Part shown: positions 1 to 64,000 of the stretch, in pieces
Layout of the letters: every line of letters begins with the position of its first letter
Numbering within the stretch: position 1 is the first letter of the stretch
Source: Clostridia bacterium
GTDB lineage: Bacteria; Bacillota; DTU025
Reading direction: 5' to 3'
Assembly: GCA_034926675.1 (NCBI GenBank)
Contig: JAYFQW010000042.1
Span: 1 to 64,000, forward strand
DNA length: 64,000 nucleotides
Position numbers and translations under genes: made by a program
The notes under the pieces: generated by a model
Databases searched by the model: none
Told to the model about the DNA's origin: nothing
What the model saw: only the letters and a program-made list of their open reading frames with translations

Positions 1-3000
1 GCCTGTATTCGCCTGGTTGGCCGCTATGCTCTGCCACGCGGAGCCATCCGCCGCCAGCGCGTACTCGAGAGAGATCTTGAGCTTGGAGGCGTCATCATCG
101 GGATCGGCAGCCTCCCACTCGATGGTCTGTTCGCCTGTCCATACCACTCCGGCTGCGGGCTTGAGCACCCGCACTTCCGGCGGGAGGTTTATGGCCGACC
201 ACGCGATGGCGAAGGCATAATAGTTCTTTGCCTCTTCGGTGTCGCTTTGGCCTGCGTCGATGTAGTACGCGGGACTGGCAGCATAGGTGAACCGCTCGCG
301 CCGTGCACCCCCTGAGCTTTCCGGATAGGTGGAATAACCTGTTCGCCCGTGATAATCGCGCCCGAATATCGGTTGTATCGTAAGCGTTCCGTCAGTGTTA
401 ACGCACACCGGGTTGTTCAGGCCTGCGTAATTGCTCAAGGCGTCGGTGAATGCCTCGCTGTCGGGAGGGCAGCCACGCAGGGCCTCAAGGAAATCATCTG
501 TAATGACCCCGCCCGATGAAGCTTTCAACGCAACCAGAGCCTCATACAGGCTCCTATTCCCATATCCGGCCGCAATCAATTCATCGATCAGCCCGCCTTC
601 TTCGTTGCTCAAAACGAAGGTAGTAGGCTCCGCAGCTGCCCACGCGATGGCAAAAGCATAATACGAAGTGCCGGGACCACTGCTCCCGGCAGCTATGTAA
701 TACTGCGGGCCTTCCGCGTAGGTAAACAACTCGCGCCCCGCCTCCGGGGTATCCGGGTAGGTGGAATAACCCGTTTGCCCGTGATACTGACGCCCGTAAA
801 TCGGCACAACGATGAGCGTTCCGTCTGCATTGATGCCAATCGGACTGTTTGTGGGAACCGCAACATCATTCAGCTTTGCTGTGAATATCTCGCTGGCCGC
901 CTCATTTGAAGCAAGCGTCATCATGAAGCGGTCAGTGATCGTGCCCCCGGAAACAGGCTGCAACAGCTGCATCACTTGGTATAGGTTCTTGCTCCCGTGC
1001 CCCGCCGCAATGAGCGTGTCGATTAGGCCGCCTGCCTCATTCGTCAGCACAAACGTGGTATCCGCGCCGATGTACCACAGCTTGAGCGGTATGCCCACCG
1101 AGTCCTGCGCGCTCGCCTCGGTGACGGCGCTGCCCTTGATGACCGCCGTGATGTCCACGTCGGCGGTCAGTGCCGTGGCCGCCGTGCCGGTGAGCGTGAT
1201 AACGATGTTGTTGCCCGTTCCCTTCGCGGCGGTGTAGGAAAGCCCTGCGGGAAGTCCGGTCAGCGTGACGTCGCTGGCGGTTAGGCCCGCCTTGACCGTG
1301 CCGATGGTCACGTTGATGTCCCACGTCTTATTCCGCGCGGAGGGCGTCTTGTTGTCTATCTGCAGGATGGCGGCATCGTCCGTGGCCGTGCCCGCGACGA
1401 TGACGACGGCGGGCGGCGCAAGCGCGATGACGGTCACCGTGCCAGCGCTGAAGTTGGTTACGTAGACTTTGTTTGTGCTTTGGCTCACCGCAAGCATGGT
1501 GGGGCCGTCCGCATCCGCGAACCCCACCGTTTCGAGGGTGTCCCCGTCGATTCCGGTCACGGTATAGCCTGCGGCGCTCCGATCGTCTTCGTTAACGTTC
1601 GTTATATAGACTCGATTGGTGTCCTCATTGACGGCGATGATACTTGGATGAACGCCCACGGGGACGATTTCGGTCGAATTGTCTGCACCGTCGATGACGA
1701 GCACGGAATTGAAGGCGGAGAGGGAGACGTATATCTTGTTCGTCGTCTCGTTCACAGCCGCGTCGTACGGATAGGCCTTTGTCCCCAGTGCGATGGTCTG
1801 CGCGGCAAAATCATTGTCCCCGTCGATGACGGTCACAGACCCATCGTTGAGCAGATTGCCCCAGTTGACCACATAGAGCATGTGGGTCGTCTCGTTGACG
1901 GCGATATCCCGCGGCCGGGTCCCGACGGTCACCGTCGCCTTGACCGTGTTGTCAGTCCCGTTGATCACAACGACCTTGCCGCCCATGTCGTCGGCCACAT
2001 AGACTTCGTTTTCGGCCTCGTTGACCGCGATCGCGCAACCCTTTGTGCCCGTGACGACGGTAGCCTCAATGGTGTCGCTCGCCCCGTTGATGACGTATAG
2101 CGGGGTTGCGGTGTTTTCACTGGTGACATAGATCTTGTTGGTCTGCTCGTTTAAGGCGACGGCGTATGCGCCGGCGCTCAGCGCAATGGTTTTGACCGTG
2201 TTCGTCGCTCCGTCGGTCACATAAGCAGACGTGCCGGAAGCGGAGTAGACCTTATTGGTCGTTTTATTGATTGCAAGGGCAAAATCACGGCTGCCCGCGG
2301 TTACCGCTGTATCGACGGTATCCGTATCGCCGTCGAGTACATATATCCTGCCGGACCAAAGACTGCCGGCGTAGATTTTGTTCGTCGTCTCATTGACCGC
2401 AATCGGGGCTAGCATCGAACCACCGGTCATCGTTACCGTTGCCACAGAGACCGGCGTTGCAAACCGCCGTACAGCGCCGTAAGCCGTGCCGCTTCCGTTC
2501 GTCGCGTAGGCGCGGACGTAATAGGTTGTGTTGGGAGAAAGACCGGCGAGGGTTGCGTCAAACTCGCCCGTGCCCGCTTCGTCGGCGGTCACAGCCGTTC
2601 CGGTTACCAACGTCGGATCGGAAACTGTGGAGTATACGACGCCTCGCTCCGTTACGGTATCCCCGCCGTCGCCCGTCACCTCGCCCAGGATCAGCGCGCC
2701 CGTCGCCGCGAGGTCAAGGATTTCGCCCGTCTGCACAGCAAGGGGGGCGCCCGCGTATGCTTCCTCATACCCGCCTTTCCAGTCCAGCACGTTCCAGTTT
2801 TTGCCCGTCGCGATGGAAACGTCGGATGTGAACGCGACGTTGCCGTCCGCCGGGGATGCCGCCGTGTCGATAACATATATCTTGTAGTTATTAACATTAG
2901 CGGCGGTGGGCAGCGCCGAGACGATTGCGGTCATTGCCGCGCCCTTGATCTTGTTGCTATAGAGCTTGAGCTGCATCAGCTTGGTGTTCTGCGATACGTC

Positions 3001-5985
3001 CAGCGCCGCAAGCCGGTTGATGGCACAGTTGAGCACCGTCATCTCCGTCACGTGCGATACATCTACCGCGGTGAGCAGGTTCTTCTCGCATTCCACCCGC
3101 TTGACGGTCGTGCTCTGCGGCAGCGTCAGCGCTGTCAGCGCGTTATTGGTGCAATACAGATTGACCAACGCCGTGCTGGAGGACAAATCCAGCGCGGCAA
3201 TGGCGTTGTTGCGGCAGTTCAGTTCAGCAATGGCGGTCTGGGCCGACACGTCTAGCGCCGTCAGCCCGCAGCCTGCGCACTGCAGGTTGGTCAGCTGCGT
3301 ATTGACGCCTAGGTTCAGCGACGAAATCATGTTTTCCGAGCAATTGAGCGTCTTTAGCGCGGCGTTGTTGGAGACGTCCAGCGCGGTCAGGCTGTTGTGC
3401 TGCAAGTTCAGCGTGGTCAGTGCCATGTTGTTGCTCACATCCAGCGCGGTCAGGCCGTTGTAGTAGACGTCCAGGCTGGTAAGCGCCGTGTTGTTTGAGA
3501 CGTCCAGCTCCGTCAGACTGTTGCTGCGGCAGATGAGTCCGGTCACCTTGCCGTAAATCCTGATGGTCGGCGAGCTGACAGTTTTGGGACTGCCCAGCTC
3601 CTCTCCATCGTCCTTGACTCCGTTGTCGTTCAGGTCGATCCACACGCCGGGCAGGTCGGCCTCGGCCGCCGTGATGCTGGTAAAGTAAATAGCGGAGCCC
3701 GGGGCCTTTTCCGTGGTGAGGGTGATGAAGGGGACTGCGTCGGGATCGTATACCCAGATAAAGCTGCCTTGGCCGTCGGAATAGGTGAGATACCCCGGCT
3801 TCGTGGTCGGCGTGACTAGCGCGCCGTCTGATTCGCCAAATACCATGGCCCTGTCCGCCTGGATCGTACCGTCGATGGTCGCCTTGCCCACGCTGTACGC
3901 GTTGACGCCCGCGCCTCCGTACAGGACCGCAATCACATCGCCGTGGACAAACACCTCCGCGCCCCTGGAAACGGCGATGCCGTAATACTTGCCTTGCACA
4001 TCCCCGGTCACGAAAACCAGGCCGGAGGTTTCGGCGGCGACGCCCGTCTCCGCGGCCGTGATTGCGTCGCCGCCGATCTCAACGCGGGCGCCGGATTGCG
4101 CGTATGCGGCAAAGCCGTAACCAGCGTCTGAGACGGTCGTCACACTGCCCTCGACTCTAGCACCGCTTCCCTCCGATGCCGACACGCCCTTCCGGCCGGC
4201 GTCAACATCGCCCGACACCGTCACTGCCGCGCCGCTGCTTAGCAGCAGGCCGGTGCTGTCTGGGGAAGTCGTCCTTACGTTTCCGGCGACGATAGCTTCC
4301 GCGTTCGTGTTCGCCTGGACACCGAAACTGGTTCCCGTCGCCTCGCCCGTTACTTGGATGTTGGAGCTTTCTGTGGCTAGGATAGCGACGTTGTCGCCGG
4401 CCACATTGCCCGTCACAGTGACGGACGCTGTGTTGCCTGACAATACACCGATATACCCGCCGACATTGCCGATCACGGTCACGCTGGAGTCGCTTCCGTA
4501 CGCATACACTCCCGCATAAGCGGTAGCGGAGACGTTGCCCGTGATATTGACGGTCGAGCTTTGCGTTGTGTTGATGCCGTATTCCTCGCCCATCGCGTTC
4601 ATCGCGCCAACGCCAGCCGTGGTCAGGCTGCTGCCTTGCGAGACCTCCAGTGCGGTTCCGGACGCGACGTTGATGTTCAGGTTGTAGCCGTTCAGGTCGA
4701 GCGTTATTCTTCTTGCGCCGTCGATGGCAAGCATTGAAGTACGCTCGATTGTCTGCAGCAGTCGGATGGTTGTCGGAGTACTCGCGGGAACGTCGGCGAT
4801 CGCCGCGTCCAGTGTTTCGTACTGCATCCCGCCCACGATTTCGCAGACCGGGGAGCCGGCGGCGACGCGGACGACCGCAATGCCCATTGTGTAGTCGCCG
4901 GAGTCAAACGGGTTTCCAGCCACGGCTGCAAGAGCTCCGGTGGAAGAGTCGATAGTATAGCCGCGAACGTTTTTCACGTTCCCGACCAGGGAATTGACCA
5001 CATACAGGAAAGCACCCCCTGTATCACTTGCTAGCGCGTTGGGCCAGTTTCCGGATTCGAAGGGGCTTCCCGCGATCTCCGTCAGCGCGCCGGTCGCGGT
5101 ATCGATGGCGTAGACGGCAATGTTATGGGAATAGCCGTTGGTCACATAGAGCGTATCGCCCAGGATCAGCAGAGCGGTGGGGTCGTCGCCCACGGTGGCA
5201 AATGGGCTGCCGGCCACGGGGGAAAGCGAGCCGTCCGTTTCGCCGATCCAATAGCCGGTAATGGTTTCCTCGCCCCAGTTGGCTGCGTACAGAAGCTGCC
5301 CGCCCGGATGAACGGCGACGGAGCGTGGGCATACGCCCGTATCGAATGGGCTGTTCGGCAGCCGCTGAAGCGTGTCGGTATTGAAGGCGGATATGCTGCG
5401 GGAGTGCATATTGGCCGCATAGAGATACCGTCCGCTCGGATGGACGGCTACGGAGCAATTGGCCAACGGCGTGGAGACTCCGTTGAAGTCTATCATATAG
5501 CCCTCCGAGGAGAGCGCGCCGCTGGAGCCGATGGCGAACACCTTGATATTGTTGTTATACCGGTTGGCCACATACAGCCGTCCCCCGTCCGGGCTGACGA
5601 CGGACGCGACCGGCTCGGGTGAGTGGTCCTCATCCTCGTAGGTCGACGTACTGAAGGGACTTCCCGCGATTTCCGTCAGCGCGCCGCTTTCTTGATCGAC
5701 GGCATACGCCGACACAGTTCCATCGCCCTGGTTGGTGACGTAAATGTACTCTCCGCCGGCTGTCGCCGTGACCGATGCCGGATATTGCCCGGCCGCGTAA
5801 GGGCTGCCCGGGAGCTGTGTCAAAACGCCGGTGTCCGCATTCGCCGAGTAAGCGGAGACATTGTTGTCGTTGTAATTGGCCGCGTAGATAAAGTACCGGT
5901 AGTTCTCGCCCGATGCGCGGGCCGTCGGTAACGCGCTCATTGCCAGCACAGAGAAGAGCAGCGCCGCCAGGATTCGCTTTCTCAC
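1..5985 (-). CDS. giant modular secreted protein, partial (C-terminus beyond the left edge)
   Basis: One frame stays open for 1,995 codons from a GTG at 5985 to position 1 with no stop, so the C-terminus lies outside the window. A good ribosome site (AAAGAGGTG) precedes the GTG. The protein starts with a signal peptide (RKR, hydrophobic core, end near ARA). In order it then has: a YncE/lactonase-like beta-propeller (about residues 25-370, repeats such as YVTNQGDGTVSAY); short VTGNV-type repeats like a beta-helix (about 380-690); leucine-rich repeats of the LDVSNNTALTxL type (about 800-1010); a fibronectin-III-like domain (about 1090-1175); a second YncE-type propeller (about 1180-1520, repeats such as AVNETTNKIYV); an Ig-like stretch; and two copies of a module of about 143 residues (near 1640 and 1785). 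It is probably secreted or surface-attached and binds partners or polymers. No catalytic motif was recognised. The domain order is read directly; the function is inference. Confidence 0.85.
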   Translation of the reverse strand, partial: MRKRILAALLFSVLAMSALPTARASGENYRYFIYAANYNDNNVSAYSANADTGVLTQLPGSPYAAGQYPASVTATAGGEYIYVTNQGDGTVSAYAVDQESGALTEIAGSPFSTSTYEDEDHSPEPVASVVSPDGGRLYVANRYNNNIKVFAIGSSGALSSEGYMIDFNGVSTPLANCSVAVHPSGRYLYAANMHSRSISAFNTDTLQRLPNSPFDTGVCPRSVAVHPGGQLLYAANWGEETITGYWIGETDGSLSPVAGSPFATVGDDPTALLILGDTLYVTNGYSHNIAVYAIDTATGALTEIAGSPFESGNWPNALASDTGGAFLYVVNSLVGNVKNVRGYTIDSSTGALAAVAGNPFDSGDYTMGIAVVRVAAGSPVCEIVGGMQYETLDAAIADVPASTPTTIRLLQTIERTSMLAIDGARRITLDLNGYNLNINVASGTALEVSQGSSLTTAGVGAMNAMGEEYGINTTQSSTVNITGNVSATAYAGVYAYGSDSSVTVIGNVGGYIGVLSGNTASVTVTGNVAGDNVAILATESSNIQVTGEATGTSFGVQANTNAEAIVAGNVRTTSPDSTGLLLSSGAAVTVSGDVDAGRKGVSASEGSGARVEGSVTTVSDAGYGFAAYAQSGARVEIGGDAITAAETGVAAETSGLVFVTGDVQGKYYGIAVSRGAEVFVHGDVIAVLYGGAGVNAYSVGKATIDGTIQADRAMVFGESDGALVTPTTKPGYLTYSDGQGSFIWVYDPDAVPFITLTTEKAPGSAIYFTSITAAEADLPGVWIDLNDNGVKDDGEELGSPKTVSSPTIRIYGKVTGLICRSNSLTELDVSNNTALTSLDVYYNGLTALDVSNNMALTTLNLQHNSLTALDVSNNAALKTLNCSENMISSLNLGVNTQLTNLQCAGCGLTALDVSAQTAIAELNCRNNAIAALDLSSSTALVNLYCTNNALTALTLPQSTTVKRVECEKNLLTAVDVSHVTEMTVLNCAINRLAALDVSQNTKLMQLKLYSNKIKGAAMTAIVSALPTAANVNNYKIYVIDTAASPADGNVAFTSDVSIATGKNWNVLDWKGGYEEAYAGAPLAVQTGEILDLAATGALILGEVTGDGGDTVTERGVVYSTVSDPTLVTGTAVTADEAGTGEFDATLAGLSPNTTYYVRAYATNGSGTAYGAVRRFATPVSVATVTMTGGSMLAPIAVNETTNKIYAGSLWSGRIYVLDGDTDTVDTAVTAGSRDFALAINKTTNKVYSASGTSAYVTDGATNTVKTIALSAGAYAVALNEQTNKIYVTSENTATPLYVINGASDTIEATVVTGTKGCAIAVNEAENEVYVADDMGGKVVVINGTDNTVKATVTVGTRPRDIAVNETTHMLYVVNWGNLLNDGSVTVIDGDNDFAAQTIALGTKAYPYDAAVNETTNKIYVSLSAFNSVLVIDGADNSTEIVPVGVHPSIIAVNEDTNRVYITNVNEDDRSAAGYTVTGIDGDTLETVGFADADGPTMLAVSQSTNKVYVTNFSAGTVTVIALAPPAVVIVAGTATDDAAILQIDNKTPSARNKTWDINVTIGTVKAGLTASDVTLTGLPAGLSYTAAKGTGNNIVITLTGTAATALTADVDITAVIKGSAVTEASAQDSVGIPLKLWYIGADTTFVLTNEAGGLIDTLIAAGHGSKNLYQVMQLLQPVSGGTITDRFMMTLASNEAASEIFTAKLNDVAVPTNSPIGINADGTLIVVPIYGRQYHGQTGYSTYPDTPEAGRELFTYAEGPQYYIAAGSSGPGTSYYAFAIAWAAAEPTTFVLSNEEGGLIDELIAAGYGNRSLYEALVALKASSGGVITDDFLEALRGCPPDSEAFTDALSNYAGLNNPVCVNTDGTLTIQPIFGRDYHGRTGYSTYPESSGGARRERFTYAASPAYYIDAGQSDTEEAKNYYAFAIAWSAINLPPEVRVLKPAAGVVWTGEQTIEWEAADPDDDASKLKISLEYALAADGSAWQSIAANQANTG

Positions 5986-6049
5986 CGTATACACCTCTTT
6001 CCGAGTAATCAGGTCTCCGCGCGTTTGCCTACATCGGGCGCCGGCCCGA

Positions 6050-6403
6050 TTACGCCCGTAGTCGTTCCATTAGTTCGTCCAGCTTCGCGCTGTTCACCGG
6101 CTTTAGGAGGCTTCCGAAAGCCGGTATGCCCTTAGCGCCTTCGAGCTCTTTCGCGAAGGCGGTCACGAACACAATCCGGGCCGTGGGCATTTGCGCGAGT
6201 ATCTTTTGCGCCAGCTCCGCGCCGTTCATCCGGGGCATGGACAGGTCAAGGAAAAACACGTCAGGCCGTATGCTCTGCACAGCTTCCAGCGCCGACACCG
6301 ACGCGGTAAACGCGCCCGCGATCTCCACGGCGCCGTAGCGGGACAGCAGGTAAATCAGCTCGCCCAGGGCCGGAGCCTCGTCGTCCACGATCATCGCACG
6401 CAT
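6050..6403 (-). CDS. stand-alone response-regulator receiver domain
   Basis: A 117-residue CheY-like receiver with no output domain. The acidic pair (VDDE, residues 5-8), the phospho-acceptor Asp in FLDLSMP, the Thr in FVTA and the Lys in LLKPV are all present, so it should be able to accept a phosphoryl group. It closely resembles the receiver half of the SARP-type regulator encoded just upstream (MRxxxVDDE start, EIAGAFT, LLKPV, ERLRA-like end), which suggests a local duplication. It lies between that regulator and the giant secreted protein, all on the minus strand. It could be a phosphate sink or single-domain regulator for the adjacent kinase, or a relic of a longer regulator. Confidence 0.8.
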   Translation of the reverse strand: MRAMIVDDEAPALGELIYLLSRYGAVEIAGAFTASVSALEAVQSIRPDVFFLDLSMPRMNGAELAQKILAQMPTARIVFVTAFAKELEGAKGIPAFGSLLKPVNSAKLDELMERLRA

Positions 6404-6518
6404 TGGAGCCCTTCCTTTTCCTCGTAGTACGCTGATTTCACCATAGGCATCTCACAAAATCTCACAGACTTGAAAAGACCCGATTTCATGCGGGCCAGCG
6501 GGTTCGACTAGACGCAAG

Positions 6519-6561
6519 AAGACCGCTTTCGGGGGCGTTTTGGCCCTCCTTAAGCGGTCTT
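6519..6561 (-). terminator. hairpin terminator after the SARP-type regulator
   Basis: Inverted arms AAGACCGCTT (6519-6528) and AAGCGGTCTT (6552-6561) form a 10-bp perfect stem. The loop is G/C-rich and can pair further. It sits 52 bases downstream of the regulator stop, on the minus strand. The T-rich tail is weak. Confidence 0.6.
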
Positions 6562-6612
6562 TCGAGAGAGTCATCTGATGCTTCTAGGGTTACTGGCGTC
6601 GCGCCGGGCGGG

Positions 6613-7722
6613 TCATTTCGCGCGCTTTACGCGCTCGTAGTGCTCTTCGTATTTGGCTTGCGGCTTCAGGCGAAACTCCCTTTTCATGAGGCGGGCGTAT
6701 TGCTCGTACCGTTCGCAGTAAGCCGCGCGGTTGCCGCTGCCCATGTAAAGGTCCAAAAGCGCCTCGCAGCCCTCGGCGGACAGCGGGTTTCGCGCAAGCA
6801 AGGCGCAAAGCGCGTTTTCCGCTTCGGGGACGCGGCCCGCCGCCGCGTGGCAACCAGCCAGCTCCAGCGCGATGCGCTCGTATTCGACCTCCGCTTCCTG
6901 CGCGCTTTCGGCGGCCCACTCAAACGGCTCCTTTTCCAGATACGGCCCCCGGCACAGGGCCAGCATCCGCGCCGCTTCCGCCGCGTTTTTGCCCGTGACG
7001 GCGCTGCCCTGCGCAAAAGCCATGAAATCTGTGTAATCGCACACGCCGGGCGCGACGGTCAGGCTGTAATCGTCGGCCATCCGTATGTATCTGCCCTCCG
7101 CGTCTAGCTCGGACAGCAGGCTGCGCAGCCGGTAGATCGTCATATACAGGTTGTTTGCAGTGGCCTTGTCGCTTTTACCGTCAAAGAAAGCATAGAGCAT
7201 TTCTTCCTTTGTGGGGGCCGCGCCGCGCAGGTCGATGAGGTAGAGGAAAAGCTCCCGCACCCTGCGGGTTTCCCATTTGGCTTCCTCGGCGGCAAGCAGT
7301 TCAAAGGCTCCAAAGCAACGGATTTTCATACGGCTTTCGGGCGCGGACGCGCGGTTCAGCAGCTTATGCTGCGCGCGAAGATGCTCTATGGTTTCGTCCA
7401 ACCGCGCTTCTTTTACGGGTTTGAGCAGGAAGTCCAGCGGGAACGATTTGTAGGCTTCCAGCGCGTATTGCGCGTGAGCCGTGACGAATATCACGATGAC
7501 GCCGGGGCATTGCGCCTGAGTTCCGAGCGCCAGCTCCAGCCCGGTAAGGCCTGGCATGTCGATGTCAAGAAAGGCCGCGTCGGGGCGGCTTTCCCCGGCA
7601 GCCTTTAGCGCCGAGGCCGGATCGGTGAAGGCGCCGGCGATCTCGATGTCGGGGTATTTGCGAAGCCGCCAGACAAGCTCGTCCAGACTGGGCTGCTCGT
7701 CGTCAACGAGGAATACGCGCAT
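6613..7722 (-). CDS. response regulator with SARP/BTAD transcriptional activator output
   Basis: A 369-residue regulator. Residues 1-120 are a receiver (VDDE; phospho-acceptor in FLDIDMP; FVTA; LLKPV). Residues about 130-225 form an OmpR/SARP-type winged helix (MKIRCFGAFELL, ETRRVRELFLYLIDL, NNLYMTIYRLRSLL). Residues about 230-365 are the helical TPR-like BTAD domain of SARP proteins. This architecture is known from Firmicutes regulators paired with membrane histidine kinases. The ATG lies inside the end of the upstream kinase gene (20-base overlap), so the pair is translationally coupled and should work together. Target genes are unknown; the giant secreted protein and the lone receiver downstream on the same strand are the obvious candidates. 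Confidence 0.9.
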   Translation of the reverse strand: MRVFLVDDEQPSLDELVWRLRKYPDIEIAGAFTDPASALKAAGESRPDAAFLDIDMPGLTGLELALGTQAQCPGVIVIFVTAHAQYALEAYKSFPLDFLLKPVKEARLDETIEHLRAQHKLLNRASAPESRMKIRCFGAFELLAAEEAKWETRRVRELFLYLIDLRGAAPTKEEMLYAFFDGKSDKATANNLYMTIYRLRSLLSELDAEGRYIRMADDYSLTVAPGVCDYTDFMAFAQGSAVTGKNAAEAARMLALCRGPYLEKEPFEWAAESAQEAEVEYERIALELAGCHAAAGRVPEAENALCALLARNPLSAEGCEALLDLYMGSGNRAAYCERYEQYARLMKREFRLKPQAKYEEHYERVKRAK

Positions 7723-9544
7723 TGGCGGCAGCCTCCTTCCACGGGATACTCATGCAGACCTCGCAGCCGCCGCCCTCCGGCACAGAGAATACAAGCTGCG
7801 TGCGGTACATCCTCGTCAGGCGGCGGTTGATGTTCTCAATGCCAACGCCCTGCCGTTCAGAAGCGTCTTTCGCGCGCAGGCCCACGCCATCGTCGCGCAC
7901 ACCGACGAGCGCCTTGCCCTTATCCGTCCGTTTGGCATAGATGACCACCGTACCGCCGCCTTCCTTGTCGCGCAGCCCGTGGATAAAGGCGTTCTCGATC
8001 AGCGGCTGCAAGATGAGCGGGGGCAGCAGCAGGCGTTCCGATTCGATATCATATTCCACCTTTACGCGCTCCCCGAAACGCGCCTGCTCCAGCGCGGCAT
8101 AGGCGCGCACAAGTTCCAGCTCCTGCCCGATGACGATCAACTCGTTGCTGTCGTAATCGTAGAAGCCTCGCAGATAGCTGCTGAACTCCGACAGCAAATC
8201 CCTCGCGCGGTCGGCGTCGCCGCGGGATATGGAGATGATGGTGTTCAGCGAATTGTGTATAAAATGCGGGCGTATCTGGCTTTTCAGAAAGGAGATTTCA
8301 ATCTGCTGCGCGCGGTGGTAGCGCTGCGCGACTATGACGCATTGCGCGATGAACAAGACCATGCATTCGGGAGCAGCGCTGGCCAGCAGATAGAAGCCGG
8401 TTGAACGGTCCGCAAAGAACATCTCGTAGAAAAGAAAGGCCAGCATGAACGCCATCGCGCCCAGTAGCAGAGGCGCGCCGGACTTTCCCCGATAGGCGGC
8501 GCGGGCGAGCTGCGCCGTCACAAATGCGACTACGAACAACAGGAACAAGTTGAGCAGCATGTACGTGCTCATCATGACCTCGAAAGGCAGCACGATCACG
8601 CACAGCGATACGAGAGCGCAGTAAGACAGCAGCGCGACGACCTGCCACTTTCGGACGATGCTGCCGTAGGTGCAGTAGATGAAATACAGAAGCAGAAACT
8701 GCGCCCAGATGAGCGTCAGGTAATCGATCCAGCCGAAGCCCGCTATGGGCATGTCGGGCAGGATGTACGTTACGGGCATGCTCCCGAGGATGGTGAGGCG
8801 CATCAGCATCAGCGCGCCGATGCCGGCCAGTATCAGCACGTCTCGCTCCTGCCGCTGCGCCGCATAGAAGATGCAGAAGAACAGGCTGATGAAAGCGATG
8901 CCGCCGAGCGCGATCATGCCGACAGCCGACAGCGCGCTGTGAAATCGCGAAACCTGTTCATATGTACCGAATATGACGGGCTCCCACATCCCGCCCACGG
9001 CGTAGGCGTCGTTGGATACCTGCAAGATGATGTCGAAGCTGTTCGTTTCGGCTGTGAAATAGCCAAGCTGGGGCCGGTAATTGGACACGGGCGCGTCCGC
9101 CTTGTCCCCGAAGACGCCGTTTCCCGCGATCAGCTCCCCGTTCGCGTAAAGCCGGTAGGCTGACGCCATGTTCTGCACCCGCAGGCCGTATTTCTCTCGC
9201 GGTCGCGCGCCGGTCACGCGGACGCGGTAGGCGGCAAGGCCAAAGCCGGGCAGCTCGCCAAATACCGTTTCGTAGTGATTCCATTCGCCCGGCGCTTGGA
9301 CGATGGCGAAGGCTTCCGCGCCGCCTTCGACCTGCGAATCGATCAGGAGTCTGTCCCAGTAGAACTCCCATTCGCCGGTGATCTCAAAGACGCTCTTTTG
9401 GTTCCATTCCGAAAGGTTCAGAACGCCGCCTTTTGCATGGGGCGTCGTGGCATACGAAACAGAGGCATTGACATACAACCCCGCCACGGCCATGACTGCT
9501 ATGAGTATGGGCAGCGTCACGCGCGCTGCTCGTTTTGTTCTCAT
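7703..9544 (-). CDS. 7TM-DISM sensor histidine kinase (LytS-type catalytic region)
   Basis: A 613-residue membrane kinase. It has an N-terminal membrane segment or signal (about residues 10-30), an extracellular galactose-binding-like 7TMR-DISM domain (about 45-190), and seven hydrophobic segments (about 203-408). The cytoplasmic region is a His_kinase/HATPase unit: the phospho-acceptor His is in the QIRPHFIHN motif (about residue 427), the N-box is NAFIHGLRD, and the G-boxes are DDGVGL and GVGIENINRRL. DISM kinases sense small extracellular ligands, often carbohydrates. The start ATG follows GGAGAGAG. It overlaps the SARP-type regulator gene and is its likely phosphodonor. The ligand is not predictable from sequence. 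Confidence 0.9.
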   Translation of the reverse strand: MRTKRAARVTLPILIAVMAVAGLYVNASVSYATTPHAKGGVLNLSEWNQKSVFEITGEWEFYWDRLLIDSQVEGGAEAFAIVQAPGEWNHYETVFGELPGFGLAAYRVRVTGARPREKYGLRVQNMASAYRLYANGELIAGNGVFGDKADAPVSNYRPQLGYFTAETNSFDIILQVSNDAYAVGGMWEPVIFGTYEQVSRFHSALSAVGMIALGGIAFISLFFCIFYAAQRQERDVLILAGIGALMLMRLTILGSMPVTYILPDMPIAGFGWIDYLTLIWAQFLLLYFIYCTYGSIVRKWQVVALLSYCALVSLCVIVLPFEVMMSTYMLLNLFLLFVVAFVTAQLARAAYRGKSGAPLLLGAMAFMLAFLFYEMFFADRSTGFYLLASAAPECMVLFIAQCVIVAQRYHRAQQIEISFLKSQIRPHFIHNSLNTIISISRGDADRARDLLSEFSSYLRGFYDYDSNELIVIGQELELVRAYAALEQARFGERVKVEYDIESERLLLPPLILQPLIENAFIHGLRDKEGGGTVVIYAKRTDKGKALVGVRDDGVGLRAKDASERQGVGIENINRRLTRMYRTQLVFSVPEGGGCEVCMSIPWKEAAANARIPR

Positions 9545-9672
9545 GTTTTTTCTCTCTCCGATCAGCGCCAGATGGTTGCCAAGCTCAGATATTCTCGTAA
9601 TACGGGTTGATAGTTCCTTGAAACACTTTTTATTACAATGCAGTTATCATTCTAACACAGATTTACCAGTTA

Positions 9673-10269
9673 TCAATGCAAAAGGCACGAGAAAATACGC
9701 TTCTGAGCTGGGGTAATGTCTGTGCGTTGAACGATCTTGCCTTCGGGAGCATCGATCTCAACAATACGAATTCTTTCCAACTGGTTTCGCATCCTGGGCC
9801 ACGTATCGCCAACCTTGTTTTCGGCTACGCGCACCAGGAGAAGCTCGATTCCATCCAGGGCCATGTTCTCCTTGGCTTGGACGAACAGGTCTGCAAAGAG
9901 CGCGAATATGATGCCGGAATGCATGAACCTCGTTCGGTGGTCGCAAAGAGTCACCGCGTCGATCCCGAGGAAATCCCGGCTAACCCCCAACGCATACTTG
10001 CACCTCTCGTCGAACCGCGACTCCTCCTCGAACTCCCGGCCTGAGCAACCCTTCTCAAGCTGAATCAGAAGCGCTCCGAATGTCAGCACGGGAGATGCCG
10101 AAGGTCGCCCAACGCGGGAGAACAAGGGGCTAAACACCGAATCGTCGATTTGCCAAAGATACCGGCGCATACGTGACCAATAGGAATTCTCAGGCATCGT
10201 ATTGGCCCACACAGCGTCCGAAAACGCGGCTTGATCATCGCGTCGACCTTGCATGGAGCGATCCTCCAA
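9673..10269 (-). pseudogene. chimeric transposase remnant (IS1182-type N-terminus fused to IS1634-type C-terminus)
   Basis: The open frame of 198 residues has the typical IS1182-family N-terminus for about 140 residues (PENSYWSRMRRYLW, GRPSASPVLTFGALL, GREFEEESRFDER). It then switches to a segment ending IVQRTDITPAQKRIF. Almost the same ending occurs at 39.6 kb attached to an IS1634-type N-terminus, so the last 50 or so residues probably come from a different element. No catalytic DDE region is left. Intact IS1182 transposases run about 450-550 residues. Family names are recognised by eye. Confidence 0.65.
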
Positions 10270-10431
10270 TGGAGCGCAAAGTGGAGTACTGTGTTACGAA
10301 ATCGAGAGGAGTTTTCTGGCTGTCAAGCGACCTCAGACCGCCTGCCGTCACCGACAGTCGGTGGGTTCACGGGAGTTATCGAGCAGATTCCTAGGGGGCC
10401 GATTCAGGTCCAGGTAAGGAGCGTAGCAGAC

Positions 10432-10565
10432 ATGGCACTGCACAGACGCGGTACGACATGGTAGATGGACTTCGTGGTTGACGGCGAAAGAGTCCACAGG
10501 TCTACCGGCAAGACAAACAAGGACAAAGCTGCCGCGGTAGAAGCCGCTGCAAAGCGGATCATTCA
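10432..10565 (+). pseudogene. tyrosine-integrase N-terminal (arm-binding) remnant with an internal stop
   Basis: After a strong ribosome site (AAGGAG) the frame reads MALHRRGTTW, then TAG at 10462-10464, then MDFVVDGERVHRSTGKTNK. This is the usual start of phage and ICE tyrosine integrases, where a second Trp is expected at the stop (TGG to TAG). Similarity ends near the AAAKRII segment and the catalytic domain is absent. Together with the tRNA-Arg 3' half at 12.1 kb it suggests the scar of a decayed integrative element. Confidence 0.6.
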
Positions 10566-10787
10566 TATTCCGAACCGAGTCTGCTCCAGATCAGGTCTCC
10601 TATCTTTGCTGTACCCAAGGACTACTCTGGCGGGGAAGGGCGACTCGGTGTCATTGATGCGTTCTCGCGACTGAAGAGAATTGCCTCCCATTCGTCTGCA
10701 GGAGCAGGCGGCGGCCTTCTCGAAGTATAAAAACGAGACTGCACTTTACGGATTCACAGGCGCATCCTACTTGAGGGAGGGTCTTTA

Positions 10788-12017
10788 GTGAGATCATCGG
10801 GACTTGCGTTTCTTGTATTGGCGGCGCTGCTCGCTCTGGGCAGCCTTCCGGGTTTGGCTTCCGAGAACATCTCGAATCCAGTCGAGGGCAACCATACAAC
10901 TGCTGAGTCACTCCAGACCATGCTTGAAGAACGGTGGATCGACTATAGCAGTGACTATCCGAACTTCCCCGGCGGGATTGCCTTATTGGTTGCATCTGCA
11001 GAAGACAGCTACTTTGCCTCTTGCGGTATCGAGGGCGAACCAACTGAGAACACCCATTTCCGGGCCGCCAGTATCACGAAAACGTTAACCGCGGCTGGTA
11101 TACTCATTCTGCAACAAAGAGGGCTCCTCAATATCGAGGATACCGTTGACTCCAACATCCCTGGACGGGCAGAACCATACCTACCTGACACCCCACAATA
11201 CGCGATTCCGTATGGAGACAGCATCACCATACGTCAGCTCCTTGAGCACAGAGCAGGAGTATTCGATATCAGTAACTATGTGGTTCCCGAGAACTCCGAG
11301 GCGCCCTATGCTGGACAGAACTATCTCGGGTACATCTTGCCCCAAGACTTCGAGCATACCGTGACTTTTGATGAGCTTGCAGGCGTCATTGCTTCAAACC
11401 AGCTTTCGATTGCCCCGCCTGGTACAGGCTATAGCTACAGCGATACGGGCTATTCGTTACTAGGCAAGATCATCGAGCAAGTATCCGGAGAGAGCTTTGG
11501 CGACTTCATAATGAAGAATCTCCTATTGCCCAATGGCCTGCATGATTCTAGCCTGCCATATCTGGGGACTGATCAGACTCTTCCTTCTCCGTTCACCATC
11601 GGATACGACTACTATGGCGGCGAATCCGAGCCCGTAAGCAACGATAACCCCTCATGGCAGGTGGCCAACGGCAACCTAGTGACGACACCAGCCGATCTTG
11701 CTGAATGGGGAAAGAGGCTCTACACCGGGGAAGCAGGTCTGGAGAGCGAGTATGTCAAGATGATGATGGATGTTAAGAGACTCAGCGATACCGGCGGCTA
11801 CGGACTTGGCTGCGAGTACATAGAGGGGATCGGATATGGGCATTCCGGCGCTGTGAGCGGTTACCTCTCGATGATGAGCTACGACCCAGATCGCGACTTG
11901 TCCACAGTCGTTTTCGCCAATGTTATGAACTGGGATGACCTGACCAATCAGATGATGTTCTTCAGAGGGCTGATCCGACAGGTCCAGACAACCCTGAGAG
12001 GCCGTTCGGAGATGTGA
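10788..12017 (+). CDS. secreted serine hydrolase, beta-lactamase/PBP4* family
   Basis: A 409-residue class C beta-lactamase-like hydrolase or D,D-peptidase. A signal peptide covers residues 1-25. The nucleophile motif is S95-I-T-K98 (FRAASITKTL). The second motif is YSD within YSYSDTGYSLLGKI, and the third, KTG-equivalent, motif is GHSG near residue 360. The GTG start is set by the AGGGAGG ribosome site. The family includes peptidases and esterases; true beta-lactamase activity cannot be inferred. The gene sits between an integrase remnant and a tRNA 3' half, so it may be former cargo of an integrated element. A paralogous hydrolase with the same leader sequence is at 62-63.5 kb. Confidence 0.88.
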   Translation: MRSSGLAFLVLAALLALGSLPGLASENISNPVEGNHTTAESLQTMLEERWIDYSSDYPNFPGGIALLVASAEDSYFASCGIEGEPTENTHFRAASITKTLTAAGILILQQRGLLNIEDTVDSNIPGRAEPYLPDTPQYAIPYGDSITIRQLLEHRAGVFDISNYVVPENSEAPYAGQNYLGYILPQDFEHTVTFDELAGVIASNQLSIAPPGTGYSYSDTGYSLLGKIIEQVSGESFGDFIMKNLLLPNGLHDSSLPYLGTDQTLPSPFTIGYDYYGGESEPVSNDNPSWQVANGNLVTTPADLAEWGKRLYTGEAGLESEYVKMMMDVKRLSDTGGYGLGCEYIEGIGYGHSGAVSGYLSMMSYDPDRDLSTVVFANVMNWDDLTNQMMFFRGLIRQVQTTLRGRSEM

Positions 12018-12105
12018 ATAGGTGTAGGGGCTATGCTGACCTACGTGGCGTCAGTGACCAAATGGGGAGCACTCATGTTGTCGCTCAATCATAAGTACAG
12101 ATAAA

Positions 12106-12150
12106 TGGCGCGCCTGGCAGGAATCGAACCTGCGACCCACGGATTAGAAG
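12106..12150 (-). other. 3' half of tRNA-Arg(UCU), probable attachment-site scar
   Basis: On the minus strand the 45 bases run from the anticodon loop (CTTCTAA, anticodon TCT) through the T-arm (GGTTCGATTCC) to an acceptor strand ending GCGCGCCA. The D-arm and 5' acceptor half are missing: the bases before the loop do not pair with the TCCGT strand of the anticodon stem. This is the typical footprint left by an integrase that targets the 3' end of a tRNA gene. It is not a functional tRNA. Confidence 0.75.
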
Positions 12151-12666
12151 TAGCCCATGTGAGTGTTTCCTCGTATCCTCCAGTGCTGAATATGGCCTCT
12201 ACGTGCGCCCTGTATGGAATATCCATGTCGGGGCGTACGTACAACATCACCGTTTCCGCGTAGTTCGTGACCATTCTGTGACCACTGCTCAGTGCACGAG
12301 TCTGGCCTTGTAGCTGGGGCGTTGGCAGCCCACGCTTGCCTCGGTCAGGTCAGCCCTGGAGAAGCGAATGCCGGATGCCGCCACGATGGTTTCGGATCGT
12401 GACGACCATGCTGTCTTAAGGCCGGGCGACAACCAGGTTTCACGTCACGGGCACATTCAGCTTCTCCTTAAGTCTCCAACCTGAGGGTCCCACGTCCGTT
12501 TTCCGATACGCGCCCCCAAGACTCATTGCCACTATGTGTCCTTAACTATCTGGGGATCGGATTGGAGTGTTGTCTGGGTCACGTCTTGTCAAGTGGTGTA
12601 AATCGCTGGGTGCGTGTAAGGATTGTTGCTCCTAAAGCCTGGCGTCATTTCCTCCACAGTGGCTGT
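12151..12666. other. gene-free stretch, degraded
   Basis: No convincing reading frame is seen. The stretch next to the tRNA half may be the other side of the former element junction. A short frame that enters the tRNA half (12089-12274, minus) is probably spurious. Confidence 0.4.
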
Positions 12667-12936
12667 TTAGGCTGCCCTTAGGCACTCCGCTTGGTTCCCA
12701 GCTCCTGACTTGGTCCTTTCCTTGCGGTTACGCCAGAACTCGTCCCAGTTGCCGTTTAGGACGTATGTCCTCAGGTTGAGAACCTTCTGAGATCCTTCGG
12801 CACTCCAGCGCATTCCCGGCCTTTTCTCCCGTATCTGCACCACGCTCTTGCATGCGCTCTCTACAACGCCGCTGCCAATGTGGCAACCCTTTGCCCGGTA
12901 TTCGTCATACCTCATTCTCTCGCGGTTTGTCTCAAG
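12667..12936 (-). pseudogene. ISKra4-type transposase C-terminal remnant
   Basis: The minus-strand frame encodes about 90 residues with the ISKra4 C-terminal signature (GSGVVESACKSVV, RPGMRWSAEGSQKVLNLR, WDEFWRNR). Its N-terminal side is cut exactly where the terminal inverted repeat of the IS1634-type element begins (12937). The first few residues of the open frame (MLNMG) are therefore contributed by that inverted repeat. The rest of the ISKra4 transposase was not found on the other side. Confidence 0.7.
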
Positions 12937-14248
12937 GCCCATATTCAGCACCCTGACGGCACAGGGTTGAAGGTTTTTTCAGCCGATTGGCAGACCTGCA
13001 AATGGAAATTGCTTCCTTGTACTCTTGGCGTGATTGTTGTATGCTCAACGTAAGAGGCGAGGATGATGTCACTGAGGGCTTTCTCGGCGGGAGCAGGCGC
13101 CATGATCGGTCAGGTCATCAGGGAGCTTGGGATAGTTGAAACCATCGATAACCTGGTGAAATGGGATCCGAAACAATGCAAGCATTCGCCCGGCGCGCAT
13201 GTTCTTGCTATGCTCATCAACATCTCAAGATTGCCCCGAGCATTCAGACAGGAGCAGGAAGTCAAAGATAAGGCCTGGTCAGAGGGAGATTGGGTCGACG
13301 CCGGGATCTTGACCCAGAACCGTAAGCGCGATTCGGCGTTCTACAAGTGCAAAGAGTACGCCATGAAGATCACTACTAAGACCGCCGCCCGGCCATACAG
13401 GCTTATTGTCGTACACTCAACCAGCCTCGACAAGAGGAAGGCCAACACGCTTGAGAAGAACTTGCTCAAACAGCGGGAAGAGCTTGAAACAAGCCTCAAG
13501 CAGCTCGGAACAGTGGAGTTCGCTTGTGAGCCGGACGCCAGGGTAGCCCTTGAGAAGATCAAGCGCGAGAATCGCCATGCGCTGTACGAAATCTCGGGGG
13601 ATGCACAGGCCGAGGAACAGGTCCTGAAGAGATCCAGGCCGGGTAGGCCCTTGAAGGGCGAGCCCATCCCTACTAAGGTCATCTACAGGGTAGGAGCAAA
13701 GGTGGGCAGGCTCAAGGAGCAAGAGTATGAAGATCTGAAGCTCAGGGCATCTTGCTTTGTCCTGATCACCAACATATTCGATTCCAAGGCGTATACGGCC
13801 ACGCAAGTGCTTCTCAACTATAAGGAGCAAACAGTCGTTGAACTGCAATTCAAGGCGATCAAGGAACCCGAGTTCGTGAACGCCATGTTCGTGAAGAAGC
13901 CTGAACGGCTGGAGGCTCTTGCATATGTAGTGCTCCTCGCAGCCCTGGTTCGTGCGATCATCCAGCGACGAGCAAGGCGTTATGCTGAAGCTACTAACGA
14001 GGAGTTGCCAATCCCGGGCAAGAGGACAACAAAACGGCCTACAGCACGGATGATATTGGATTCGTTTGATGCTGTCATCGTTGTTCAGCTTCCTGATGGC
14101 AGTCGGCTGCTTTCTGAATCAAAACTGTTTCCGGATAAGATGTTCCGGGCTCTGGGAGTATCGCCGTCGGTCTACATCACAATTCCGCAAGAAAACCGCT
14201 TCCTCTGAAAACCAAGCGATTCAAGGCCCGAGGGTGCTGAATATGGGC
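12937..14248 (+). mobile_element. IS1634-type insertion sequence, internally deleted (1,312 bp)
   Basis: Perfect 18-bp terminal inverted repeats bound the element: GCCCATATTCAGCACCCT at 12937-12954 and its reverse complement at 14231-14248. A possible target duplication CTCAA occurs at 12931-12935 and 14248-14252, but it does not sit symmetrically on the ends. The element is shorter than the usual 1.7-2 kb, consistent with the deletion in its transposase. Degenerate right ends of the same kind occur at 26905-26921 and 61109-61124. Confidence 0.7.
13063..14208 (+). pseudogene. IS1634-type transposase with internal deletion
   Basis: A 381-residue frame with an intact start (GAGGCGAGG before ATG) and stop. 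The N-terminus (IGQVIRELGIVETID, HVLAMLINIS) joins directly to the central part (SRLPRAFRQEQEVKDKAWS, YRLIVVHSTSLDKRK). About 160 residues normally found between these blocks, with catalytic acidic residues and the DGNxSDK motif, are missing. The C-terminal half (VGRLKEQEYE, KEPEFVNAMFVKKPERLEA, LFPDKMFRALGVSPSV) is normal for IS1634/IS4-superfamily transposases. It should be inactive, although the frame is preserved. Confidence 0.75.
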
Positions 14249-14369
14249 TCAAAAATGAGAAACTCCGCCGGGATCCGCGAGGCATGCCGTCAGGGCGTCA
14301 CTGAGTGCCGCCGGCGGATCGCCAGTGCAAAAATGCTCGTGACGGGCGCAACGCGCGTAGCTGGGCGTA
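14249..14369 (+). repeat. 120-bp direct repeat, copy 1
   Basis: Begins with the palindrome CTCAAAAATGAG immediately after the IS1634 right end and ends CTGGGCGTA. It is about 95% identical to 14519-14640. A reverse-oriented CTCATTTTTGAG lies between the copies at 14456-14467. The arrangement resembles terminal regions of IS21-type elements, but no transposase is present. Confidence 0.7.
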
Positions 14370-14518
14370 AAGGAAAGGCGGCGCGGCGGCGCCGCCTACC
14401 TCATATGGTCTCGCGCTTGTCCGGTCGAGCACTCGCGGGTGACGGCGCCGGGATTCTCATTTTTGAGTGGAACGGCGGGTGTAGATTCTCATCCGTGAGG
14501 ATTTCCCGGCGGTCCACA

Positions 14519-14640
14519 CTCAAAAATGAGAAACTCCGCCCGGACCCGCGAGGCATGCCGTCAGGGCGTCACTGAGTGCCGCCGGCGGATCGCCAGTGCA
14601 AAAACGCTCGTGACGAGCGCAACGCGCGTAGCTGGGCGTA
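14519..14640 (+). repeat. 120-bp direct repeat, copy 2
   Basis: Second copy of the 14249-14369 repeat. Its right edge coincides with the break in the malic-enzyme fragment, so this repeat or its parent element probably truncated that gene. Confidence 0.7.
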
Positions 14641-14811
14641 GCGGTTGAGAGCGCCTCGGAAGATTCCGGGGAAGCCGAGCGAGTTGTTCACCTGATTCGG
14701 GAAGTCAAATCGGCCAGTTGCCACGACTCGGGCTTCAGCCTCTATTGCGTCCCATGGCCAGATCTCCGGGACCGGGCTTGGACACGCGAACACTGTCGTA
14801 TCCTTGGCCAT
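14641..14811 (-). pseudogene. malic enzyme fragment
   Basis: The minus-strand frame reads [58 protein letters not shown]. This is the conserved NAD-binding-domain segment of malic enzymes (VFACANPxPEI and [21 protein letters not shown] in the family). Both ends are missing: the downstream side is cut by the 120-bp repeat and no N-terminus is upstream. It is a dead relic, but its place beside a 2-hydroxycarboxylate transporter fits an ancestral malate-utilisation locus. Confidence 0.75.
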
Positions 14812-15024
14812 GCCCTCGACGCATGCTCTTCCGACTCTTTCAACGCAGGTCGTAGTCTACCGCGATGCTTTCACTCCCTTCCACTGCTGAGGAGAGGCTG
14901 AAGGGCTGGCAACTCCAAGCAGGACAGACGTGAGGAATAGCGAAACTCCTTGCCAAATGGTCATGCCTTGCTGGGGGACTATCGTAGTGTTGGCGCCCTT
15001 CATCAAGCGCCAGGAGGTGTTCTC

Positions 15025-16167
15025 ATGTCGACGTCCCGAATCAAGGCCCTTCAGGAAGGGCTGCGCTCCCACGGCTTGTCCTGCGCTTTCCTGGTCCCCG
15101 GGCCGAACCTCCGCTATCTCACCGGCCTTAACCTCGAAGCCTTCGAGCGGATGATCCTGATGGCCGTTCCGGTCATCGGCGATCCCGCGTTCATCGTCCC
15201 CGAGCTCGAGGCGAACAAGGTTCGCGCCCTCGTCAGCTCCTGGGAGAGAGCTTCGTGCCACTGCGCACCGAGGCGGGACACAGTATACTCCTATGCAGAT
15301 TCCGACGGACCCATCAACGCGGCCCGCCGCGCCCTTCTCGCTGCGAACCTGAACGACCTCTCCTCGGCCGGCGCCGAGTTCCTGCACATGCGTCTTCTGG
15401 ACCGCGACATCATCGAGCGCGCCGGCGGGCCTGGGAAGTTCAGCGACTTGAACCCAGTCATAGCCGAGATGCGCTCAGTCAAGGATGCGGATGAACTTGC
15501 CGCCCTTGAGCGTGCTGCCGAGATCGTCGACATCGGCATTGCCGCCGCAGCCTCGGCCATCGCTCCCGGCGTCACCGAACGAGAGGTGGCGACGGCGATC
15601 GAGAGCGCCATGCTCAAGGCGGGCGCAGACTCCGTTCCCTTCAATGCCGTGTTATCCGGCCCGAACGCCGCCCTTCCCCACGGCGAGACCAGCGATTGTG
15701 CGATCCGCGAGGGCGACATGGTCATATGCGACATCGTAGCTACGTACCGGGGCTACAGCGGCGACATTACCCGCACGTTCGCCGCAGGCCACCCCGCCCC
15801 TGAGATGGAAGCTGTGTATCAGGCGGTTCTCGCGGCCAACCGCGCCGCATGCACTGCCGCTCGCCCCGGACTCACCGGCGCCCAGCTCGATTCGATAGCT
15901 CGCGAGGTGATATCCAGCGCCGGCTTCGGCGAGTACTTCATCCACCGCACCGGCCACGGGCTTGGCCTCGAGATTCACGAGGAACCCTACATCGTCCAAG
16001 GCGCCGACAGGCCCCTCAAGCCAGGTATGGTTTTCACGATCGAGCCCGGCGCCTATCTCCCAGGCATCGGCGGGGTTCGCATCGAAGACGATCTGGCACT
16101 CACAGCAGACGGGCGCCGTATTCTCACCACGTTCCCCAGGGAGGCAATTATGTGCGCACCGAAGTGA
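15025..16167 (+). CDS. M24-family metallopeptidase (Xaa-Pro aminopeptidase-like)
   Basis: A 380-residue cytosolic peptidase of the pita-bread fold that removes N-terminal residues before proline or from dipeptides. Residues 1-130 form the creatinase-like N-domain and the rest is the catalytic domain. The metal ligands are visible: Asp in CDIVATYRGYSGDITRTF (two Asp), His in HRTGHGLGLEIHEEP, Glu in FTIEPGAY and Glu in GVRIEDD. The ATG at 15025 is chosen because AGGAGGTG lies just upstream; the frame is open further back to 14950. It converges on the 2HCT transporter gene. Another M24 fragment lies at 44.4 kb. Confidence 0.9.
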   Translation: MSTSRIKALQEGLRSHGLSCAFLVPGPNLRYLTGLNLEAFERMILMAVPVIGDPAFIVPELEANKVRALVSSWERASCHCAPRRDTVYSYADSDGPINAARRALLAANLNDLSSAGAEFLHMRLLDRDIIERAGGPGKFSDLNPVIAEMRSVKDADELAALERAAEIVDIGIAAAASAIAPGVTEREVATAIESAMLKAGADSVPFNAVLSGPNAALPHGETSDCAIREGDMVICDIVATYRGYSGDITRTFAAGHPAPEMEAVYQAVLAANRAACTAARPGLTGAQLDSIAREVISSAGFGEYFIHRTGHGLGLEIHEEPYIVQGADRPLKPGMVFTIEPGAYLPGIGGVRIEDDLALTADGRRILTTFPREAIMCAPK

Positions 16168-16277
16168 TGCATCTTTCGCGACGGCAGCTGGCTTTCGCGG
16201 AAGCACCAGCAGGTTTCCGCAGCATTCTCCCGTATTGCGGCGGCTCCCATTGGAGCATCATGTAGTTGTGGATAGCA

Positions 16278-16307
16278 GCGCCGGCGGAGCAACATGCCCG
16301 CCGGCGC
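16278..16307. terminator. G/C-rich hairpin between convergent genes
   Basis: GCGCCGGCGG (16278-16287) pairs perfectly with CCGCCGGCGC (16298-16307). It lies between the convergent peptidase and transporter genes and could end both transcripts, but neither side has a clear T-run. Confidence 0.5.
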
Positions 16308-16382
16308 ACACAGGGAGTCTGATAATGCAGTTTCGCACGTTGACTTAGCGCACCACGTTTAGCACATCAGGTTGCCGGGCGG

Positions 16383-17678
16383 TCACCTGAGCAGTGACAG
16401 CATTGCCCCGGCCATTATCATGATCACGGCGCCGCCAAGCCTCGACGATATCTGGGCAAACGGCATCAGTTCCATCCTCTTTGCAGCGGAAAGGACTGCA
16501 AGGTCGCCCGATCCTCCCATGTTGGCCATGCACAATCCAGCCGTAATGGAAGACTCAATGAAGTGGAACTTGAACAGCTGGCCGAACAGACCCGCGCCCA
16601 GCACCGCCCCGATTACGGTTGCCACACAAATCAGCACGAACACGGGATTCGATATGCTGGCCACAAACTGGTCGATGTCCGTGTAGAAGAGCCCGACTCC
16701 CAGCATGATCGGGGGCATTGCAAGAGCGATATACTTGGGAAGATATGCCCTAGCGGTCTGATAGAACTCCTCAGGGAACAGGTTCAGCCCTTTTGCGATG
16801 CACGCGAGGATGATCATCCATGCGTACGGGTGGATATTCACAGGTACGATCTTGCGTGCGAGATTGCCGAGAATGATGAAAGCTCCTATCCACACTATGA
16901 TCATACCGATGGACTCAGGCGTGAGGGTCACTGGTTTGGCGGCTGCCTCCGGTTTCGAATCGCCGTGAATGGCAGGCCTATCCGTCTTGACGAGCTGACC
17001 ATTGCCAGTAAGCGACGGGCGCAGCTGGCCCAGTTTGTTGAGGACAGCAGCGATGATAATGGATATGATGTTTCCGAGAACGACCGCGGCAACCAGCATG
17101 GAAAGATATGCCTCGGCATCCTTCATCCCAGCCGAGGCGTATATCTTGGCCATTGGTATCGCGCCCGCTCCCATGCCTCCGCCCATAATCGGCTGCGAAA
17201 TGTACAGTATTGCATCCCAGAACCCGTATCCAAGCAGGGCGCCGATTGCTCCTCCGCAAAGGTAGGCGCAGATCACGCCGGCGATTACCGTAGGAAGGAA
17301 ACCAACCGCCGAACGTATGAGCACTTTTCTGTCCATTCCCATGATACTGCAGATGAGCAGGTTGCCAATGGTGAAGACGAGGAAATCGTCCACAACATAG
17401 AATGTCTTGATGGTCTCGAGTGCGGTCTCAGGGATGAACTTGGCCAGTACGGCCCCGGCAAACATCGTAAGAACCACACCGCCGCCCACCCAATCCTTCC
17501 AGACAGGTATGGCGTCACCGATCTTTGTAAACAGGTGACTTGTGATCAATAGCAGGGGTATCGCAAAGATCATGCCCTTGCCGATGAAGTTGTACGCCAC
17601 TCCGATAATGCATATGACGAACGCTGCGAGGTAGTACCCGATGTCCATCCCCAGAATCTTGGTGCTATTCTGATTCAT
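16383..17678 (-). CDS. 2-hydroxycarboxylate transporter (2HCT family, CitS/CimH/MaeP-like)
   Basis: A 431-residue integral membrane protein with about eleven hydrophobic segments and the two GGxG-containing re-entrant loops typical of the family (QPIMGGGMGAGAIPMAKIYA and CMANMGGSGDLAVLSAAKRM). The family carries citrate, malate or related hydroxy-acids with Na+ or H+, or by exchange. AGGAGG precedes the ATG. It is the last gene of a minus-strand operon with the DUF4387 and AtuA-like genes (gaps of 37 and 23 bases), opposite a CitAB-type two-component system. The substrate is probably a 2-hydroxycarboxylate; which one cannot be read from the sequence. Confidence 0.9.
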   Translation of the reverse strand: MNQNSTKILGMDIGYYLAAFVICIIGVAYNFIGKGMIFAIPLLLITSHLFTKIGDAIPVWKDWVGGGVVLTMFAGAVLAKFIPETALETIKTFYVVDDFLVFTIGNLLICSIMGMDRKVLIRSAVGFLPTVIAGVICAYLCGGAIGALLGYGFWDAILYISQPIMGGGMGAGAIPMAKIYASAGMKDAEAYLSMLVAAVVLGNIISIIIAAVLNKLGQLRPSLTGNGQLVKTDRPAIHGDSKPEAAAKPVTLTPESIGMIIVWIGAFIILGNLARKIVPVNIHPYAWMIILACIAKGLNLFPEEFYQTARAYLPKYIALAMPPIMLGVGLFYTDIDQFVASISNPVFVLICVATVIGAVLGAGLFGQLFKFHFIESSITAGLCMANMGGSGDLAVLSAAKRMELMPFAQISSRLGGAVIMIMAGAMLSLLR

Positions 17679-17715
17679 GACGCAGTGCCTCCTGTGCTCC
17701 GTACATTGCCGTATC

Positions 17716-18024
17716 CTACAGTGGAATCTCTACATCCAGCAGAGGTGCATGCTGCTGTGCACCGTATGAGTCGGTGTCACCGAAATCTCCGCTGAACACT
17801 CTCCGAGGAATGGTAGCCTTGAAGGAGTAGGCTGGATCGTACTCAAAGAACCGAACCTTGTCGGGCGTCATTCCGTACAATCGGGCTATCAGGTCGGCAT
17901 TGAGAACTCCGGTGGCCTTGACATTCCGGTACGTTTCCGCGTCAGGGAGCATTATGTCGAGCGTGACCCAGAAAGGGCCTGCATTCTTGCTGCGGATAAC
18001 CTTGGCGATGTCCTTGAGCTTCAT
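17716..18024 (-). CDS. DUF4387 protein
   Basis: A 102-residue protein of the DUF4387 family (LKDIAKVIRSKNAGPFWVTL, DIMLPDAETYRNVK, LYGMTPDKVRFFEYDPAYS). The family almost always sits beside, or is fused to, AtuA/DUF1446 proteins and probably forms a complex with them. Here the partner is encoded immediately upstream. A GAGGAGG-type ribosome site precedes the ATG. No enzymatic motif is recognised; the biochemical role is unknown. Confidence 0.85.
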   Translation of the reverse strand: MKLKDIAKVIRSKNAGPFWVTLDIMLPDAETYRNVKATGVLNADLIARLYGMTPDKVRFFEYDPAYSFKATIPRRVFSGDFGDTDSYGAQQHAPLLDVEIPL

Positions 18025-18047
18025 TGCATTGTGCCTCCTCAGCTTCT

Positions 18048-19427
18048 TCAGAGATCGAGTATCTCCGTCCTGAACATCTCGAAGGGATCGTTCGGTTCAA
18101 TCAGGTGTTCCATATTGAAGCGGTACACGGGCCCCATCGGGATATCAGACGGCGAAAAGGCGACTGCCATGTTCCCGGCAATGCACTTCCGACCGGGGAA
18201 ATCGTGATGCAGAGTGAATGTCCGGGAGAAAGCAAGGATTACTTTAGACAGTTCAGGGTTGGACGCCACCACGTCAATCACTATACCAAGCTCGTTGGGT
18301 GCAACGTCCTTGTTCGGATCCCATTCGCCCATGATCGCGTTCTTTCCATATACATGGAAAGCCAGACGGTAGTCCGACTGCTTGACCTCGCCCTTGAACG
18401 CGTCGTCGACGCGCCGCTGCACTGTGCTTCTAACCATTTCCAGGTAATCGTCGATCTGTCCGATCAGTATGGGATCGCGCGTCCCCATGATGGAAATCGT
18501 TCTGTAGCCAACCTTGGCTGCAGCCTCAAGCTTGATCCGGTAGGTGCAATCTGGAACGAACTTGCTGCCCGATACTCGGACTGTCCTCTCGTCCACCTGC
18601 TCGTACCGGGCGTTGCTCAGGTCCAGCATGCCGCCTGCTTCATAGAGCTGATATGGGCTCGCGTTCTCATACAGGGCGTGAGCAGCGGTGCTAACAGTGG
18701 TGTGGCGCTGGGCCGGGTTGAGAGGCTCGACCAGGAAGTGGTCTCGACGCATGGTGACCAGAATACAGTCTCCGGCGTTCGCCGGCTCGGCAGACATCGC
18801 GCCGCACTCGAGCAGCTTGGCCGCGTGCCACGCGAGGCCGGGATCGAAGCCCTCCTTGATAGGCATTGAGGCGAAGATCGATGTGTCGCTCGCCCGACCT
18901 GCGATCACGATGTCGGCTCCTTGTTCAATTGCCGCGATGAACGGCTCCGCGCCCAGAAGGCCCACGATGTGCTCAGCCTCATCGATATCGTGATCCGTCA
19001 GTTCCGGCAGCGCGCCCATCGACTTGACCTTGCCCTGCTTCGCCTTGGAGCGCACGTAGGCTTTGTCCTGCTCAGAATGGATTACCGCCAGTTTCATGTG
19101 GAGATCGTTCTCGCGAATTATCTCCATCACGATGTCGAGGAACCACTGAAGGTTTGCATCTCCGCCAGAGCCGCCGGATGTCCCGATGATCAATGGAATG
19201 CCAGCTCCACGCGCAGCTTTGATGAGCAATGACGCGTCTCGCTTGCATGCCTCGCGCGACACAAACGCTGTTCCGGATCCCAGATAGAACGGCCCAGGAT
19301 CTGTTGAGCCTGCATCGCATCCAAGCACGTCCGGCTTTCGTTCCATTCCCCGCCTTAGCGAGTCTTCAGAGAACCCGTATCCTACGATGCCTGTGGCAGA
19401 TAGGATCTTCATCTCCTGCTTCGACAA
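18048..19427 (-). CDS. AtuA/DUF1446 family protein (acyclic-terpene-utilisation-like)
   Basis: About 459 residues of the AtuA/DUF1446 family. Typical blocks are ILSATGIVGYGFSEDSL near the N-terminus, GCDAGSTDPGPFYLGSG, IGTSGGSGGDANL, GADIVIAGRASDTSIFA, and ECGAMSAEPANAG. The family was named from citronellol/geraniol breakdown in Pseudomonas, but members occur in many carboxylic-acid loci and the reaction is not settled. The TTG at 19427 is chosen because GGAGG lies 8 bases upstream; a GTG at 19436 overlaps that site. It is the first gene of the operon with DUF4387 and the 2HCT transporter, so its substrate is probably an imported hydroxy-acid or its derivative (inference). Confidence 0.85.
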   Translation of the reverse strand: MSKQEMKILSATGIVGYGFSEDSLRRGMERKPDVLGCDAGSTDPGPFYLGSGTAFVSREACKRDASLLIKAARGAGIPLIIGTSGGSGGDANLQWFLDIVMEIIRENDLHMKLAVIHSEQDKAYVRSKAKQGKVKSMGALPELTDHDIDEAEHIVGLLGAEPFIAAIEQGADIVIAGRASDTSIFASMPIKEGFDPGLAWHAAKLLECGAMSAEPANAGDCILVTMRRDHFLVEPLNPAQRHTTVSTAAHALYENASPYQLYEAGGMLDLSNARYEQVDERTVRVSGSKFVPDCTYRIKLEAAAKVGYRTISIMGTRDPILIGQIDDYLEMVRSTVQRRVDDAFKGEVKQSDYRLAFHVYGKNAIMGEWDPNKDVAPNELGIVIDVVASNPELSKVILAFSRTFTLHHDFPGRKCIAGNMAVAFSPSDIPMGPVYRFNMEHLIEPNDPFEMFRTEILDL

Positions 19428-19510
19428 CTGGAACACCTCCGTTGTGTGTTATTGCTCTCGTGAACGTGGAAGAGGACGGGAGCGGTGGTCACGCCACGTG
19501 CACACTCTAA

Positions 19511-19532
19511 GCGTAGCACCCATCTGCTACGC
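19511..19532. promoter_or_regulatory. 8-bp inverted repeat in the divergent control region
   Basis: GCGTAGCA (19511-19518) and TGCTACGC (19525-19532) form a perfect stem with a 6-base loop. It lies between the AtuA operon and the sensor-kinase gene. It could be an operator or a short 5'-leader hairpin. Confidence 0.45.
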
Positions 19533-19548
19533 AGAGCCCTTACATTAC

Positions 19549-19577
19549 TTTCGAAACACCGATCAATGCTTTCGAAA
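19549..19577. promoter_or_regulatory. twin palindromic operator TTTCGAAA
   Basis: Two identical 8-bp palindromes TTTCGAAA at 19549-19556 and 19570-19577 have centres 21 bp apart, two helical turns. The position between the divergent AtuA-2HCT operon and the CitAB-type genes suits the binding of a response-regulator dimer pair. The assignment to that regulator is inference. Confidence 0.5.
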
Positions 19578-19772
19578 GGTTGCCGAGGCAGAGCAGCGGC
19601 CATAGGCTTAGAATGAGGGAGTGTTGGTCCTGGCGTCTTTGGTCGGCCCGATTCGCAGTCACTACGGATGGCAGTATCAGGGTGAGCTGCGATTCAGCGG
19701 TTGTCGCGGGGGAGCATCGGTGAGAGAATGGAGTCGGCGCCTTACTTGGCATCCCGAAAGGCGGGTTCGAAC

Positions 19773-21446
19773 ATGAAGCGAGGACGCTTCCTGCTTCTTC
19801 AGGACAGGGTATTCCTGTTTGCTGTTGTGGTAATCGTGTTCACCATTGCAATTGTAGGTTCAGTGTCGGTCTGGACTATCAAGTCGGAGTTGGAGAGCCG
19901 CTCAGGGGCGCGCGCCCTCTCGATAGCGAGGACTTTTGCACTGCTCACGCCGGTCCGTGAGAACCTGGGCAAAGCCGACGGAGCATCCGTGATCCAGCCT
20001 GTCGCAGAAGCTGTGCGTCTCGCATCGGGCGCTCAGTTCGTCGTCACCATCGACATGAGGGGAATCCGATATTCGCACCCGGTTTCCGGTCGCGTAGGCG
20101 AGCATGTCGCCGGCGGTGACGAGAACCGGGCTCTTGCGGGCGATGAATACATCTCCCGCGCCTGTGGCACCCTAGGCCCATCCATCAGAGCGTTCACGCC
20201 GATCTACGATGAGTCCAACACGCAGGTAGGAGCTGCCATTGTGGGCTACTTTCTCGATGACGTCGATCGCGATGTCCACACCACGCTGAACAAGATGTAC
20301 GCTGCGTTTTTCGTGTCGCTAACGCTGGGTCTGGTCGGTTCCAGCATTCTAGCGCAAAACGTGAAGAAGACCATGTTCGGCATGGAACCGTTCGAGATCT
20401 CTTCACTGCTTGAGCAACGAAACGCCATACTCTCATCGGTCCGCGAAGGCATCATAGCCGTGAACGCGGATGGCAACGTGGCGCTCGTCAATGACGAGGC
20501 CAAACGGATGCTGGCTATCGATGACGACATAACGGGAATGCCCGTGTTGGAGGTGATCCCCACAACCAGGCTGCCCCAGGTCTTGGCGACGGGTCAGCCT
20601 GAATACGACCGTGAGCAAGTGCTTGGACGCACAGTGATAGTAACGAATCGCGTGCCCGTCATCGTGAACGGCCAGGTGACTGGGGCAGTGGCCAGCTTCC
20701 GCGATAACGCTGCAGTCAAAAGGCTTGCGGGTGAACTCACAGGAGTCAAGAAGTACGTGGAGGCGCTCCGCGTCCAGTCCCATGAGTTCAAGAACACCCT
20801 TCATGCTGTGGCAGGGATGATACAGATGAAACGATATGATGAAGCTCTGGATTGCATCATGCAGGCTTCGGAATCCCGCGACAAGCTGATCAATTTCGTG
20901 TCAAGCCGGATACGGCCAGTGCCTCTGGCTGCTCTTCTAATATCCAAGGCTGGCGCAGCGAATGAGCAGGGGATCCAGTTTCGGATCTGCCCAGACAGCA
21001 GGCTCGACAAGGTTCCGCCGTGTACAGATGTGTATGATCTTGTCACCGTGGTCGGTAACCTCATAGACAATGCCCTGGAAGGCGCGGCTTCAGAGACGGG
21101 GCGAGATGCCGGCGAGCGCCGAGTGTCTGTCGCCATACGCCAGTCTGAGCACGGTGCGGCTGTTGAAGTGGCCAACACGGGGCCTGCCATACCCGATTTC
21201 GTGGCGCAGCACATGTGGGACCACGGCTTCACCACGAAATCAAACGGCCACGGAATTGGGCTTGCCCTTGTAAAGGACAGAATTGAGGCAGCTGGAGGCC
21301 GTTTCTGGTCTGAGCGAATCCAGCCAGGACACTGCCCAGAAGCCGTAGCGGGGCCGGTGAAGACCACATGCCCAACATCAGATACTGACGGTCTCACGGT
21401 CTTCCACGTGTTCCTTCCGGCGGAGGATGCACATGAACGCAGATGA
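19773..21446 (+). CDS. CitA/DcuS-type sensor histidine kinase
   Basis: A membrane kinase of about 557 residues for extracellular di- or tricarboxylates. Order: TM1 (about 13-35), a periplasm-type PAS/Cache domain with the family motif (RYSHPVSGRVGEHVAGGDE), TM2 (about 180-200), a cytoplasmic PAS domain (GIIAVNADGNVALVNDEA), the SpoOB-type H-box (RVQSHEFKNTLHA), and an HATPase domain with GNLIDNALEGA and GHGIGLALVKDRI. The ATG at 19773 begins a plausible MKRGRF membrane leader; the frame is open to 19701. It overlaps the response-regulator gene and is divergent from the AtuA-2HCT operon it probably controls. Confidence 0.9.
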   Translation: MKRGRFLLLQDRVFLFAVVVIVFTIAIVGSVSVWTIKSELESRSGARALSIARTFALLTPVRENLGKADGASVIQPVAEAVRLASGAQFVVTIDMRGIRYSHPVSGRVGEHVAGGDENRALAGDEYISRACGTLGPSIRAFTPIYDESNTQVGAAIVGYFLDDVDRDVHTTLNKMYAAFFVSLTLGLVGSSILAQNVKKTMFGMEPFEISSLLEQRNAILSSVREGIIAVNADGNVALVNDEAKRMLAIDDDITGMPVLEVIPTTRLPQVLATGQPEYDREQVLGRTVIVTNRVPVIVNGQVTGAVASFRDNAAVKRLAGELTGVKKYVEALRVQSHEFKNTLHAVAGMIQMKRYDEALDCIMQASESRDKLINFVSSRIRPVPLAALLISKAGAANEQGIQFRICPDSRLDKVPPCTDVYDLVTVVGNLIDNALEGAASETGRDAGERRVSVAIRQSEHGAAVEVANTGPAIPDFVAQHMWDHGFTTKSNGHGIGLALVKDRIEAAGGRFWSERIQPGHCPEAVAGPVKTTCPTSDTDGLTVFHVFLPAEDAHERR

Positions 21447-22164
21447 CAGGAACCAAGGAGAGGCTGAGCGACCCACGCTCAGAGCACTGCTGGTCGAGGA
21501 CGACCCGATGGTCCTTGAGATACACGAAAGCATCGTGTCGAGTGTGCCCGGGTTCACGGTTGTCGGCCATGCCCGTGATGGGCGATCAGCCTTGCAGATG
21601 ACGCGAGTTCTGAAACCCAACATCATAATCCTAGATGTCTACATGCCCGGTTGTGATGGCATCGACTTCTTCAGGGAAATACGAAGCCTCGATTGCCCGG
21701 TCGATGTCATCATGGTCACCGCGGCAGAGGACTCATCCACGGTGGTAGCGTCCCGGCGCCTCGGCGCCTTTGATTACATCATCAAGCCGTTCCGATTTGA
21801 GCGCCTGCGAGCCTCGCTGGAGAGCTATCGCGACACCCAATCTAGTCGGAACCGCAAACACGTGTGCCAGGATGACATAGACCGTGCCTGGCATGTACGC
21901 AACCCTCGGTCGACCCGCCAACAGGAGCTGCCAAAAGGAATACAGAAGCCCACACTGGATGCGCTTAGCGAGTATCTGAAGAAGAGCATTGCCTGTGCGT
22001 TCTGCACTGAGCAGCTCGCATCGGAGCTTGGCGTATCACGCATTACTGTCTCCCGATACCTAGATTTCCTGGTTGAATCGGGGCTAGTCACATCACAGCT
22101 CGACTACTCGACGGGCGGCAGGCCCCGGAGCCTGTACCAGCGGACTGGAGTCCACGGTCTCTGA
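21433..22164 (+). CDS. CitB/DcuR-type response regulator
   Basis: A 243-residue regulator: receiver domain (LVEDDPMVLEIHESIV; phospho-acceptor in IIILDVYMPG; VTAAED; IIKPF) plus a C-terminal helix-turn-helix (SELGVSRITVSRYLDFLV, GRPRSLYQ) as in CitB, DcuR and DpiA. The ATG at 21433 is preferred over the one at 21427 because GGAGG at 21422-21426 is 6 bases away. The start lies inside the kinase gene. It probably activates the AtuA-DUF4387-2HCT operon when the kinase binds its carboxylate, possibly at the TTTCGAAA pair. Confidence 0.9.
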   Translation: MNADDRNQGEAERPTLRALLVEDDPMVLEIHESIVSSVPGFTVVGHARDGRSALQMTRVLKPNIIILDVYMPGCDGIDFFREIRSLDCPVDVIMVTAAEDSSTVVASRRLGAFDYIIKPFRFERLRASLESYRDTQSSRNRKHVCQDDIDRAWHVRNPRSTRQQELPKGIQKPTLDALSEYLKKSIACAFCTEQLASELGVSRITVSRYLDFLVESGLVTSQLDYSTGGRPRSLYQRTGVHGL

Positions 22165-22277
22165 GAGTAACGCACTTGCAGGATCGCTCCTATCCTCCGG
22201 GGCCTTCGCAAGGATCTCAGCCAACGGCAGATTGCCTTCCCTTGTATGGACGGTGATGTTCGCCATGATATCCGCAC

Positions 22278-22625
22278 TCAACTGCCGCGGTTCACCCGAC
22301 GGCCAGCAACGATGAACATGACGCCGGATACCACGGGAGGCAGTCCTATAAGGAGCCCTGCAGGCTCCAGGATTCGCGATGGCAGATAGCCAAAAAAGGA
22401 GAGTGCTCCAAGCCCCACAGCCGCCAAGACGACGCCTCCAGCTATGTTCCACTTCCACCCGACGGCAGCAGCGGCCATGAAGACGAGGCCGGGCACGGTG
22501 TGCATGACCGTCCCTACCAGACCAAGACCCTCGCCGATTCCAGAAACGAGGCCAAAGAGCGTCCACCATGCGGCCCAAGCCGCAGCAACGGCAAAGGCGA
22601 TTCGCGCAAGACTCAGCTGATGCAC
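22278..22625 (-). CDS. small four-helix membrane protein, unrecognised
   Basis: A 115-residue, strongly hydrophobic protein with about four membrane segments (AFAVAAAWAAWWTLFGLVSG, VPGLVFMAAAAVGW, IAGGVVLAAVGLGALSFF, PPVVSGVMFIVAG) and a basic C-terminus. The GTG start follows GGGGGTGAGATAGG. It is convergent with the response regulator. I do not recognise the family. Confidence 0.6.
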   Translation of the reverse strand: MHQLSLARIAFAVAAAWAAWWTLFGLVSGIGEGLGLVGTVMHTVPGLVFMAAAAVGWKWNIAGGVVLAAVGLGALSFFGYLPSRILEPAGLLIGLPPVVSGVMFIVAGRRVNRGS

Positions 22626-22717
22626 CCTATCTCACCCCCGACTGCAGTAGTTCAAGAGACCATAATGCTTCCCGGTGTAGGCCCTGACGCTACCATGTAC
22701 AGTTGCGTCATATTCGC

Positions 22718-23497
22718 TTAGTTGAAGACGGCGCCTGCACACACGTTCAGAGACTGCCCTGTTATCGCGCTGGCCTCGTCGCTTGCCAAGAAGATGACAG
22801 CTGCAGCCACCTCTTCAGCGGTAACCAGCCGGTTCATCGCTGCCGCGGCCTCCAGTCCCTTACGGTATGCATCAGGCGATATGCCTAACCGTTTGGACTC
22901 GACCTCCACCAGGTTGTCGATGCGCTCGCCTTCGACGGTGCCAGGACACACGCAGTTCACCCGGATCTTGTACTCAGCAACTTCGCGAGCCAGGGTCTGA
23001 GTCAAGGCAATCTGGGCCCACTTGGTGCAGACGTATGGGGATCGCGTGGGACAACCCTGCCTGCCAAGATCCGATGAGATGCTGATGATCGAGCCTGTCC
23101 GCCTGGGGATCATATTCCTCAAAACCGCGCGGCTGCAGATCATCGTACCGGTCAAGTTCGCAGCGATTGTTTCGTTCCAGCCGCGCAGATCCATGTCGAC
23201 GACATTGGCGATGGGGCCGCGCAATCCCACGTTGTTCACGAGGATGTCCACTTTCCCAAGAGAACTCAGGGCTGCTTGTACCATCGCGGTCACGGATTGC
23301 TCGTCGGCTACGTCACAGGTAAGAGGAACCGCCCGCCTTCCAAGCGCCCGGACTTCCACCGCCACTTTCTCGCTGCCATCCTTCGACCTATTGGCTATCA
23401 CGATGTCGGCTCCCTCGCGCGCGAGTCCGAGTGATATGACTCTGCCGATGCCTCGGCCTCCACCGGTTACGATCGCCACTCTGTTCTCGAGCCTCAT
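22718..23497 (-). CDS. short-chain dehydrogenase/reductase (SDR family)
   Basis: A 259-residue classical SDR using NAD(P)H. It has the nucleotide motif VTGGGRGIGR, NNVG, the catalytic Ser in SIISISSDLG and the Tyr-x-x-x-Lys in YVCTK; the PG motif is in CVCPGTVEGERI. The ATG at 23497 is preferred because a GGGGGG-type ribosome site lies just upstream; the frame is open to 23551. It neighbours the organic-acid locus and a malate/L-lactate dehydrogenase fragment. The substrate is unknown. Confidence 0.9.
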   Translation of the reverse strand: MRLENRVAIVTGGGRGIGRVISLGLAREGADIVIANRSKDGSEKVAVEVRALGRRAVPLTCDVADEQSVTAMVQAALSSLGKVDILVNNVGLRGPIANVVDMDLRGWNETIAANLTGTMICSRAVLRNMIPRRTGSIISISSDLGRQGCPTRSPYVCTKWAQIALTQTLAREVAEYKIRVNCVCPGTVEGERIDNLVEVESKRLGISPDAYRKGLEAAAAMNRLVTAEEVAAAVIFLASDEASAITGQSLNVCAGAVFN

Positions 23498-23594
23498 TGC
23501 AGGTCCCCCCTCAGTTGTCTTGTAACGACCACCAAGACGTCGATACAGCACGCATCACCCATACGGCCGAAGAACCCTCTTCACCGCGGCATAT

Positions 23595-24089
23595 TCAGAG
23601 ACTCGCGTTCCGGACCAACTCATATGGACAAGTCCAGAGTGAACTCACCCGCGCCTTAGGCGTAGTAGGCGCCTGCTCCGAAGTGATTGCTGTTCCGTAC
23701 GAAACGATTGATCCTCCGTATTCACGGGCCAGCTCAATCAATTTTCGCGTGGCTTTTACCGACACGACCCGACCTATGCCGTACCGTCCGTCAATCAGGC
23801 ACGCGGACCCGGATTCCCCAATGATAGTGACATTCGCCTTGGAAACAGCTTCCCCTTCTCTCATCTGGCGAACATACGCAGGCAATGCTACCGCGCCGTG
23901 AGAGCCGCCCCTCGCATCTGTCTCTACCAACAACACATCCGCGGCGATAGATTTCTCTCCATAAGGCGGGCTGGCCACGTTCCACAGAACCTCCAGCCCT
24001 TCGACGAAACGTCCAGAGAATGTACTCCCTGCGCCCATCTTGTTTCTCGTGCTGATTCCCTGTTGCCGCTTTGTGGCAAGCAATATCAT
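23595..24089 (-). pseudogene. malate/L-lactate dehydrogenase (Ldh_2 family) N-terminal fragment
   Basis: The frame carries ADVLLVETDARGGSHGAVAL followed by PAYVRQMREGEAV and SACLIDGRYGIGRVVSVKAT, the conserved N-terminal part of the Ldh_2 (YlbC/ComC) NAD-dependent dehydrogenases. Similarity stops near REYGGSIVS, after roughly 100 of about 350 residues, and the last part is unrelated. The canonical SHG catalytic-site His is visible. Upstream residues look random. It is a dead or truncated gene and adds to the signs of an eroded malate/lactate locus. Confidence 0.65.
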
Positions 24090-24154
24090 ATCGTCAGGGG
24101 CATACGTATTTTTCCACTCGGATCCTGCAGTTCGTCGTGAATGCTCTTGTGAAC

Positions 24155-24550
24155 TCAGTAGCGACCTCCGATTCTAGCCCACAGTGCTCTTGCTTCAGCA
24201 AGCTCCACTACAACGCCTGCTCCATCGCGCACCTTGATGGACCCCGTTGCCCGAGCTATCGCCGTACGAAAGTCGAGCATATCGAGGCGCTCGGCGCTGA
24301 ATTGGATTCGCCCAGCCACCTTGCGCCATGCGCTCGCAAGCCTCTCCGCGCCCTCAAGTGCATCGTCCCACCTCTCGGCAATCACGCGCTCCTCAACCTG
24401 TGAGAGCCATGCCTCCACATCGTCCGCAGTTCCGGTGGGACGCTTCAGAATACCTGCCGACAGCATCACTGCGACGAAGAACGCGATCAGCGTTACTGGA
24501 ATGGCTGCCAGAAGAACGCGCCTCCCCACGCTCGTAACCTCCCGCATCAC
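24155..24550 (-). CDS. DUF4363 family protein
   Basis: A 131-residue protein with one N-terminal membrane segment (RVLLAAIPVTLIAFFVAVML) and a helical tail (WLSQVEERVIAERWDDALEG). DUF4363 proteins are usually encoded next to DUF421 (YetF-like) membrane proteins, as here, 7 bases downstream of it. It is probably a partner of that protein. The function is unknown. Confidence 0.75.
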   Translation of the reverse strand: MMREVTSVGRRVLLAAIPVTLIAFFVAVMLSAGILKRPTGTADDVEAWLSQVEERVIAERWDDALEGAERLASAWRKVAGRIQFSAERLDMLDFRTAIARATGSIKVRDGAGVVVELAEARALWARIGGRY

Positions 24551-24557
24551 AGATTGG

Positions 24558-25286
24558 CTAGTATGGCCCTGGGAAGTCGCCTGTGTCTACCGGGCTTGCC
24601 ACGTGGTCCCGGAATGTGTCCACATATAGACTGCCCGATGTATCTAGCGTAGCCAGAAACACTTCCGATGCGTCGGATACTCCCTTCCTTCTCAGCTCAG
24701 TCGCGAGCCACGCACGGTCAAGGTGCACCTGCTCCAGATTCTGGTCCACCACCACGCCGTTGTACACCAGCTCTGTACTGATCCCCTGGTATTGCGATGG
24801 CAGGTTCATGTCGCTCCGTGTGACAGGGTGGAACTGGGATTTCTTGAGCACCGACAGCGTTCCGTTGGTTTCGAGGATGGCGAATTCAACCTCCCCGAGG
24901 TCAAATGTGTCTTTCACTCGCAGTTGCTCCATGAGATCTGATGCACGGTAGCGCGCCTTGCGCATGGCGCCCTCCATGATCTTGCCGTTCATGATCACCA
25001 CTGTGGGCTCGCCATCCATGTACTTCGACGCGAATCTCCATTTGAGCGTGACCCACTGCATTGCAAGCCCGGCGGTTGTCCATACAGTCAACCCTACCCA
25101 GTGCGGCCAGGCCGTAACGGTCAGGTCAGTCGTGAGCGCCGCGGCAATCGACCCGATGGTAATGCCAAGGATGTAGTCGAAGTATGTGAGCTGGCTGATC
25201 TGTTGCTTCCCGAGCACACGGGTGTAGATCAACAGTGTGAAGAACCCGATCACAGCCCGGACGATCACCACGAGTGTCTCGCTCAA
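24558..25286 (-). CDS. DUF421 (YetF-like) membrane protein
   Basis: About 242 residues: three N-terminal membrane segments (VIVRAVIGFFTLLIYTRVLG; YFDYILGITIGSIAAALTTD; WVGLTVWTTAGLAMQWVTL), then a cytoplasmic domain with the family signature (GEPTVVIMNGKIMEGAMRKA, LMEQLRVKDTFDLGEVEFAI, LSVLKK). YetF-type proteins occur in spore-forming Firmicutes. The TTG at 25286 is preferred because GAAGGTGGG lies just upstream; the frame is open to 25346. It is the first gene of a two-gene unit with DUF4363. Confidence 0.85.
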   Translation of the reverse strand: MSETLVVIVRAVIGFFTLLIYTRVLGKQQISQLTYFDYILGITIGSIAAALTTDLTVTAWPHWVGLTVWTTAGLAMQWVTLKWRFASKYMDGEPTVVIMNGKIMEGAMRKARYRASDLMEQLRVKDTFDLGEVEFAILETNGTLSVLKKSQFHPVTRSDMNLPSQYQGISTELVYNGVVVDQNLEQVHLDRAWLATELRRKGVSDASEVFLATLDTSGSLYVDTFRDHVASPVDTGDFPGPY

Positions 25287-26077
25287 AGCCGGATTCCCAC
25301 CTTCATGCAACCGTTCAGTTCTGGGAACAGCCCAATCGCCGCACAACGCCTCGCCTCAGTATGCTTCCCGGAAAGCCCTGTCACCACGCTGTCCGCACTC
25401 GATTACGGCATGGGAAGCGCCAAACCTGAATGTGATACAGCCCATCTTCGGCGCCCTTGACGGGATCGGGACGGAAGTTCTTCCACTCGAACACAGAGTC
25501 CCAGTTTCCTCCCGGATTCGCGCGCGTCGCATACCCAACACGGTATCCAGGTGCAAGCTGGACGCGGAGTGACCAGGCTTTTGCGGGAGATGGGCGCTTA
25601 TGACCCGGGTTGACCGCCACAGCACATGCCTACGGGGGATTTTGGGCCCTGCAACGCCCAAAAAGCGCTCCCAGCAATCTCATTTCACCTAGATTTTGTC
25701 ATATTCGCGTCTACTGTGGCCAACTTGAGCCAACTCGAGCCGCCATATACCCCCCCATTCGCACGATCCAGCGTGAGAATGAGCCGAGCTGATCTGATTT
25801 CGGCCACCCTGCGAGATAGTCTGGGTCAGATCCGTACACCTCGGCGGGAAACCTCACGGAAACGCGCTCGGGCATCCGGAGAGTGCTTGGGTTTGCAGTC
25901 GTCGTGTGGCTCGCTTCGTCGTGATCTCCGCGGGCGTTGCTGCGAGGTTGTCAGACTGCCAGGCCAGAGGCGTGTGAAGTGTTGCGCGCCCTCGCTGCCT
26001 GATGAGGCGCGACCGGCGCGACCAGCGCCACCGAGCCCTGAAGCGATAGTGTCGACGAATCCAGCAGTAAGACGAGC
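25287..26077. other. mostly gene-free stretch leading into a degraded repeat element
   Basis: A minus-strand frame at 25381-25620 contains GNWDSVFEWKNFRPDPVKG and YHIQVWRF, which read like real protein but match no family I know; it may be the tail of a lost gene. From about 25840 the sequence is high-G+C with a 22-bp motif (26048-26070, TGTCGACGAATCCAGCAG) that recurs in the repeat element that follows. Confidence 0.35.
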
Positions 26078-26921
26078 TCAATGTCGATGGAATCGACGTT
26101 GAAGCGCCCGCAATGTCGATGAATCCAGCATCGAGGGCCTCCGAACGTCAGCTCCGGCAGAATCCCCGACGGGGAGCTTTCGCGGCGAACCGCATGGCAT
26201 AATATGGCGCAGCTGACTCGCAGGTGTACGCGTTTTCAGTGATGAGTCGGGTGCGCGATGCAGTTCACGTGAATCTCGACAGCGGGAGCCGGATCGTTAG
26301 TGTCGACGAAATGGACACTAACCCCGTGGTCAATGTCGAATTGAGTGGCATTCAGCACGCGACGATGTCGGTTTGGTCGGCATTGACCGCCTGCGAGACC
26401 GGAATCTCAGGAACCGCAGATTCGTTTCCGCGTCTGTGAGCGGCGGGCGAATGGGCGACGGGCGGGATGTTGCCCTCCGCGATGCCAAGGCAATGCTCCA
26501 TGCACAGAGTAGAGGACTTCAACGATTCGGCGCCTGGGCTTACTCGGGACAGAATCCTCGAGACTGGCCCTAAGAAGGTACTCGGAGCTGCAGCAATGAG
26601 GGCAGCTCTTCGAGAAGACGTTGAGTTCGATGTGGTGAACGCAGAAGGCATACCCCTCGTCGGCGAGGCTATGGACGGCAATGAATCGGACAAGATCTGG
26701 AACAGGCGAGCAATTGAGGAGCTGGTCGAACAGTTCATAAGCGCCTCAATGAGCCAGTGCATGTGGCTGATGGCGCTCGGACTCTTTCGGAATCAAAGCT
26801 GTTCCCGGACAAGATGTTCCGCGCCCTGGGAGTGTCGCCGTCCGTCTATGTTACGGCCCCACGGAGCGTTCGATTTCCTTGAAAAACGAGCGGTTGAACG
26901 CCCAAGGATGCTGAATACGGG
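26078..26921 (+). repeat. dispersed repeat element, copy A, with IS1634-type remnants
   Basis: The first 450 or so bases match 60570-61020 in the same orientation (shared blocks: CAATGTCGATGGAATCGACG, GACGGGGAGCTTT, GCGGGATGTTGCCCTCCGCG). The element contains several 23-bp imperfect dyads with consensus CAATGTCGATGAAACCAGCA and its complement. One perfect inverted repeat, TTAGTGTC/GACACTAA, spans 26297-26321. It is followed by transposase relics and ends in a degenerate IS1634 right terminus at 26905-26921. Confidence 0.65.
26503..26880 (+). pseudogene. IS1634-type transposase relics
   Basis: One frame holds RVEDFNDSAPG and, further on, EGIPLVGEAMDGNESDKIWN, the conserved block around a catalytic acidic residue of IS1634 transposases. 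In another frame from about 26780 the C-terminus SESKLFPDKMFRALGVSPSV follows, nearly identical to the end of the 13-14 kb transposase. Large internal parts are missing and the frame is broken. Confidence 0.7.
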
Positions 26922-27194
26922 ATACAGACAAGCGGCAGAATCAGAACCCTGCTTGCCCATGACTACTTGCCATGACCCGCACGATGGCGACCGCACCGTG
27001 ACCTCTTGCCATTAGGGAATCTCGTCAAGCAGAGTGTCAACCCGCTTATGAGCCTCCTTTCACCGCATTGACATCCTTCTGCACTGTTCACCGTTCCTAG
27101 TCAATCTGTGTCTTGCAGATGGTTGACGATGTACTGGATGATATGCTGATTATTCAGTATGATGTCATCAGGCGATCTGAAAGGAGGGGTTACA

Positions 27195-27398
27195 GTGGCA
27201 TCACGGATTGGGGAGTTGGTCCGGCGCGAACGGGAAAAGAGGGGTTGGAGTCAGCGCAGGCTCGCCGAGGTATCCGGCCTGGACAATACGAACGTATCCA
27301 AAATCGAAACGAGTAATCGCAGACGACCAACGGCAACAGCCCTTGAGAAGCTGTCTGGGGCCTTGAACATACCGCTTGCAGCAGGCGTTTGTCGTTAG
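27195..27398 (+). CDS. small XRE-family DNA-binding protein
   Basis: About 67 residues consisting only of a lambda-repressor-like helix-turn-helix (LVRREREKRGWSQRRLAEVS, GLDNTNVSKIETSNRRRPTA, LEKLSGALNI). The GTG at 27195 is set by AAAGGAGGGG upstream; the frame is open to 27159. It lies between the repeat element and the BceR-type gene. It could be a repressor left by a mobile element or an antitoxin without a partner. An imperfect dyad around 27142-27160 may be its operator. Confidence 0.75.
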   Translation: MASRIGELVRREREKRGWSQRRLAEVSGLDNTNVSKIETSNRRRPTATALEKLSGALNIPLAAGVCR

Positions 27399-27559
27399 CA
27401 TGCAACGGTCCGTGCCTGTCGCACCAACCTTGCCTTCCTATCGGGGACAAAGTCAGTTTCCCGGAGGTTTTGGGGTTCTTGTGACCTGAGCGGTTCCGGG
27501 TCCGAAGCTGAGAACTCGCCTTGTGCTATGATGTATGCAGATGCACAGGGGGGACGCCG

Positions 27560-28309
27560 ATGCACAGGATCATGATAGTCGAAGACGATGACAAGATTGC
27601 CGACATCCTCTCGAGCTATCTAGAGAGGCATGGTTACGAGCCCGTCAGGCCGTCAAGCTTCCGCGACATCAAATCGGAGTTCCTTGCCATCTGCCCCTGC
27701 CTAGTGCTCCTAGACATCAACCTTCCTTATATGGACGGCTTCTACTGGTGCCGGCAGATACGTACCGTATCGAACGCGCCGGTGATCTTCATCTCCGCCC
27801 GCTCAGGCGACATGGATCAAGTCCTCGCTCTCGATAACGGCGGCGACGACTATATCACCAAACCACTCTCCATTGATGTCGTGATAGCCAAGGTTCGCGC
27901 CGCGCTCAGGCGAGCTTACGGCGAATACTCCGCTCAGGCCGAGTCCGACCCAGATGTATACGAAATCGAAGGACTCTATCTGTATCGCGGCAAGAGCGTG
28001 GTGGAGTGGCAAGGTGCGCAGGTGTTCCTAACGCCCAAAGAGTTCCGATTGCTGGACCTGCTGGCGCGCCGATTGGGGCAAATCGTTCCCCGCGACCGCC
28101 TACTCGAAGCCCTCTGGGACGATGTGGAGTTCGTAGACGACAACACCCTCACTGTGAACGTCACGCGAGTGAGGCACAAGCTCCAGACGATTGGCGTGAC
28201 TGACGCCATCGGAACCATCCGCGGCAAGGGATACAAACTCGCACCTGCATGGAACGCTGGGCATTATAGCCCCGGCCGATGCGAGGGCGGGAACGAGGGA
28301 TCCGTATGA
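27560..28309 (+). CDS. bceR: BceR-type response regulator (OmpR family)
   Basis: A 249-residue regulator: receiver (VEDDDKI; phospho-acceptor in LVLLDINLPYMDG; ISARSG; ITKPL) and an OmpR-type winged helix (LTPKEFRLLDLLARRLGQIV, NTLTVNVTRVRHKL, TIRGKGYKL). In the Bce system it switches on the adjacent ABC transporter in response to peptide antibiotics. The ATG at 27560 follows AGGGGGGA. The stop overlaps the kinase start (ATGA). The symbol is by family resemblance. Confidence 0.88.
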   Translation: MHRIMIVEDDDKIADILSSYLERHGYEPVRPSSFRDIKSEFLAICPCLVLLDINLPYMDGFYWCRQIRTVSNAPVIFISARSGDMDQVLALDNGGDDYITKPLSIDVVIAKVRAALRRAYGEYSAQAESDPDVYEIEGLYLYRGKSVVEWQGAQVFLTPKEFRLLDLLARRLGQIVPRDRLLEALWDDVEFVDDNTLTVNVTRVRHKLQTIGVTDAIGTIRGKGYKLAPAWNAGHYSPGRCEGGNEGSV

Positions 28310-29451
28310 GTATCCTCGATTACCTGGGGAGCCGAGCCACATTCATCATCTTCCACCTGCTCGCAGGGGCGCTGGGCATCGCCGTCATCCAGTTGGACCT
28401 GCTTCGGACAGGCGAACGCGGGCTCACCCCCGGTTCGGCAGCGTACATCGTGGTGCTCCACACAGCAGCGCTCATCGTCGCTCTGGCCATCGACTACTCT
28501 CGGCAGCACGCATTCTTCCGCCGCGCCCGGGCGATCGCAGCCGGGCCCGACCCCCTGGCCCACGTGCCATCCCTCCCTATCGCCAGCACCGCCGAACAGC
28601 GTGTCCTATCACAGCTGGCAAATGCAGCCTACACGTCCCACACCGCAGAGATCCTGAGGCGCGAGGAGCAGTCGCAGATGCACATCGATTTCACTAACCG
28701 ATGGGTCCACGCCATGAAGACCCCGGTCTCAGTTATAGACCTCCTCGTCCAGCAGTCGAGGGAGGTCTGGTCTGTGGATGAAGCCCTGACGCTTCTCGAC
28801 AGCATTCAGGAGGAGAATGAGAAGATCGCCCACGCCCTCGAAACGATGCTGGGCATGGCCCGGCAGGAGCGGTTCTCCCTGGACCTCCTGCCCGAGCAGG
28901 TAGACCTGACTGAAGTCGCGCGCAACGTGGTGAACAAGCACAGAAAGGAATTCATCAGGTACTCCATCTACCCGGTTGTCGAGTGCCATGCCCCCAACTC
29001 CATCGTGGAGACAGACGAAAAGTGGATCACATTCGTCGTCGATCAGCTCGTGTCAAATGCGATTAAGTACACTCGGGTAAACCGGCATGTAGCTGCGATT
29101 GACGATTGCGTCCCCGAAAGCGGCAGGCGAGTTCAAATTCTGATCGATGAGCCCCCGATCGATGCTCGTGCCCGGATCGCCATGCTCCCGCCGGCTGTGA
29201 CGCTGACAGTTCGTGATCACGGCATCGGAATCCCCGCGCAGGATCTTCCGAGGATCTTCGACCCCTTCTTCACCGGCGAAAATGGGCGCGTCGTGCCCGA
29301 GTCAACCGGCATGGGCCTCTTCCTAGTCCGAAGGATATGCGCCGATCTCGGCCACACCGTCACCGCCCAGTCCCAGCCGGGGCAGGGCGCCGCCATGAGC
29401 GTCACATTCTCCACAACCTCCGTCACACACGGCATAACCGCGACTGTGTAG
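28306..29451 (+). CDS. bceS: BceS-type intramembrane-sensing histidine kinase
   Basis: A 381-residue kinase with two N-terminal membrane helices (FIIFHLLAGALGIAVIQ; AYIVVLHTAALIVALAI) and almost no extracellular loop, as in BceS/YvcQ kinases that sense through the transporter. The phospho-acceptor His is in the family motif WVHAMKTPVSVID. ATP-binding boxes are QLVSNAIKYT, RDHGIGI and STGMGLFLVRRI. It overlaps the regulator gene by four bases. Confidence 0.88.
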   Translation: MSILDYLGSRATFIIFHLLAGALGIAVIQLDLLRTGERGLTPGSAAYIVVLHTAALIVALAIDYSRQHAFFRRARAIAAGPDPLAHVPSLPIASTAEQRVLSQLANAAYTSHTAEILRREEQSQMHIDFTNRWVHAMKTPVSVIDLLVQQSREVWSVDEALTLLDSIQEENEKIAHALETMLGMARQERFSLDLLPEQVDLTEVARNVVNKHRKEFIRYSIYPVVECHAPNSIVETDEKWITFVVDQLVSNAIKYTRVNRHVAAIDDCVPESGRRVQILIDEPPIDARARIAMLPPAVTLTVRDHGIGIPAQDLPRIFDPFFTGENGRVVPESTGMGLFLVRRICADLGHTVTAQSQPGQGAAMSVTFSTTSVTHGITATV

Positions 29452-29594
29452 CCGCAGCCGTGCAATCCCAACCTTGCGACAATGTAAGGCTGCACCGGCC
29501 TTCTCGTAAGCCTGCCAAATGGAGACATTCGAGCCAGCCCTGTATACTCATAATCGAAACCTCAACATGCAACACGCAAGGAGGGACTCTGAAG

Positions 29595-30377
29595 ATGGCG
29601 GTCCTCACCGCACACGCTCTCACGAAGGTATACGGCTCGCCCAAGGGCGCGGCGACCACTCGTGCCCTGAACGGTCTGAGCATGGAGGTAGACGCGGGCG
29701 AGTTCGTCGGGGTCATGGGACCATCCGGAAGCGGCAAGACGACTCTGCTCAACGTGCTGGCGACCATCGATGCGCCCACGTCCGGGACTGTAGAGGTGAA
29801 CGGCACATCCCCCGGGAAGCTTCGCGGCGATCAGCTGGCGCTCTTCCGCCGCCGCCAGCTCGGATTCGTGTTCCAGGACTTCAACCTACTCAATACGCTT
29901 TCGGTTCGCGAGAACATCGCGCTCCCGCTGGCTCTGGATAACGTGCGCGCCGACGACATCGACCGCCGGGTTGAACAGGTCGCAGTCCGCCTGGGCATCA
30001 GCCACATACTGGACAAGCGCACCTACGAGATATCCGGCGGTGAACAGCAGCGTGCGGCTATCGGACGGGCCATAGTTCCAAGGCCCGCGATCTTGCTCGC
30101 CGACGAGCCCACCGGCAATCTCGACTCCAAGTCGTCTCACGGGGTCATGCAGGCCTTCCGGGACCTCAACGAAAAGGACGGCGCCACGATCCTGGTGGTC
30201 ACGCATGACCCGTTCGTGGCGAGTTTCTGCCGGAGGATCGTGTTCATCAAAGACGGCAAGGTTTTCTCGGAACTCAGGCGGGGCGCCGACGGTCGCCAGG
30301 CCTTCTTCCAGAAGGTTCTGGACTCTTTGAGCGTACTGGGAGGTGAGTTCAATGACGTTGCTGCGTCTCGCGTATAG
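29595..30377 (+). CDS. bceA: BceA-type ABC transporter ATPase
   Basis: A 260-residue ATPase of the MacB/LolD-like group: Walker A in MGPSGSGKTTLLN, Q-loop in FVFQDFNLL, signature ISGGEQQRAAIGRA, Walker B ILLADEPTGNLDS, H-loop VTHD. The ATG at 29595 follows AAGGAGGGACTCTGAAG. The stop lies 26 bases inside the permease gene. It powers the permease in freeing cell-wall lipid targets from peptide antibiotics such as bacitracin-like compounds (family knowledge). Confidence 0.9.
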   Translation: MAVLTAHALTKVYGSPKGAATTRALNGLSMEVDAGEFVGVMGPSGSGKTTLLNVLATIDAPTSGTVEVNGTSPGKLRGDQLALFRRRQLGFVFQDFNLLNTLSVRENIALPLALDNVRADDIDRRVEQVAVRLGISHILDKRTYEISGGEQQRAAIGRAIVPRPAILLADEPTGNLDSKSSHGVMQAFRDLNEKDGATILVVTHDPFVASFCRRIVFIKDGKVFSELRRGADGRQAFFQKVLDSLSVLGGEFNDVAASRV

Positions 30378-32280
30378 GAACGTTCGGGAGAACCGGCGCA
30401 CCTACTTCGGCTTCCTCGCCAGCAGCGTCTTCGCCGTCGTGGTGTTCTACCTCTTTGCTGCATTTCGGGCCCTGCCGGCGGTGGTCGAAGGCCACTATCC
30501 CGGCGCCCGTAGCGTTGCCTCCGGACTTCAAGTATGCCAGTATCTGATCATAGCGTTCTCAATCTTCTTCACCCTCTATTCGAATTCCGCGTTTGTGAAG
30601 TCGCGCAAGCGGGAACTGGGCGTGCTCGCTCTGCTGGGCGCACAACGCCGGCAGTTGAGCCTGCTTCTGTTCGGCGAGAGCATAATCGTGGGGATCACGT
30701 CCATAGCAGCCGGGCTCGGCTTAGGCGGATTGTTCGTCAGGCTATTCGTGATGGCGATCGATAGGATCCTGATGTCCCCCGAGCCGCTCCCGTTTGTGAT
30801 CCAATTTGGCCCGATATTGACCACAACCTTCACCTACCTGGCATTGTTCGTCGTGATCAGCGCGCTCAATATCGTCTCGATCAACACGAGCCAGGTCATA
30901 CAGCTCGTAAAGGCCCCCGCCAAGCCAAAGACACCGCCCGTCTACTCCCGGCGCCTCGTGGCGCTTGGCATCGCATTCCTAGCATCAGGATACGCCGTGG
31001 CATGGACAGTCTCGGAAGTAGGGGTAGTTGTGGCCTTCCTGCCGGTAACAGCCATTGTGTGCGTTGGGACTCATATCCTCTTCACACAGGCCAGCGTGGC
31101 CGTGCTCCGCCGTCTCCAGCGGCGCAAGTCAGTCTACTACAAGCAGACCAACCTGCTCACCATTTCCGACTTGGTCTTCAAGATGAAGGACAACGCGCGC
31201 ATCCTCGCGCAAGTGGCCATCTTAAGCGCAGTGGTGCTAACCGCTTCAGGGGTGATCTACACTCTCGGCACGGGCCCGGCGGAGGATGCGAAAAATCGCT
31301 ACGCTAGAGCCGTCTCGTTCGTTCTGCCGGCTACTCACGACTCAGTGCGCATTGCCCAACACTTCAGAGACCGCCTGGTCGCGGCCGGAGCGGTGATCAC
31401 AGACTCGGCGATCATGTCGGCAATACAGGTTGAAGTTCCCGACATATCCAAGAAGGCCCCAGGGCTCATCGTGCCGGCGGACGACTACAACCGATGGGCG
31501 CGCGAGACGGGAATGCTTGAGGCCCATCTGAACTATGGGCATGTCGTGCGCATACTCCGGAACCCGGAAAGCCGCACGCGCCCCGATGACGCGGGGCAGA
31601 TTGTCCACGCCATAGCAGGGGCAACCGACCTGGCGTTCGTAACAGACGGGGCAATTTCGGCGCCGCTCGTCAGCGGAATGGGAGATGCGGCATTCCTCCT
31701 GGTGTGCGACAACGGCCGGTTTGCCGAGCTCATGCGGGATCTGCCCGCAAAATGCCAGGAAACCTGGTTCAGCTGCGAACTGTCCAATTGGAAACGAGCC
31801 AGGAAGGCGGAACAGGCCGCAATGGAAGCGTTCCCGCAGGGATATCCAATGGCATACGCGTCCCGCGTCAAGGAATACTCGCAGATGATGGCATCACTCA
31901 ACATGCTAATGCTCGTCGCGATGTTCGTGGCGTTCCTCTTCTTCCTGGCGGCAGGGTCGATGCTGTACTTCAGGTTCTTCCTAGAGATCCAAGAAGACCA
32001 GGCAAGGTACGTCGCCCTCCGTCGGATCGGCCTCTCGTGGCGAGAAATCCGTGGAATCGTGACCCGGGAGATGGCCGTGCTGTTCTTCGCTCCCTGGGTC
32101 GTCGCGTTCGTGCACCAGATGGTCGCGCTGCGTTCGTTCTCGACCGTTACGCCGATGATGCCCATAGAAGTCTGGAAGTATGGCGCGGCCGCCGCCGGGA
32201 TCTTCCTTGCCCTGCAGACAGTCTATTTCCTGCTCGCGCGGGGCGCCTACCTCCAGGAACTGGCCCCGGCTGTGAAGTAA
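30352..32280 (+). CDS. bceB: BceB-type ABC permease (FtsX family)
   Basis: About 642 residues with ten hydrophobic segments in the BceB pattern: TM1, a cluster of three (about 60-170), more helices near 205-250 and 290, a large extracellular domain of about 200 residues (about 320-515), then three C-terminal helices (LNMLMLVAMFVAFLFFLAA; MAVLFFAPWVVAFVHQM; AAAAGIFLALQTVYFLL). The extracellular domain confers drug sensing in this family. The ATG at 30352 follows GGGAGGTGAG. It closes a complete BceRSAB set; no bacteriocin or lantibiotic precursor is nearby. Confidence 0.9.
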   Translation: MTLLRLAYRNVRENRRTYFGFLASSVFAVVVFYLFAAFRALPAVVEGHYPGARSVASGLQVCQYLIIAFSIFFTLYSNSAFVKSRKRELGVLALLGAQRRQLSLLLFGESIIVGITSIAAGLGLGGLFVRLFVMAIDRILMSPEPLPFVIQFGPILTTTFTYLALFVVISALNIVSINTSQVIQLVKAPAKPKTPPVYSRRLVALGIAFLASGYAVAWTVSEVGVVVAFLPVTAIVCVGTHILFTQASVAVLRRLQRRKSVYYKQTNLLTISDLVFKMKDNARILAQVAILSAVVLTASGVIYTLGTGPAEDAKNRYARAVSFVLPATHDSVRIAQHFRDRLVAAGAVITDSAIMSAIQVEVPDISKKAPGLIVPADDYNRWARETGMLEAHLNYGHVVRILRNPESRTRPDDAGQIVHAIAGATDLAFVTDGAISAPLVSGMGDAAFLLVCDNGRFAELMRDLPAKCQETWFSCELSNWKRARKAEQAAMEAFPQGYPMAYASRVKEYSQMMASLNMLMLVAMFVAFLFFLAAGSMLYFRFFLEIQEDQARYVALRRIGLSWREIRGIVTREMAVLFFAPWVVAFVHQMVALRSFSTVTPMMPIEVWKYGAAAAGIFLALQTVYFLLARGAYLQELAPAVK

Positions 32281-32441
32281 GTAGGTGAGGCCCATGTTTC
32301 ATTGCCAATAGTCGGGCTGGGCTACAATGGCCAGATGCCGACCGTTCTGGTAGAATAGTGGTTACAGCTATCTGCTTCATCGCCTCGTCGCTGAACAAGC
32401 AGTCCTGGGCTCCGAGGCTGATCCTCGTCGGAGGAGGCTGA

Positions 32442-34847
32442 ATGGTGGACGAGACCATATTTCCAATAGCCAGGTTTCTTCTTACGCGCGACATGCTCGA
32501 AAACGGCACGATCCCGCTGGATGGCGAAGTGGCCCAAGCCCTGTCCCGCAAGCCCAAGGTGATCCGGATGGGGATCGCCACGCCTAACAGCGAGCCCGTA
32601 CCGGCCATCGCCCACTGGTCGGAACGCGTCATACGTTGTCCAAAGCTCAAATCGCTCATCGGGGATACGACACTCTTCGCCGCTGGTGAGGAATGGTTCC
32701 TGCTGTGCGCAGTTCGCAACGTCTCCGGCATATTCGTGATTGTCCTGGCGCGTGAAGCGTGGATATGGTGGAACGAACTTGAGGAAAGAAGCACGTCGAG
32801 ATCTGGCGGACGCGCTGACTTCCGGGATTCGTCCACCGCTCGGCATTCAAGAAGCAGCACGAGAGTGGGAAAAGCCGCGGCGCCGCGGCGCGCCCCTGCG
32901 CCATCGTCCGGGCAGCCGTCAGGGCCCGAGCCGGCGTCAGCACCCGAGTCGCATCCAGCCTCGACCGAGCCGGCGTCAGCGCCCGAGTCGCCTTACGAAC
33001 CGGCGTCAGCATCCGATCCGGCGCCGCCCGACTTCGATGCAGAAGCCTGGAAATTGGTGGACACGCGGCTAATCTCGTCACCCGGCTCGCCTATCACGCT
33101 AGACAACCCGTCGGTGAAGGCGCTTGTCGCGCTGCTTGAATCCGGCGCGTTTGATACGATCGCTCAGTCGCGAGTGCATGGCAAATCGCTGCAACTCTCC
33201 ATGAGCCCTGGCTTCGACCAGCTCCTGTCGCTGGACGCCGTTCGAGGAATCGTACCCTTTGAGTACCAGGTGGGCGTGGTCTGCCAGGTGCTGCAGAGGA
33301 TGCGCGGGCGAGCAATCCTGGCCGACGAAGTCGGTCTGGGCAAGACCATCGAGGCCGGACTCATCCTGATGGAGTATATAATGCGCGGACTGGTACGGCG
33401 TGTGCTGGTGTTGTGTCCTCCGCCTCTGATCTCCCAGTGGCGCGGCGAACTCGAGTCCAAGTTTGGTCTGGGTTTCGTAGCATCCGACGACCCAGCGTTC
33501 GTCTCACAGCCTGATCCGTGGGCGTCAGAAGATCGGATCATCGCGTCCATCGATACCGCTAAGCGTGAGCCGCACTTCTCACGAATCGTCTCTACGCCAT
33601 TTGACATGATCATCGTAGACGAGGCGCACCGCTGCAGGAACAAGAACACGCTGACGTGGAAACTCGTCAATAGCGTCCAGAAAAAGTACATACTGCTCCT
33701 GACGGCAACGCCCGTGCAGAACGACCTCTCCGAGCTGTTCAACATGATAACCCTGGTCCGTCCAGGCCAGCTCGAAACGGCGTCCGAGTTCTCCCGCAAT
33801 TACATCACTCGCGGCGACAGGCTGAAACCCAGGAACGCGGCAGACCTCAGAGACCTCATGCGCGACATCATGATACGCAACAGGCGCGAGACGTGTGGGG
33901 TAGAACTGCCGCGAAGGCGCGCAGAGACGGTCCGAATCGCCCCGGACCCAGACGAAGCCAGTCTCTACGCCCGCATCACCGACGAAGTCCGCGGCCTATT
34001 CAGGGGCATGCATTCGTCCCAAGCCCACGAGCAACTGCGCCTGGCGCTCAAGACGCTCCAGAAGGAGGCCGGCTCCAGCATGCTGGCTGCAGCGCCCACA
34101 CTCGACCGGCTGGCCGACACACTCAGATCCCGCGGCCGGGCCGAGGCGGCCGAGCACCTTGAGGACCTGGCAGATGTCGGAGTATCCATGCGCTCCTCGG
34201 CCAAGGCCGAGGCCCTGATCTCGCTGATCAAGCAGGCCCACACGAAGGTGCTGGTGTTCACCGGCTACCGGGCCACACTGGGTATGCTCGCCCGCGCGAT
34301 GCGAGACAATGGCATATCGCACGCGGTCTTCTCGGGCGATATGTCTAGGCGTGAGCGCGACCGCGCCATAGAGGCCTTCCGTGGCGAAAGCCAGGTCCTG
34401 CTATCGACGGAAACTGGCGGCGAAGGCCGCAACATGCAGTTCTGCAACGTGATGGTCAACTACGACCTCCCGTGGAACCCAATGCGGATCGAGCAGCGCA
34501 TAGGACGCATTCACAGGATAGGCCAGGAGAAAGAGGTCTACGTGTTCAACCTGTCAGTCGATGGAACGCTTGAGTCACACATCTTGGACGTTCTGGACGC
34601 CAAGATCAACATGTTCGAGCTGGTCATAGGCGAACTCGACATGATCCTCGGCAATATCCAGGACGAAGAGGACTTCGAGGACACGGTGATGGACATCTGG
34701 GCTGGCGCCGCATCCGAAGCTGAGGCGGCAGACGGCATGCGTGCGCTGGGCGACCGCCTGGCTCAGGCCAAGGCGGAATACCAGAAGACCCGGGACTACG
34801 AAGACAGGCTTTTCGGAACTGACCTGGGTACAGAACAGGAGCCGTAG
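32442..34847 (+). CDS. RapA/SNF2-type DEAH helicase with novel N-terminal domain
   Basis: An 801-residue superfamily 2 translocase. Residues 1-115 form an unrecognised N-terminal domain. Residues about 118-200 are a low-complexity Pro/Ala/Ser/Glu linker built from PASAPES-like repeats. Helicase motifs follow: I (ILADEVGLGKTIEAGLIL), Ia (VLCPPPLISQWRGEL), II (IIVDEAHRCRN), III (LLTATPVQN), IV (VLVFTGYRATLG), V-VI (STETGGEGRNMQF; RIEQRIGRIHRIGQ). It resembles the helicase core of RapA/HepA, which remodels RNA polymerase, and SNF2 proteins of phage-defence systems. A partner gene follows after 64 bases on the same strand. No methylase or nuclease domain is nearby, so it is not a DISARM locus. 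Confidence 0.88.
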   Translation: MVDETIFPIARFLLTRDMLENGTIPLDGEVAQALSRKPKVIRMGIATPNSEPVPAIAHWSERVIRCPKLKSLIGDTTLFAAGEEWFLLCAVRNVSGIFVIVLAREAWIWWNELEERSTSRSGGRADFRDSSTARHSRSSTRVGKAAAPRRAPAPSSGQPSGPEPASAPESHPASTEPASAPESPYEPASASDPAPPDFDAEAWKLVDTRLISSPGSPITLDNPSVKALVALLESGAFDTIAQSRVHGKSLQLSMSPGFDQLLSLDAVRGIVPFEYQVGVVCQVLQRMRGRAILADEVGLGKTIEAGLILMEYIMRGLVRRVLVLCPPPLISQWRGELESKFGLGFVASDDPAFVSQPDPWASEDRIIASIDTAKREPHFSRIVSTPFDMIIVDEAHRCRNKNTLTWKLVNSVQKKYILLLTATPVQNDLSELFNMITLVRPGQLETASEFSRNYITRGDRLKPRNAADLRDLMRDIMIRNRRETCGVELPRRRAETVRIAPDPDEASLYARITDEVRGLFRGMHSSQAHEQLRLALKTLQKEAGSSMLAAAPTLDRLADTLRSRGRAEAAEHLEDLADVGVSMRSSAKAEALISLIKQAHTKVLVFTGYRATLGMLARAMRDNGISHAVFSGDMSRRERDRAIEAFRGESQVLLSTETGGEGRNMQFCNVMVNYDLPWNPMRIEQRIGRIHRIGQEKEVYVFNLSVDGTLESHILDVLDAKINMFELVIGELDMILGNIQDEEDFEDTVMDIWAGAASEAEAADGMRALGDRLAQAKAEYQKTRDYEDRLFGTDLGTEQEP

Positions 34848-34911
34848 AACGTCGGCGCCGCATAGATCTTCGGACGCGGAGTAATTGGGGTTTGGGTGGT
34901 GCGAGAACGCA

Positions 34912-36045
34912 ATGGCAGCTGAACCCGTGACTACCGATCTCAAAGCTTACCTCATAGATCTGGCCGCAGCCGCCGGCGGCGTCGCTGACGCGGTAGATGA
35001 CGATGTACTTGATCTCGCCCTGCCGGAAGGTGCGGCAACGCGCGCCGGTCTTCCCGAGTTCTTCACCGTAGCGCTCAGCCGCGACGCCGCAGACGAGACA
35101 CAGGGCGCCGAATACGTAACGTATGGAAGCGCGATCCTCGACAAGCTGGTCGGAATGGGGCTCGACACCGGTCGCGCGCTTCGCCTCCGCGCAGCCTTGC
35201 CGCCAACCTCGATGAGGGTGCCCCCCAACCTGATGCAGTGGATACAGGACAGTGTCGTGTTTGAGAAATGCCGCCGCCCGGCCCTGGAGTCGACCGCCGT
35301 TGAACACCACCAACAGGTGGTGTTCAACTTCGTCCTCTCGTACGTGTCCGACGAGAAGCTCACCGATGACGTAATGATAGCAGTGGACCGCCACACGCTG
35401 GGCGACGACACCGGCCTTCTAGACGGCCAAACCAAAGTGTACTTCGCCGATGCAGGCACGGGGCGCGCCGACAACGCCGATGCTGCCGATTCCCAAGAGC
35501 TGTCGTGCCCGCAGGTGATCGTTCATCCATATTCCGAAGCAGCCACGGTGGCAGAGGGAATTCTGGCGGAGAGCGCGCTCCCTCAGTACATTAGCTATCA
35601 ACGTCAGGCTGCGCTCTACTGCCGGCAAGAACTGGCTAAACTGCTCCGCTACTACCATGAGACCATCGAACAGCTGAAATCGCGGGAGGAAACAACGACG
35701 GACGGGGACCGCCGTGAGCGCCTCGCCGCAAAGATCCAGGCTACGCTGGCCGAGAAGGAACGCCGCTCCATGGACCTCATCGAAAGATACCACGTGTACG
35801 CCTCCGCCCGCCTCGACAGCGCTGCCGTGCGGATCATGCCCAAGGTCAGAGCGCGCCTGCAAGTGCAACATATGCGCGAAACCCTGCACCAAGACGTCTT
35901 CTACAACTTGGCCTCAAGCAGCGTAGAGCCCATCGCCTGCCCCATCTGCCACGCTAGAAGCGCAGTCGTGTTCCCCGCATCCGCCATGGCCGACGCCCCC
36001 GAGCATCTCGAGGGCCAGTTCGTATGCCCAAAGCATGTGGTCTAG
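34912..36045 (+). CDS. unrecognised helicase partner with coiled coil and C-terminal zinc-ribbon-like motif
   Basis: About 377 residues with no family I recognise. It has an N-terminal acidic Ala-rich part (1-60), a middle globular part (about 60-230), a predicted helical coiled coil (about 235-325: RQELAKLLRYYHETIEQLKS, LAAKIQATLAEKERRSMDLI), and a C-terminal CPICH...CPKH pair about 30 residues apart that could bind zinc. ATG 34912 is chosen after GGTGGTGCG; an in-frame TTG at 34885 is possible. It lies 64 bases after the SNF2-type helicase, so the two probably act as one complex. The arrangement suggests an adaptor for nucleic acid or RNA polymerase (inference). Confidence 0.7.
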   Translation: MAAEPVTTDLKAYLIDLAAAAGGVADAVDDDVLDLALPEGAATRAGLPEFFTVALSRDAADETQGAEYVTYGSAILDKLVGMGLDTGRALRLRAALPPTSMRVPPNLMQWIQDSVVFEKCRRPALESTAVEHHQQVVFNFVLSYVSDEKLTDDVMIAVDRHTLGDDTGLLDGQTKVYFADAGTGRADNADAADSQELSCPQVIVHPYSEAATVAEGILAESALPQYISYQRQAALYCRQELAKLLRYYHETIEQLKSREETTTDGDRRERLAAKIQATLAEKERRSMDLIERYHVYASARLDSAAVRIMPKVRARLQVQHMRETLHQDVFYNLASSSVEPIACPICHARSAVVFPASAMADAPEHLEGQFVCPKHVV

Positions 36046-36334
36046 GCTGAAGGGATTGATCAGCGCCGCGAGCCAGAGTGTCCAGAACCGCATCAGCGTC
36101 GGCGTCGGGACGAGTGGCCTTCGCCACACCGCAATACTGTCATAGCTGTATTATGGCATTGATATGCATTTGCCGCTGACGAAGCTGTTACTGCAATCCG
36201 GGCTGAAATGCCCAAGAGGTGCATGTGCCAATCCGCAGGCGAAGGGAATTCAGTTCAGTTCGCGAATAATCTGATTGAAGCCCAGCGTCCGCATTGGGTG
36301 AGCGGCATTCTAGCTGGGCCAATGGAGTGGAAAG

Positions 36335-36616
36335 ATGCCTCGTTTCATCGGGAAGCCCGCCAGAGTTGAGTGTTCCGCGGGAGGAACTACGCCGACAGCA
36401 TTCTCGTGGGACGAGACGGTCATCAGAGTGGTGGAGATCCTGGCCGAATGGCAGGACTTCGGTTTCGGCGGCGCCCACCCGTCCGCGAGAACCTGGAGAA
36501 CCAGGCGCCACCGCAATTACTACAGAGTCCTTTGCCATGATGGGCGTACATATGAGTTATACCTCGACAGGGGCAGCGGACAACGCGAATGGCATGTGTA
36601 CAGGCAAGTGGATTGA
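36335..36616 (+). CDS. DUF6504 family small protein
   Basis: A 93-residue protein matching the DUF6504 pattern: MPRFIGKP start, VIRVVEILAEWQDFGFGG, WRTRRHRNYYRV, DGRTYELYLDRG and a terminal WHVYRQVD. The family is widespread in actinobacteria and some Firmicutes and has no known function; members are sometimes encoded near DNA-repair or polymerase genes. TGGAGTGG precedes the ATG. The 290 bases before it hold no other gene. Confidence 0.75.
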   Translation: MPRFIGKPARVECSAGGTTPTAFSWDETVIRVVEILAEWQDFGFGGAHPSARTWRTRRHRNYYRVLCHDGRTYELYLDRGSGQREWHVYRQVD

Positions 36617-36692
36617 GTGCAGTCGCCAAACAGGCTTTCGTTGCCCTCTGGCCATGCCGTCCCGGGACCTACCAACAGTCATTATGCAGCAG

Positions 36693-37958
36693 CTACACAG
36701 TCGTATCAAGCGTCTCAGGCAGGCCTGCAAGCAGCGGAATGCGAATAACTGCATCAATTCCGACGGCAAACAGGAACACATACTGCGGGCCGAGGTGATC
36801 CCATATGAGACCGGACACGAAGGCCAGGGCGGCGCCGATGAGCATCTTGAAGAACCGCAGAATCGCCAGCCAGTCACTCATCCTCTCAGAAGGCGCAAGC
36901 TCGAAGGCCATGGCTTGCGTGACGACGAGTGTCATAGAGAACGCTCCCTGAAGCACGCCTGCAAGTATCAACAGACCTGGGCGCGAAGACCAGACAAGCA
37001 GCAAGTTGCTGGCCCAGAAGACAGGGGCAAGCGCATAGAGAACCTTCTTCCGTCCCTTCCTATCAGCCAACCTGCCCAGGGGAATGCCAAGCACCAGACC
37101 GATCACTGCAGCGGCAGTCACCATCGCTCCCAGCACGTACTGGTCGGCCATCTTCATCTCGCGCGCAAACACCTGAGTAAACGGAAGCACCATCCCAGTG
37201 GGCAGGTTGGCCAGACAGCATACGGCCACAAAGCGCCACAGATCAGGCCGCTCCCCCAACAGCGAAAGCGGATTGAGGCGAACTCGGAAGGCCTTCCTCT
37301 GCTCGGCCTGGTTCGCATGGCCAGAGCTGTATTCTGGCTGCGATAGCCGGGTGGATACGAGAAACAGCGATACGAGCGAAAGAGCTGAAGCAATCAAGAA
37401 TATGGGCCTGATTCCCTGTGCGCTGACCCCGCCAAACCGGGTGACAAGCATCGCTCCGATTACCGGCCCGGCAAACCCCATCACCCCCTGCGCAAGACTC
37501 TCACAGCAGCCCATGGCAGTTGCCCGATCCTTGTTCAGAAGCGAACTCCCGCAGACGATTCCGCAGCTGTGGCTGGATGCAGTCGATCCACACCACCAGA
37601 TCATGGCGCCCATGAGGGCCACAACCCAATTATTGGCCAACCCTGTAACCAGATACGAGAGGCCCGCTAAAGCCACACCGATCACGTACACTCGCTTTGT
37701 CCCGATCAAGTTGGCGGCAGTCGCGGACGCGAGCCCGAGCACAGCGCCGGCAGCCATGCCGGCGCTGTTGACCACACCCAGTTGCGTCCCTGTAGCCCCG
37801 AGAAGCGCTATGTACACACTGAGATACGGGAAAATCATCTGATAAAGCAGTCTATCTATAGACGCTCTGCACGCTGAGACTTTCCAATCGTGGGGTTGCC
37901 TCGATAAGAAGCGAATTGCCTGCGACAACGCGTTGGCCATTGACCTGCCCACATCCAT
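36693..37958 (-). CDS. major facilitator superfamily transporter
   Basis: About 421 residues with twelve hydrophobic segments and the MFS loop motif GRLADRKGRKKVLYALAPVF between TM8 and TM9; an altered copy (ATAANLIGTKRVYVIG) lies between TM2 and TM3. It is a drug- or metabolite-type exporter by general resemblance; the substrate is unknown. The ATG at 37958 (MDVGRSMANALS) is a likely start; the frame is open to 38021. It is convergent with DUF6504. Confidence 0.85.
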   Translation of the reverse strand: MDVGRSMANALSQAIRFLSRQPHDWKVSACRASIDRLLYQMIFPYLSVYIALLGATGTQLGVVNSAGMAAGAVLGLASATAANLIGTKRVYVIGVALAGLSYLVTGLANNWVVALMGAMIWWCGSTASSHSCGIVCGSSLLNKDRATAMGCCESLAQGVMGFAGPVIGAMLVTRFGGVSAQGIRPIFLIASALSLVSLFLVSTRLSQPEYSSGHANQAEQRKAFRVRLNPLSLLGERPDLWRFVAVCCLANLPTGMVLPFTQVFAREMKMADQYVLGAMVTAAAVIGLVLGIPLGRLADRKGRKKVLYALAPVFWASNLLLVWSSRPGLLILAGVLQGAFSMTLVVTQAMAFELAPSERMSDWLAILRFFKMLIGAALAFVSGLIWDHLGPQYVFLFAVGIDAVIRIPLLAGLPETLDTTV

Positions 37959-38443
37959 TTCCGTCCGAACCCTGCGACTGCCAACCCCACTGACGCAGTC
38001 TGCAAGCCCTGCTAAGAGCATGGGACTGCCTCAGTCCAAATCTACATTCGAAGAAGTCGGCACCATGAATCCTATCACAGAATTCGACGCGTCAGCCCCG
38101 TCTCCAGGGACAAAATCGCCTGCCGATTGCCGTCGCAGGCGCGGGCCAATGCTGTTAAGCCAAGCTGAGTGGCTGAAAACGTCTCCAGAAAGCGAAAGCT
38201 GATGATTCCTGACTCGGCCAACCTATTGAGTCGCGGCATGAGGACAGGTGTCGCAAATATGAGCAGCATGCCTACTGCCTGCACCTTTATGTATCCAAAC
38301 CTGAACGCCATGGGCGGATAGATTCCAAAAGCCGGGCAACTACTTAGCAGAAATACGTGCTCTGAGCTCAAGAATTCGACCGAGATCTCCTTCTGGTCGT
38401 TCTATTCGATTGCAAACGATTCGAAGCAGAGCTCGAAGGCAAG
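37959..38443. other. gene-poor stretch
   Basis: No convincing gene is seen. A minus-strand frame at 38075-38371 is open for 98 codons but has no recognisable motif or ribosome site. From about 38365 the plus strand is already open in the frame of the following AlbA/HATPase gene. Confidence 0.4.
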
Positions 38444-39502
38444 ATGGTGGTTGTGGTCAAAGTCCAGAGGGGCGCCGCCTGCCCGTACTACCTTGCTGGA
38501 AAAGGCATCAGGCCCGAGGGCGTCTATGTGAGGCAGGGTGCGTCTACCGTTCCGGCGACCGAGAGCGCGATCTTGAAAATGATTAAGGAGACAGGCGGCG
38601 ACAATTGCGAGACTACTCGTTCGCTCAAGCAGAAGCTGACTTTTGCTAGCGCGGAGAAAGCATTCAAGGAAGAGAACATTAAATTCGGCGCGGAACAGAA
38701 GAGAACCCTCGGCATCATCGGGGAGGACGGTGCGTTTTCGAACCTTGGCCTGTTGCTTTCCGACCAATGCATACACACCGTAAAGGTTGCCGTTTTTGAA
38801 GGCAGCGGCAAAACAGTCTTTAGGGACAGAGCGGAGTTCTCGGGTTCGCTGCTAAAGCAGCTCAATGATGTCTATGAGTACATCAATCGGTACAACCGAA
38901 CAAGAGCCGAGTTTTCGGGATTGAAGCGTATTGATATGCGTGATTATCCGCCGGAGGCTGTACGCGAGGCGCTGCAAAACGCGATTGTTCACCGTGACTA
39001 CTCATACAGCGACAGCGTCCTCATCAGCATTCTTGATGACCGCATCGAATTTGTCTCGCTCGGCGGGCTTCCGAAAGGCATAGCGTACAGCGACTTGATG
39101 CTGGGCGTTTCCGTCCTGCGCAATAATCGACTTGCTGATGTGTTCTATCGTCTGCACTTGATAGAGGCGTTCGGCACAGGAATGCCGAAAATCATGGAAT
39201 GCTATCATGGGCAAGAGGCACAGCCGGCTATCGAGATCTCAGACAACGCCTTCAAGATAACGCTGCCCAACACGAATTTCCGGCGCGAGGTTTCCGTTGA
39301 GGATGACAGCCTTTCAGATACTGAGCGCAAAGTCATGGGCTATTTGATAGGACGCGATAGCGCTTCAAGGAAAGAGATAGAAACGGCTATGGGACTCTCG
39401 CAGAGCCGGACCATCCGTGTGCTTAATGCTCTTGCCGACAGACAACTGGTCTCTATACGCGGCAGCGGCAAAAACACAACATGTGCTGTTGTGAGTAGGT
39501 AG
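38444..39502 (+). CDS. AlbA_2/HATPase_c_4 domain regulator, N-terminally truncated
   Basis: A 352-residue protein of the Schlafen-AlbA_2 plus RecG-like ATPase group. The first 35 residues are only the tail of an AlbA_2 domain (RGAACPYYLAGKGIRPEGVY, VRQGAST); about 70 upstream residues of the domain are missing. Then come an HATPase_c_4 domain (DYPPEAVREALQNAIVHRDY, RIEFVSLGGLPKGI, RLHLIEAFGTGMPKIMECY) and a winged helix (SRKEIETAMGLSQSRTIRVL). Its base composition is more A+T-rich than its neighbours, and an IS remnant follows. It may be an inactivated, transferred gene. Confidence 0.75.
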   Translation: MVVVVKVQRGAACPYYLAGKGIRPEGVYVRQGASTVPATESAILKMIKETGGDNCETTRSLKQKLTFASAEKAFKEENIKFGAEQKRTLGIIGEDGAFSNLGLLLSDQCIHTVKVAVFEGSGKTVFRDRAEFSGSLLKQLNDVYEYINRYNRTRAEFSGLKRIDMRDYPPEAVREALQNAIVHRDYSYSDSVLISILDDRIEFVSLGGLPKGIAYSDLMLGVSVLRNNRLADVFYRLHLIEAFGTGMPKIMECYHGQEAQPAIEISDNAFKITLPNTNFRREVSVEDDSLSDTERKVMGYLIGRDSASRKEIETAMGLSQSRTIRVLNALADRQLVSIRGSGKNTTCAVVSR

Positions 39503-39589
39503 GACCCACCTCAGCACAGGCCGCCGCATGCCTGCAGCTTGTCTCGTGTGTTGGGGCACTGATCCTGATTGAGGGCAAGATCGCCGGAA

Positions 39590-39880
39590 AGGTTCATGTC
39601 GCGCCGGGCTTGGTCTTGAGCATGATCTCGTGGGTTTTCTTTGGTTCCCCGATGGCCAAGCGGGATAGAATAGCCTTTTGAGCTGGGGTTATCTCTGTGC
39701 GTTGGACAACTCGGCCATGTCTTCAGGGTGACGATCAGCGAGAAGCCTAGCCAGCGTAGCACGTATGCCGAGCTTCTCCCAAAGCTGCTCAAGCACCCAG
39801 GCGCCGCCCAGAGCCCTATCGGAGTTGACTGTTGCTGATCCAATATCGAACCAGACTTGCCCGTTTTCGCCCATCCGCAA
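39590..39880 (-). pseudogene. IS1634-type transposase remnant, N- and C-termini joined
   Basis: The minus-strand frame from 39880 reads VWFDIGSATVNSDRALGGA, then WVLEQLWEKLGIRATLARLL, an IS1634-type N-terminus. Near 39715 it shifts frame into VVQRTEITPAQKAILSRLA, a C-terminal tail whose close relative ends the frame at 9673. Nearly the whole catalytic region is deleted. Confidence 0.65.
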
Positions 39881-40021
39881 TCAGAGGATCCGAGCTACAC
39901 AGCTTTTGGACTGTCGCTTATGCCTCATCGTTGCCGCGAGGCTTGTGATTAGGTGGTCGCGCAGCGTCAGGCAGAGGATATTGCATCCTGCCAAGCTCGG
40001 AGGTTTCTTCCACAGAGACTT

Positions 40022-41743
40022 CTAAAACCGAATGCCGAACAGACCGCCATCCTCAGTTGCATCAGTGAGAGTCACGGGCAGCACATGTTCGCGCACATCA
40101 AAGCCTTCTACGGTCTCCTTGAAGGCATCGTCTTCATTCAAAGTAACGATGTACTGGAAGCCAAGCTCTTCGGCGGTTTCGGCCCCCGCCTTCAGGGCAC
40201 TGATAATCTGTCGCCCGTCCACCCCGTCGAAGAGATGGCTGTCATGTATCAGGAACCCAGGTCCAATGGCGCGTTTGGCGCACAAGCGCATGAGCATCAT
40301 ATCAAAACAGAATATCTGCATGTTCTTGATGCCCTTGCTGCGCGAACCCTGCATCTGAATGCCAAATACAGGACCGTTCGGAGTCGTGTCTACCTGCATG
40401 CTTCCAGCCGACTCGTAAAGCCGCCCGGATGTCTCCTCAAAGGCGAGGATCGCATCAGCAAGGCGTTGCCCTTCCTCAGAGAAATCCCGTCGCAGGCGCA
40501 GGGTCAGACGATTCCGTTCAATCTCCAGCTCGTTTTGGGCGCCCTCGAGCTGCTCCGCAGCCTCGAATCGCTGTCGAAGAGATTCAGCATCCGCTTCAGC
40601 TCTGCCCACTTCGCCTTGCAGCCAGGAGAACTGCTCCAATGCGCCATGGCTGCGAAGGATGACCATAATCTCCGATCTGCGCTGGTCCAGCTTCGCCTTC
40701 TGCTGCTCTCGGGACTCCAAGCGCTGCTTGGCTGAGGAGAGCTCGCCGGAAAGGTAGTCTCGACGATTGCGGATCACCGATTCATGGAAACTGCGGACTT
40801 CGTCGTAACGCCTGACAGCTGTGCCTGGGAGAACGATGCCGGCCTCAGCATATGTCGATTCTAGATCAGCCAAAGAGGGCGGAGCTTCCACATGTAACGC
40901 AATCTCCAAGTCGCGAATCATGGCGATGTCGATCGTGTTGTCATTGGCAAGCTTGTTCAAGTCTCGCGTGATCTCATCTGCTTCTGTTTCCAGTTCCCGA
41001 TATTGCGGCAGCACCCGGAACGATCCCATCTGCGATTTGAGTTTGCCCAAACGCGCTTCGGCCACGGTGAGCTGCGTTCGCAGATCAGACGCTTTGCCGA
41101 TCACGCTACCGAAAGCCCCGGCGCCTGCCGCCTTTTTCAGTTCTGCCAAGGTCTTTTCGCGATCCCGCACCTGTTGCCAGTCGCTCGCTATCTTCCAGTC
41201 AAGACCCAACAGAAACATGAGCGCCACTTGATAATCTCCGACCTGCTGCATCGTCGCCTGTTTTTCAGGCGTGGTGAAAGCGCCACTGATCTGTCGCCGA
41301 ACGAAGTAGGCAAAGAGCGACCGAAAAGTGGGGGCGCGTCCCGCAGCGTCCTGTCCAGCATTCAAGCCAAACACACTCTCTCCAAGTGCCTCAACCCACT
41401 CTTTGATGGTGATTCTGCATATGTCCCCCGCGAAGCCAGAGCCCGATACCTGAAGCTTCGACTTAGCACTGCCGCTGCGCTCCACTGACACCCTCTCGCC
41501 TCCGAGATCGAACTCCATGCCGAAGGACTCGTTGACCAGAGCCTCCGTACGAAAAGGCGAATCCTTCCCGGCATCTGCACCGGTGAGAAAATGCACAATC
41601 TCGATCAGACTTGTCTTGCCCGCCCTGTTACGCGTCTGTTTACTGGTCGCTCCCTGTTCTTTCTGGGCGATGAGTATATTCAGGCCAGGGCGAAAGTCCA
41701 GGCATTTGAAGGTCGGGAGGGTGCTGTAGATTCGCTGAATCAT
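40022..41743 (-). CDS. ABC-3C system ATPase (DUF2326, SMC/RecN-like)
   Basis: A 573-residue SMC-like ABC ATPase. The N-terminal half-domain has a Walker A-like motif in RNRAGKTSLIEIVHFL. Long coiled-coil segments span about residues 190-440 (e.g. SAKQRLESREQQKAKLDQR). The C-terminal half has the signature region (GSRSKGIKNMQIFCFDMMLM) and a Walker B-like GPGFLIHDSHLFDG, with DS where many ABC proteins have DE. DUF2326 proteins are the ATPase of predicted ABC-three-component conflict systems. Its ATG overlaps the stop of the middle component. It probably gates the effector encoded first in the operon in response to invading DNA (family-based inference). Confidence 0.85.
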   Translation of the reverse strand: MIQRIYSTLPTFKCLDFRPGLNILIAQKEQGATSKQTRNRAGKTSLIEIVHFLTGADAGKDSPFRTEALVNESFGMEFDLGGERVSVERSGSAKSKLQVSGSGFAGDICRITIKEWVEALGESVFGLNAGQDAAGRAPTFRSLFAYFVRRQISGAFTTPEKQATMQQVGDYQVALMFLLGLDWKIASDWQQVRDREKTLAELKKAAGAGAFGSVIGKASDLRTQLTVAEARLGKLKSQMGSFRVLPQYRELETEADEITRDLNKLANDNTIDIAMIRDLEIALHVEAPPSLADLESTYAEAGIVLPGTAVRRYDEVRSFHESVIRNRRDYLSGELSSAKQRLESREQQKAKLDQRRSEIMVILRSHGALEQFSWLQGEVGRAEADAESLRQRFEAAEQLEGAQNELEIERNRLTLRLRRDFSEEGQRLADAILAFEETSGRLYESAGSMQVDTTPNGPVFGIQMQGSRSKGIKNMQIFCFDMMLMRLCAKRAIGPGFLIHDSHLFDGVDGRQIISALKAGAETAEELGFQYIVTLNEDDAFKETVEGFDVREHVLPVTLTDATEDGGLFGIRF

Positions 41744-41988
41744 GGTTTCTTCCTCCTAAGAAGGCCTTCATCCAGTTGAACGGCGCCCATGAGAAACAGA
41801 AGATCCAGAGCCAGAATAAACTGGTCGAACTTCAAGGGCGTGGCTGAATGCTGTGCCTCTTCACCTCGGCGATGCAGCTCTTCCCAAACAGCCGAAACAG
41901 TCTTTGGTTGACCTAAGTGCTGCAAAATGCCGACCCCTACGGTGAGAAGAGCACGGTCCTGTGAAAGGTGCTTGGAAGGAAGAATCAT
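41740..41988 (-). CDS. ABC-3C system middle component (MC6-like)
   Basis: An 82-residue small helical protein matching the middle-component pattern: MILPSKHLSQDRALLTVGVG start, LGQPKTVSAVWEEL, and FDQFILALDLLFLMGAVQLD near the C-terminus, like a compact winged helix. In ABC-3C systems such a protein links the ATPase to the effector. Both neighbours overlap it by four bases (ATGA), the sign of tight translational coupling. Confidence 0.82.
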   Translation of the reverse strand: MILPSKHLSQDRALLTVGVGILQHLGQPKTVSAVWEELHRRGEEAQHSATPLKFDQFILALDLLFLMGAVQLDEGLLRRKKP

Positions 41989-42887
41989 GACTCGTCCCCC
42001 CGTGCTTCCTCGAAAATGTCGCAGCTCTCGAAGTAGTAAGCCATCACGGCAAGCACAGCCAGCTGGTGTTCAGGAGTGCCTTGATCATCGCCCCCAACCC
42101 AAACCTGCAGCTCGGCGAAGATCTCATTGGGCGAGAATCTGCCGCGCAACGACTCATACTTGGTCCGAAACGACTGCGCGATCCGCTCTCCGAGGGTCGC
42201 GTCATGCCACCGGCTGTAGAATTCGTCCACCAATGGCGCTTTTGCCATGCCGGCCTTCAACAGAGCCGCAACGCTTTCCGATAGGGCATTAGCTTTGATT
42301 TTGCCCATCGGAACGTCCCTCACCGGTTGCACGAATGGGACAGCCTGCTCCCCGATTCTCTCGAGAACCACCTGTATGTCCCTGAATCCCAGCCTGGCCC
42401 GTGCTTCATCGGTTGGCGCAAATCCGAACCATAACTGGAGATCGTCAGTTGAAAGACGTCGAAAAACCAGGCGGAGCTCCTCCAGTCCCCATGTTTCCAG
42501 CTTGATTCCAGTATTGGCTTTCTCCAATTCCAATATTAGCTTCTGCACATGCGGAGGCAATCCATCTGTTCCATTGTGGACGAATACCCATTCATCGAAG
42601 TACACACCCCAATGAATTCTCGCTCCTTCGAAATCCTCGCGGATCTTGGGAATGGCCACGGACTCCTTCATCTCGTTGGGCGCGTACACCTGAAACAATC
42701 GTCGTTCAGACCTGAGGAACCCATCATTCTTGCGGTCTCCCCGGTTGCCCCACGGACGGCAGGCCATGAAGTCCGCCTTGTAGGCGAAGCCCATCAGTCT
42801 CTCAAAGAAATCCTGAAACGCGTCTCCCCTTGCCCGAAGAAAGGCGATCTCAAACTTATGCTCGTAGAAGGCTTGTTGAAGGTTCAT
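41985..42887 (-). CDS. ABC-3C system effector/C-terminal-domain protein with nuclease-like N-terminus
   Basis: About 300 residues. The N-terminal part (about 1-150) looks like a PD-(D/E)xK-type nuclease fold: FQDFFERLMGFAYKADFMAC, then GNRGDRKNDGFL and RLFQVYAPNE, where Asp and a glutamine-centred strand replace the usual D...ExK; catalytic residues are not certain. The C-terminal part (about 200-300) carries the ABC-3C domain (SRWHDATLGERIAQSFRTKY, NEIFAELQVWVGG, HQLAVLAVMAYYFESCDIFE). The ATG at 42887 is preferred after GGGGGCTCTCG. It is the first gene of the operon and the presumed toxic effector. Confidence 0.8.
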   Translation of the reverse strand: MNLQQAFYEHKFEIAFLRARGDAFQDFFERLMGFAYKADFMACRPWGNRGDRKNDGFLRSERRLFQVYAPNEMKESVAIPKIREDFEGARIHWGVYFDEWVFVHNGTDGLPPHVQKLILELEKANTGIKLETWGLEELRLVFRRLSTDDLQLWFGFAPTDEARARLGFRDIQVVLERIGEQAVPFVQPVRDVPMGKIKANALSESVAALLKAGMAKAPLVDEFYSRWHDATLGERIAQSFRTKYESLRGRFSPNEIFAELQVWVGGDDQGTPEHQLAVLAVMAYYFESCDIFEEARGDES

Positions 42888-43167
42888 ATTCGAGAGCCCC
42901 CGTTCGGCTTGTGCTCGCCTGAGGCACTGGTGGTTGCTTCTTCCCCAATTGGTGATTGTCCTTTGCGCCGCGCAGGATTGGCCTCCAGCATGAGGATTCT
43001 GTGGCAATCTCGATAAACCTTCCCAATTTCCAAAGGTTTTCGTGGTAAACTGCAGGACCGCGGGTCATCGGTCAATAGGTGATGGCAAGAAAGCGATACC
43101 AGGCCTTGCGAGCCGCAGTCGTTACGCGCACCGTTGCCCGGCCGATTTGGATTAACACCGCCCAACC

Positions 43168-43449
43168 GCCATGCTATGCGCTCAGCTCCCTCGGTCGCTC
43201 GAGGACATGGATCTGGCGATCACAAACTCCAGCTTCGCCATGGAAGCCAAACTGGTACCTACAAGGGATGCGTTCCTTATCGAGGACAGCGATTTTCCCT
43301 ATGCCAACGTGCTTGCCGTCAGTAATGTCGACAAGGACAACCCTGCATTGAGAGAGCTCGCCCGGGCGCTCACGTCGAAAGAGGCAGCGGAGTTCATCGC
43401 GAAGGAATATCGAGGATCAGTGGCGCCGGCATTCGACCTCAACTTCTAG
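43168..43449 (+). pseudogene. MetQ-type methionine-binding lipoprotein, C-terminal fragment
   Basis: The frame reads AQLPRSLEDMDLAITNSSFA, MEAKLVPTRDAFLIEDSD, PYANVLAVSNVDKDNP, ARALTSKEAAEFIAKEYRG, SVAPAF. This is the C-terminal third of NlpA/MetQ substrate-binding proteins. The signal peptide and first lobe are absent, as are MetN and MetI. It is a dead relic that still ends in its own terminator. Confidence 0.75.
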
Positions 43450-43479
43450 ACCTGCGGTTTCTCGTTCTGCGCGACAAAG

Positions 43480-43501
43480 GGCTGGGCCGATCGGCCCAGC
43501 C
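43480..43501 (+). terminator. perfect palindromic terminator after the MetQ fragment
   Basis: GGCTGGGCCGA (43480-43490) and TCGGCCCAGCC (43491-43501) form an 11-bp perfect palindrome followed by TTCTGTGTT. It lies 31 bases after the MetQ stop and just before the convergent DUF3795 gene end. Confidence 0.7.
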
Positions 43502-43546
43502 TTCTGTGTTCACCCTGCCAACCGTCAACTGCTACGGCTCGGTGCG

Positions 43547-44293
43547 TCAGCGTATCTGCACACACACGTCGCAGGTGCTCTCGTCGGGATATGATTCGAA
43601 CCCCTCCGGGCCCACCTCGAAGCCTGCTTTCCTGCCCCACGCGTGTATCTCACCCCAGGCGGCCTGGATCTGGGGCACGTCCATTGGAAGATGCACCACT
43701 CCGTAGAGCGACGGACACAACGTCACGCTGTCGAACCCGTCGGGGACTGAATTGCCCTGCGGCAGCTTGGCGCCTGCCAGATACGTGAAGGCGCCTGACG
43801 ACGAGTCGTAGCAGGCACACACGCCATAGAGAGGTTCGAGGCAGCACACGCCGAGCGCCTTCCGTAAAGCTTCGGCCTTTCCGGTCTGCCAGAACTCATC
43901 CCAGAACCGGGGTATCACATCCTTCGGCGCCGATACTGAAGTGCGAAGGGCGAAGCCTACGAACGTGATCTCGTCCAGTTGACGAACTTGGATCTCCCTG
44001 TCTGACCGGCTCTGATGACTTCGCAATCGGCCCACCCTGGCGCGCACTTCCTCGATGTGCGCTTCTGCCGCGACTCGCGGGTCTCTCAGCTCTATCATTC
44101 GCTTGCACGGGACCGAATCGCATTCCCCGCAGGCATCAAATCCTCTGTTCGCAGAGCACTCGAAAAGTTCACATGCATCGATGCCAACGTCCTTCGTCCA
44201 TGAAGGCCTTCCCGCGACTTCAATGCATCCACCGCAGCTTTCTCCAAAAGCATCGCACTCGCTGCAAAGAAGACCACATACACTCAGCATCAT
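43547..44293 (-). CDS. DUF3795-GyrI-like effector-binding fusion protein
   Basis: A 248-residue protein. The N-terminal 75 residues are a Cys-rich DUF3795-like zinc domain (CGLLCSECDAF, CGGC, CELFECSANRGFDACGEC, CKRM). From about 90 it becomes a GyrI/AraC-type effector-binding domain (VRQLDEITFVGFALRTSVSA, YGVCACYDSS, FTYLAGAKLPQG, WGEIHAWGRKAGFEVG). The latter binds small molecules or toxins and is usually attached to HTH regulators; here no HTH is seen. It probably senses or sequesters a compound. Confidence 0.8.
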   Translation of the reverse strand: MMLSVCGLLCSECDAFGESCGGCIEVAGRPSWTKDVGIDACELFECSANRGFDACGECDSVPCKRMIELRDPRVAAEAHIEEVRARVGRLRSHQSRSDREIQVRQLDEITFVGFALRTSVSAPKDVIPRFWDEFWQTGKAEALRKALGVCCLEPLYGVCACYDSSSGAFTYLAGAKLPQGNSVPDGFDSVTLCPSLYGVVHLPMDVPQIQAAWGEIHAWGRKAGFEVGPEGFESYPDESTCDVCVQIR

Positions 44294-44360
44294 CAGCGCC
44301 TCCCTTCATCGCATGGTGAGAATAGTTCCACACCGGTGCGAGTACACCTCTCACGTGTGC

Positions 44361-44582
44361 TCAGCCAGAGGCTATCTCGTTGCCCGCGGTGAAAGACCAT
44401 GCCCACTCACTCCCCGCCTTTCGCATTGCATGTTCTGCGATGCCGGCAATCTCCGTCTTGCCGCGCCAGCCCCCGTTCGCGAGAGCAGCCCTGACCGCCT
44501 CGTGGCCGATATCGGCGCAGCGCGAGGCTTCCCGGAAACGGTTGATCGTTCCCTCGTCCTTGATCAGCCAAAGCCTGCCCAC
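44361..44582 (-). pseudogene. M24-family peptidase fragment
   Basis: The frame reads RLWLIKDEGTINRFREASRC, ADIGHEAVRAALANG, HAMRKAGSEWAWSFTAGNEI. This is the start of the M24 catalytic domain (KDExEIxxIRxAxxIxDxGHEAxR). It is truncated on both sides and has no metal ligands. It differs from the intact M24 gene at 15-16 kb. Confidence 0.6.
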
Positions 44583-44647
44583 AGTAATGTAGAGATCGCG
44601 CTTCCCATCAGCATAGAGGAATGGGGCGGGTGCTTTGACGCCGTACG

Positions 44648-44664
44648 ATACTATATGATAGTAT
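44648..44664 (+). promoter_or_regulatory. palindromic operator of the HTH-PIN unit
   Basis: ATACTAT-ATG-ATAGTAT is a perfect inverted repeat with a 3-base spacer in an A+T-rich island, followed by another TATATGATAC. TTGACG lies just upstream at 44635-44640 as a possible -35. It sits 34 bases before the antitoxin-like gene, which probably binds it and represses itself. Confidence 0.6.
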
Positions 44665-44698
44665 ATGATACAATAGCAACCGAACAGGAGGGGTTTGA

Positions 44699-45064
44699 GT
44701 GGCTTACACCAGCAATGATCGGCTTATGACCGTGTCCGAGGTGGCCGACTGCCTCAGGGTGTCAGTGCCCACAATATGGCGTTGGCTGCGACAGGGCAGC
44801 ATCATGGGCATCAAGATAGGCAAGAGCCGAAGAATTCGTTGGAGCGAGGTGGTTCGGTTCGAAACCGGAGGAGCGCACCAGATCCGGGAGGTGCAGCCGA
44901 CATATGGGTCTCCTCAAGACGATGCCCATCGCCTCTCCATGGTCGCGGAACTCCGCCGGCGCCTGCAGGCCACCGAAAGCCCGGATTATCCCGGCAGTTC
45001 TGCGTTGCTCGAGATCAGGCGGGAAAGAGCCGATAAGCTGTGGAACAAGCAAGACCAAGAATAG
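44699..45064 (+). CDS. excisionase/MerR-type HTH antitoxin
   Basis: A 121-residue protein. Residues 8-55 are an excisionase-like winged helix (LMTVSEVADCLRVSVPTIWR, WLRQGSIMGIKIGKSRRIRW). The tail (about 75-121) is charged and probably disordered until it binds its toxin. The GTG follows AGGAGGGGTTTGA. It is 18 bases upstream of a PIN-domain toxin gene and downstream of a palindrome, the usual autoregulated toxin-antitoxin layout. Confidence 0.8.
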   Translation: MAYTSNDRLMTVSEVADCLRVSVPTIWRWLRQGSIMGIKIGKSRRIRWSEVVRFETGGAHQIREVQPTYGSPQDDAHRLSMVAELRRRLQATESPDYPGSSALLEIRRERADKLWNKQDQE

Positions 45065-45082
45065 GCTGGAGGAGACTATACC

Positions 45083-45535
45083 GTGTCGGAGAGAGCGAGA
45101 TTTGAAAGCTGCGTGTGCGTAGATGCAAGCCTGGTCGTAAAGTGGCTTGTGAGTGAGCCCGATTCCCTGCAGGCCCTCGACGTGCTGGAAGAATGGATGC
45201 GGCAGGGCGTCAGGATGATAGCCCCGTCCCTCATCGACTATGAGGTGGCCTCGGTGTTGCGAAAACTCGCAGCCAGGGGCAGCGTCAGCGTCGATGAGGC
45301 ACGTCAGCGCCTGCACCTTTTCGAATCTCTTGCCATCCAGCACGTAAGTCCCCCCTTCCTCCTCAGGCGCGCCTGGGAGATGGCGAATCGCCATGGCCTG
45401 TACACCGTATATGACGCATCATATGCAGCCCTGTCTGAACTCACAGGAACCAGGCTGTACACGTGTGATGAAGCACTGATTTCAGCCCTGGGCTGGTCTC
45501 CCGATATGATCGTAAACCCCCTCGCCAAGGCCTGA
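45083..45535 (+). CDS. VapC-type PIN-domain ribonuclease toxin
   Basis: A 150-residue PIN domain. The conserved acids are visible: Asp in CVCVDASLVVKWL, Glu in PSLIDYEVASVLRK, Asp in YTVYDASYAALSE and the late Asp in TRLYTCDEALISA. PIN toxins cut specific RNAs (tRNA or rRNA) under stress. The GTG follows GGAGGAG. The toxin is neutralised by the HTH protein encoded upstream (inference from layout). Confidence 0.85.
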   Translation: MSERARFESCVCVDASLVVKWLVSEPDSLQALDVLEEWMRQGVRMIAPSLIDYEVASVLRKLAARGSVSVDEARQRLHLFESLAIQHVSPPFLLRRAWEMANRHGLYTVYDASYAALSELTGTRLYTCDEALISALGWSPDMIVNPLAKA

Positions 45536-45621
45536 CCTGCATCCTGTGGGCGATGACCGATCTATCCCTTCGTGGTCGAATACAAGCCTTCTCTACTTGG
45601 GCACGATCCCATGAAACGGTG

Positions 45622-45650
45622 TTGACACGTGGAAAAGGATTAGCCATAAT
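45622..45650 (+). promoter_or_regulatory. sigma-70-type promoter of the LacI-family gene
   Basis: TTGACA (45622-45627), 17-base spacer, CATAAT (45645-45650). The imperfect dyad TGTAACCGTTTTCA at 45663-45676 just downstream looks like a LacI-family operator and suggests autorepression. Confidence 0.7.
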
Positions 45651-45702
45651 GGTGATGGACAATGTAACCGTTTTCAATATCAAGATACGGGAGCAGAAGC
45701 AG

Positions 45703-46713
45703 ATGAAATACACCATCACGGATGTTGCTGATAGGGCCCGCGTGTCGGTGGCCACGGTTTCTCGTGTGCTCAACCACAAAGATACGGTCAAAGAGGAGAC
45801 CAGAGATAAGGTCATTGCCGTGATCAAGGAACTCAGCTATACTCCCAACTTCGCAGCGAAGACGTTGCGCAACAACCTGATCAACACCATCGGCGTGATC
45901 GTGCCCGACATCTCGGCATCTTTCTATTCGGAGATAATCAAAGGCATCGAGAACAGGGCTAATGAGATGAGCTTCCGCCTGATAGTGTGCGACGCGCAGA
46001 ACAGCAAGTCGAAGGAGAATGACCACATCAGGTTCCTATATGACGGCAGCGTGGATGGAATGGTGTTCGTCGTGCCCCAGGTTGCCGATGACGATTTGGT
46101 GCATCTCCACGCTGAGAACATGTCCATAGTGGTGTTTGGAAGGAACATGGAGCAGCACGGCATCCCTTCCATCACTGTCGATAACGTCTACGGGGCCTAC
46201 CAGGCAGTGAGGCATCTATGCTCCCACGGCTTTGCCAGGGTGGCGTACATAGGCGGGATAGAGGCGGAGAACGACTACGACCACCGTGCGAGGCTCCACG
46301 GTTTCAAGAAGGCGCTTTCGGATTCCGGCATTGAAATCCACGATGAGTACATTGAGAACGGCGGTTACTCAGAAGAGGGCGGAAGCAGCGCTTTTGTACG
46401 TCTGATGAGCCTTCCAGAGCCCCCAAACGCCATCTTCTGCGCCAATGACGAAATGGCCCTCGGCGTGCTGCGGGCTGCGAAGAAGCGCAGCATCGACATA
46501 CCCCGGCAGTTGGGTTTGATCGGTTTCGACAACATACGTATCTCTCAGTACACTAGCCCCGCTCTCACCACAGTGAGCCAGCCGACCTATAACATCGGCG
46601 TGCTCCTTGGCGAGCAGCTCATAGCGCATCTCACCGACAGGGAAAGGGGACGGAGGAACACCAATCTAATCCTGAGGCCGGAGCTGATTGTGCGTGAGTC
46701 GTGCGGTTGCTAG
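45703..46713 (+). CDS. LacI-family transcriptional regulator
   Basis: A 336-residue repressor with an N-terminal HTH (YTITDVADRARVSVATVSRV, LNHKDTVKEETRDKV) and a PBP1-like sugar-binding domain (LINTIGVIVPDISASFYSEI, DGMVFVVPQ, PSITVDNVYGA, FCANDEMALGVLRAAKKRSI). The ATG at 45703 follows GGGAG; the frame is open to 45553. It stands just before the sugar ABC and beta-galactosidase genes and very likely represses them until a galactoside-type sugar is present. Confidence 0.9.
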   Translation: MKYTITDVADRARVSVATVSRVLNHKDTVKEETRDKVIAVIKELSYTPNFAAKTLRNNLINTIGVIVPDISASFYSEIIKGIENRANEMSFRLIVCDAQNSKSKENDHIRFLYDGSVDGMVFVVPQVADDDLVHLHAENMSIVVFGRNMEQHGIPSITVDNVYGAYQAVRHLCSHGFARVAYIGGIEAENDYDHRARLHGFKKALSDSGIEIHDEYIENGGYSEEGGSSAFVRLMSLPEPPNAIFCANDEMALGVLRAAKKRSIDIPRQLGLIGFDNIRISQYTSPALTTVSQPTYNIGVLLGEQLIAHLTDRERGRRNTNLILRPELIVRESCGC

Positions 46714-46844
46714 AGCCATATCATTTTCGCGAGTAATGAAACCGATACCAAAGGGAGGGATGACGGGGAAAACAGCGTGATGCGAGGCACTGATTCATGT
46801 GGCGGAACCGAGAACGCGAGAACTAATAGGGAGGTAAGTGGTGC

Positions 46845-48071
46845 ATGATCAAACGGTTTGCGAGTCTCCTGGCGGTCATCTTCTTGATGGCCTGCCTGCT
46901 GACGCCCATGGGTATTGCCGCTGCAAAGGGCGCCGTATCATTCTGGGTGTACGAGCCCGAGCTGAAGCGGGAACAACTCGAGAAGGCAGTTGCGTTGTTC
47001 GAGCGCGAGACCGGTTATGATGTAGAGATCACATACATCCCCAAGAGCGATTTCAACACCAAGCTGAACACTGCCATCGCGACCGGGCAGGCCCCGGAAG
47101 TCTCATACCTCGATCAACCTCTGGTGCCGAGGTTCGCGGTGGACGGAATCCTTCTGAACCTCGATCCGTATGCTGACGGCAAGACCGGGATAGACAGGAG
47201 CAAGTACTATCAGGGCGCCCTGAACACAAACGTGGTGGGCAAGAAGCTCTACGGCCTGCCGCTCAATCAGACCTGCGTGGCGCTGTACTACAACCGAGAC
47301 CTCATCAAGACCCCTCCCACCACCTGGGACGAGTGGATCGACATGGCCAAGAAGGTGTACAAGAAGGGCCAGATTGCGGCCATGGAAGTGCCCCCGGGCG
47401 GCGGCTGGGGCGCCTGGCTGTTCCCCGCCTTCGTGGCGTCGGCCGGCGGTCGGATGGTCAGTGACGACGAGACCAAGGTGGCATTCGATGAGCAGCCCGC
47501 GATAGACGCGCTCAAGCTGTGGCTGGAGATGAGGAAGTATTCTGACAAGGAAGTGCAGGATAGCGCTAACTCCTTCCAGAATGGCCTTGTGGCAACGAAG
47601 ATATCCGGCCCGTGGGAGATAAGCGGGTTCCGCCAGAACTTCCCCAACCTCAAGTTCGGCGTTGCCCTGGTGCCGGCGAAAACTAAGGACGGCATCCACG
47701 CGTCCAACATCGGCGGCGAGAACCTGGTGATCTACAAATCGGCTAAGAACCCGCAGGCAGCATGGGAGCTGATAAGGTTCCTTACATACAGGCCGGAGAA
47801 CGCCATCCTCTGCGCGGAGGTCACGGGCAATTTTCCTGTGCTTCTCGAGGCAGCACAGGACGACAGGTACCGCAAGGATGAGTCGCTCAAGGTATTCCTC
47901 AAACAGATGGAGACTGCTCAGGCCAGGCCGAGGATGACATCATGGCTGAAGATCAACGACGAAATCGTGGGCAAGGCGCTCGACCAGGCACTCTCGGGCG
48001 AACTCAGCCCGGAGGAAGCCCTAAAGCAAGCGGCCAAGAAGGCCAATCTGCTAATCCAGAGAGATAAGTAG
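46845..48071 (+). CDS. sugar ABC transporter substrate-binding protein
   Basis: A 408-residue type-1 extracellular solute-binding protein. It has a signal peptide (residues 1-27, no lipobox Cys at the cleavage site), then VSFWVYEPELKREQLEKAVA, YIPKSDFNTKLNTAIATGQA, PEVSYLDQP, GLPLNQTCVALYYNRDLI, TTWDEWIDMAKKV, and GPWEISGFR near the hinge. The family binds oligosaccharides. GGGAGGTAAGTGGTGC precedes the ATG. It is the first gene of the transport operon. No ATP-binding subunit is encoded here, so a shared MsmK/MalK-type ATPase must be elsewhere. Confidence 0.92.
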   Translation: MIKRFASLLAVIFLMACLLTPMGIAAAKGAVSFWVYEPELKREQLEKAVALFERETGYDVEITYIPKSDFNTKLNTAIATGQAPEVSYLDQPLVPRFAVDGILLNLDPYADGKTGIDRSKYYQGALNTNVVGKKLYGLPLNQTCVALYYNRDLIKTPPTTWDEWIDMAKKVYKKGQIAAMEVPPGGGWGAWLFPAFVASAGGRMVSDDETKVAFDEQPAIDALKLWLEMRKYSDKEVQDSANSFQNGLVATKISGPWEISGFRQNFPNLKFGVALVPAKTKDGIHASNIGGENLVIYKSAKNPQAAWELIRFLTYRPENAILCAEVTGNFPVLLEAAQDDRYRKDESLKVFLKQMETAQARPRMTSWLKINDEIVGKALDQALSGELSPEEALKQAAKKANLLIQRDK

Positions 48072-48280
48072 ACCGCAAGGCAAGTGGTCCCGGGGCGGGA
48101 CATGAACATGGCGGAACGAGACGCGACGAGGTGGGGCTCAGTCGGGACTCGGACAGGACGTGACGGAGCGAGACGGGACCAGACAACCTGCCAACGCTCT
48201 CCTGGCTCGTCCCGACGGTCCCTCCTCGACCGCCGTCTCTGCCTAGCAGCTGATGATGGTCAAGGGAGGCGTGGCCCGCA
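48072..48280 (+). other. intercistronic G/A-rich stretch with hairpin potential
   Basis: The 209 bases between binding protein and permease contain repeated CGGGAC/GGGACT motifs and complementary CGTCCC/GGTCCC further on. A stem here would protect or attenuate the message so that the binding protein is made in excess, as is common. The short open frame across it does not look like protein. Confidence 0.4.
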
Positions 48281-49234
48281 ATGCGTCCGGCAGCAGCAGC
48301 CAGCCCCAAGCGGACTGGGATTTTCGCCCTGCTCAAGAAGGAGAAGTACCGTGAATACATAGCGGGATATCTGTTCATAGCCCCGCTGATAGTATACTTC
48401 ATCGTGTTTCAGATCACGCCAATGGCGATGTCGCTCCTATACAGCTTCACGGAATGGAACATGCGCACCAAGCCTACGTTCGTGGGGCTCCGCAACTATG
48501 TCGACCTTTTCACGAACACTCTCTTCTACCCGATGTTCTGGCCGTCACTTTGGATAACCCTCAAATACATCCTGATGATAACGCCCATCTCCCTTACGAT
48601 ACCCCTGCTGTTGGCGCTGATACTGAATACGAAGGTCAAGGGGCAGGCATTCTTTCGCACAGCGTTCTACATTCCCGTGGTCACCCCTGGCGTTGCCCAG
48701 GCGGCCCTCTGGAAGTGGATTCTCGACCCCAAATTCGGGCTCCTGAACGCGTTCATCAGGAATACCCCCTTGATAAACAGGCTCTTCTCAACGCACAGCT
48801 GGTTGAATGAGACCCGAACCGCCCTGCCAGTTCTCGCCGTCATGGGCGCCTGGGGCGGGCTGGGGTACAACATCCTGATTTACCTGGCCGGACTGAAGGC
48901 AATCCCAGATGAACTCTATGAATCTGCATACGTGGACGGCGCCAATTCCGCCAACACTCTCATCCACATAACACTGCCCATGTTGAAGCCGACGATCTTC
49001 TTTCTTCTGGTAACGGGCCTGATCGGCAACTTCCAAGTGTTTGACCAGATGTACCTGCTGACGGGCGGAGGGCCCAACGACTCCACGCTGTCGTACGTCT
49101 TGAGCCTATATAACCATGCTTTCAGGTACTACGAGATGGGAATCGCCTGCTCCATGTCGTACATACTGCTCAGCATAATCCTGATTATCACGCTGCTCAA
49201 CTTCAAGTTCGTCCCGCAGACTATCGACGACTGA
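48281..49234 (+). CDS. sugar ABC permease (MalF/UgpA-like)
   Basis: A 317-residue permease with six membrane segments. The N-terminal part is YIAGYLFIAPLIVYFIVF. The EAA-type cytoplasmic loop (ESAYVDGANSANTLIHITLP) is present. It forms the channel with the next gene. The start at 48281 lies after GGGAGGCGTGG. Confidence 0.9.
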   Translation: MRPAAAASPKRTGIFALLKKEKYREYIAGYLFIAPLIVYFIVFQITPMAMSLLYSFTEWNMRTKPTFVGLRNYVDLFTNTLFYPMFWPSLWITLKYILMITPISLTIPLLLALILNTKVKGQAFFRTAFYIPVVTPGVAQAALWKWILDPKFGLLNAFIRNTPLINRLFSTHSWLNETRTALPVLAVMGAWGGLGYNILIYLAGLKAIPDELYESAYVDGANSANTLIHITLPMLKPTIFFLLVTGLIGNFQVFDQMYLLTGGGPNDSTLSYVLSLYNHAFRYYEMGIACSMSYILLSIILIITLLNFKFVPQTIDD

Positions 49235-49250
49235 GGGAGGTGAGACGCAA

Positions 49251-50108
49251 ATGGGCTACAGCAGGGTCAGAAGGCACGTGAACAGATTTCTCCTCTACTT
49301 CGTGCTGATCGTGACCACCGTGGTCATGGTAGGTCCGTTCGTGTGGCTCGTCCTTTCGTCGCTCAAGGAAAAGCAGGACATGTACAGCATCCACCCCACC
49401 CCCTTCGCACGGCGCAAAGACACGGGGAGGATCTACGTCACGTTCGAAAACTACACGGAAGCTTTCGACTTCCTCGACTTCCCGCTCTTGGCCAAGAATA
49501 CTCTCATTGTGGCGATCATCAACACGTCGGTGAACCTCTTGCTCAACAGCATGGCAGGCTACGCCTTCGCCAGGATCAACTTCCCCGGGCGCGACAAGAT
49601 CTTTAAGATAATGCTGATGAGCCTGATGGTTCCCGCCACCGTACTACTGATTCCCAACCTCCTCATGGTGAAGACTCTAGGAATGTACAATACGAAGTCC
49701 GCCCTGATATTCCCGTTCGTGATGTCGGTGTACAACGTGTTCATGATGCGCCAGTTCTTCATGGGCGTGCCGGCGTCCCTCGAGGAGGCGGCAAGGGTGG
49801 ACGGGGCAGGAAGGTTCCGCACTTTCTTTCAGATCGTCCTGCCGCTGGTGAGGCCCGCTGTGGTAACGCAGGGCGTATTCACCTTCCTCTGGAACTACAA
49901 CAACTTCCTATGGCCTCTCGTGGCGCTAATCGATAAGAAGAACTACACCCTCGCCCTGGGACTGGGAAGCCTCGTTACGGTGGGCAACACAAGATATCAC
50001 GTGCTGATCGCAAGCTCAGTTGTAGTGGCCCTCCCGCTGATCGTGCTCTTCCTGATCTTCCAGAGATACATCGTGGAAGGCATCATGGCGGGGAGTCTGA
50101 AGGGATGA
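49251..50108 (+). CDS. sugar ABC permease (MalG/UgpE-like)
   Basis: A 285-residue second permease with six membrane segments and the EAA loop (EEAARVDGAGRFRTFFQIVL, PLVRPA). GGGAGGTGAGACGCAA precedes the ATG, 16 bases after the first permease. The C-terminal FQRYIVEGIMAGSLKG is the usual end of this family. Confidence 0.92.
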   Translation: MGYSRVRRHVNRFLLYFVLIVTTVVMVGPFVWLVLSSLKEKQDMYSIHPTPFARRKDTGRIYVTFENYTEAFDFLDFPLLAKNTLIVAIINTSVNLLLNSMAGYAFARINFPGRDKIFKIMLMSLMVPATVLLIPNLLMVKTLGMYNTKSALIFPFVMSVYNVFMMRQFFMGVPASLEEAARVDGAGRFRTFFQIVLPLVRPAVVTQGVFTFLWNYNNFLWPLVALIDKKNYTLALGLGSLVTVGNTRYHVLIASSVVVALPLIVLFLIFQRYIVEGIMAGSLKG

Positions 50109-50315
50109 TGAACGGTGCCGAATCGAGGCCAATCCCGATCGCACAGCCTCGTGGTCATTGCTGTTCCTCTGGCGCTGGCCTGCCTGATCACGCTGGGAAC
50201 ATGCTGGCCTGCCCGATGCGACCTCAGCATTGCCGGCTGCGGCAGCGACGGCGGCGAACGTAGCCACGGATGCGGCGATGGACACAGCATCGAACTCGAA
50301 GGAGGAAACGCAGCA

Positions 50316-52874
50316 GTGATAGGGCTTTCATACACGTCTGACTACGTGCTCTTCGACGGGGCGCCAACTTATCTTTGGTCTGGTGACTTCCCATACTACA
50401 GGCTCTCACCGTCCGAATGGGAGGACCGTCTGGTGAAGGTGAAGCAGGCGGGTGTGAGGTTCATCACCGCCTACGTGCCGTGGAACTTCCACGAGTACGA
50501 GGAGGGGAAGTTCGACTTCACAGGCAAGACGGGAGTCGACCGACGAGACTTGCTTCGGTTCATCGAGCTTGTTCGCGACAAGGGGATGTACCTCATCCCC
50601 AAGCCCGGCCCGTTCATCTGCGCTGAGGTTAGCCACGGAGGGATCCCTGACTGGCTCACGTCCGCCCACCCGGAGATAGTGATGAAAGATCAGTTCGGTC
50701 GGAACGTAGGATTCCGCCAGGACGCCAAGCCTCTGCCTGACTATCTGAACAAGGTGTACATGGGCTACGTGCGCAAATGGTATAAGGCCTTTGCAGACGC
50801 AGTGTCTGCCTATCAGTATCCTTGCGGCCCCGTGGTGGCGGTGCAGATCGAGAACGAGATCCCCTACAGCACCAGCGAACTTGCGAATCCATTCTCCTGG
50901 GGATACACCGCGGCTGTTGGCGGGCTCTACCGCGGCTGGGTGCAGCAACGCTACGGGAGCATTGCGGACTACAACCTCCTGCACACCACCAAATTCGGAA
51001 GCTACGCTGAGATCGCGCAGCCCAAGGAGAGGACGTGGGAATTCGACTCACTCCGGGGCTGGCTTGCCTTCCAGGACTGGGTAGCTTTCAAGGAATGGTA
51101 TGGAGGCAGGGTTCTGACTGAGTACGGCAGCATGATGCGAGACTGCGGCATTAGGGCGCCCCTCTATCATGACGCCGGCATGCTCGAAAACGAAGCCCCG
51201 ATGAGCTTCCGAGAGGCGTCGACCGCGATGTGGATCGGGGCGAACTTCTGGCTCCCGGTTCACCCCATGTACAGCCTCTACTCCTACGCCTGGGCGATGC
51301 GCAGGCTCAAGGAGCTCCGCGGCGCGCAGGCAGCGAGGCCTAGCATCGCTCCCGAGCTCAACTGGGGTTGGGGAAACGCCCGGGAGTACGATTTCCTCAC
51401 CCGCTGCACCATGCCCTTCCTTCGAGGCACGAACGTGTACACCATCATCGATGCAGATAACGCCGGCACTATCGATGGACAGGTAGGCAGCCGGACGGTG
51501 AGCCAGAAATACAGCAACAACCCTGAACCCTACCCGGGAGGGGCCCCCATCGACGCCCACGGCGGGCTGAGGCCCGCCTACTACTCCCTCATAAGGCTAA
51601 CCAGGTACACCGAGCGTGAAGCAAAGAACCTGCTCGCAGCGACCTCGCCGTCTGACATCGCCATGGGTTTCTACACCCCGTACAACTATCCGAAGGTCTA
51701 CGCGAACTGGGCCAAGGCCGACGACTACTGCCTTCAATCAGCCTTCACTACCACGATTGGGGCTAACGAATTCCTGCAGAGTCTCACGGAAGGCTTCATC
51801 AAGCTGGACATGGAATATGACGCGGCGGACCTCGAGACGGCCTCGGTGGAGCAACTGCTCGAGAAAAAGCTCCTGATCGTTCTGAGCCAAGAAATGATGG
51901 ACTCCGCCGTTCAGGATAGGCTGATCGAGTACGTCCGGCGCGGCGGCAAGCTCGTCCTGATGCCGTCGATGCCTGAGTATGACCTCGCCGCCAGAGGTTG
52001 CACGGCCATCAGCAGACATCTGCTGGCCGGCATCACGGTGCGCGGCACGAGGAAGTGCAGGATGCCTGAAGACGTCATGTGGGACGGCCTCGGCAGGCCG
52101 ATCAAAGGGTCGTACATCGTCAACACTCTCGAGATCCATGAGGCGGACGAAGGCTCGGAGTATCGCGTGCGGGCGCGCGACGAGGCTGGAGAGCCCGTGG
52201 CAGTTGAACGAGACTATGGACTGGGCAAGGTCATATACATAGGCGCCTACTGCGTGGACGCCAGCCTCTTCTCCCTACTCGCCAAGGAAGAAGGGTGTGT
52301 GGACCGGTACGCCTACTCCAATGATCCTAACGTGGAAGTGATCCCCCTCGTAAACCAGTGCACCCACGACATATACATGTTCACCGTGAACCGGGCGAAA
52401 GAGCCAAAAAACGTGTGCCTGTCCTGCGTGGACGCCTTTGATCGCGGCCGGCTGGTACAGGTTGATACGGTCGTCGACGGCCTCAGCTGCTCTATACTGC
52501 ATCTAAGGGACGGCGCCATCGTGAGTGCCTCCCTCAACGGTCGTTCCAGCGCCAGCTCTAGTTCCGGGGCCAGTGCTGGGGCCTGCCCCGCTCCCTGCAC
52601 CTACGCCATCATCCCCGCCATCGGCGGCATCAAGTTGAGTGAAGCCAGTCAGGCCGACTTCACCTGGGAGTCGGCGAGCGAGCTAAGGTTCTCAGCCGAC
52701 CGGGACACGGGGGTAGAGATCTACCTGGGGCAGTCTGCTGAAGGAAAGAGCATAAGAGTGTACGGCCCGCACGACGAGGCCGCACAATTCGAATTCGCCT
52801 CCTGCACCGTGAGGTTCCACTACGACACCAATCAGGGCCATGCGGACGAGTACCGCATCATGATGGGCGACTGA
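50316..52874 (+). CDS. GH35-like beta-galactosidase
   Basis: About 852 residues from the GTG at 50316, chosen because AAGGAGG lies 10 bases upstream. The frame is open to a GTG at 50115, which would add a hydrophobic signal-like segment, so export cannot be excluded. The barrel begins YLWSGDFPYYRLSPSEWEDR and VRFITAYVPWNFHEYEEGKF. The acid/base Glu is in VAVQIENEIP (about residue 181). A nucleophile candidate is the Glu in SIAPELNWGWG. The C-terminal 400 residues hold beta-sandwich-like domains. It probably cleaves beta-galactosides brought in by the transporter. Confidence 0.82.
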   Translation: MIGLSYTSDYVLFDGAPTYLWSGDFPYYRLSPSEWEDRLVKVKQAGVRFITAYVPWNFHEYEEGKFDFTGKTGVDRRDLLRFIELVRDKGMYLIPKPGPFICAEVSHGGIPDWLTSAHPEIVMKDQFGRNVGFRQDAKPLPDYLNKVYMGYVRKWYKAFADAVSAYQYPCGPVVAVQIENEIPYSTSELANPFSWGYTAAVGGLYRGWVQQRYGSIADYNLLHTTKFGSYAEIAQPKERTWEFDSLRGWLAFQDWVAFKEWYGGRVLTEYGSMMRDCGIRAPLYHDAGMLENEAPMSFREASTAMWIGANFWLPVHPMYSLYSYAWAMRRLKELRGAQAARPSIAPELNWGWGNAREYDFLTRCTMPFLRGTNVYTIIDADNAGTIDGQVGSRTVSQKYSNNPEPYPGGAPIDAHGGLRPAYYSLIRLTRYTEREAKNLLAATSPSDIAMGFYTPYNYPKVYANWAKADDYCLQSAFTTTIGANEFLQSLTEGFIKLDMEYDAADLETASVEQLLEKKLLIVLSQEMMDSAVQDRLIEYVRRGGKLVLMPSMPEYDLAARGCTAISRHLLAGITVRGTRKCRMPEDVMWDGLGRPIKGSYIVNTLEIHEADEGSEYRVRARDEAGEPVAVERDYGLGKVIYIGAYCVDASLFSLLAKEEGCVDRYAYSNDPNVEVIPLVNQCTHDIYMFTVNRAKEPKNVCLSCVDAFDRGRLVQVDTVVDGLSCSILHLRDGAIVSASLNGRSSASSSSGASAGACPAPCTYAIIPAIGGIKLSEASQADFTWESASELRFSADRDTGVEIYLGQSAEGKSIRVYGPHDEAAQFEFASCTVRFHYDTNQGHADEYRIMMGD

Positions 52875-52933
52875 CGACATAGGGCATATAGCAGACAACA
52901 AGTGGCACACAGCGGATGGCAGGGGGTTTTCAG

Positions 52934-55354
52934 TTGCGAGAAGCGAGCATGTCCGCAGGAGTCCTCATGCTAGGCGGGAAGAAAACGTTCCTTTTGTCGG
53001 CGGACTACCCGTACTACCGGGATAGAAAGGAAAACTGGCCTGACCGGCTTGCGAAGCTCAAGGCAGCCGGCATTGGCATCATAACCTTCTATGTTCCATG
53101 GCGGCATCACGCACTACATGCGGCAGACGGCGGGAGTCGGTTCGATTCTGATTACGATTCCGGCTTTCGCTTCGACTTCGCGGGCGTCACATCAGGCTCG
53201 CGCGACGTGAAGCACTTCATCGAGCTCTGCCGCGATATGGGGCTGTACGTCATAATCAAGCCTGGGCCTTTCGTACACGCGGAGCTCAACTACGGCGGGC
53301 TGCCCGACTTCGTGAACCCTCAGAATAGCAGCAAGACGGAGTACATGCTTGACCATGCGGGCGAAATGAGACTATGGCACAACCCGCTGCCCGCCCCCAT
53401 GCAGGAGGAGTTCGCGACGATGGTTCGGGAATGGTTCGGCGCGGTGGACCGAGAGTTGATCCGCCCTAACCTCTTCCCTGACGGAAACGTCATCGCCATT
53501 CAGGTGATGAACGAGGGCATTTACTCCGACGGCCAGCGCTCGCCCATGGACTACGATTTTTCCCCGTCTTCGGTGCAGTTCTACCGTGATTTCCTCCAGA
53601 CTAAGTACCAGACCGCATCAGCATTCAACTGGGCAAACGGCGCCTGCTACGGGTCATTTGCCCAGATCGACCCCCCGCGGGAATGGACCTGCCCTGAGAA
53701 CCTCTCGGGCCTGCGAAGATACATGGACTGGTCCGAGTACCAGGCCGTTTACATGAAGAAGCTTCTCGGGGAATATGGCGGGTCCCTGACCAAAAGCGTC
53801 CCGCATCTCACAAACATGAACCCGCCCCTAAACGAGCCTGGCGGGACTGACTACTGGCTGAGCAGAGTTGAGCCCGAGAGGTGGGATAGCGTGGCCTACG
53901 GTCACACCAACTGGATTGGCGTAGTGTCGCACGATGACTCCGCCTTCCATCGCTACCTAACCCTCATAAAGCGGGCGCATGGCCCGAATCTCGAGGAGAA
54001 CTGGAGCTTTTCCGATATCTATGATTCACGCTATCAGCACCCGGCGATACCTTTCTACCAGACCCTGCTTGCAGTCGCTGCGGGGGCGACCGGGTTTAAC
54101 GTGTATACCGGAGTAGGAACCGCCCACTGGGACGACGATCTGGACCGTTTCCACCCGAAGCCCTACCCCGACTGCAGCCCCATAACCCATACCGGAGAGC
54201 TGACCGATAAGTACAAGGTCCTGCAGCTGCTCAGCGGGTACATTGGGCGGTTCGGTGAGGAGATACTGGAGTCTGCTACAGAGCAGGCAGTCGCTTACGG
54301 CCTCTACCTGCCATACGCTCATGTCGCCGCGTGGGCCCCCCATGCCGTCGACGGCGCCTCGGAGTTCTGGGGTCGCCACGGCCTGAACCCACCCAGGTGC
54401 GGATACAAGGGTCTCGAGGGGTTCCAAAGAAACATGCGCAGCGAAAACCTCGACTTCGGAATGGTGAACCTTCAAACGGCCGAACTACGAGCGCTTCTCG
54501 AGCACCGAGCGATCGCGCTGGTGGGTGGGTTCTTCATGGAACGATGCGTGCAGAGCAAGCTAAGGGATTACGTGGAATGTGGAGGGCAGCTGATCCTCCT
54601 GGGGGACATCCCGGAGTACGACGAGGAATTCGCCCCCTGCAGGGTTCTTTTGGACGAGGTGTATGGTCACAAGCGCGGCCTCAGGCTTGGCAACGCGCAG
54701 GTGGACCAGACGGGCGAGAAGTTGCCCTGGGTCTACACGCTTAGCGAGGTCATTGGCGAGGTTTTCTTCACCGTTCAAGGTCAGCCAGTGGCCTACAAAA
54801 CGGCACGCAGAAGAGCGAAAGGCGCTGCCTACTATCTGGCCGGCAATCCCCTTGAGGCCGAATTCCCGAGGTCGGAGGAGTTCATGCACATCATCCGTGA
54901 GGCGACGGGCGAATACGGCATCGTCTGCAATGACCCGCGCACACAGGTATGGTGCTATCGTCACCCGGTCCGGGACGTTTCACACACATTCGTCTTCTCG
55001 AGGTCGGACGAGGTCATGTGGCACACAGCGCGGCTCCGGATCGGGCAGGCCGGCGGGCCCGGGGTAAGCCAGGAGCTGAGAATCAAGCTCCCCGCCAGGG
55101 GCGCAGCCGTCGTAAGGATGGAGAACGGCAGACTCTCTGCCTACCTCGCCAAAGGCATCAATGAATGCGAGAGAAGCCGGACGGCGGTGGAAGTGGAAGT
55201 CGACACGGACCTGGCCGCGAATGCGGGTGCGGAGTCCGGGCGGGATGTTCAGCGGGATGCTAAGCAGGATCCTGGGTGGGATCCTCGGCGAGATGTACGA
55301 AGGGATGCCCACAGGAATGAATCCCCCGGCGATGTGCTGGTGGTGGGGCTTTGA
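52934..55354 (+). CDS. second GH35-like glycoside hydrolase with Arg-Asp repeat tail
   Basis: About 806 residues. The TTG at 52934 is set by AGGGGG 8 bases upstream; an ATG at 52916 would place that ribosome site inside the gene. It is a divergent paralogue of the preceding enzyme: LLSADYPYYRDRKENWPDRL, FYVPWRHHAL, YVIIKPGPFVHAELNYGGLP and the acid/base Glu in IAIQVMNEGIYSDG (about 194). A nucleophile candidate is in GPNLEENWSFSDIYD. No signal peptide. The last 50 residues are a low-complexity RDVQRDAK/RRDVRRDAHR tail encoded by about 12-bp imperfect repeats. Confidence 0.8.
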   Translation: MREASMSAGVLMLGGKKTFLLSADYPYYRDRKENWPDRLAKLKAAGIGIITFYVPWRHHALHAADGGSRFDSDYDSGFRFDFAGVTSGSRDVKHFIELCRDMGLYVIIKPGPFVHAELNYGGLPDFVNPQNSSKTEYMLDHAGEMRLWHNPLPAPMQEEFATMVREWFGAVDRELIRPNLFPDGNVIAIQVMNEGIYSDGQRSPMDYDFSPSSVQFYRDFLQTKYQTASAFNWANGACYGSFAQIDPPREWTCPENLSGLRRYMDWSEYQAVYMKKLLGEYGGSLTKSVPHLTNMNPPLNEPGGTDYWLSRVEPERWDSVAYGHTNWIGVVSHDDSAFHRYLTLIKRAHGPNLEENWSFSDIYDSRYQHPAIPFYQTLLAVAAGATGFNVYTGVGTAHWDDDLDRFHPKPYPDCSPITHTGELTDKYKVLQLLSGYIGRFGEEILESATEQAVAYGLYLPYAHVAAWAPHAVDGASEFWGRHGLNPPRCGYKGLEGFQRNMRSENLDFGMVNLQTAELRALLEHRAIALVGGFFMERCVQSKLRDYVECGGQLILLGDIPEYDEEFAPCRVLLDEVYGHKRGLRLGNAQVDQTGEKLPWVYTLSEVIGEVFFTVQGQPVAYKTARRRAKGAAYYLAGNPLEAEFPRSEEFMHIIREATGEYGIVCNDPRTQVWCYRHPVRDVSHTFVFSRSDEVMWHTARLRIGQAGGPGVSQELRIKLPARGAAVVRMENGRLSAYLAKGINECERSRTAVEVEVDTDLAANAGAESGRDVQRDAKQDPGWDPRRDVRRDAHRNESPGDVLVVGL

Positions 55355-55489
55355 CCCTGATTATCTGAAGCAGAGGCGGCGCGCACAGGCGCATGGGACT
55401 CGATATGGCAGGAAGGGGAAGGACACGTCTCTTGGCCGCGTCTCCTCCCCATCATCTGTGAGAACACGATGGCGGCTTTCGGCCCATGC

Positions 55490-57946
55490 TCAGAGAGCAA
55501 GGGTTCTCTCGACAGTGGCGCCGCCAGTAACCTCGACTCCTCGGATCCACTGGTTCGAAATCCCTTTCGCATCGGGATCGATTTCAATATCGTGCACGCC
55601 AGCTGGGACTTGGAGCTCACACACACCTTTTTCGGCTTTCCTCATCTGCGAGTACTTGCCGCTTTCCTTGCCGTTGAAGTACACTCGGACACTCGCCCCC
55701 GCGGGTTTTCCGTCAAGTATGACCCGTATGCGCAGGAGACCGCTGCCGCCCAGGTCGAGGGTTTTCTCGACTGTGGCGCCGCCGGTGACCTCGACCCCAC
55801 GGAGCCATTGCTTGCCAATTCCGGCGAGTTCAGGCTCGATCTCGATATCATGCACGCCAACTGGGACTTGGAGCTCATACACGCCTTTTTCGACTTTCCT
55901 CATCTGCGAGTACTTGCCGATTTCCTTGCCGTTGAAGTACACTCGGACACTCGCCCCCGCGGGTTTTCCGTCAGCCATAACCCGGAGGCGGATGAGTCCC
56001 TCCGGGTCGAAATCCATTTCGACTTGGACCGTCTCGCCAGCCTGTACCTGAACTCCAGGCGCCTCGCGCCGCTGGGCGAACGGTTCAGATATCTCACCGA
56101 CGACATTGTACGTACCCTCCGGGACGATCAACTCGACCCGGTCGGGCTGAACCGAGGCGCTGCCGACCGAAACCCCATCAAGATACGCCCGTGCCGTGAG
56201 TTTGTCGGGCCTCATTGGCTTGCCTTCAATGGACGGCAGTATCGCAATTCGACCTGGCAGCTTGACTTCGATCGTCAGATCCGTGGTCTGCCCGGGCTCG
56301 ACGTATGCTTCATGCATATTGCTCTCAATGTCGCGGTAGACGGCGCCGACGGCGTAGACGCCAGGCGTCACAATGGCCTCGCGCACGCCGGCCGTGTACG
56401 GCAATTCGACCTTGCCGTCGCGGCCCGCCGCCGTAACCCTTGAATCGGCGGCAACGTCGCGCCCCCCGGCCACCACGCGCACTCTGAGCGTGCCGAGGAG
56501 GTCGTCCAAGTTCACCGTTACGCTGGTCGTTCGACCGCCTGCCAGCTGCACGCCGGGAACAGCTTTCTCGACCGCGACAGCGCCACGGTACATTATGTTG
56601 AGATCGTAGGTTCCGGGGGTTGAAGTCCAGCGGAACACACGTCCGTCTGCTGTGCTCCGGATCACCTGCCCCGCCTGCCCTGGCGCGAGCACGCTCAGCT
56701 GGCACAGGTTCGATACGGCCGCTCCCCGGTAGGTCACAGTCACCTCGAGCGCCGCCGGCAATTCGCCCAGGTCCACATCAACGAACGTGTCCCGGCCGGC
56801 CTGCACTGTGGCCACCGTCGTCCTGGTGAGCTCAGGATACTGCCTGTGGGTGATGACGAACGTGTAGTCGCCCGCCGGCAGCATCGTGGTGGGCGGGATC
56901 CCGGCCAAGCTTGAGGCCACCGGCGTGCCCGCCTTCAATACGCGGATATCGACGCGGTCGCTCACGTCCTGCCCGGACGCCCGCGCGGTCACGCGGACCC
57001 TGCCGTCCAGCGATCCGAAGTCCAGCCTCACCAGGCTGATCTGACCGGGCTTGGCTGCGATCCCCACGGCTTCAGCCGTCAGTACCTGCGAGCCGACGAG
57101 GAGCCGACCGCGCACCATGTACTGGCCCTCGTCCACCTGCGCGCGCACGATCGGCGGGTCCTGCGCGGCGCGGGACGACTGCACGATTTCGCCCGTGGAC
57201 TTCACTATCTCGATGTCGGCCTGCCGCGTCACGTTAGCCGCGCCCGCCCAGGCCTCCACTTCTATCTGCGTCGGAGCGATAGCGCGGGCCATGATCGTGG
57301 AGAGAGCCTGCCTGAGCGAGGCCGTATCAGAGGCCGAGTAGTAGTCGCCGATGCAGCGCACTCTGGCGGCTTCCTTCTCACCCAGGGCGAACCCCACCAC
57401 GTATGGTTTTGTGAAGATCCCATCTGCCTGCAACCGGGCGGATACCGCGCACGGGTTGCCGCCGCAGCTCTCCTCGCCGTCGGTGATGAGGACTATTATG
57501 TTACGAGCCTTCTTGTCGGGAAAGTCCTTCGCCGTCTGCTCCAAGGAGAGGGCTATGGGCGTCATGCCCCTGGCCTTCATCGACTTGACCTGGTCGATCA
57601 TGTTCTGCCGGGCCTCAGCCACGGGGGTGAAGGGCTGAACCAACACAGTGTCTTCGCAGGGGGTGAGGTCCGGCCGCAGCTCAGCCCCGTAGATCCGAAG
57701 CGCCACCATGAGATTCGGATCTTCCGGGAGGTCGCGGATGAGCTGCTCCATGACGGCCTTGGCCACGTCCATTCTGGACTTCCAGCCTTCCACCCGGTTG
57801 CTCATGCTGATTGAGGAGTCCAGAATCAGCTCAATGTAAGTCTTCTCGCTGGCGACCGGCGCCTGCGCGCCCGCATGGGATGAGACGATGGCCGCCAGTA
57901 AGCATGCGGTCAGTGCCAGCATTACGGCATGACGCGTGCGTCTCAA
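55490..57946 (-). CDS. secreted von Willebrand factor A protein with repeated beta-sandwich modules
   Basis: An 818-residue protein. The TTG start at 57946 follows AAGGAGGG. A signal peptide (about 1-28) is followed by a VWA domain with the MIDAS motif (LILDSSISMS, Thr in GMTPIALSL, Asp in VLITDGEESCGGN). It then has about six carboxypeptidase-regulatory/PEGA-like beta modules (about 230-818). The last two modules, about 86 residues each, are nearly identical (KPAGASVRVYFNGKE; KYSQMRK; GVEVTGGATVE). VWA proteins of this type bind partners outside the cell. It is convergent with the glycosidase gene. The ligand is unknown. Confidence 0.85.
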   Translation of the reverse strand: MRRTRHAVMLALTACLLAAIVSSHAGAQAPVASEKTYIELILDSSISMSNRVEGWKSRMDVAKAVMEQLIRDLPEDPNLMVALRIYGAELRPDLTPCEDTVLVQPFTPVAEARQNMIDQVKSMKARGMTPIALSLEQTAKDFPDKKARNIIVLITDGEESCGGNPCAVSARLQADGIFTKPYVVGFALGEKEAARVRCIGDYYSASDTASLRQALSTIMARAIAPTQIEVEAWAGAANVTRQADIEIVKSTGEIVQSSRAAQDPPIVRAQVDEGQYMVRGRLLVGSQVLTAEAVGIAAKPGQISLVRLDFGSLDGRVRVTARASGQDVSDRVDIRVLKAGTPVASSLAGIPPTTMLPAGDYTFVITHRQYPELTRTTVATVQAGRDTFVDVDLGELPAALEVTVTYRGAAVSNLCQLSVLAPGQAGQVIRSTADGRVFRWTSTPGTYDLNIMYRGAVAVEKAVPGVQLAGGRTTSVTVNLDDLLGTLRVRVVAGGRDVAADSRVTAAGRDGKVELPYTAGVREAIVTPGVYAVGAVYRDIESNMHEAYVEPGQTTDLTIEVKLPGRIAILPSIEGKPMRPDKLTARAYLDGVSVGSASVQPDRVELIVPEGTYNVVGEISEPFAQRREAPGVQVQAGETVQVEMDFDPEGLIRLRVMADGKPAGASVRVYFNGKEIGKYSQMRKVEKGVYELQVPVGVHDIEIEPELAGIGKQWLRGVEVTGGATVEKTLDLGGSGLLRIRVILDGKPAGASVRVYFNGKESGKYSQMRKAEKGVCELQVPAGVHDIEIDPDAKGISNQWIRGVEVTGGATVERTLAL
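55491..56006 (-). repeat. 258-bp tandem duplication inside the VWA gene
   Basis: Two adjacent units with 258-base period (for example GCGGGTTTTCCGTCA at 55701 and 55959) are about 85-90% identical and encode the last two 86-residue modules. The high identity at DNA level implies a recent duplication or ongoing gene conversion. Confidence 0.75.
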
Positions 57947-58235
57947 GGCTGTGTCCCTCCTTAGGAGTTGAGCTATTTCGCGCTTGACATCGATGGTGTG
58001 CGTGGCAGAAATGTACTGCGACTATTTGACAAGTGTGCCAGGATTCCTTCATGTTATCAGACCGAATCGCACGTGGTGGCCACTGCCACAGCTGGGACTG
58101 AAGCAGCCGCAAACCTTGCCATTTTCTGATTCGCCATGACCGAATCCGTCCCCTTTTATCCATCGTCCCCGTCCGCACCTCGCGCACAGGAGTAGTGCCA
58201 ACAGACAATGCCGACAGGCCGGACAACCTGAGGCG

Positions 58236-58976
58236 GTGCTTGCAGCCCTGAAGGAAAGCGCCGATGCGCACCGGCAGGCAGCCGCCATGGGCGCAAAGGT
58301 GTTTGGCGCCTTCTTGGAGGAAGGGGAGCCCGTTGGCCGCATAGAGATCATGCCTATTGAGGCGGCGCCGGTTCCCTTGGAAGGTGACGGTCTGTGGGTA
58401 ATCAGGTGCATATGGGTGCTTGATAAGGCATGCGGTCTGGGGATTGCAGGCTCCCTCATGCGACTCGCCCTTGATGCCGCGCAGGGATCCAAGGGGGTTG
58501 CGGTTCTTACATATCCTGGTTGGATGCCTCCCGCCTTCTTTAAGCGGTTTGGTTTCGAACAGGTTGAGCAGAAAGCCAGCCGGGCAACGGCGCTCCTCCG
58601 CAAGGCTGATCCACGCGCCGATGTCAGAGTGTCCCTAGCCTCTTCCTCTCCCGCAGTGCATTTCGGACAATCTCACAGCGATGCTTTCCCGCAAGACGCC
58701 GTAAGGGTGGAGGCCGTATTCGGTCTCAGATGCCCGTGGGTGATGCAGCAGTATCGTAAGTATCTGTCCATTGCCGGCTCGATCTCAGACATAGTAATCA
58801 CTCGCGAATACGTGATCCGCACCCACGCCGACGCACTCCGACTGGGCGAAGGGAACCTCTACATAGACGGGGTCGCACCCTTCTCCGGGCCCATCCGCCG
58901 CGAGGAACTCGAACGTGTTATCAAAGAGCGCCTAGCGCGCAAAGCCATCTCGCCGCCCGGCAACTTCCTGGCCTAG
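58236..58976 (+). CDS. GNAT-family acetyltransferase, possibly 5'-truncated
   Basis: A 246-residue frame. The first half carries a GNAT core: FGAFLEEGEPVGRIEI (strand and turn), GLWVIRCIWVLDKACGLGIA with the acetyl-CoA-binding GxGxA-like turn, GSLMRLALDAAQ, and FFKRFGFEQVE. The second half (about 140-246) is a YoaP-like or unknown extension. No good ribosome site precedes the GTG and the frame is open for about 30 codons upstream without a start, so the real N-terminus may be lost. The roughly 290 bases upstream hold no other gene. Confidence 0.65.
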   Translation: MLAALKESADAHRQAAAMGAKVFGAFLEEGEPVGRIEIMPIEAAPVPLEGDGLWVIRCIWVLDKACGLGIAGSLMRLALDAAQGSKGVAVLTYPGWMPPAFFKRFGFEQVEQKASRATALLRKADPRADVRVSLASSSPAVHFGQSHSDAFPQDAVRVEAVFGLRCPWVMQQYRKYLSIAGSISDIVITREYVIRTHADALRLGEGNLYIDGVAPFSGPIRREELERVIKERLARKAISPPGNFLA

Positions 58977-59080
58977 TACTGTTATGTTGCCTCCGGACAA
59001 ATACCCAGTTAGAAGGTGAATGTTACCCCGGCGGCCTCAGGGATCGCTCGCCAACACGGATTGGGATGAGCAAGCTCCGA

Positions 59081-59108
59081 ACTCCCGGAGCCAGCTGGCT
59101 CCGGGAGT
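59081..59108. terminator. perfect 28-base palindrome between convergent genes
   Basis: ACTCCCGGAGCCAG and its exact complement form a 14-bp stem without a loop spacer, between the convergent GNAT and MerR genes. It can act as terminator on either strand although no T-run follows. Confidence 0.6.
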
Positions 59109-59144
59109 GTAGCCATCCCCATCGCCGTGCGTGAATCGTCTTCA

Positions 59145-59176
59145 GCCGGCCCCGGGGAGTCGACCCCAGGGCCGGC
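59145..59176. terminator. G/C-rich hairpin downstream of the MerR gene
   Basis: GCCGGCCC (59145-59152) pairs with GGGCCGGC (59169-59176), with a second inner CGGGG/ACCCC pairing. It lies 25 bases after the MerR stop and likely ends that transcript, or the GNAT one on the other strand (GTTCTACTT follows). Confidence 0.6.
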
Positions 59177-59200
59177 GTTCTACTTGCCTATGCCTTCTAC

Positions 59201-60010
59201 CTATGCCTTCTCCACCGGCGCTTGGATTTCCGTCACATACTGAGTCGGGTCGTTGGTGTCGCCGGGGCTGCGCAGGTAGTTTTCGCGGACCGGCCCGGCC
59301 ACCCGGTAGCCGTTTGGCTCCAACCATGCCATGACGGCGTTGTACGCCTCGCCGATCCCTTCATACGGACCCTGGTGCACAACGCAGGCCATCTCGCCGC
59401 CCGGCAACTCCCTGGCCTGAACGGGCCCGCCGGCCGGCAGCGTCCCTTCAATGGGAATCGCCGCCTCCACGTCCACGTCTTCCTCTTTGAATTCCGAGTC
59501 ATGATAGATAGTCATGGTGGGGCCTGCGAACTTCACCTTGCCCCATATAGCGCCGAAGAGCTGGCCAAAGAGCGTATTGAGCTGACCATAGTTGGGTAGG
59601 GTCTTTCTTATTGCCGCCACGTTCTGGGCAGGCAGCTTCTTCAAAGCCACTTCATACATAGGAAACTCGCCCTCCTTCTCGATTTGCCTCAGCCTGGCTT
59701 CGACACGCGCAAGCTGCGCACGGGCTTCGCCGATGCGGTCTTGGACCTCGGCCTGCTTGAGCCGGAGCATGCCGCGGAGTTCCTCAGTGGACACCTCCTT
59801 GTCGATAAGCACTCCGATCTGTTCCAGCGACAGACCCAAGTCCTTCAGCGCAAGGATCCGGTTAAGACGGGGCAATTGCTTGACGGCGTAGTAGCGGTAA
59901 CCATTGAAACCGTCCACGCGCGCAGGCCTGAGCAGCCCGAGTTCATCGTAGTACCGCAGGGTCTTCACAGAAACCAGGCTGAGTCTGGAGAAATCTCCGA
60001 TTTTCAGCAT
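59201..60010 (-). CDS. MerR-family regulator with GyrI-like effector-binding domain
   Basis: A 269-residue BmrR/BltR-type regulator. It has an N-terminal MerR HTH (LKIGDFSRLSLVSVKTLRYY, DELGLLRPARVD, YRYYAVKQLPRLNRILALKD), a dimerisation helix (about 80-120) and a GyrI-like ligand pocket (FPMYEVALKKLPAQNVAAIR, FKEEDVDVEAAIPIEG, CVVHQGPYEGIGEAYNAVMA). Such proteins bind hydrophobic drugs and activate efflux genes. The ATG at 60010 is set by GGGAGGAAGTCAAC. No efflux gene is directly adjacent, so targets are unknown. Confidence 0.9.
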   Translation of the reverse strand: MLKIGDFSRLSLVSVKTLRYYDELGLLRPARVDGFNGYRYYAVKQLPRLNRILALKDLGLSLEQIGVLIDKEVSTEELRGMLRLKQAEVQDRIGEARAQLARVEARLRQIEKEGEFPMYEVALKKLPAQNVAAIRKTLPNYGQLNTLFGQLFGAIWGKVKFAGPTMTIYHDSEFKEEDVDVEAAIPIEGTLPAGGPVQARELPGGEMACVVHQGPYEGIGEAYNAVMAWLEPNGYRVAGPVRENYLRSPGDTNDPTQYVTEIQAPVEKA

Positions 60011-60183
60011 GTTGACTTCCTCCCAGGCGCCTCGTAGGAGCAATGTGACCGCGATCGCATTTCCAACATATACCCTCCAGTTGCGGGAGAGTCAAGCGCG
60101 ACCTTTCCGCCGCAGAGCATGTCGCGCAGCAGCATTGACCACAAAACGCCGAAGCGCCATAATCGCATTGGGGAGGGTCTGCT

Positions 60184-60354
60184 ATGGCTTGCACGATCAG
60201 AATGAACAACCTCTATCGGCAGCCGTCGCCGTTTTGCGACATCCCCGATAGAGGCATGATGCTCGCGCCCCGCTGGGATTCGGAAACCCCAATCATCGCT
60301 GAGAATAGATGCGCAGTCCGACTCCACGGGCTCCCTCTATACCTGGAGATCTAG
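60184..60354 (+). CDS. small ORF with strong ribosome site, unrecognised
   Basis: A 57-codon frame (MACTIRMNNLYRQPSPFCDI start, LYLEI end) with GGGGAGGG placed 7 bases before the ATG. It is divergent from the MerR gene, with 173 bases between starts. No homologue is recognised. The ribosome site is the only support; it could also be the start of a lost gene. Confidence 0.35.
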   Translation: MACTIRMNNLYRQPSPFCDIPDRGMMLAPRWDSETPIIAENRCAVRLHGLPLYLEI

Positions 60355-60569
60355 TGTCATCAAGATTGCTGGACAGGGCACTCCGCCAATGGCAATCCCG
60401 CTGTGCCCCACTGCCACGGTGTGCCCACCGTACTGTTTCGGCAGCTTGCAACCTGTAGTGATAGAGTACACACTCATGGCGCATGCAATCGGGAAGGAGT
60501 ATCGGGGAGGAGCGACGGCGAAGACCCTGTTCCGGAAGCTCGTTGACGTCTCGGGAAGTGTACATCGCT
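60355..60569. other. gene-free stretch
   Basis: No supported gene. Open frames on both strands lack ribosome sites and recognisable motifs. Confidence 0.4.
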
Positions 60570-61124
60570 TCAATGTCGATGGAATCGACGTTGAAACGCC
60601 GGCAATGTCGATGAAACCAGCATTGAGGCCCTCCAAACGAGCGCCTCGGCAGAATCCGCGACGGGGAGCTTTACCGGCGAGAGGCATGGCATAATGTGCC
60701 ACAGACCAGTCCGTGCTAGACGCGTTTTCGGAAATGGACCGGGCGCGCGATGTAGTCCGCGCGAACCTCGCCTGCGCGAAGCGGACCCCCAGTGTCGACG
60801 AATCCAGCAGTGACATCGTTTCAATGCCGGTTTGATCGACATTGAGCGTGCGACACTGCTGGTTTGATCGACATTGAGCGCCTGCGGGACCGGAATCTCA
60901 AGAACCAAGGATTCGTATCAGCGGCTGTGAGCGGCGGGCGGGATGTTGCCCTCCGCGATGCCAAGGCAATGCTCCAGGCACAGAGTTGACGGCTTCAACG
61001 ATCCGATGCTTGGGCGCGCTCTGGAGAAGATCTGGAACAAGCGAGCAATTGAGGAGCTGGTCGGGCAGTTCACAAGCAACCTCGGAAATCAAGCGATTGA
61101 ACACCCATAGGTGCTGAAGACGGG
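60570..61124 (+). repeat. dispersed repeat element, copy B, with IS1634-type relics
   Basis: Same orientation and order as copy A at 26 kb. It carries five 23-bp dyad units: about 60570-60594, 60603-60625, 60790-60812, and two in reverse orientation at 60822-60844 and 60854-60876. The tail encodes RVDGFNDPMLGRALEKIWNK and RAIEELVGQF, a strongly deleted IS1634-type transposase, and ends in a degenerate right terminus at 61109-61124. Confidence 0.65.
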
Positions 61125-61155
61125 TTGTGGTAAGAAGTCCGGTGGGGGTGGCAGC

Positions 61156-61860
61156 ATGGCAATCCGAGGCAGCCTGCGGGGGCGAAACGGCAACACTCAT
61201 AGGATTGTCGATCCGCTGCTAGAAGGGGCAAGAGAGGCAGGGGCTGAAACAGAAGAGGTATTCCTTGTGGAGCGCGACATCAAGCACTGCCGGGGCTGCT
61301 TTGGCTGTTGGGGCAAGACACCGGGGAAGTGTGTGATCAACGATGAGATGCCCGGACTTATAGACCCTTTTCTCGAGTCGGATTACGTGGGACTGGGCGC
61401 CCCGGTCTACTCGATGTACATGACGGGGTTGCTAAAGGACTTTATGGATAGACTTCTGCCGCTAGCCACACCCCACATCCGCAAGAGTGCTGATGGCGCC
61501 TTCTATCATAATGGCAGAATCAAGCGATGCCCGCGCGTGTTCTGCGTGGCGAATTGCGGCTTCCTCGGGGAGCATAACTTCGACATGCTGAAGGCCATGG
61601 TTGTTCAGATGTCCCCTGTGCTGGAGGTCTATTGCAACTGCGGAGAGGCCCTTTGCGATGCCGAAGCAGCCGCCATTCCGGCGATCAGCGAGTTCTATGA
61701 CGCACTGCGGCAGGCCGGCAAGGAGATTGTCACCGGCGGTCGGGTCTCTGAGGAGACTGTCAGGAGGATTCATGCTGAGCTGATGAGCGATGAGGAGTAT
61801 ATGGCTCGCGCTAACCAGCACTGGGATGAGGAGATAGGTAGGGCAGAATCACAAAGCTAG
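61156..61860 (+). CDS. NADPH-dependent FMN reductase/flavodoxin-like protein
   Basis: A 234-residue flavoprotein of the iron-sulfur-flavoprotein group: GSLRGRNGNTHRIVDPLLEG (FMN phosphate loop), the Cys cluster CRGCFGCWGKTPGKC, then DEMPGLIDPFLESDYVGLGA, PVYSMYMTGLLKDFMDR. The strand before the phosphate loop is only MAIRGS, shorter than the usual KILGISGSPR, so the N-terminus may have been altered by the adjacent repeat element (its end lies 31 bases upstream). The ATG at 61156 follows GGTGGGGGTGG. Confidence 0.82.
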   Translation: MAIRGSLRGRNGNTHRIVDPLLEGAREAGAETEEVFLVERDIKHCRGCFGCWGKTPGKCVINDEMPGLIDPFLESDYVGLGAPVYSMYMTGLLKDFMDRLLPLATPHIRKSADGAFYHNGRIKRCPRVFCVANCGFLGEHNFDMLKAMVVQMSPVLEVYCNCGEALCDAEAAAIPAISEFYDALRQAGKEIVTGGRVSEETVRRIHAELMSDEEYMARANQHWDEEIGRAESQS

Positions 61861-61968
61861 CAGGTGATTGTACCCTCTCGTAGCATTGCTGCACAAGCTC
61901 ACTTGTGAGATGATGGTCCTGCTTCCAGCGAAGGGGAACCCGAAAGCGACTTGAGGGAGGATCGTCAA

Positions 61969-63510
61969 GTGGGACCTTGGGCAAGACAGAGGTGGCTAGT
62001 GGCTGTTGTCCTAGTTAGTGTTCTAGGCGTCGTGGCTGCGACGGTGTTTGCTGCAGACGATGCGGTGGCAGGCTTTCCTGACGTGTCGGCTGTTGATCGC
62101 TTCGTGGACCAGCAGATGAACAAGCATCGTATCCCGGGCATCTCACTTGTGGTGTTTGAGGACGGTGAGATGATCTATGCCAAGGGCTACGGCACGGCAG
62201 GGCATGGGCGGCCCATGACGCCTGATACACCGATGATCATAGGTTCGACGACGAAGTCATTCACAGCGGTCTCCATCCTGCAACTGGTCGAGCAGGGCTT
62301 AGTCGACCTTGATTCGCCTGTCAGTGCCTATCTGCCCTGGTTCCGCACGGCGGACCCGGTCGCTTCGACGAGCATTACGACCCGCCATCTATTGAACCAC
62401 ACAAGTGGACTCTCTGAGCTCGGTTACAACCGGGTGCTACGTCGCGACGCGACGCTTGAGCAAGGGGTACGTGACCTCCAGCATGCCCGGCTGACTGCGC
62501 CTGTGGGGACCACGTTTCAGTATTTCAACCCGAACTACGCGATCCTAGCGCTGATCATCGAAACAGTCAGCGGGCAGTCATATGCGGACTATGTTACCGA
62601 ACACATCTTCCGGCCACTGGGGATGATGCACAGCTACGCCGGCAAAGAGGACGCACCGGAGGCGGAGTTGGCTCAGGGGCACAGCAAGCTGTTTGGTTTC
62701 CCTGTAGCCCGCCAGCCAATCTTCCGCGCCTACATGCTGGGCGCAGGCTACATCGTCTCAACTGCACACGACTTGAGCCGTTTTCTGATCGCTATGGATA
62801 ATGGAGGGGCCCATGACGGCGGCAGGATCTTGTCCTCGAATAGCGTGGCGCTCATGGCGTCGCCTCCTGCCCAAGCTCCGGGCAGTAGCTATGGGATGGG
62901 CTGGAGCACTTGGTCACACCGTGGAGAGCCGGTTGGCGGCCATGGAGGCTCCGACGAGGTGTATGCATGTCAGACGGCGTTGCTAAAGGACCGGCATCGC
63001 GGCTATGCTTTGCTCATGAACCAGCAGCACCTCATCGATGGCATGGTAGCCTCCGGCCAGCTTCAGACTGGCATGCTGGACTTGCTCATCGGGCGACAGC
63101 CTGCTGAGGGTGGAATCTCAATGAAGCTGATCGGCATTGCCACGCTTGCGGTCTTCCTGATTTCACTGGTGACTACGGTCCGTTCCTTTGTACGAATGCG
63201 CGGATGGGGCCGCGAAGCCAGGTCTCTCACAGCCCGACAGATGGCGTGGCGAATCGCACAGCGCCTACTGATTCCGGCTCTCACCATAATCGTGTTGTAC
63301 CGGTTCCTCGGCAGCATGATCCTCAGAGAGCCCAGGGCCTGGAATTTCCGAGTTGTGGGAGCTTACTCCATGCCGGATATCGCATTGCTGTTGCTCTTGG
63401 CTATCGTGCCAGACCTAGTGCAGGGCATCTATATGACAGCAGTTGTCATGGTCGATCGCTTCGCCGACTGCGCGGCTCGGCCTGGGGGCGGCGATGCTCG
63501 GAGGCGGTAG
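61969..63510 (+). CDS. membrane-anchored serine hydrolase (beta-lactamase/PBP4* family)
   Basis: About 513 residues. The GTG at 61969 is set by AGGGAGG 8 bases upstream; the frame is open to 61951. An N-terminal membrane helix (LVAVVLVSVLGVVAATVFA) precedes the catalytic domain with the Ser-x-x-Lys motif (IGSTTKSFTAVSIL), YFN in FQYFNPNYAILAL and HGG in GGHGGSDEV. The last 130 residues add three membrane segments (ATLAVFLISLVTTV; LTIIVLYRFLGSMI; IALLLLLAIVPDLV). The catalytic domain faces outside. Likely a peptidoglycan or peptide esterase; the substrate is unknown. Confidence 0.88.
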   Translation: MGPWARQRWLVAVVLVSVLGVVAATVFAADDAVAGFPDVSAVDRFVDQQMNKHRIPGISLVVFEDGEMIYAKGYGTAGHGRPMTPDTPMIIGSTTKSFTAVSILQLVEQGLVDLDSPVSAYLPWFRTADPVASTSITTRHLLNHTSGLSELGYNRVLRRDATLEQGVRDLQHARLTAPVGTTFQYFNPNYAILALIIETVSGQSYADYVTEHIFRPLGMMHSYAGKEDAPEAELAQGHSKLFGFPVARQPIFRAYMLGAGYIVSTAHDLSRFLIAMDNGGAHDGGRILSSNSVALMASPPAQAPGSSYGMGWSTWSHRGEPVGGHGGSDEVYACQTALLKDRHRGYALLMNQQHLIDGMVASGQLQTGMLDLLIGRQPAEGGISMKLIGIATLAVFLISLVTTVRSFVRMRGWGREARSLTARQMAWRIAQRLLIPALTIIVLYRFLGSMILREPRAWNFRVVGAYSMPDIALLLLLAIVPDLVQGIYMTAVVMVDRFADCAARPGGGDARRR

Positions 63511-63621
63511 CAGCTGCGTGTGTGGAGGCGGCGGAGCCGCGATAGGGCCCCGCTGACACGCACATGTGTTGGGCGGGACGCGGCATGTGCTGGGACTGGG
63601 CAGGGGATAGCTAGACCTGGG

Positions 63622-64000
63622 CTACTGCTCGAGCCCCAGGCTTGATGTCGTCTCAACCCTTGGCCCCGCTACCGAACCAAAGTTGCCCGATGTCTCGAGG
63701 GATTGACCCGCCGACAGCGGTCCAAGGCCTGTCTTCGCCCCGAGCTCGCCTTTGTCGGTCCAGCCGATGAAATCGCCGTCGCTGTCAAAACGGAGCGTTA
63801 CGCCGCCTTTGGCAGACAGTTCTCCCTTAATCGGACCAACTCCGGCTCCCGCCTTGGCTCCTACTAGTACGGAGATCTCCGACTCGCCCGTCTTGAAATT
63901 TTGCTTGTAGGCGCCGCCAACCCCTGCGAGGAACTCGAGCTCCCAACTATCGCAATCCACGGCGAATGACGCGGGGCCAATGCCGAATGTCAGTTTGTCC
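63622..64000 (-). CDS. C-terminal part of an unrecognised Gly-rich protein, partial (N-terminus beyond the right edge)
   Basis: The frame is open from the window edge to a stop at 63622, giving at least 125 residues. It has alternating beta-strand-like, Gly-rich segments (FLAGVGGAYKQNF, VLVGAKAGAGVGPIKGELSA, KGGVTLRFDSDGDFIGW, KTGLGPLSAGQSLETSG). An internal GTG at 63960 is probably not the start because the frame continues upstream in the same style. The family is not recognised; such tails occur in phage-like or secreted repeat proteins. Confidence 0.6.
   Translation of the reverse strand, partial: DKLTFGIGPASFAVDCDSWELEFLAGVGGAYKQNFKTGESEISVLVGAKAGAGVGPIKGELSAKGGVTLRFDSDGDFIGWTDKGELGAKTGLGPLSAGQSLETSGNFGSVAGPRVETTSSLGLEQ

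What the first reader, a model, noticed from the sequence alone, without database searches (positions are those of the whole stretch)
32442..36045. Two-gene SNF2/RapA-helicase and zinc-ribbon coiled-coil module
A RapA/SNF2-type helicase with an unknown N-terminal domain is followed after 64 bases by a 377-residue protein of no recognised family with a coiled coil and a CPICH...CPKH ending. No methylase, nuclease or DISARM gene is near. The pair could be an RNA-polymerase recycling device or an undescribed nucleic-acid defence system. Mobile remnants lie within 10 kb on both sides.
Basis: partly seen in the sequence, partly recalled or inferred. Interest (0 to 1): 0.65.

Follow-up and report, generated by a model that had tools for sequence, protein, structure and literature searches.

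The report
Split RapA-like motor with partner gene
Two neighbouring genes encode what looks like the E. coli RNA-polymerase-recycling motor RapA cut into two proteins, a relative of the poorly understood yqhH-yqhG pair of Bacillus; it gives the unknown YqhG family its first likely identity and is probably housekeeping rather than antiviral.

Summary
In detail: an 801-aa RapA/SNF2 ATPase (32442-34847) is followed after 64 bases by a 377-aa protein (34912-36045) with no single-sequence family match. The partner is not an orphan. Profile comparison makes it a diverged YqhG (99.9% probability over 294 columns), so the pair is a deep branch of the Bacillus yqhH-yqhG pair. The genes are adjacent, helicase first and often overlapping, at 57 of 59 helicase genes examined in partner-bearing loci (one more is a natural fusion), and helicase clades track partner types. 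The partner's predicted structure has only three significant PDB matches, all E. coli RapA; its N-terminal domain also aligns in sequence with the post-helicase domain of RapA and long DrmD-like helicases. Best reading: a two-subunit RapA, ATPase and C-terminal half on separate chains, remodelling RNA polymerase on DNA. The split is well supported; the RNA-polymerase role is inferred. RapA's own RNA-polymerase-binding N-terminal domain is absent. No DISARM, BREX or methylase genes adjoin it and nothing related was found in phages, so defence is unlikely. All 52 partner-bearing genomes (of 399 searched) carry Spo0A, and B. subtilis yqhH is sigma-F transcribed, hinting at a sporulation link.

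The parts
32442..34847 (+). ATPase subunit: RapA-group SNF2 translocase, 801 aa (window-type sister of YqhH)
   Evidence: ORF; Pfam; NCBIfam/PADLOC best scores DrmD 264, BrxHI 264, RapA 220 bits, all below cut-off where one exists; top PDB fold matches RapA; tree
32442..32771 (+). variable N-terminal domain (residues 1-110), beta-rich, pLDDT about 80; absent from some relatives; not the RapA NTD
   Evidence: AF2 model; comparison with RapA NTD 0.1%; no PDB profile match; absent in L024, L027, L074
32781..33140 (+). low-complexity Pro/Ala/Ser-rich linker (residues 114-233)
   Evidence: sequence; pLDDT below 50
33264..34019 (+). SNF2 ATPase lobe 1 (residues 275-526; Walker A DEVGLGKT, DEAH box)
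   Evidence: Pfam PF00176; invariant motifs
34203..34523 (+). helicase lobe 2 (residues 588-694; motif VI QRIGRIHRIGQ)
   Evidence: Pfam PF00271
34912..36045 (+). partner subunit, 377 aa: diverged YqhG / detached RapA C-terminal half
   Evidence: hhalign with YqhG-type family 99.9%, E 4e-31; AF2 model pLDDT 81.7; Foldseek: only RapA structures at E <= 0.001
34939..35193 (+). RapA_C-like alpha/beta domain of the partner (residues 10-94; family signature EFVTxGSPxLD)
   Evidence: hhalign to E. coli RapA 706-839 and to C-terminal regions of long single-chain helicases, 96.2%; PDB profile match to RapA 755-784, E 0.2
35281..35388 (+). long antiparallel beta strands (residues 124-159)
   Evidence: AF2 model
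35530..35787 (+). long helical hairpin / coiled coil (residues 207-292)
   Evidence: AF2 model, pLDDT over 90
35797..35907 (+). beta hairpin of the partner (residues 296-332)
   Evidence: AF2 model
35938..36036 (+). C-terminal zinc ribbon CPIC...CPKH (residues 343-375); incomplete or missing in some relatives
   Evidence: sequence; alignments: C343/C346 invariant in 21 members; absent in Cytobacillus and Paenibacillus partners

Best explanation
The two genes encode a two-subunit RapA/HepA-type translocase. The first protein is the SNF2 ATPase motor with a clade-specific N-terminal domain on a flexible linker. The second is the equivalent of the C-terminal half of RapA (RapA_C-like domain, beta sheet), with a helical arm and a zinc ribbon, made as a separate chain. 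They most likely form a stable complex that binds RNA polymerase stalled or left on DNA and uses ATP-driven translocation to backtrack or release it. It is a diverged relative of the yqhH-yqhG pair. Shown by sequence and model: the split anatomy, the pairing, and the family link. Inferred: physical complex, RNA-polymerase target, recycling or stalled-complex role.
For: Pairing: 57 of 59 helicase genes in the partner-containing loci (4 of them found through the helicase) have a partner directly downstream, median gap -4 bp; the other two are in one genome, where one is a single-ORF fusion of helicase (9-555) and partner (605-983). Reverse test starting from helicases: 5 of 5 with profile score at least 600 have it. 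Helicase phylogeny tracks partner type: 9 changes against 52 in shuffles. Partner is YqhG-related: 99.9%, E 4e-31 directly, and through a bridging family whose member passes the YqhG cut-off; shuffled controls under 1%. Partner is RapA C-terminus: Foldseek E 1.4e-5 to 5.9e-5, probability 1.00, three RapA entries and nothing else at E <= 0.001; sequence profiles align in the same register. The helicase's top fold matches are also RapA. Literature: YqhH is called HepA and listed among RNA-polymerase-interacting translocases (PMC7385302); Bt YqhH hydrolyses ATP, unwinds DNA, and its knockout is UV-sensitive at 30 min (PMC10054049); yqhG insertions were recovered with mfd and topA (PMC3487849).
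Against: RapA's NTD, one of its main contacts with RNA polymerase (PMC8666675), is absent here. Foldseek TM-scores to RapA are low (0.18-0.20), perhaps because of domain flexibility. RapA_C (PF12137) does not match this genome, and the sequence alignment of the partner to E. coli RapA alone is weak (35-51%). Evidence that YqhH itself binds RNA polymerase is thin: the B. subtilis pull-down reported YwqA among its top hits, not YqhH (PMC3797733). No complex was modelled.
Confidence: 0.62

Rival explanations
1. A two-subunit DNA translocase for DNA repair or chromosome handling (for example in the forespore or after UV damage) that works on DNA-bound proteins in general and does not need RNA polymerase.
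For: Knockout of Bt yqhH is UV-sensitive (PMC10054049); B. subtilis yqhH is transcribed by sigma-F and was chosen as a Tn-seq sporulation-delay hit (PMC4703394); yqhG listed among sporulation genes found in all Bacilli (PMC3533761); all 52 partner-bearing genomes have Spo0A against 345/399 background, P 3e-4 not corrected for kinship; a new N-terminal domain in place of RapA's RNA-polymerase-binding one.
Against: Both chains resemble RapA more than any other solved structure; relatives occur in cyanobacteria and Alphaproteobacteria, which do not sporulate this way. The UV data are inconsistent (the UV-resistant strain carried a yqhH stop; no defect at 60 min), and B. subtilis hepA mutants showed no reduced viability under H2O2 or MMS at the doses used (PMC7385302).
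Confidence: 0.22
2. An antiviral or anti-plasmid defence module, with the helicase acting like DrmD, BrxHI or HmaA on foreign DNA.
For: Helicase scores 200-264 bits against DrmD, BrxHI and HmaA models; relatives on cyanobacterial plasmids; a haloarchaeal relative next to DUF1156 and ATPase genes; PDC-M68 candidate defence pair 4 kb downstream.
Against: Far below the DrmD cut-offs (264 vs 610 and 239 vs 950); no recurrent defence neighbour in the gene-cluster comparison; other branches sit by rsmE-prmA, spoIIP or murC-like genes (named by sequence recognition), and the window pair is followed by the same MFS gene in a relative; no partner relative in viral contigs, phages or viral structures; the haloarchaeal partner is only weakly related (50%).
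Confidence: 0.12
3. Two unrelated genes that happen to lie side by side.
For: Neither gene has a curated assignment that links it to the other; one relative (G001) has a decayed copy.
Against: Conserved adjacency over dozens of families, overlap in 31 of 57 pairs, matching phylogeny and a natural fusion.
Confidence: 0.01

Closest known systems
YqhH-YqhG (Bacillus subtilis HepA/YqhH and Pfam PF11079 YqhG)
   Same: Helicase followed by the partner; full-length profile homology of the partner; RapA-group SNF2 motor
   Different: The window helicase lies in a separate clade from the YqhH-type clade; the partner is below detection by PF11079; it has a zinc ribbon, and the helicase has an N-terminal domain and linker that YqhH-type members lack or replace
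E. coli RapA (HepA), RNA polymerase recycling ATPase
   Same: SNF2 core; the partner corresponds to the C-terminal half in predicted structure and in the RapA_C signature
   Different: Two chains instead of one; RapA's Tudor-like NTD absent; extra helical arm and zinc ribbon on the partner
DISARM DrmD and other long single-chain RapA/DrmD-like helicases
   Same: SNF2 core and a post-helicase domain with the FDxxxA...EFVTxGHPL signature
   Different: Single chain; the window helicase is below DrmD cut-offs; no DISARM genes next to the window pair
B. subtilis YwqA (the other RapA homologue) and HelD
   Same: Translocases linked to RNA-polymerase recycling (PMC10804225, PMC3797733)
   Different: No partner gene described; HelD belongs to superfamily 1; neither was compared directly here

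Membership tests
YqhH-YqhG pair | SNF2 helicase gene with a YqhG-related gene directly next to it | tested here: met
YqhH-YqhG pair | Partner passes the PF11079 gathering score | tested here: not met
   Window partner has no PF11079 match at E <= 1; one of 21 close relatives at E 0.08; bridging type-2 member L078 passes at 43.8 bits. Filed as a remote relative, not a member of PF11079 as defined
YqhH-YqhG pair | Helicase falls in the YqhH-type clade | tested here: not met
   Forms its own clade of 25 rows (SH-aLRT 97) beside the YqhH-type clade
RapA | SNF2 ATPase core with RapA as closest solved fold | tested here: met
RapA | RapA_C-type C-terminal region | tested here: met
   Present on the partner chain by structure and weakly by sequence profile; PF12137 itself has no match in this genome
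RapA | Tudor-like N-terminal domain that contacts RNA polymerase | tested here: not met
   hhalign 0.1%
RapA | NCBIfam RapA equivalog cut-off (576 bits) | tested here: not met
   219.7 bits
RapA | Binds RNA polymerase and recycles it | not testable with these tools
   Needs biochemistry
DISARM (DrmD) | DrmD equivalog cut-off (610 or 950 bits) | tested here: not met
   263.9 and 238.8 bits
DISARM (DrmD) | drmA, drmB, drmC or methylase gene adjacent | tested here: not met
   None among eight neighbours scanned between 30343 and 44293
BREX / Hma / Dpd helicases | Other genes of the system adjacent | tested here: not met
   None found in the neighbours scanned

The most novel reading that the evidence does not exclude
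RapA exists in spore-forming Bacillota as a family of paralogous two-subunit complexes (at least three ATPase-partner pairs, sometimes two per genome and arranged convergently), in which the N-terminal and partner domains vary so that each complex serves a different RNA-polymerase or DNA state, for example in the forespore.
Probability: 0.25. Interest if true: 0.65.

Novelty: new variant of a known kind. Interest (0 to 1): 0.5.

Why it matters
YqhG has been a protein of unknown function that is nonetheless listed among sporulation genes kept by all Bacilli. Recognising it and this wider family as the likely detached C-terminal half of RapA gives it a structural identity, predicts an obligate complex with YqhH, and makes the question of what the second RapA-like system of Bacillus does directly testable by deleting either subunit and looking for the same phenotype. 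It also suggests that published work on YqhH alone may have studied half of an enzyme.

Tried and rejected
DISARM, BREX, Hma and Dpd membership: rejected on cut-offs and neighbours. Phage, plasmid or viral origin of the partner: no tblastn match in phages or plasmids, no relative in viral contigs, no viral fold match at E <= 0.001. The viral helicase hits were at most 44% identical locally, without a partner hit, and were not followed. Identity of the helicase N-terminal domain: no PDB profile match and not the RapA NTD; a resemblance to a B3/EcoRII-N pseudobarrel from the strand order is recollection only, untested. XPR1/SLC53A1 hits of the partner profile (E 0.002-0.02) cover only the coiled-coil stretch and were set aside. 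Partner candidates next to the lone helicases L214, L215 and L217 showed no relation to YqhG.

Full report
Observation. The window encodes an 801-aa SNF2-family helicase at 32442-34847 and, 64 bases on, a 377-aa protein at 34912-36045, both on the + strand. The helicase carries both SNF2 lobes behind an N-terminal domain of about 110 residues and a low-complexity linker. Taken alone, the partner matches nothing significantly in Pfam, PADLOC, NCBIfam, the PDB, or the plasmid and phage records.

Pairing. The partner was sought in related genomes: 9 of 101 genomes by single sequence and 52 of 399 genomes of the phylum by profile. The fetched loci had a RapA-like helicase directly upstream. Over all these loci, 57 of 59 helicase genes had a recognisable partner directly downstream, with median distance -4 bp and overlap in 31 pairs. 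The two exceptions lie in one genome (L089), and one of them is a 987-aa fusion of helicase (9-555) and partner (605-983). Most of these loci were found through the partner, so a reverse test was made. Twenty loci were taken from a helicase search: all five helicases scoring at least 600 had the partner, while more distant helicases were mixed, nine of twenty overall. Four plasmid loci found through the helicase alone (two cyanobacteria, Rhodovastum, Haloarcula) also have a downstream protein of 346-396 aa. Those of the cyanobacteria and Rhodovastum are homologous; the haloarchaeal one is doubtful.

What the partner is. Profile-profile comparison relates the window-type partners to proteins that match Pfam PF11079 (YqhG) at 99.9% probability, E 4e-31, over 294 columns. 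They relate to a bridging type at 100%, E 9.5e-47, and a member of that type passes the YqhG gathering score by itself. Column-shuffled controls gave under 1%. B. subtilis is the one control genome with PF11079. Relation to RapA was tested three ways. (1) The window-type partner profile aligns with E. coli RapA at 706-839, which is weak for a single sequence (35-51%), and picks RapA 755-784 in the PDB at E 0.2; the shared motif is FD.x.A....EFVT.G(S/H)P. (2) It aligns at 96.2% with the post-helicase regions of long single-chain RapA/DrmD-like helicases. (3) The AlphaFold2 model (mean pLDDT 81.7, ten sequences) was searched against the PDB: the only matches at E <= 0.001 are three RapA structures, probability 1.00, over about 320 aligned columns; the next hit is at E 0.77. 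TM-scores are low (0.18-0.20), which flexible joints between domains could explain, so the evidence rests on E-value and exclusivity. The helicase model also has RapA as its top matches. Together the two chains look like RapA split between the motor and its C-terminal half.

What differs from RapA and YqhH. RapA's N-terminal Tudor-like domain, which contacts the RNA polymerase zinc-binding domain (PMC8666675), is not found; the window's N-terminal domain is unrelated, matches no solved structure by profile, and is missing in several relatives. The zinc ribbon is variable and absent in the Cytobacillus and Paenibacillus copies. In the helicase tree, window-type helicases form one clade (25 rows, SH-aLRT 97) separate from the YqhH-type and bridging types, and partner type follows helicase clade (9 changes, shuffled mean 52). 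The tree is a quick one with several long branches, so deep order is unsure. Some genomes carry two pairs, arranged convergently.

Context and function. Gene neighbourhoods show no recurrent defence gene. Around window-type pairs the neighbours vary: two-component genes and a flagellin-like gene in a few related genomes, and the same MFS gene downstream in G005. YqhG-type pairs lie by genes recognisable as rsmE and prmA, bridging-type pairs by spoIIP- and murC-like genes (names by sequence recognition, not by a family search). All 52 partner-bearing genomes have Spo0A (expected 45, hypergeometric P 3e-4, not corrected for kinship). In B. subtilis yqhH is transcribed by sigma-F and was picked as a Tn-seq sporulation-delay hit; seven of the eight mutants tested were delayed, but the text does not say which one was not (PMC4703394). 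yqhG is listed among sporulation genes of all Bacilli (PMC3533761). YqhH is also called HepA and listed among RNA-polymerase-interacting translocases (PMC7385302), although a B. subtilis pull-down reported YwqA, not YqhH (PMC3797733). Bt YqhH has ATPase and unwinding activity and its loss lowers UV survival at 30 min, although the UV-selected strain itself carried a yqhH stop codon (PMC10054049). yqhG insertions were recovered in an eDNA-release screen together with mfd and topA (PMC3487849). No paper found in the searched library connects YqhG with RapA.

Verdict. A two-subunit RapA-type translocase and a remote branch of the yqhH-yqhG family. The split anatomy and near-obligate pairing are well supported; action on RNA polymerase is the most likely function (about 0.6), with general DNA translocation in repair or sporulation next (0.22) and defence less likely (0.12). 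Part of the family was already catalogued as YqhG of unknown function; the new part is the deep branch and the identification of the partner as RapA's detached C-terminal half.

Noticed in passing
window 40022-43007 (-): Candidate defence pair PDC-M68 (PADLOC) made of a DUF2326/CTD10 ATPase-like protein and a CTD10 protein of the ABC-three-component type.
   Followed up: partly
window 27521-32280 (+): Response regulator, histidine kinase, ABC ATPase and FtsX-type permease directly upstream, arranged like a Bce antimicrobial-peptide sensing and export module (the Bce comparison is recollection).
   Followed up: partly
window 38444-39502 (+): Protein with a RecG-like/HATPase_c_4 C-terminal domain and a weak match to short-Argonaute-associated models; possibly a truncated gene.
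   Followed up: no
L021:124-3410 (G001): Apparently decaying copy of the pair: helicase start region in a different frame and partner with an internal in-frame loss (216 aa).
   Followed up: partly
L082, L083, L086, L089: Two helicase-partner pairs, or what look like pairs, facing each other; in L089 one pair is fused into a single 987-aa ORF.
   Followed up: partly
L106:5971-8911: Haloarchaeal plasmid: RapA-like helicase with a 396-aa coiled-coil, zinc-ribbon protein near DUF1156 and AAA ATPase genes, possibly an Hma-like system with a split helicase.
   Followed up: partly
L210, L212-L217, L220, L221, L227, L228: Lone RapA-like helicases nested with the YqhH-type clade but without a recognisable partner; possible loss or replacement of the partner.
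   Followed up: no
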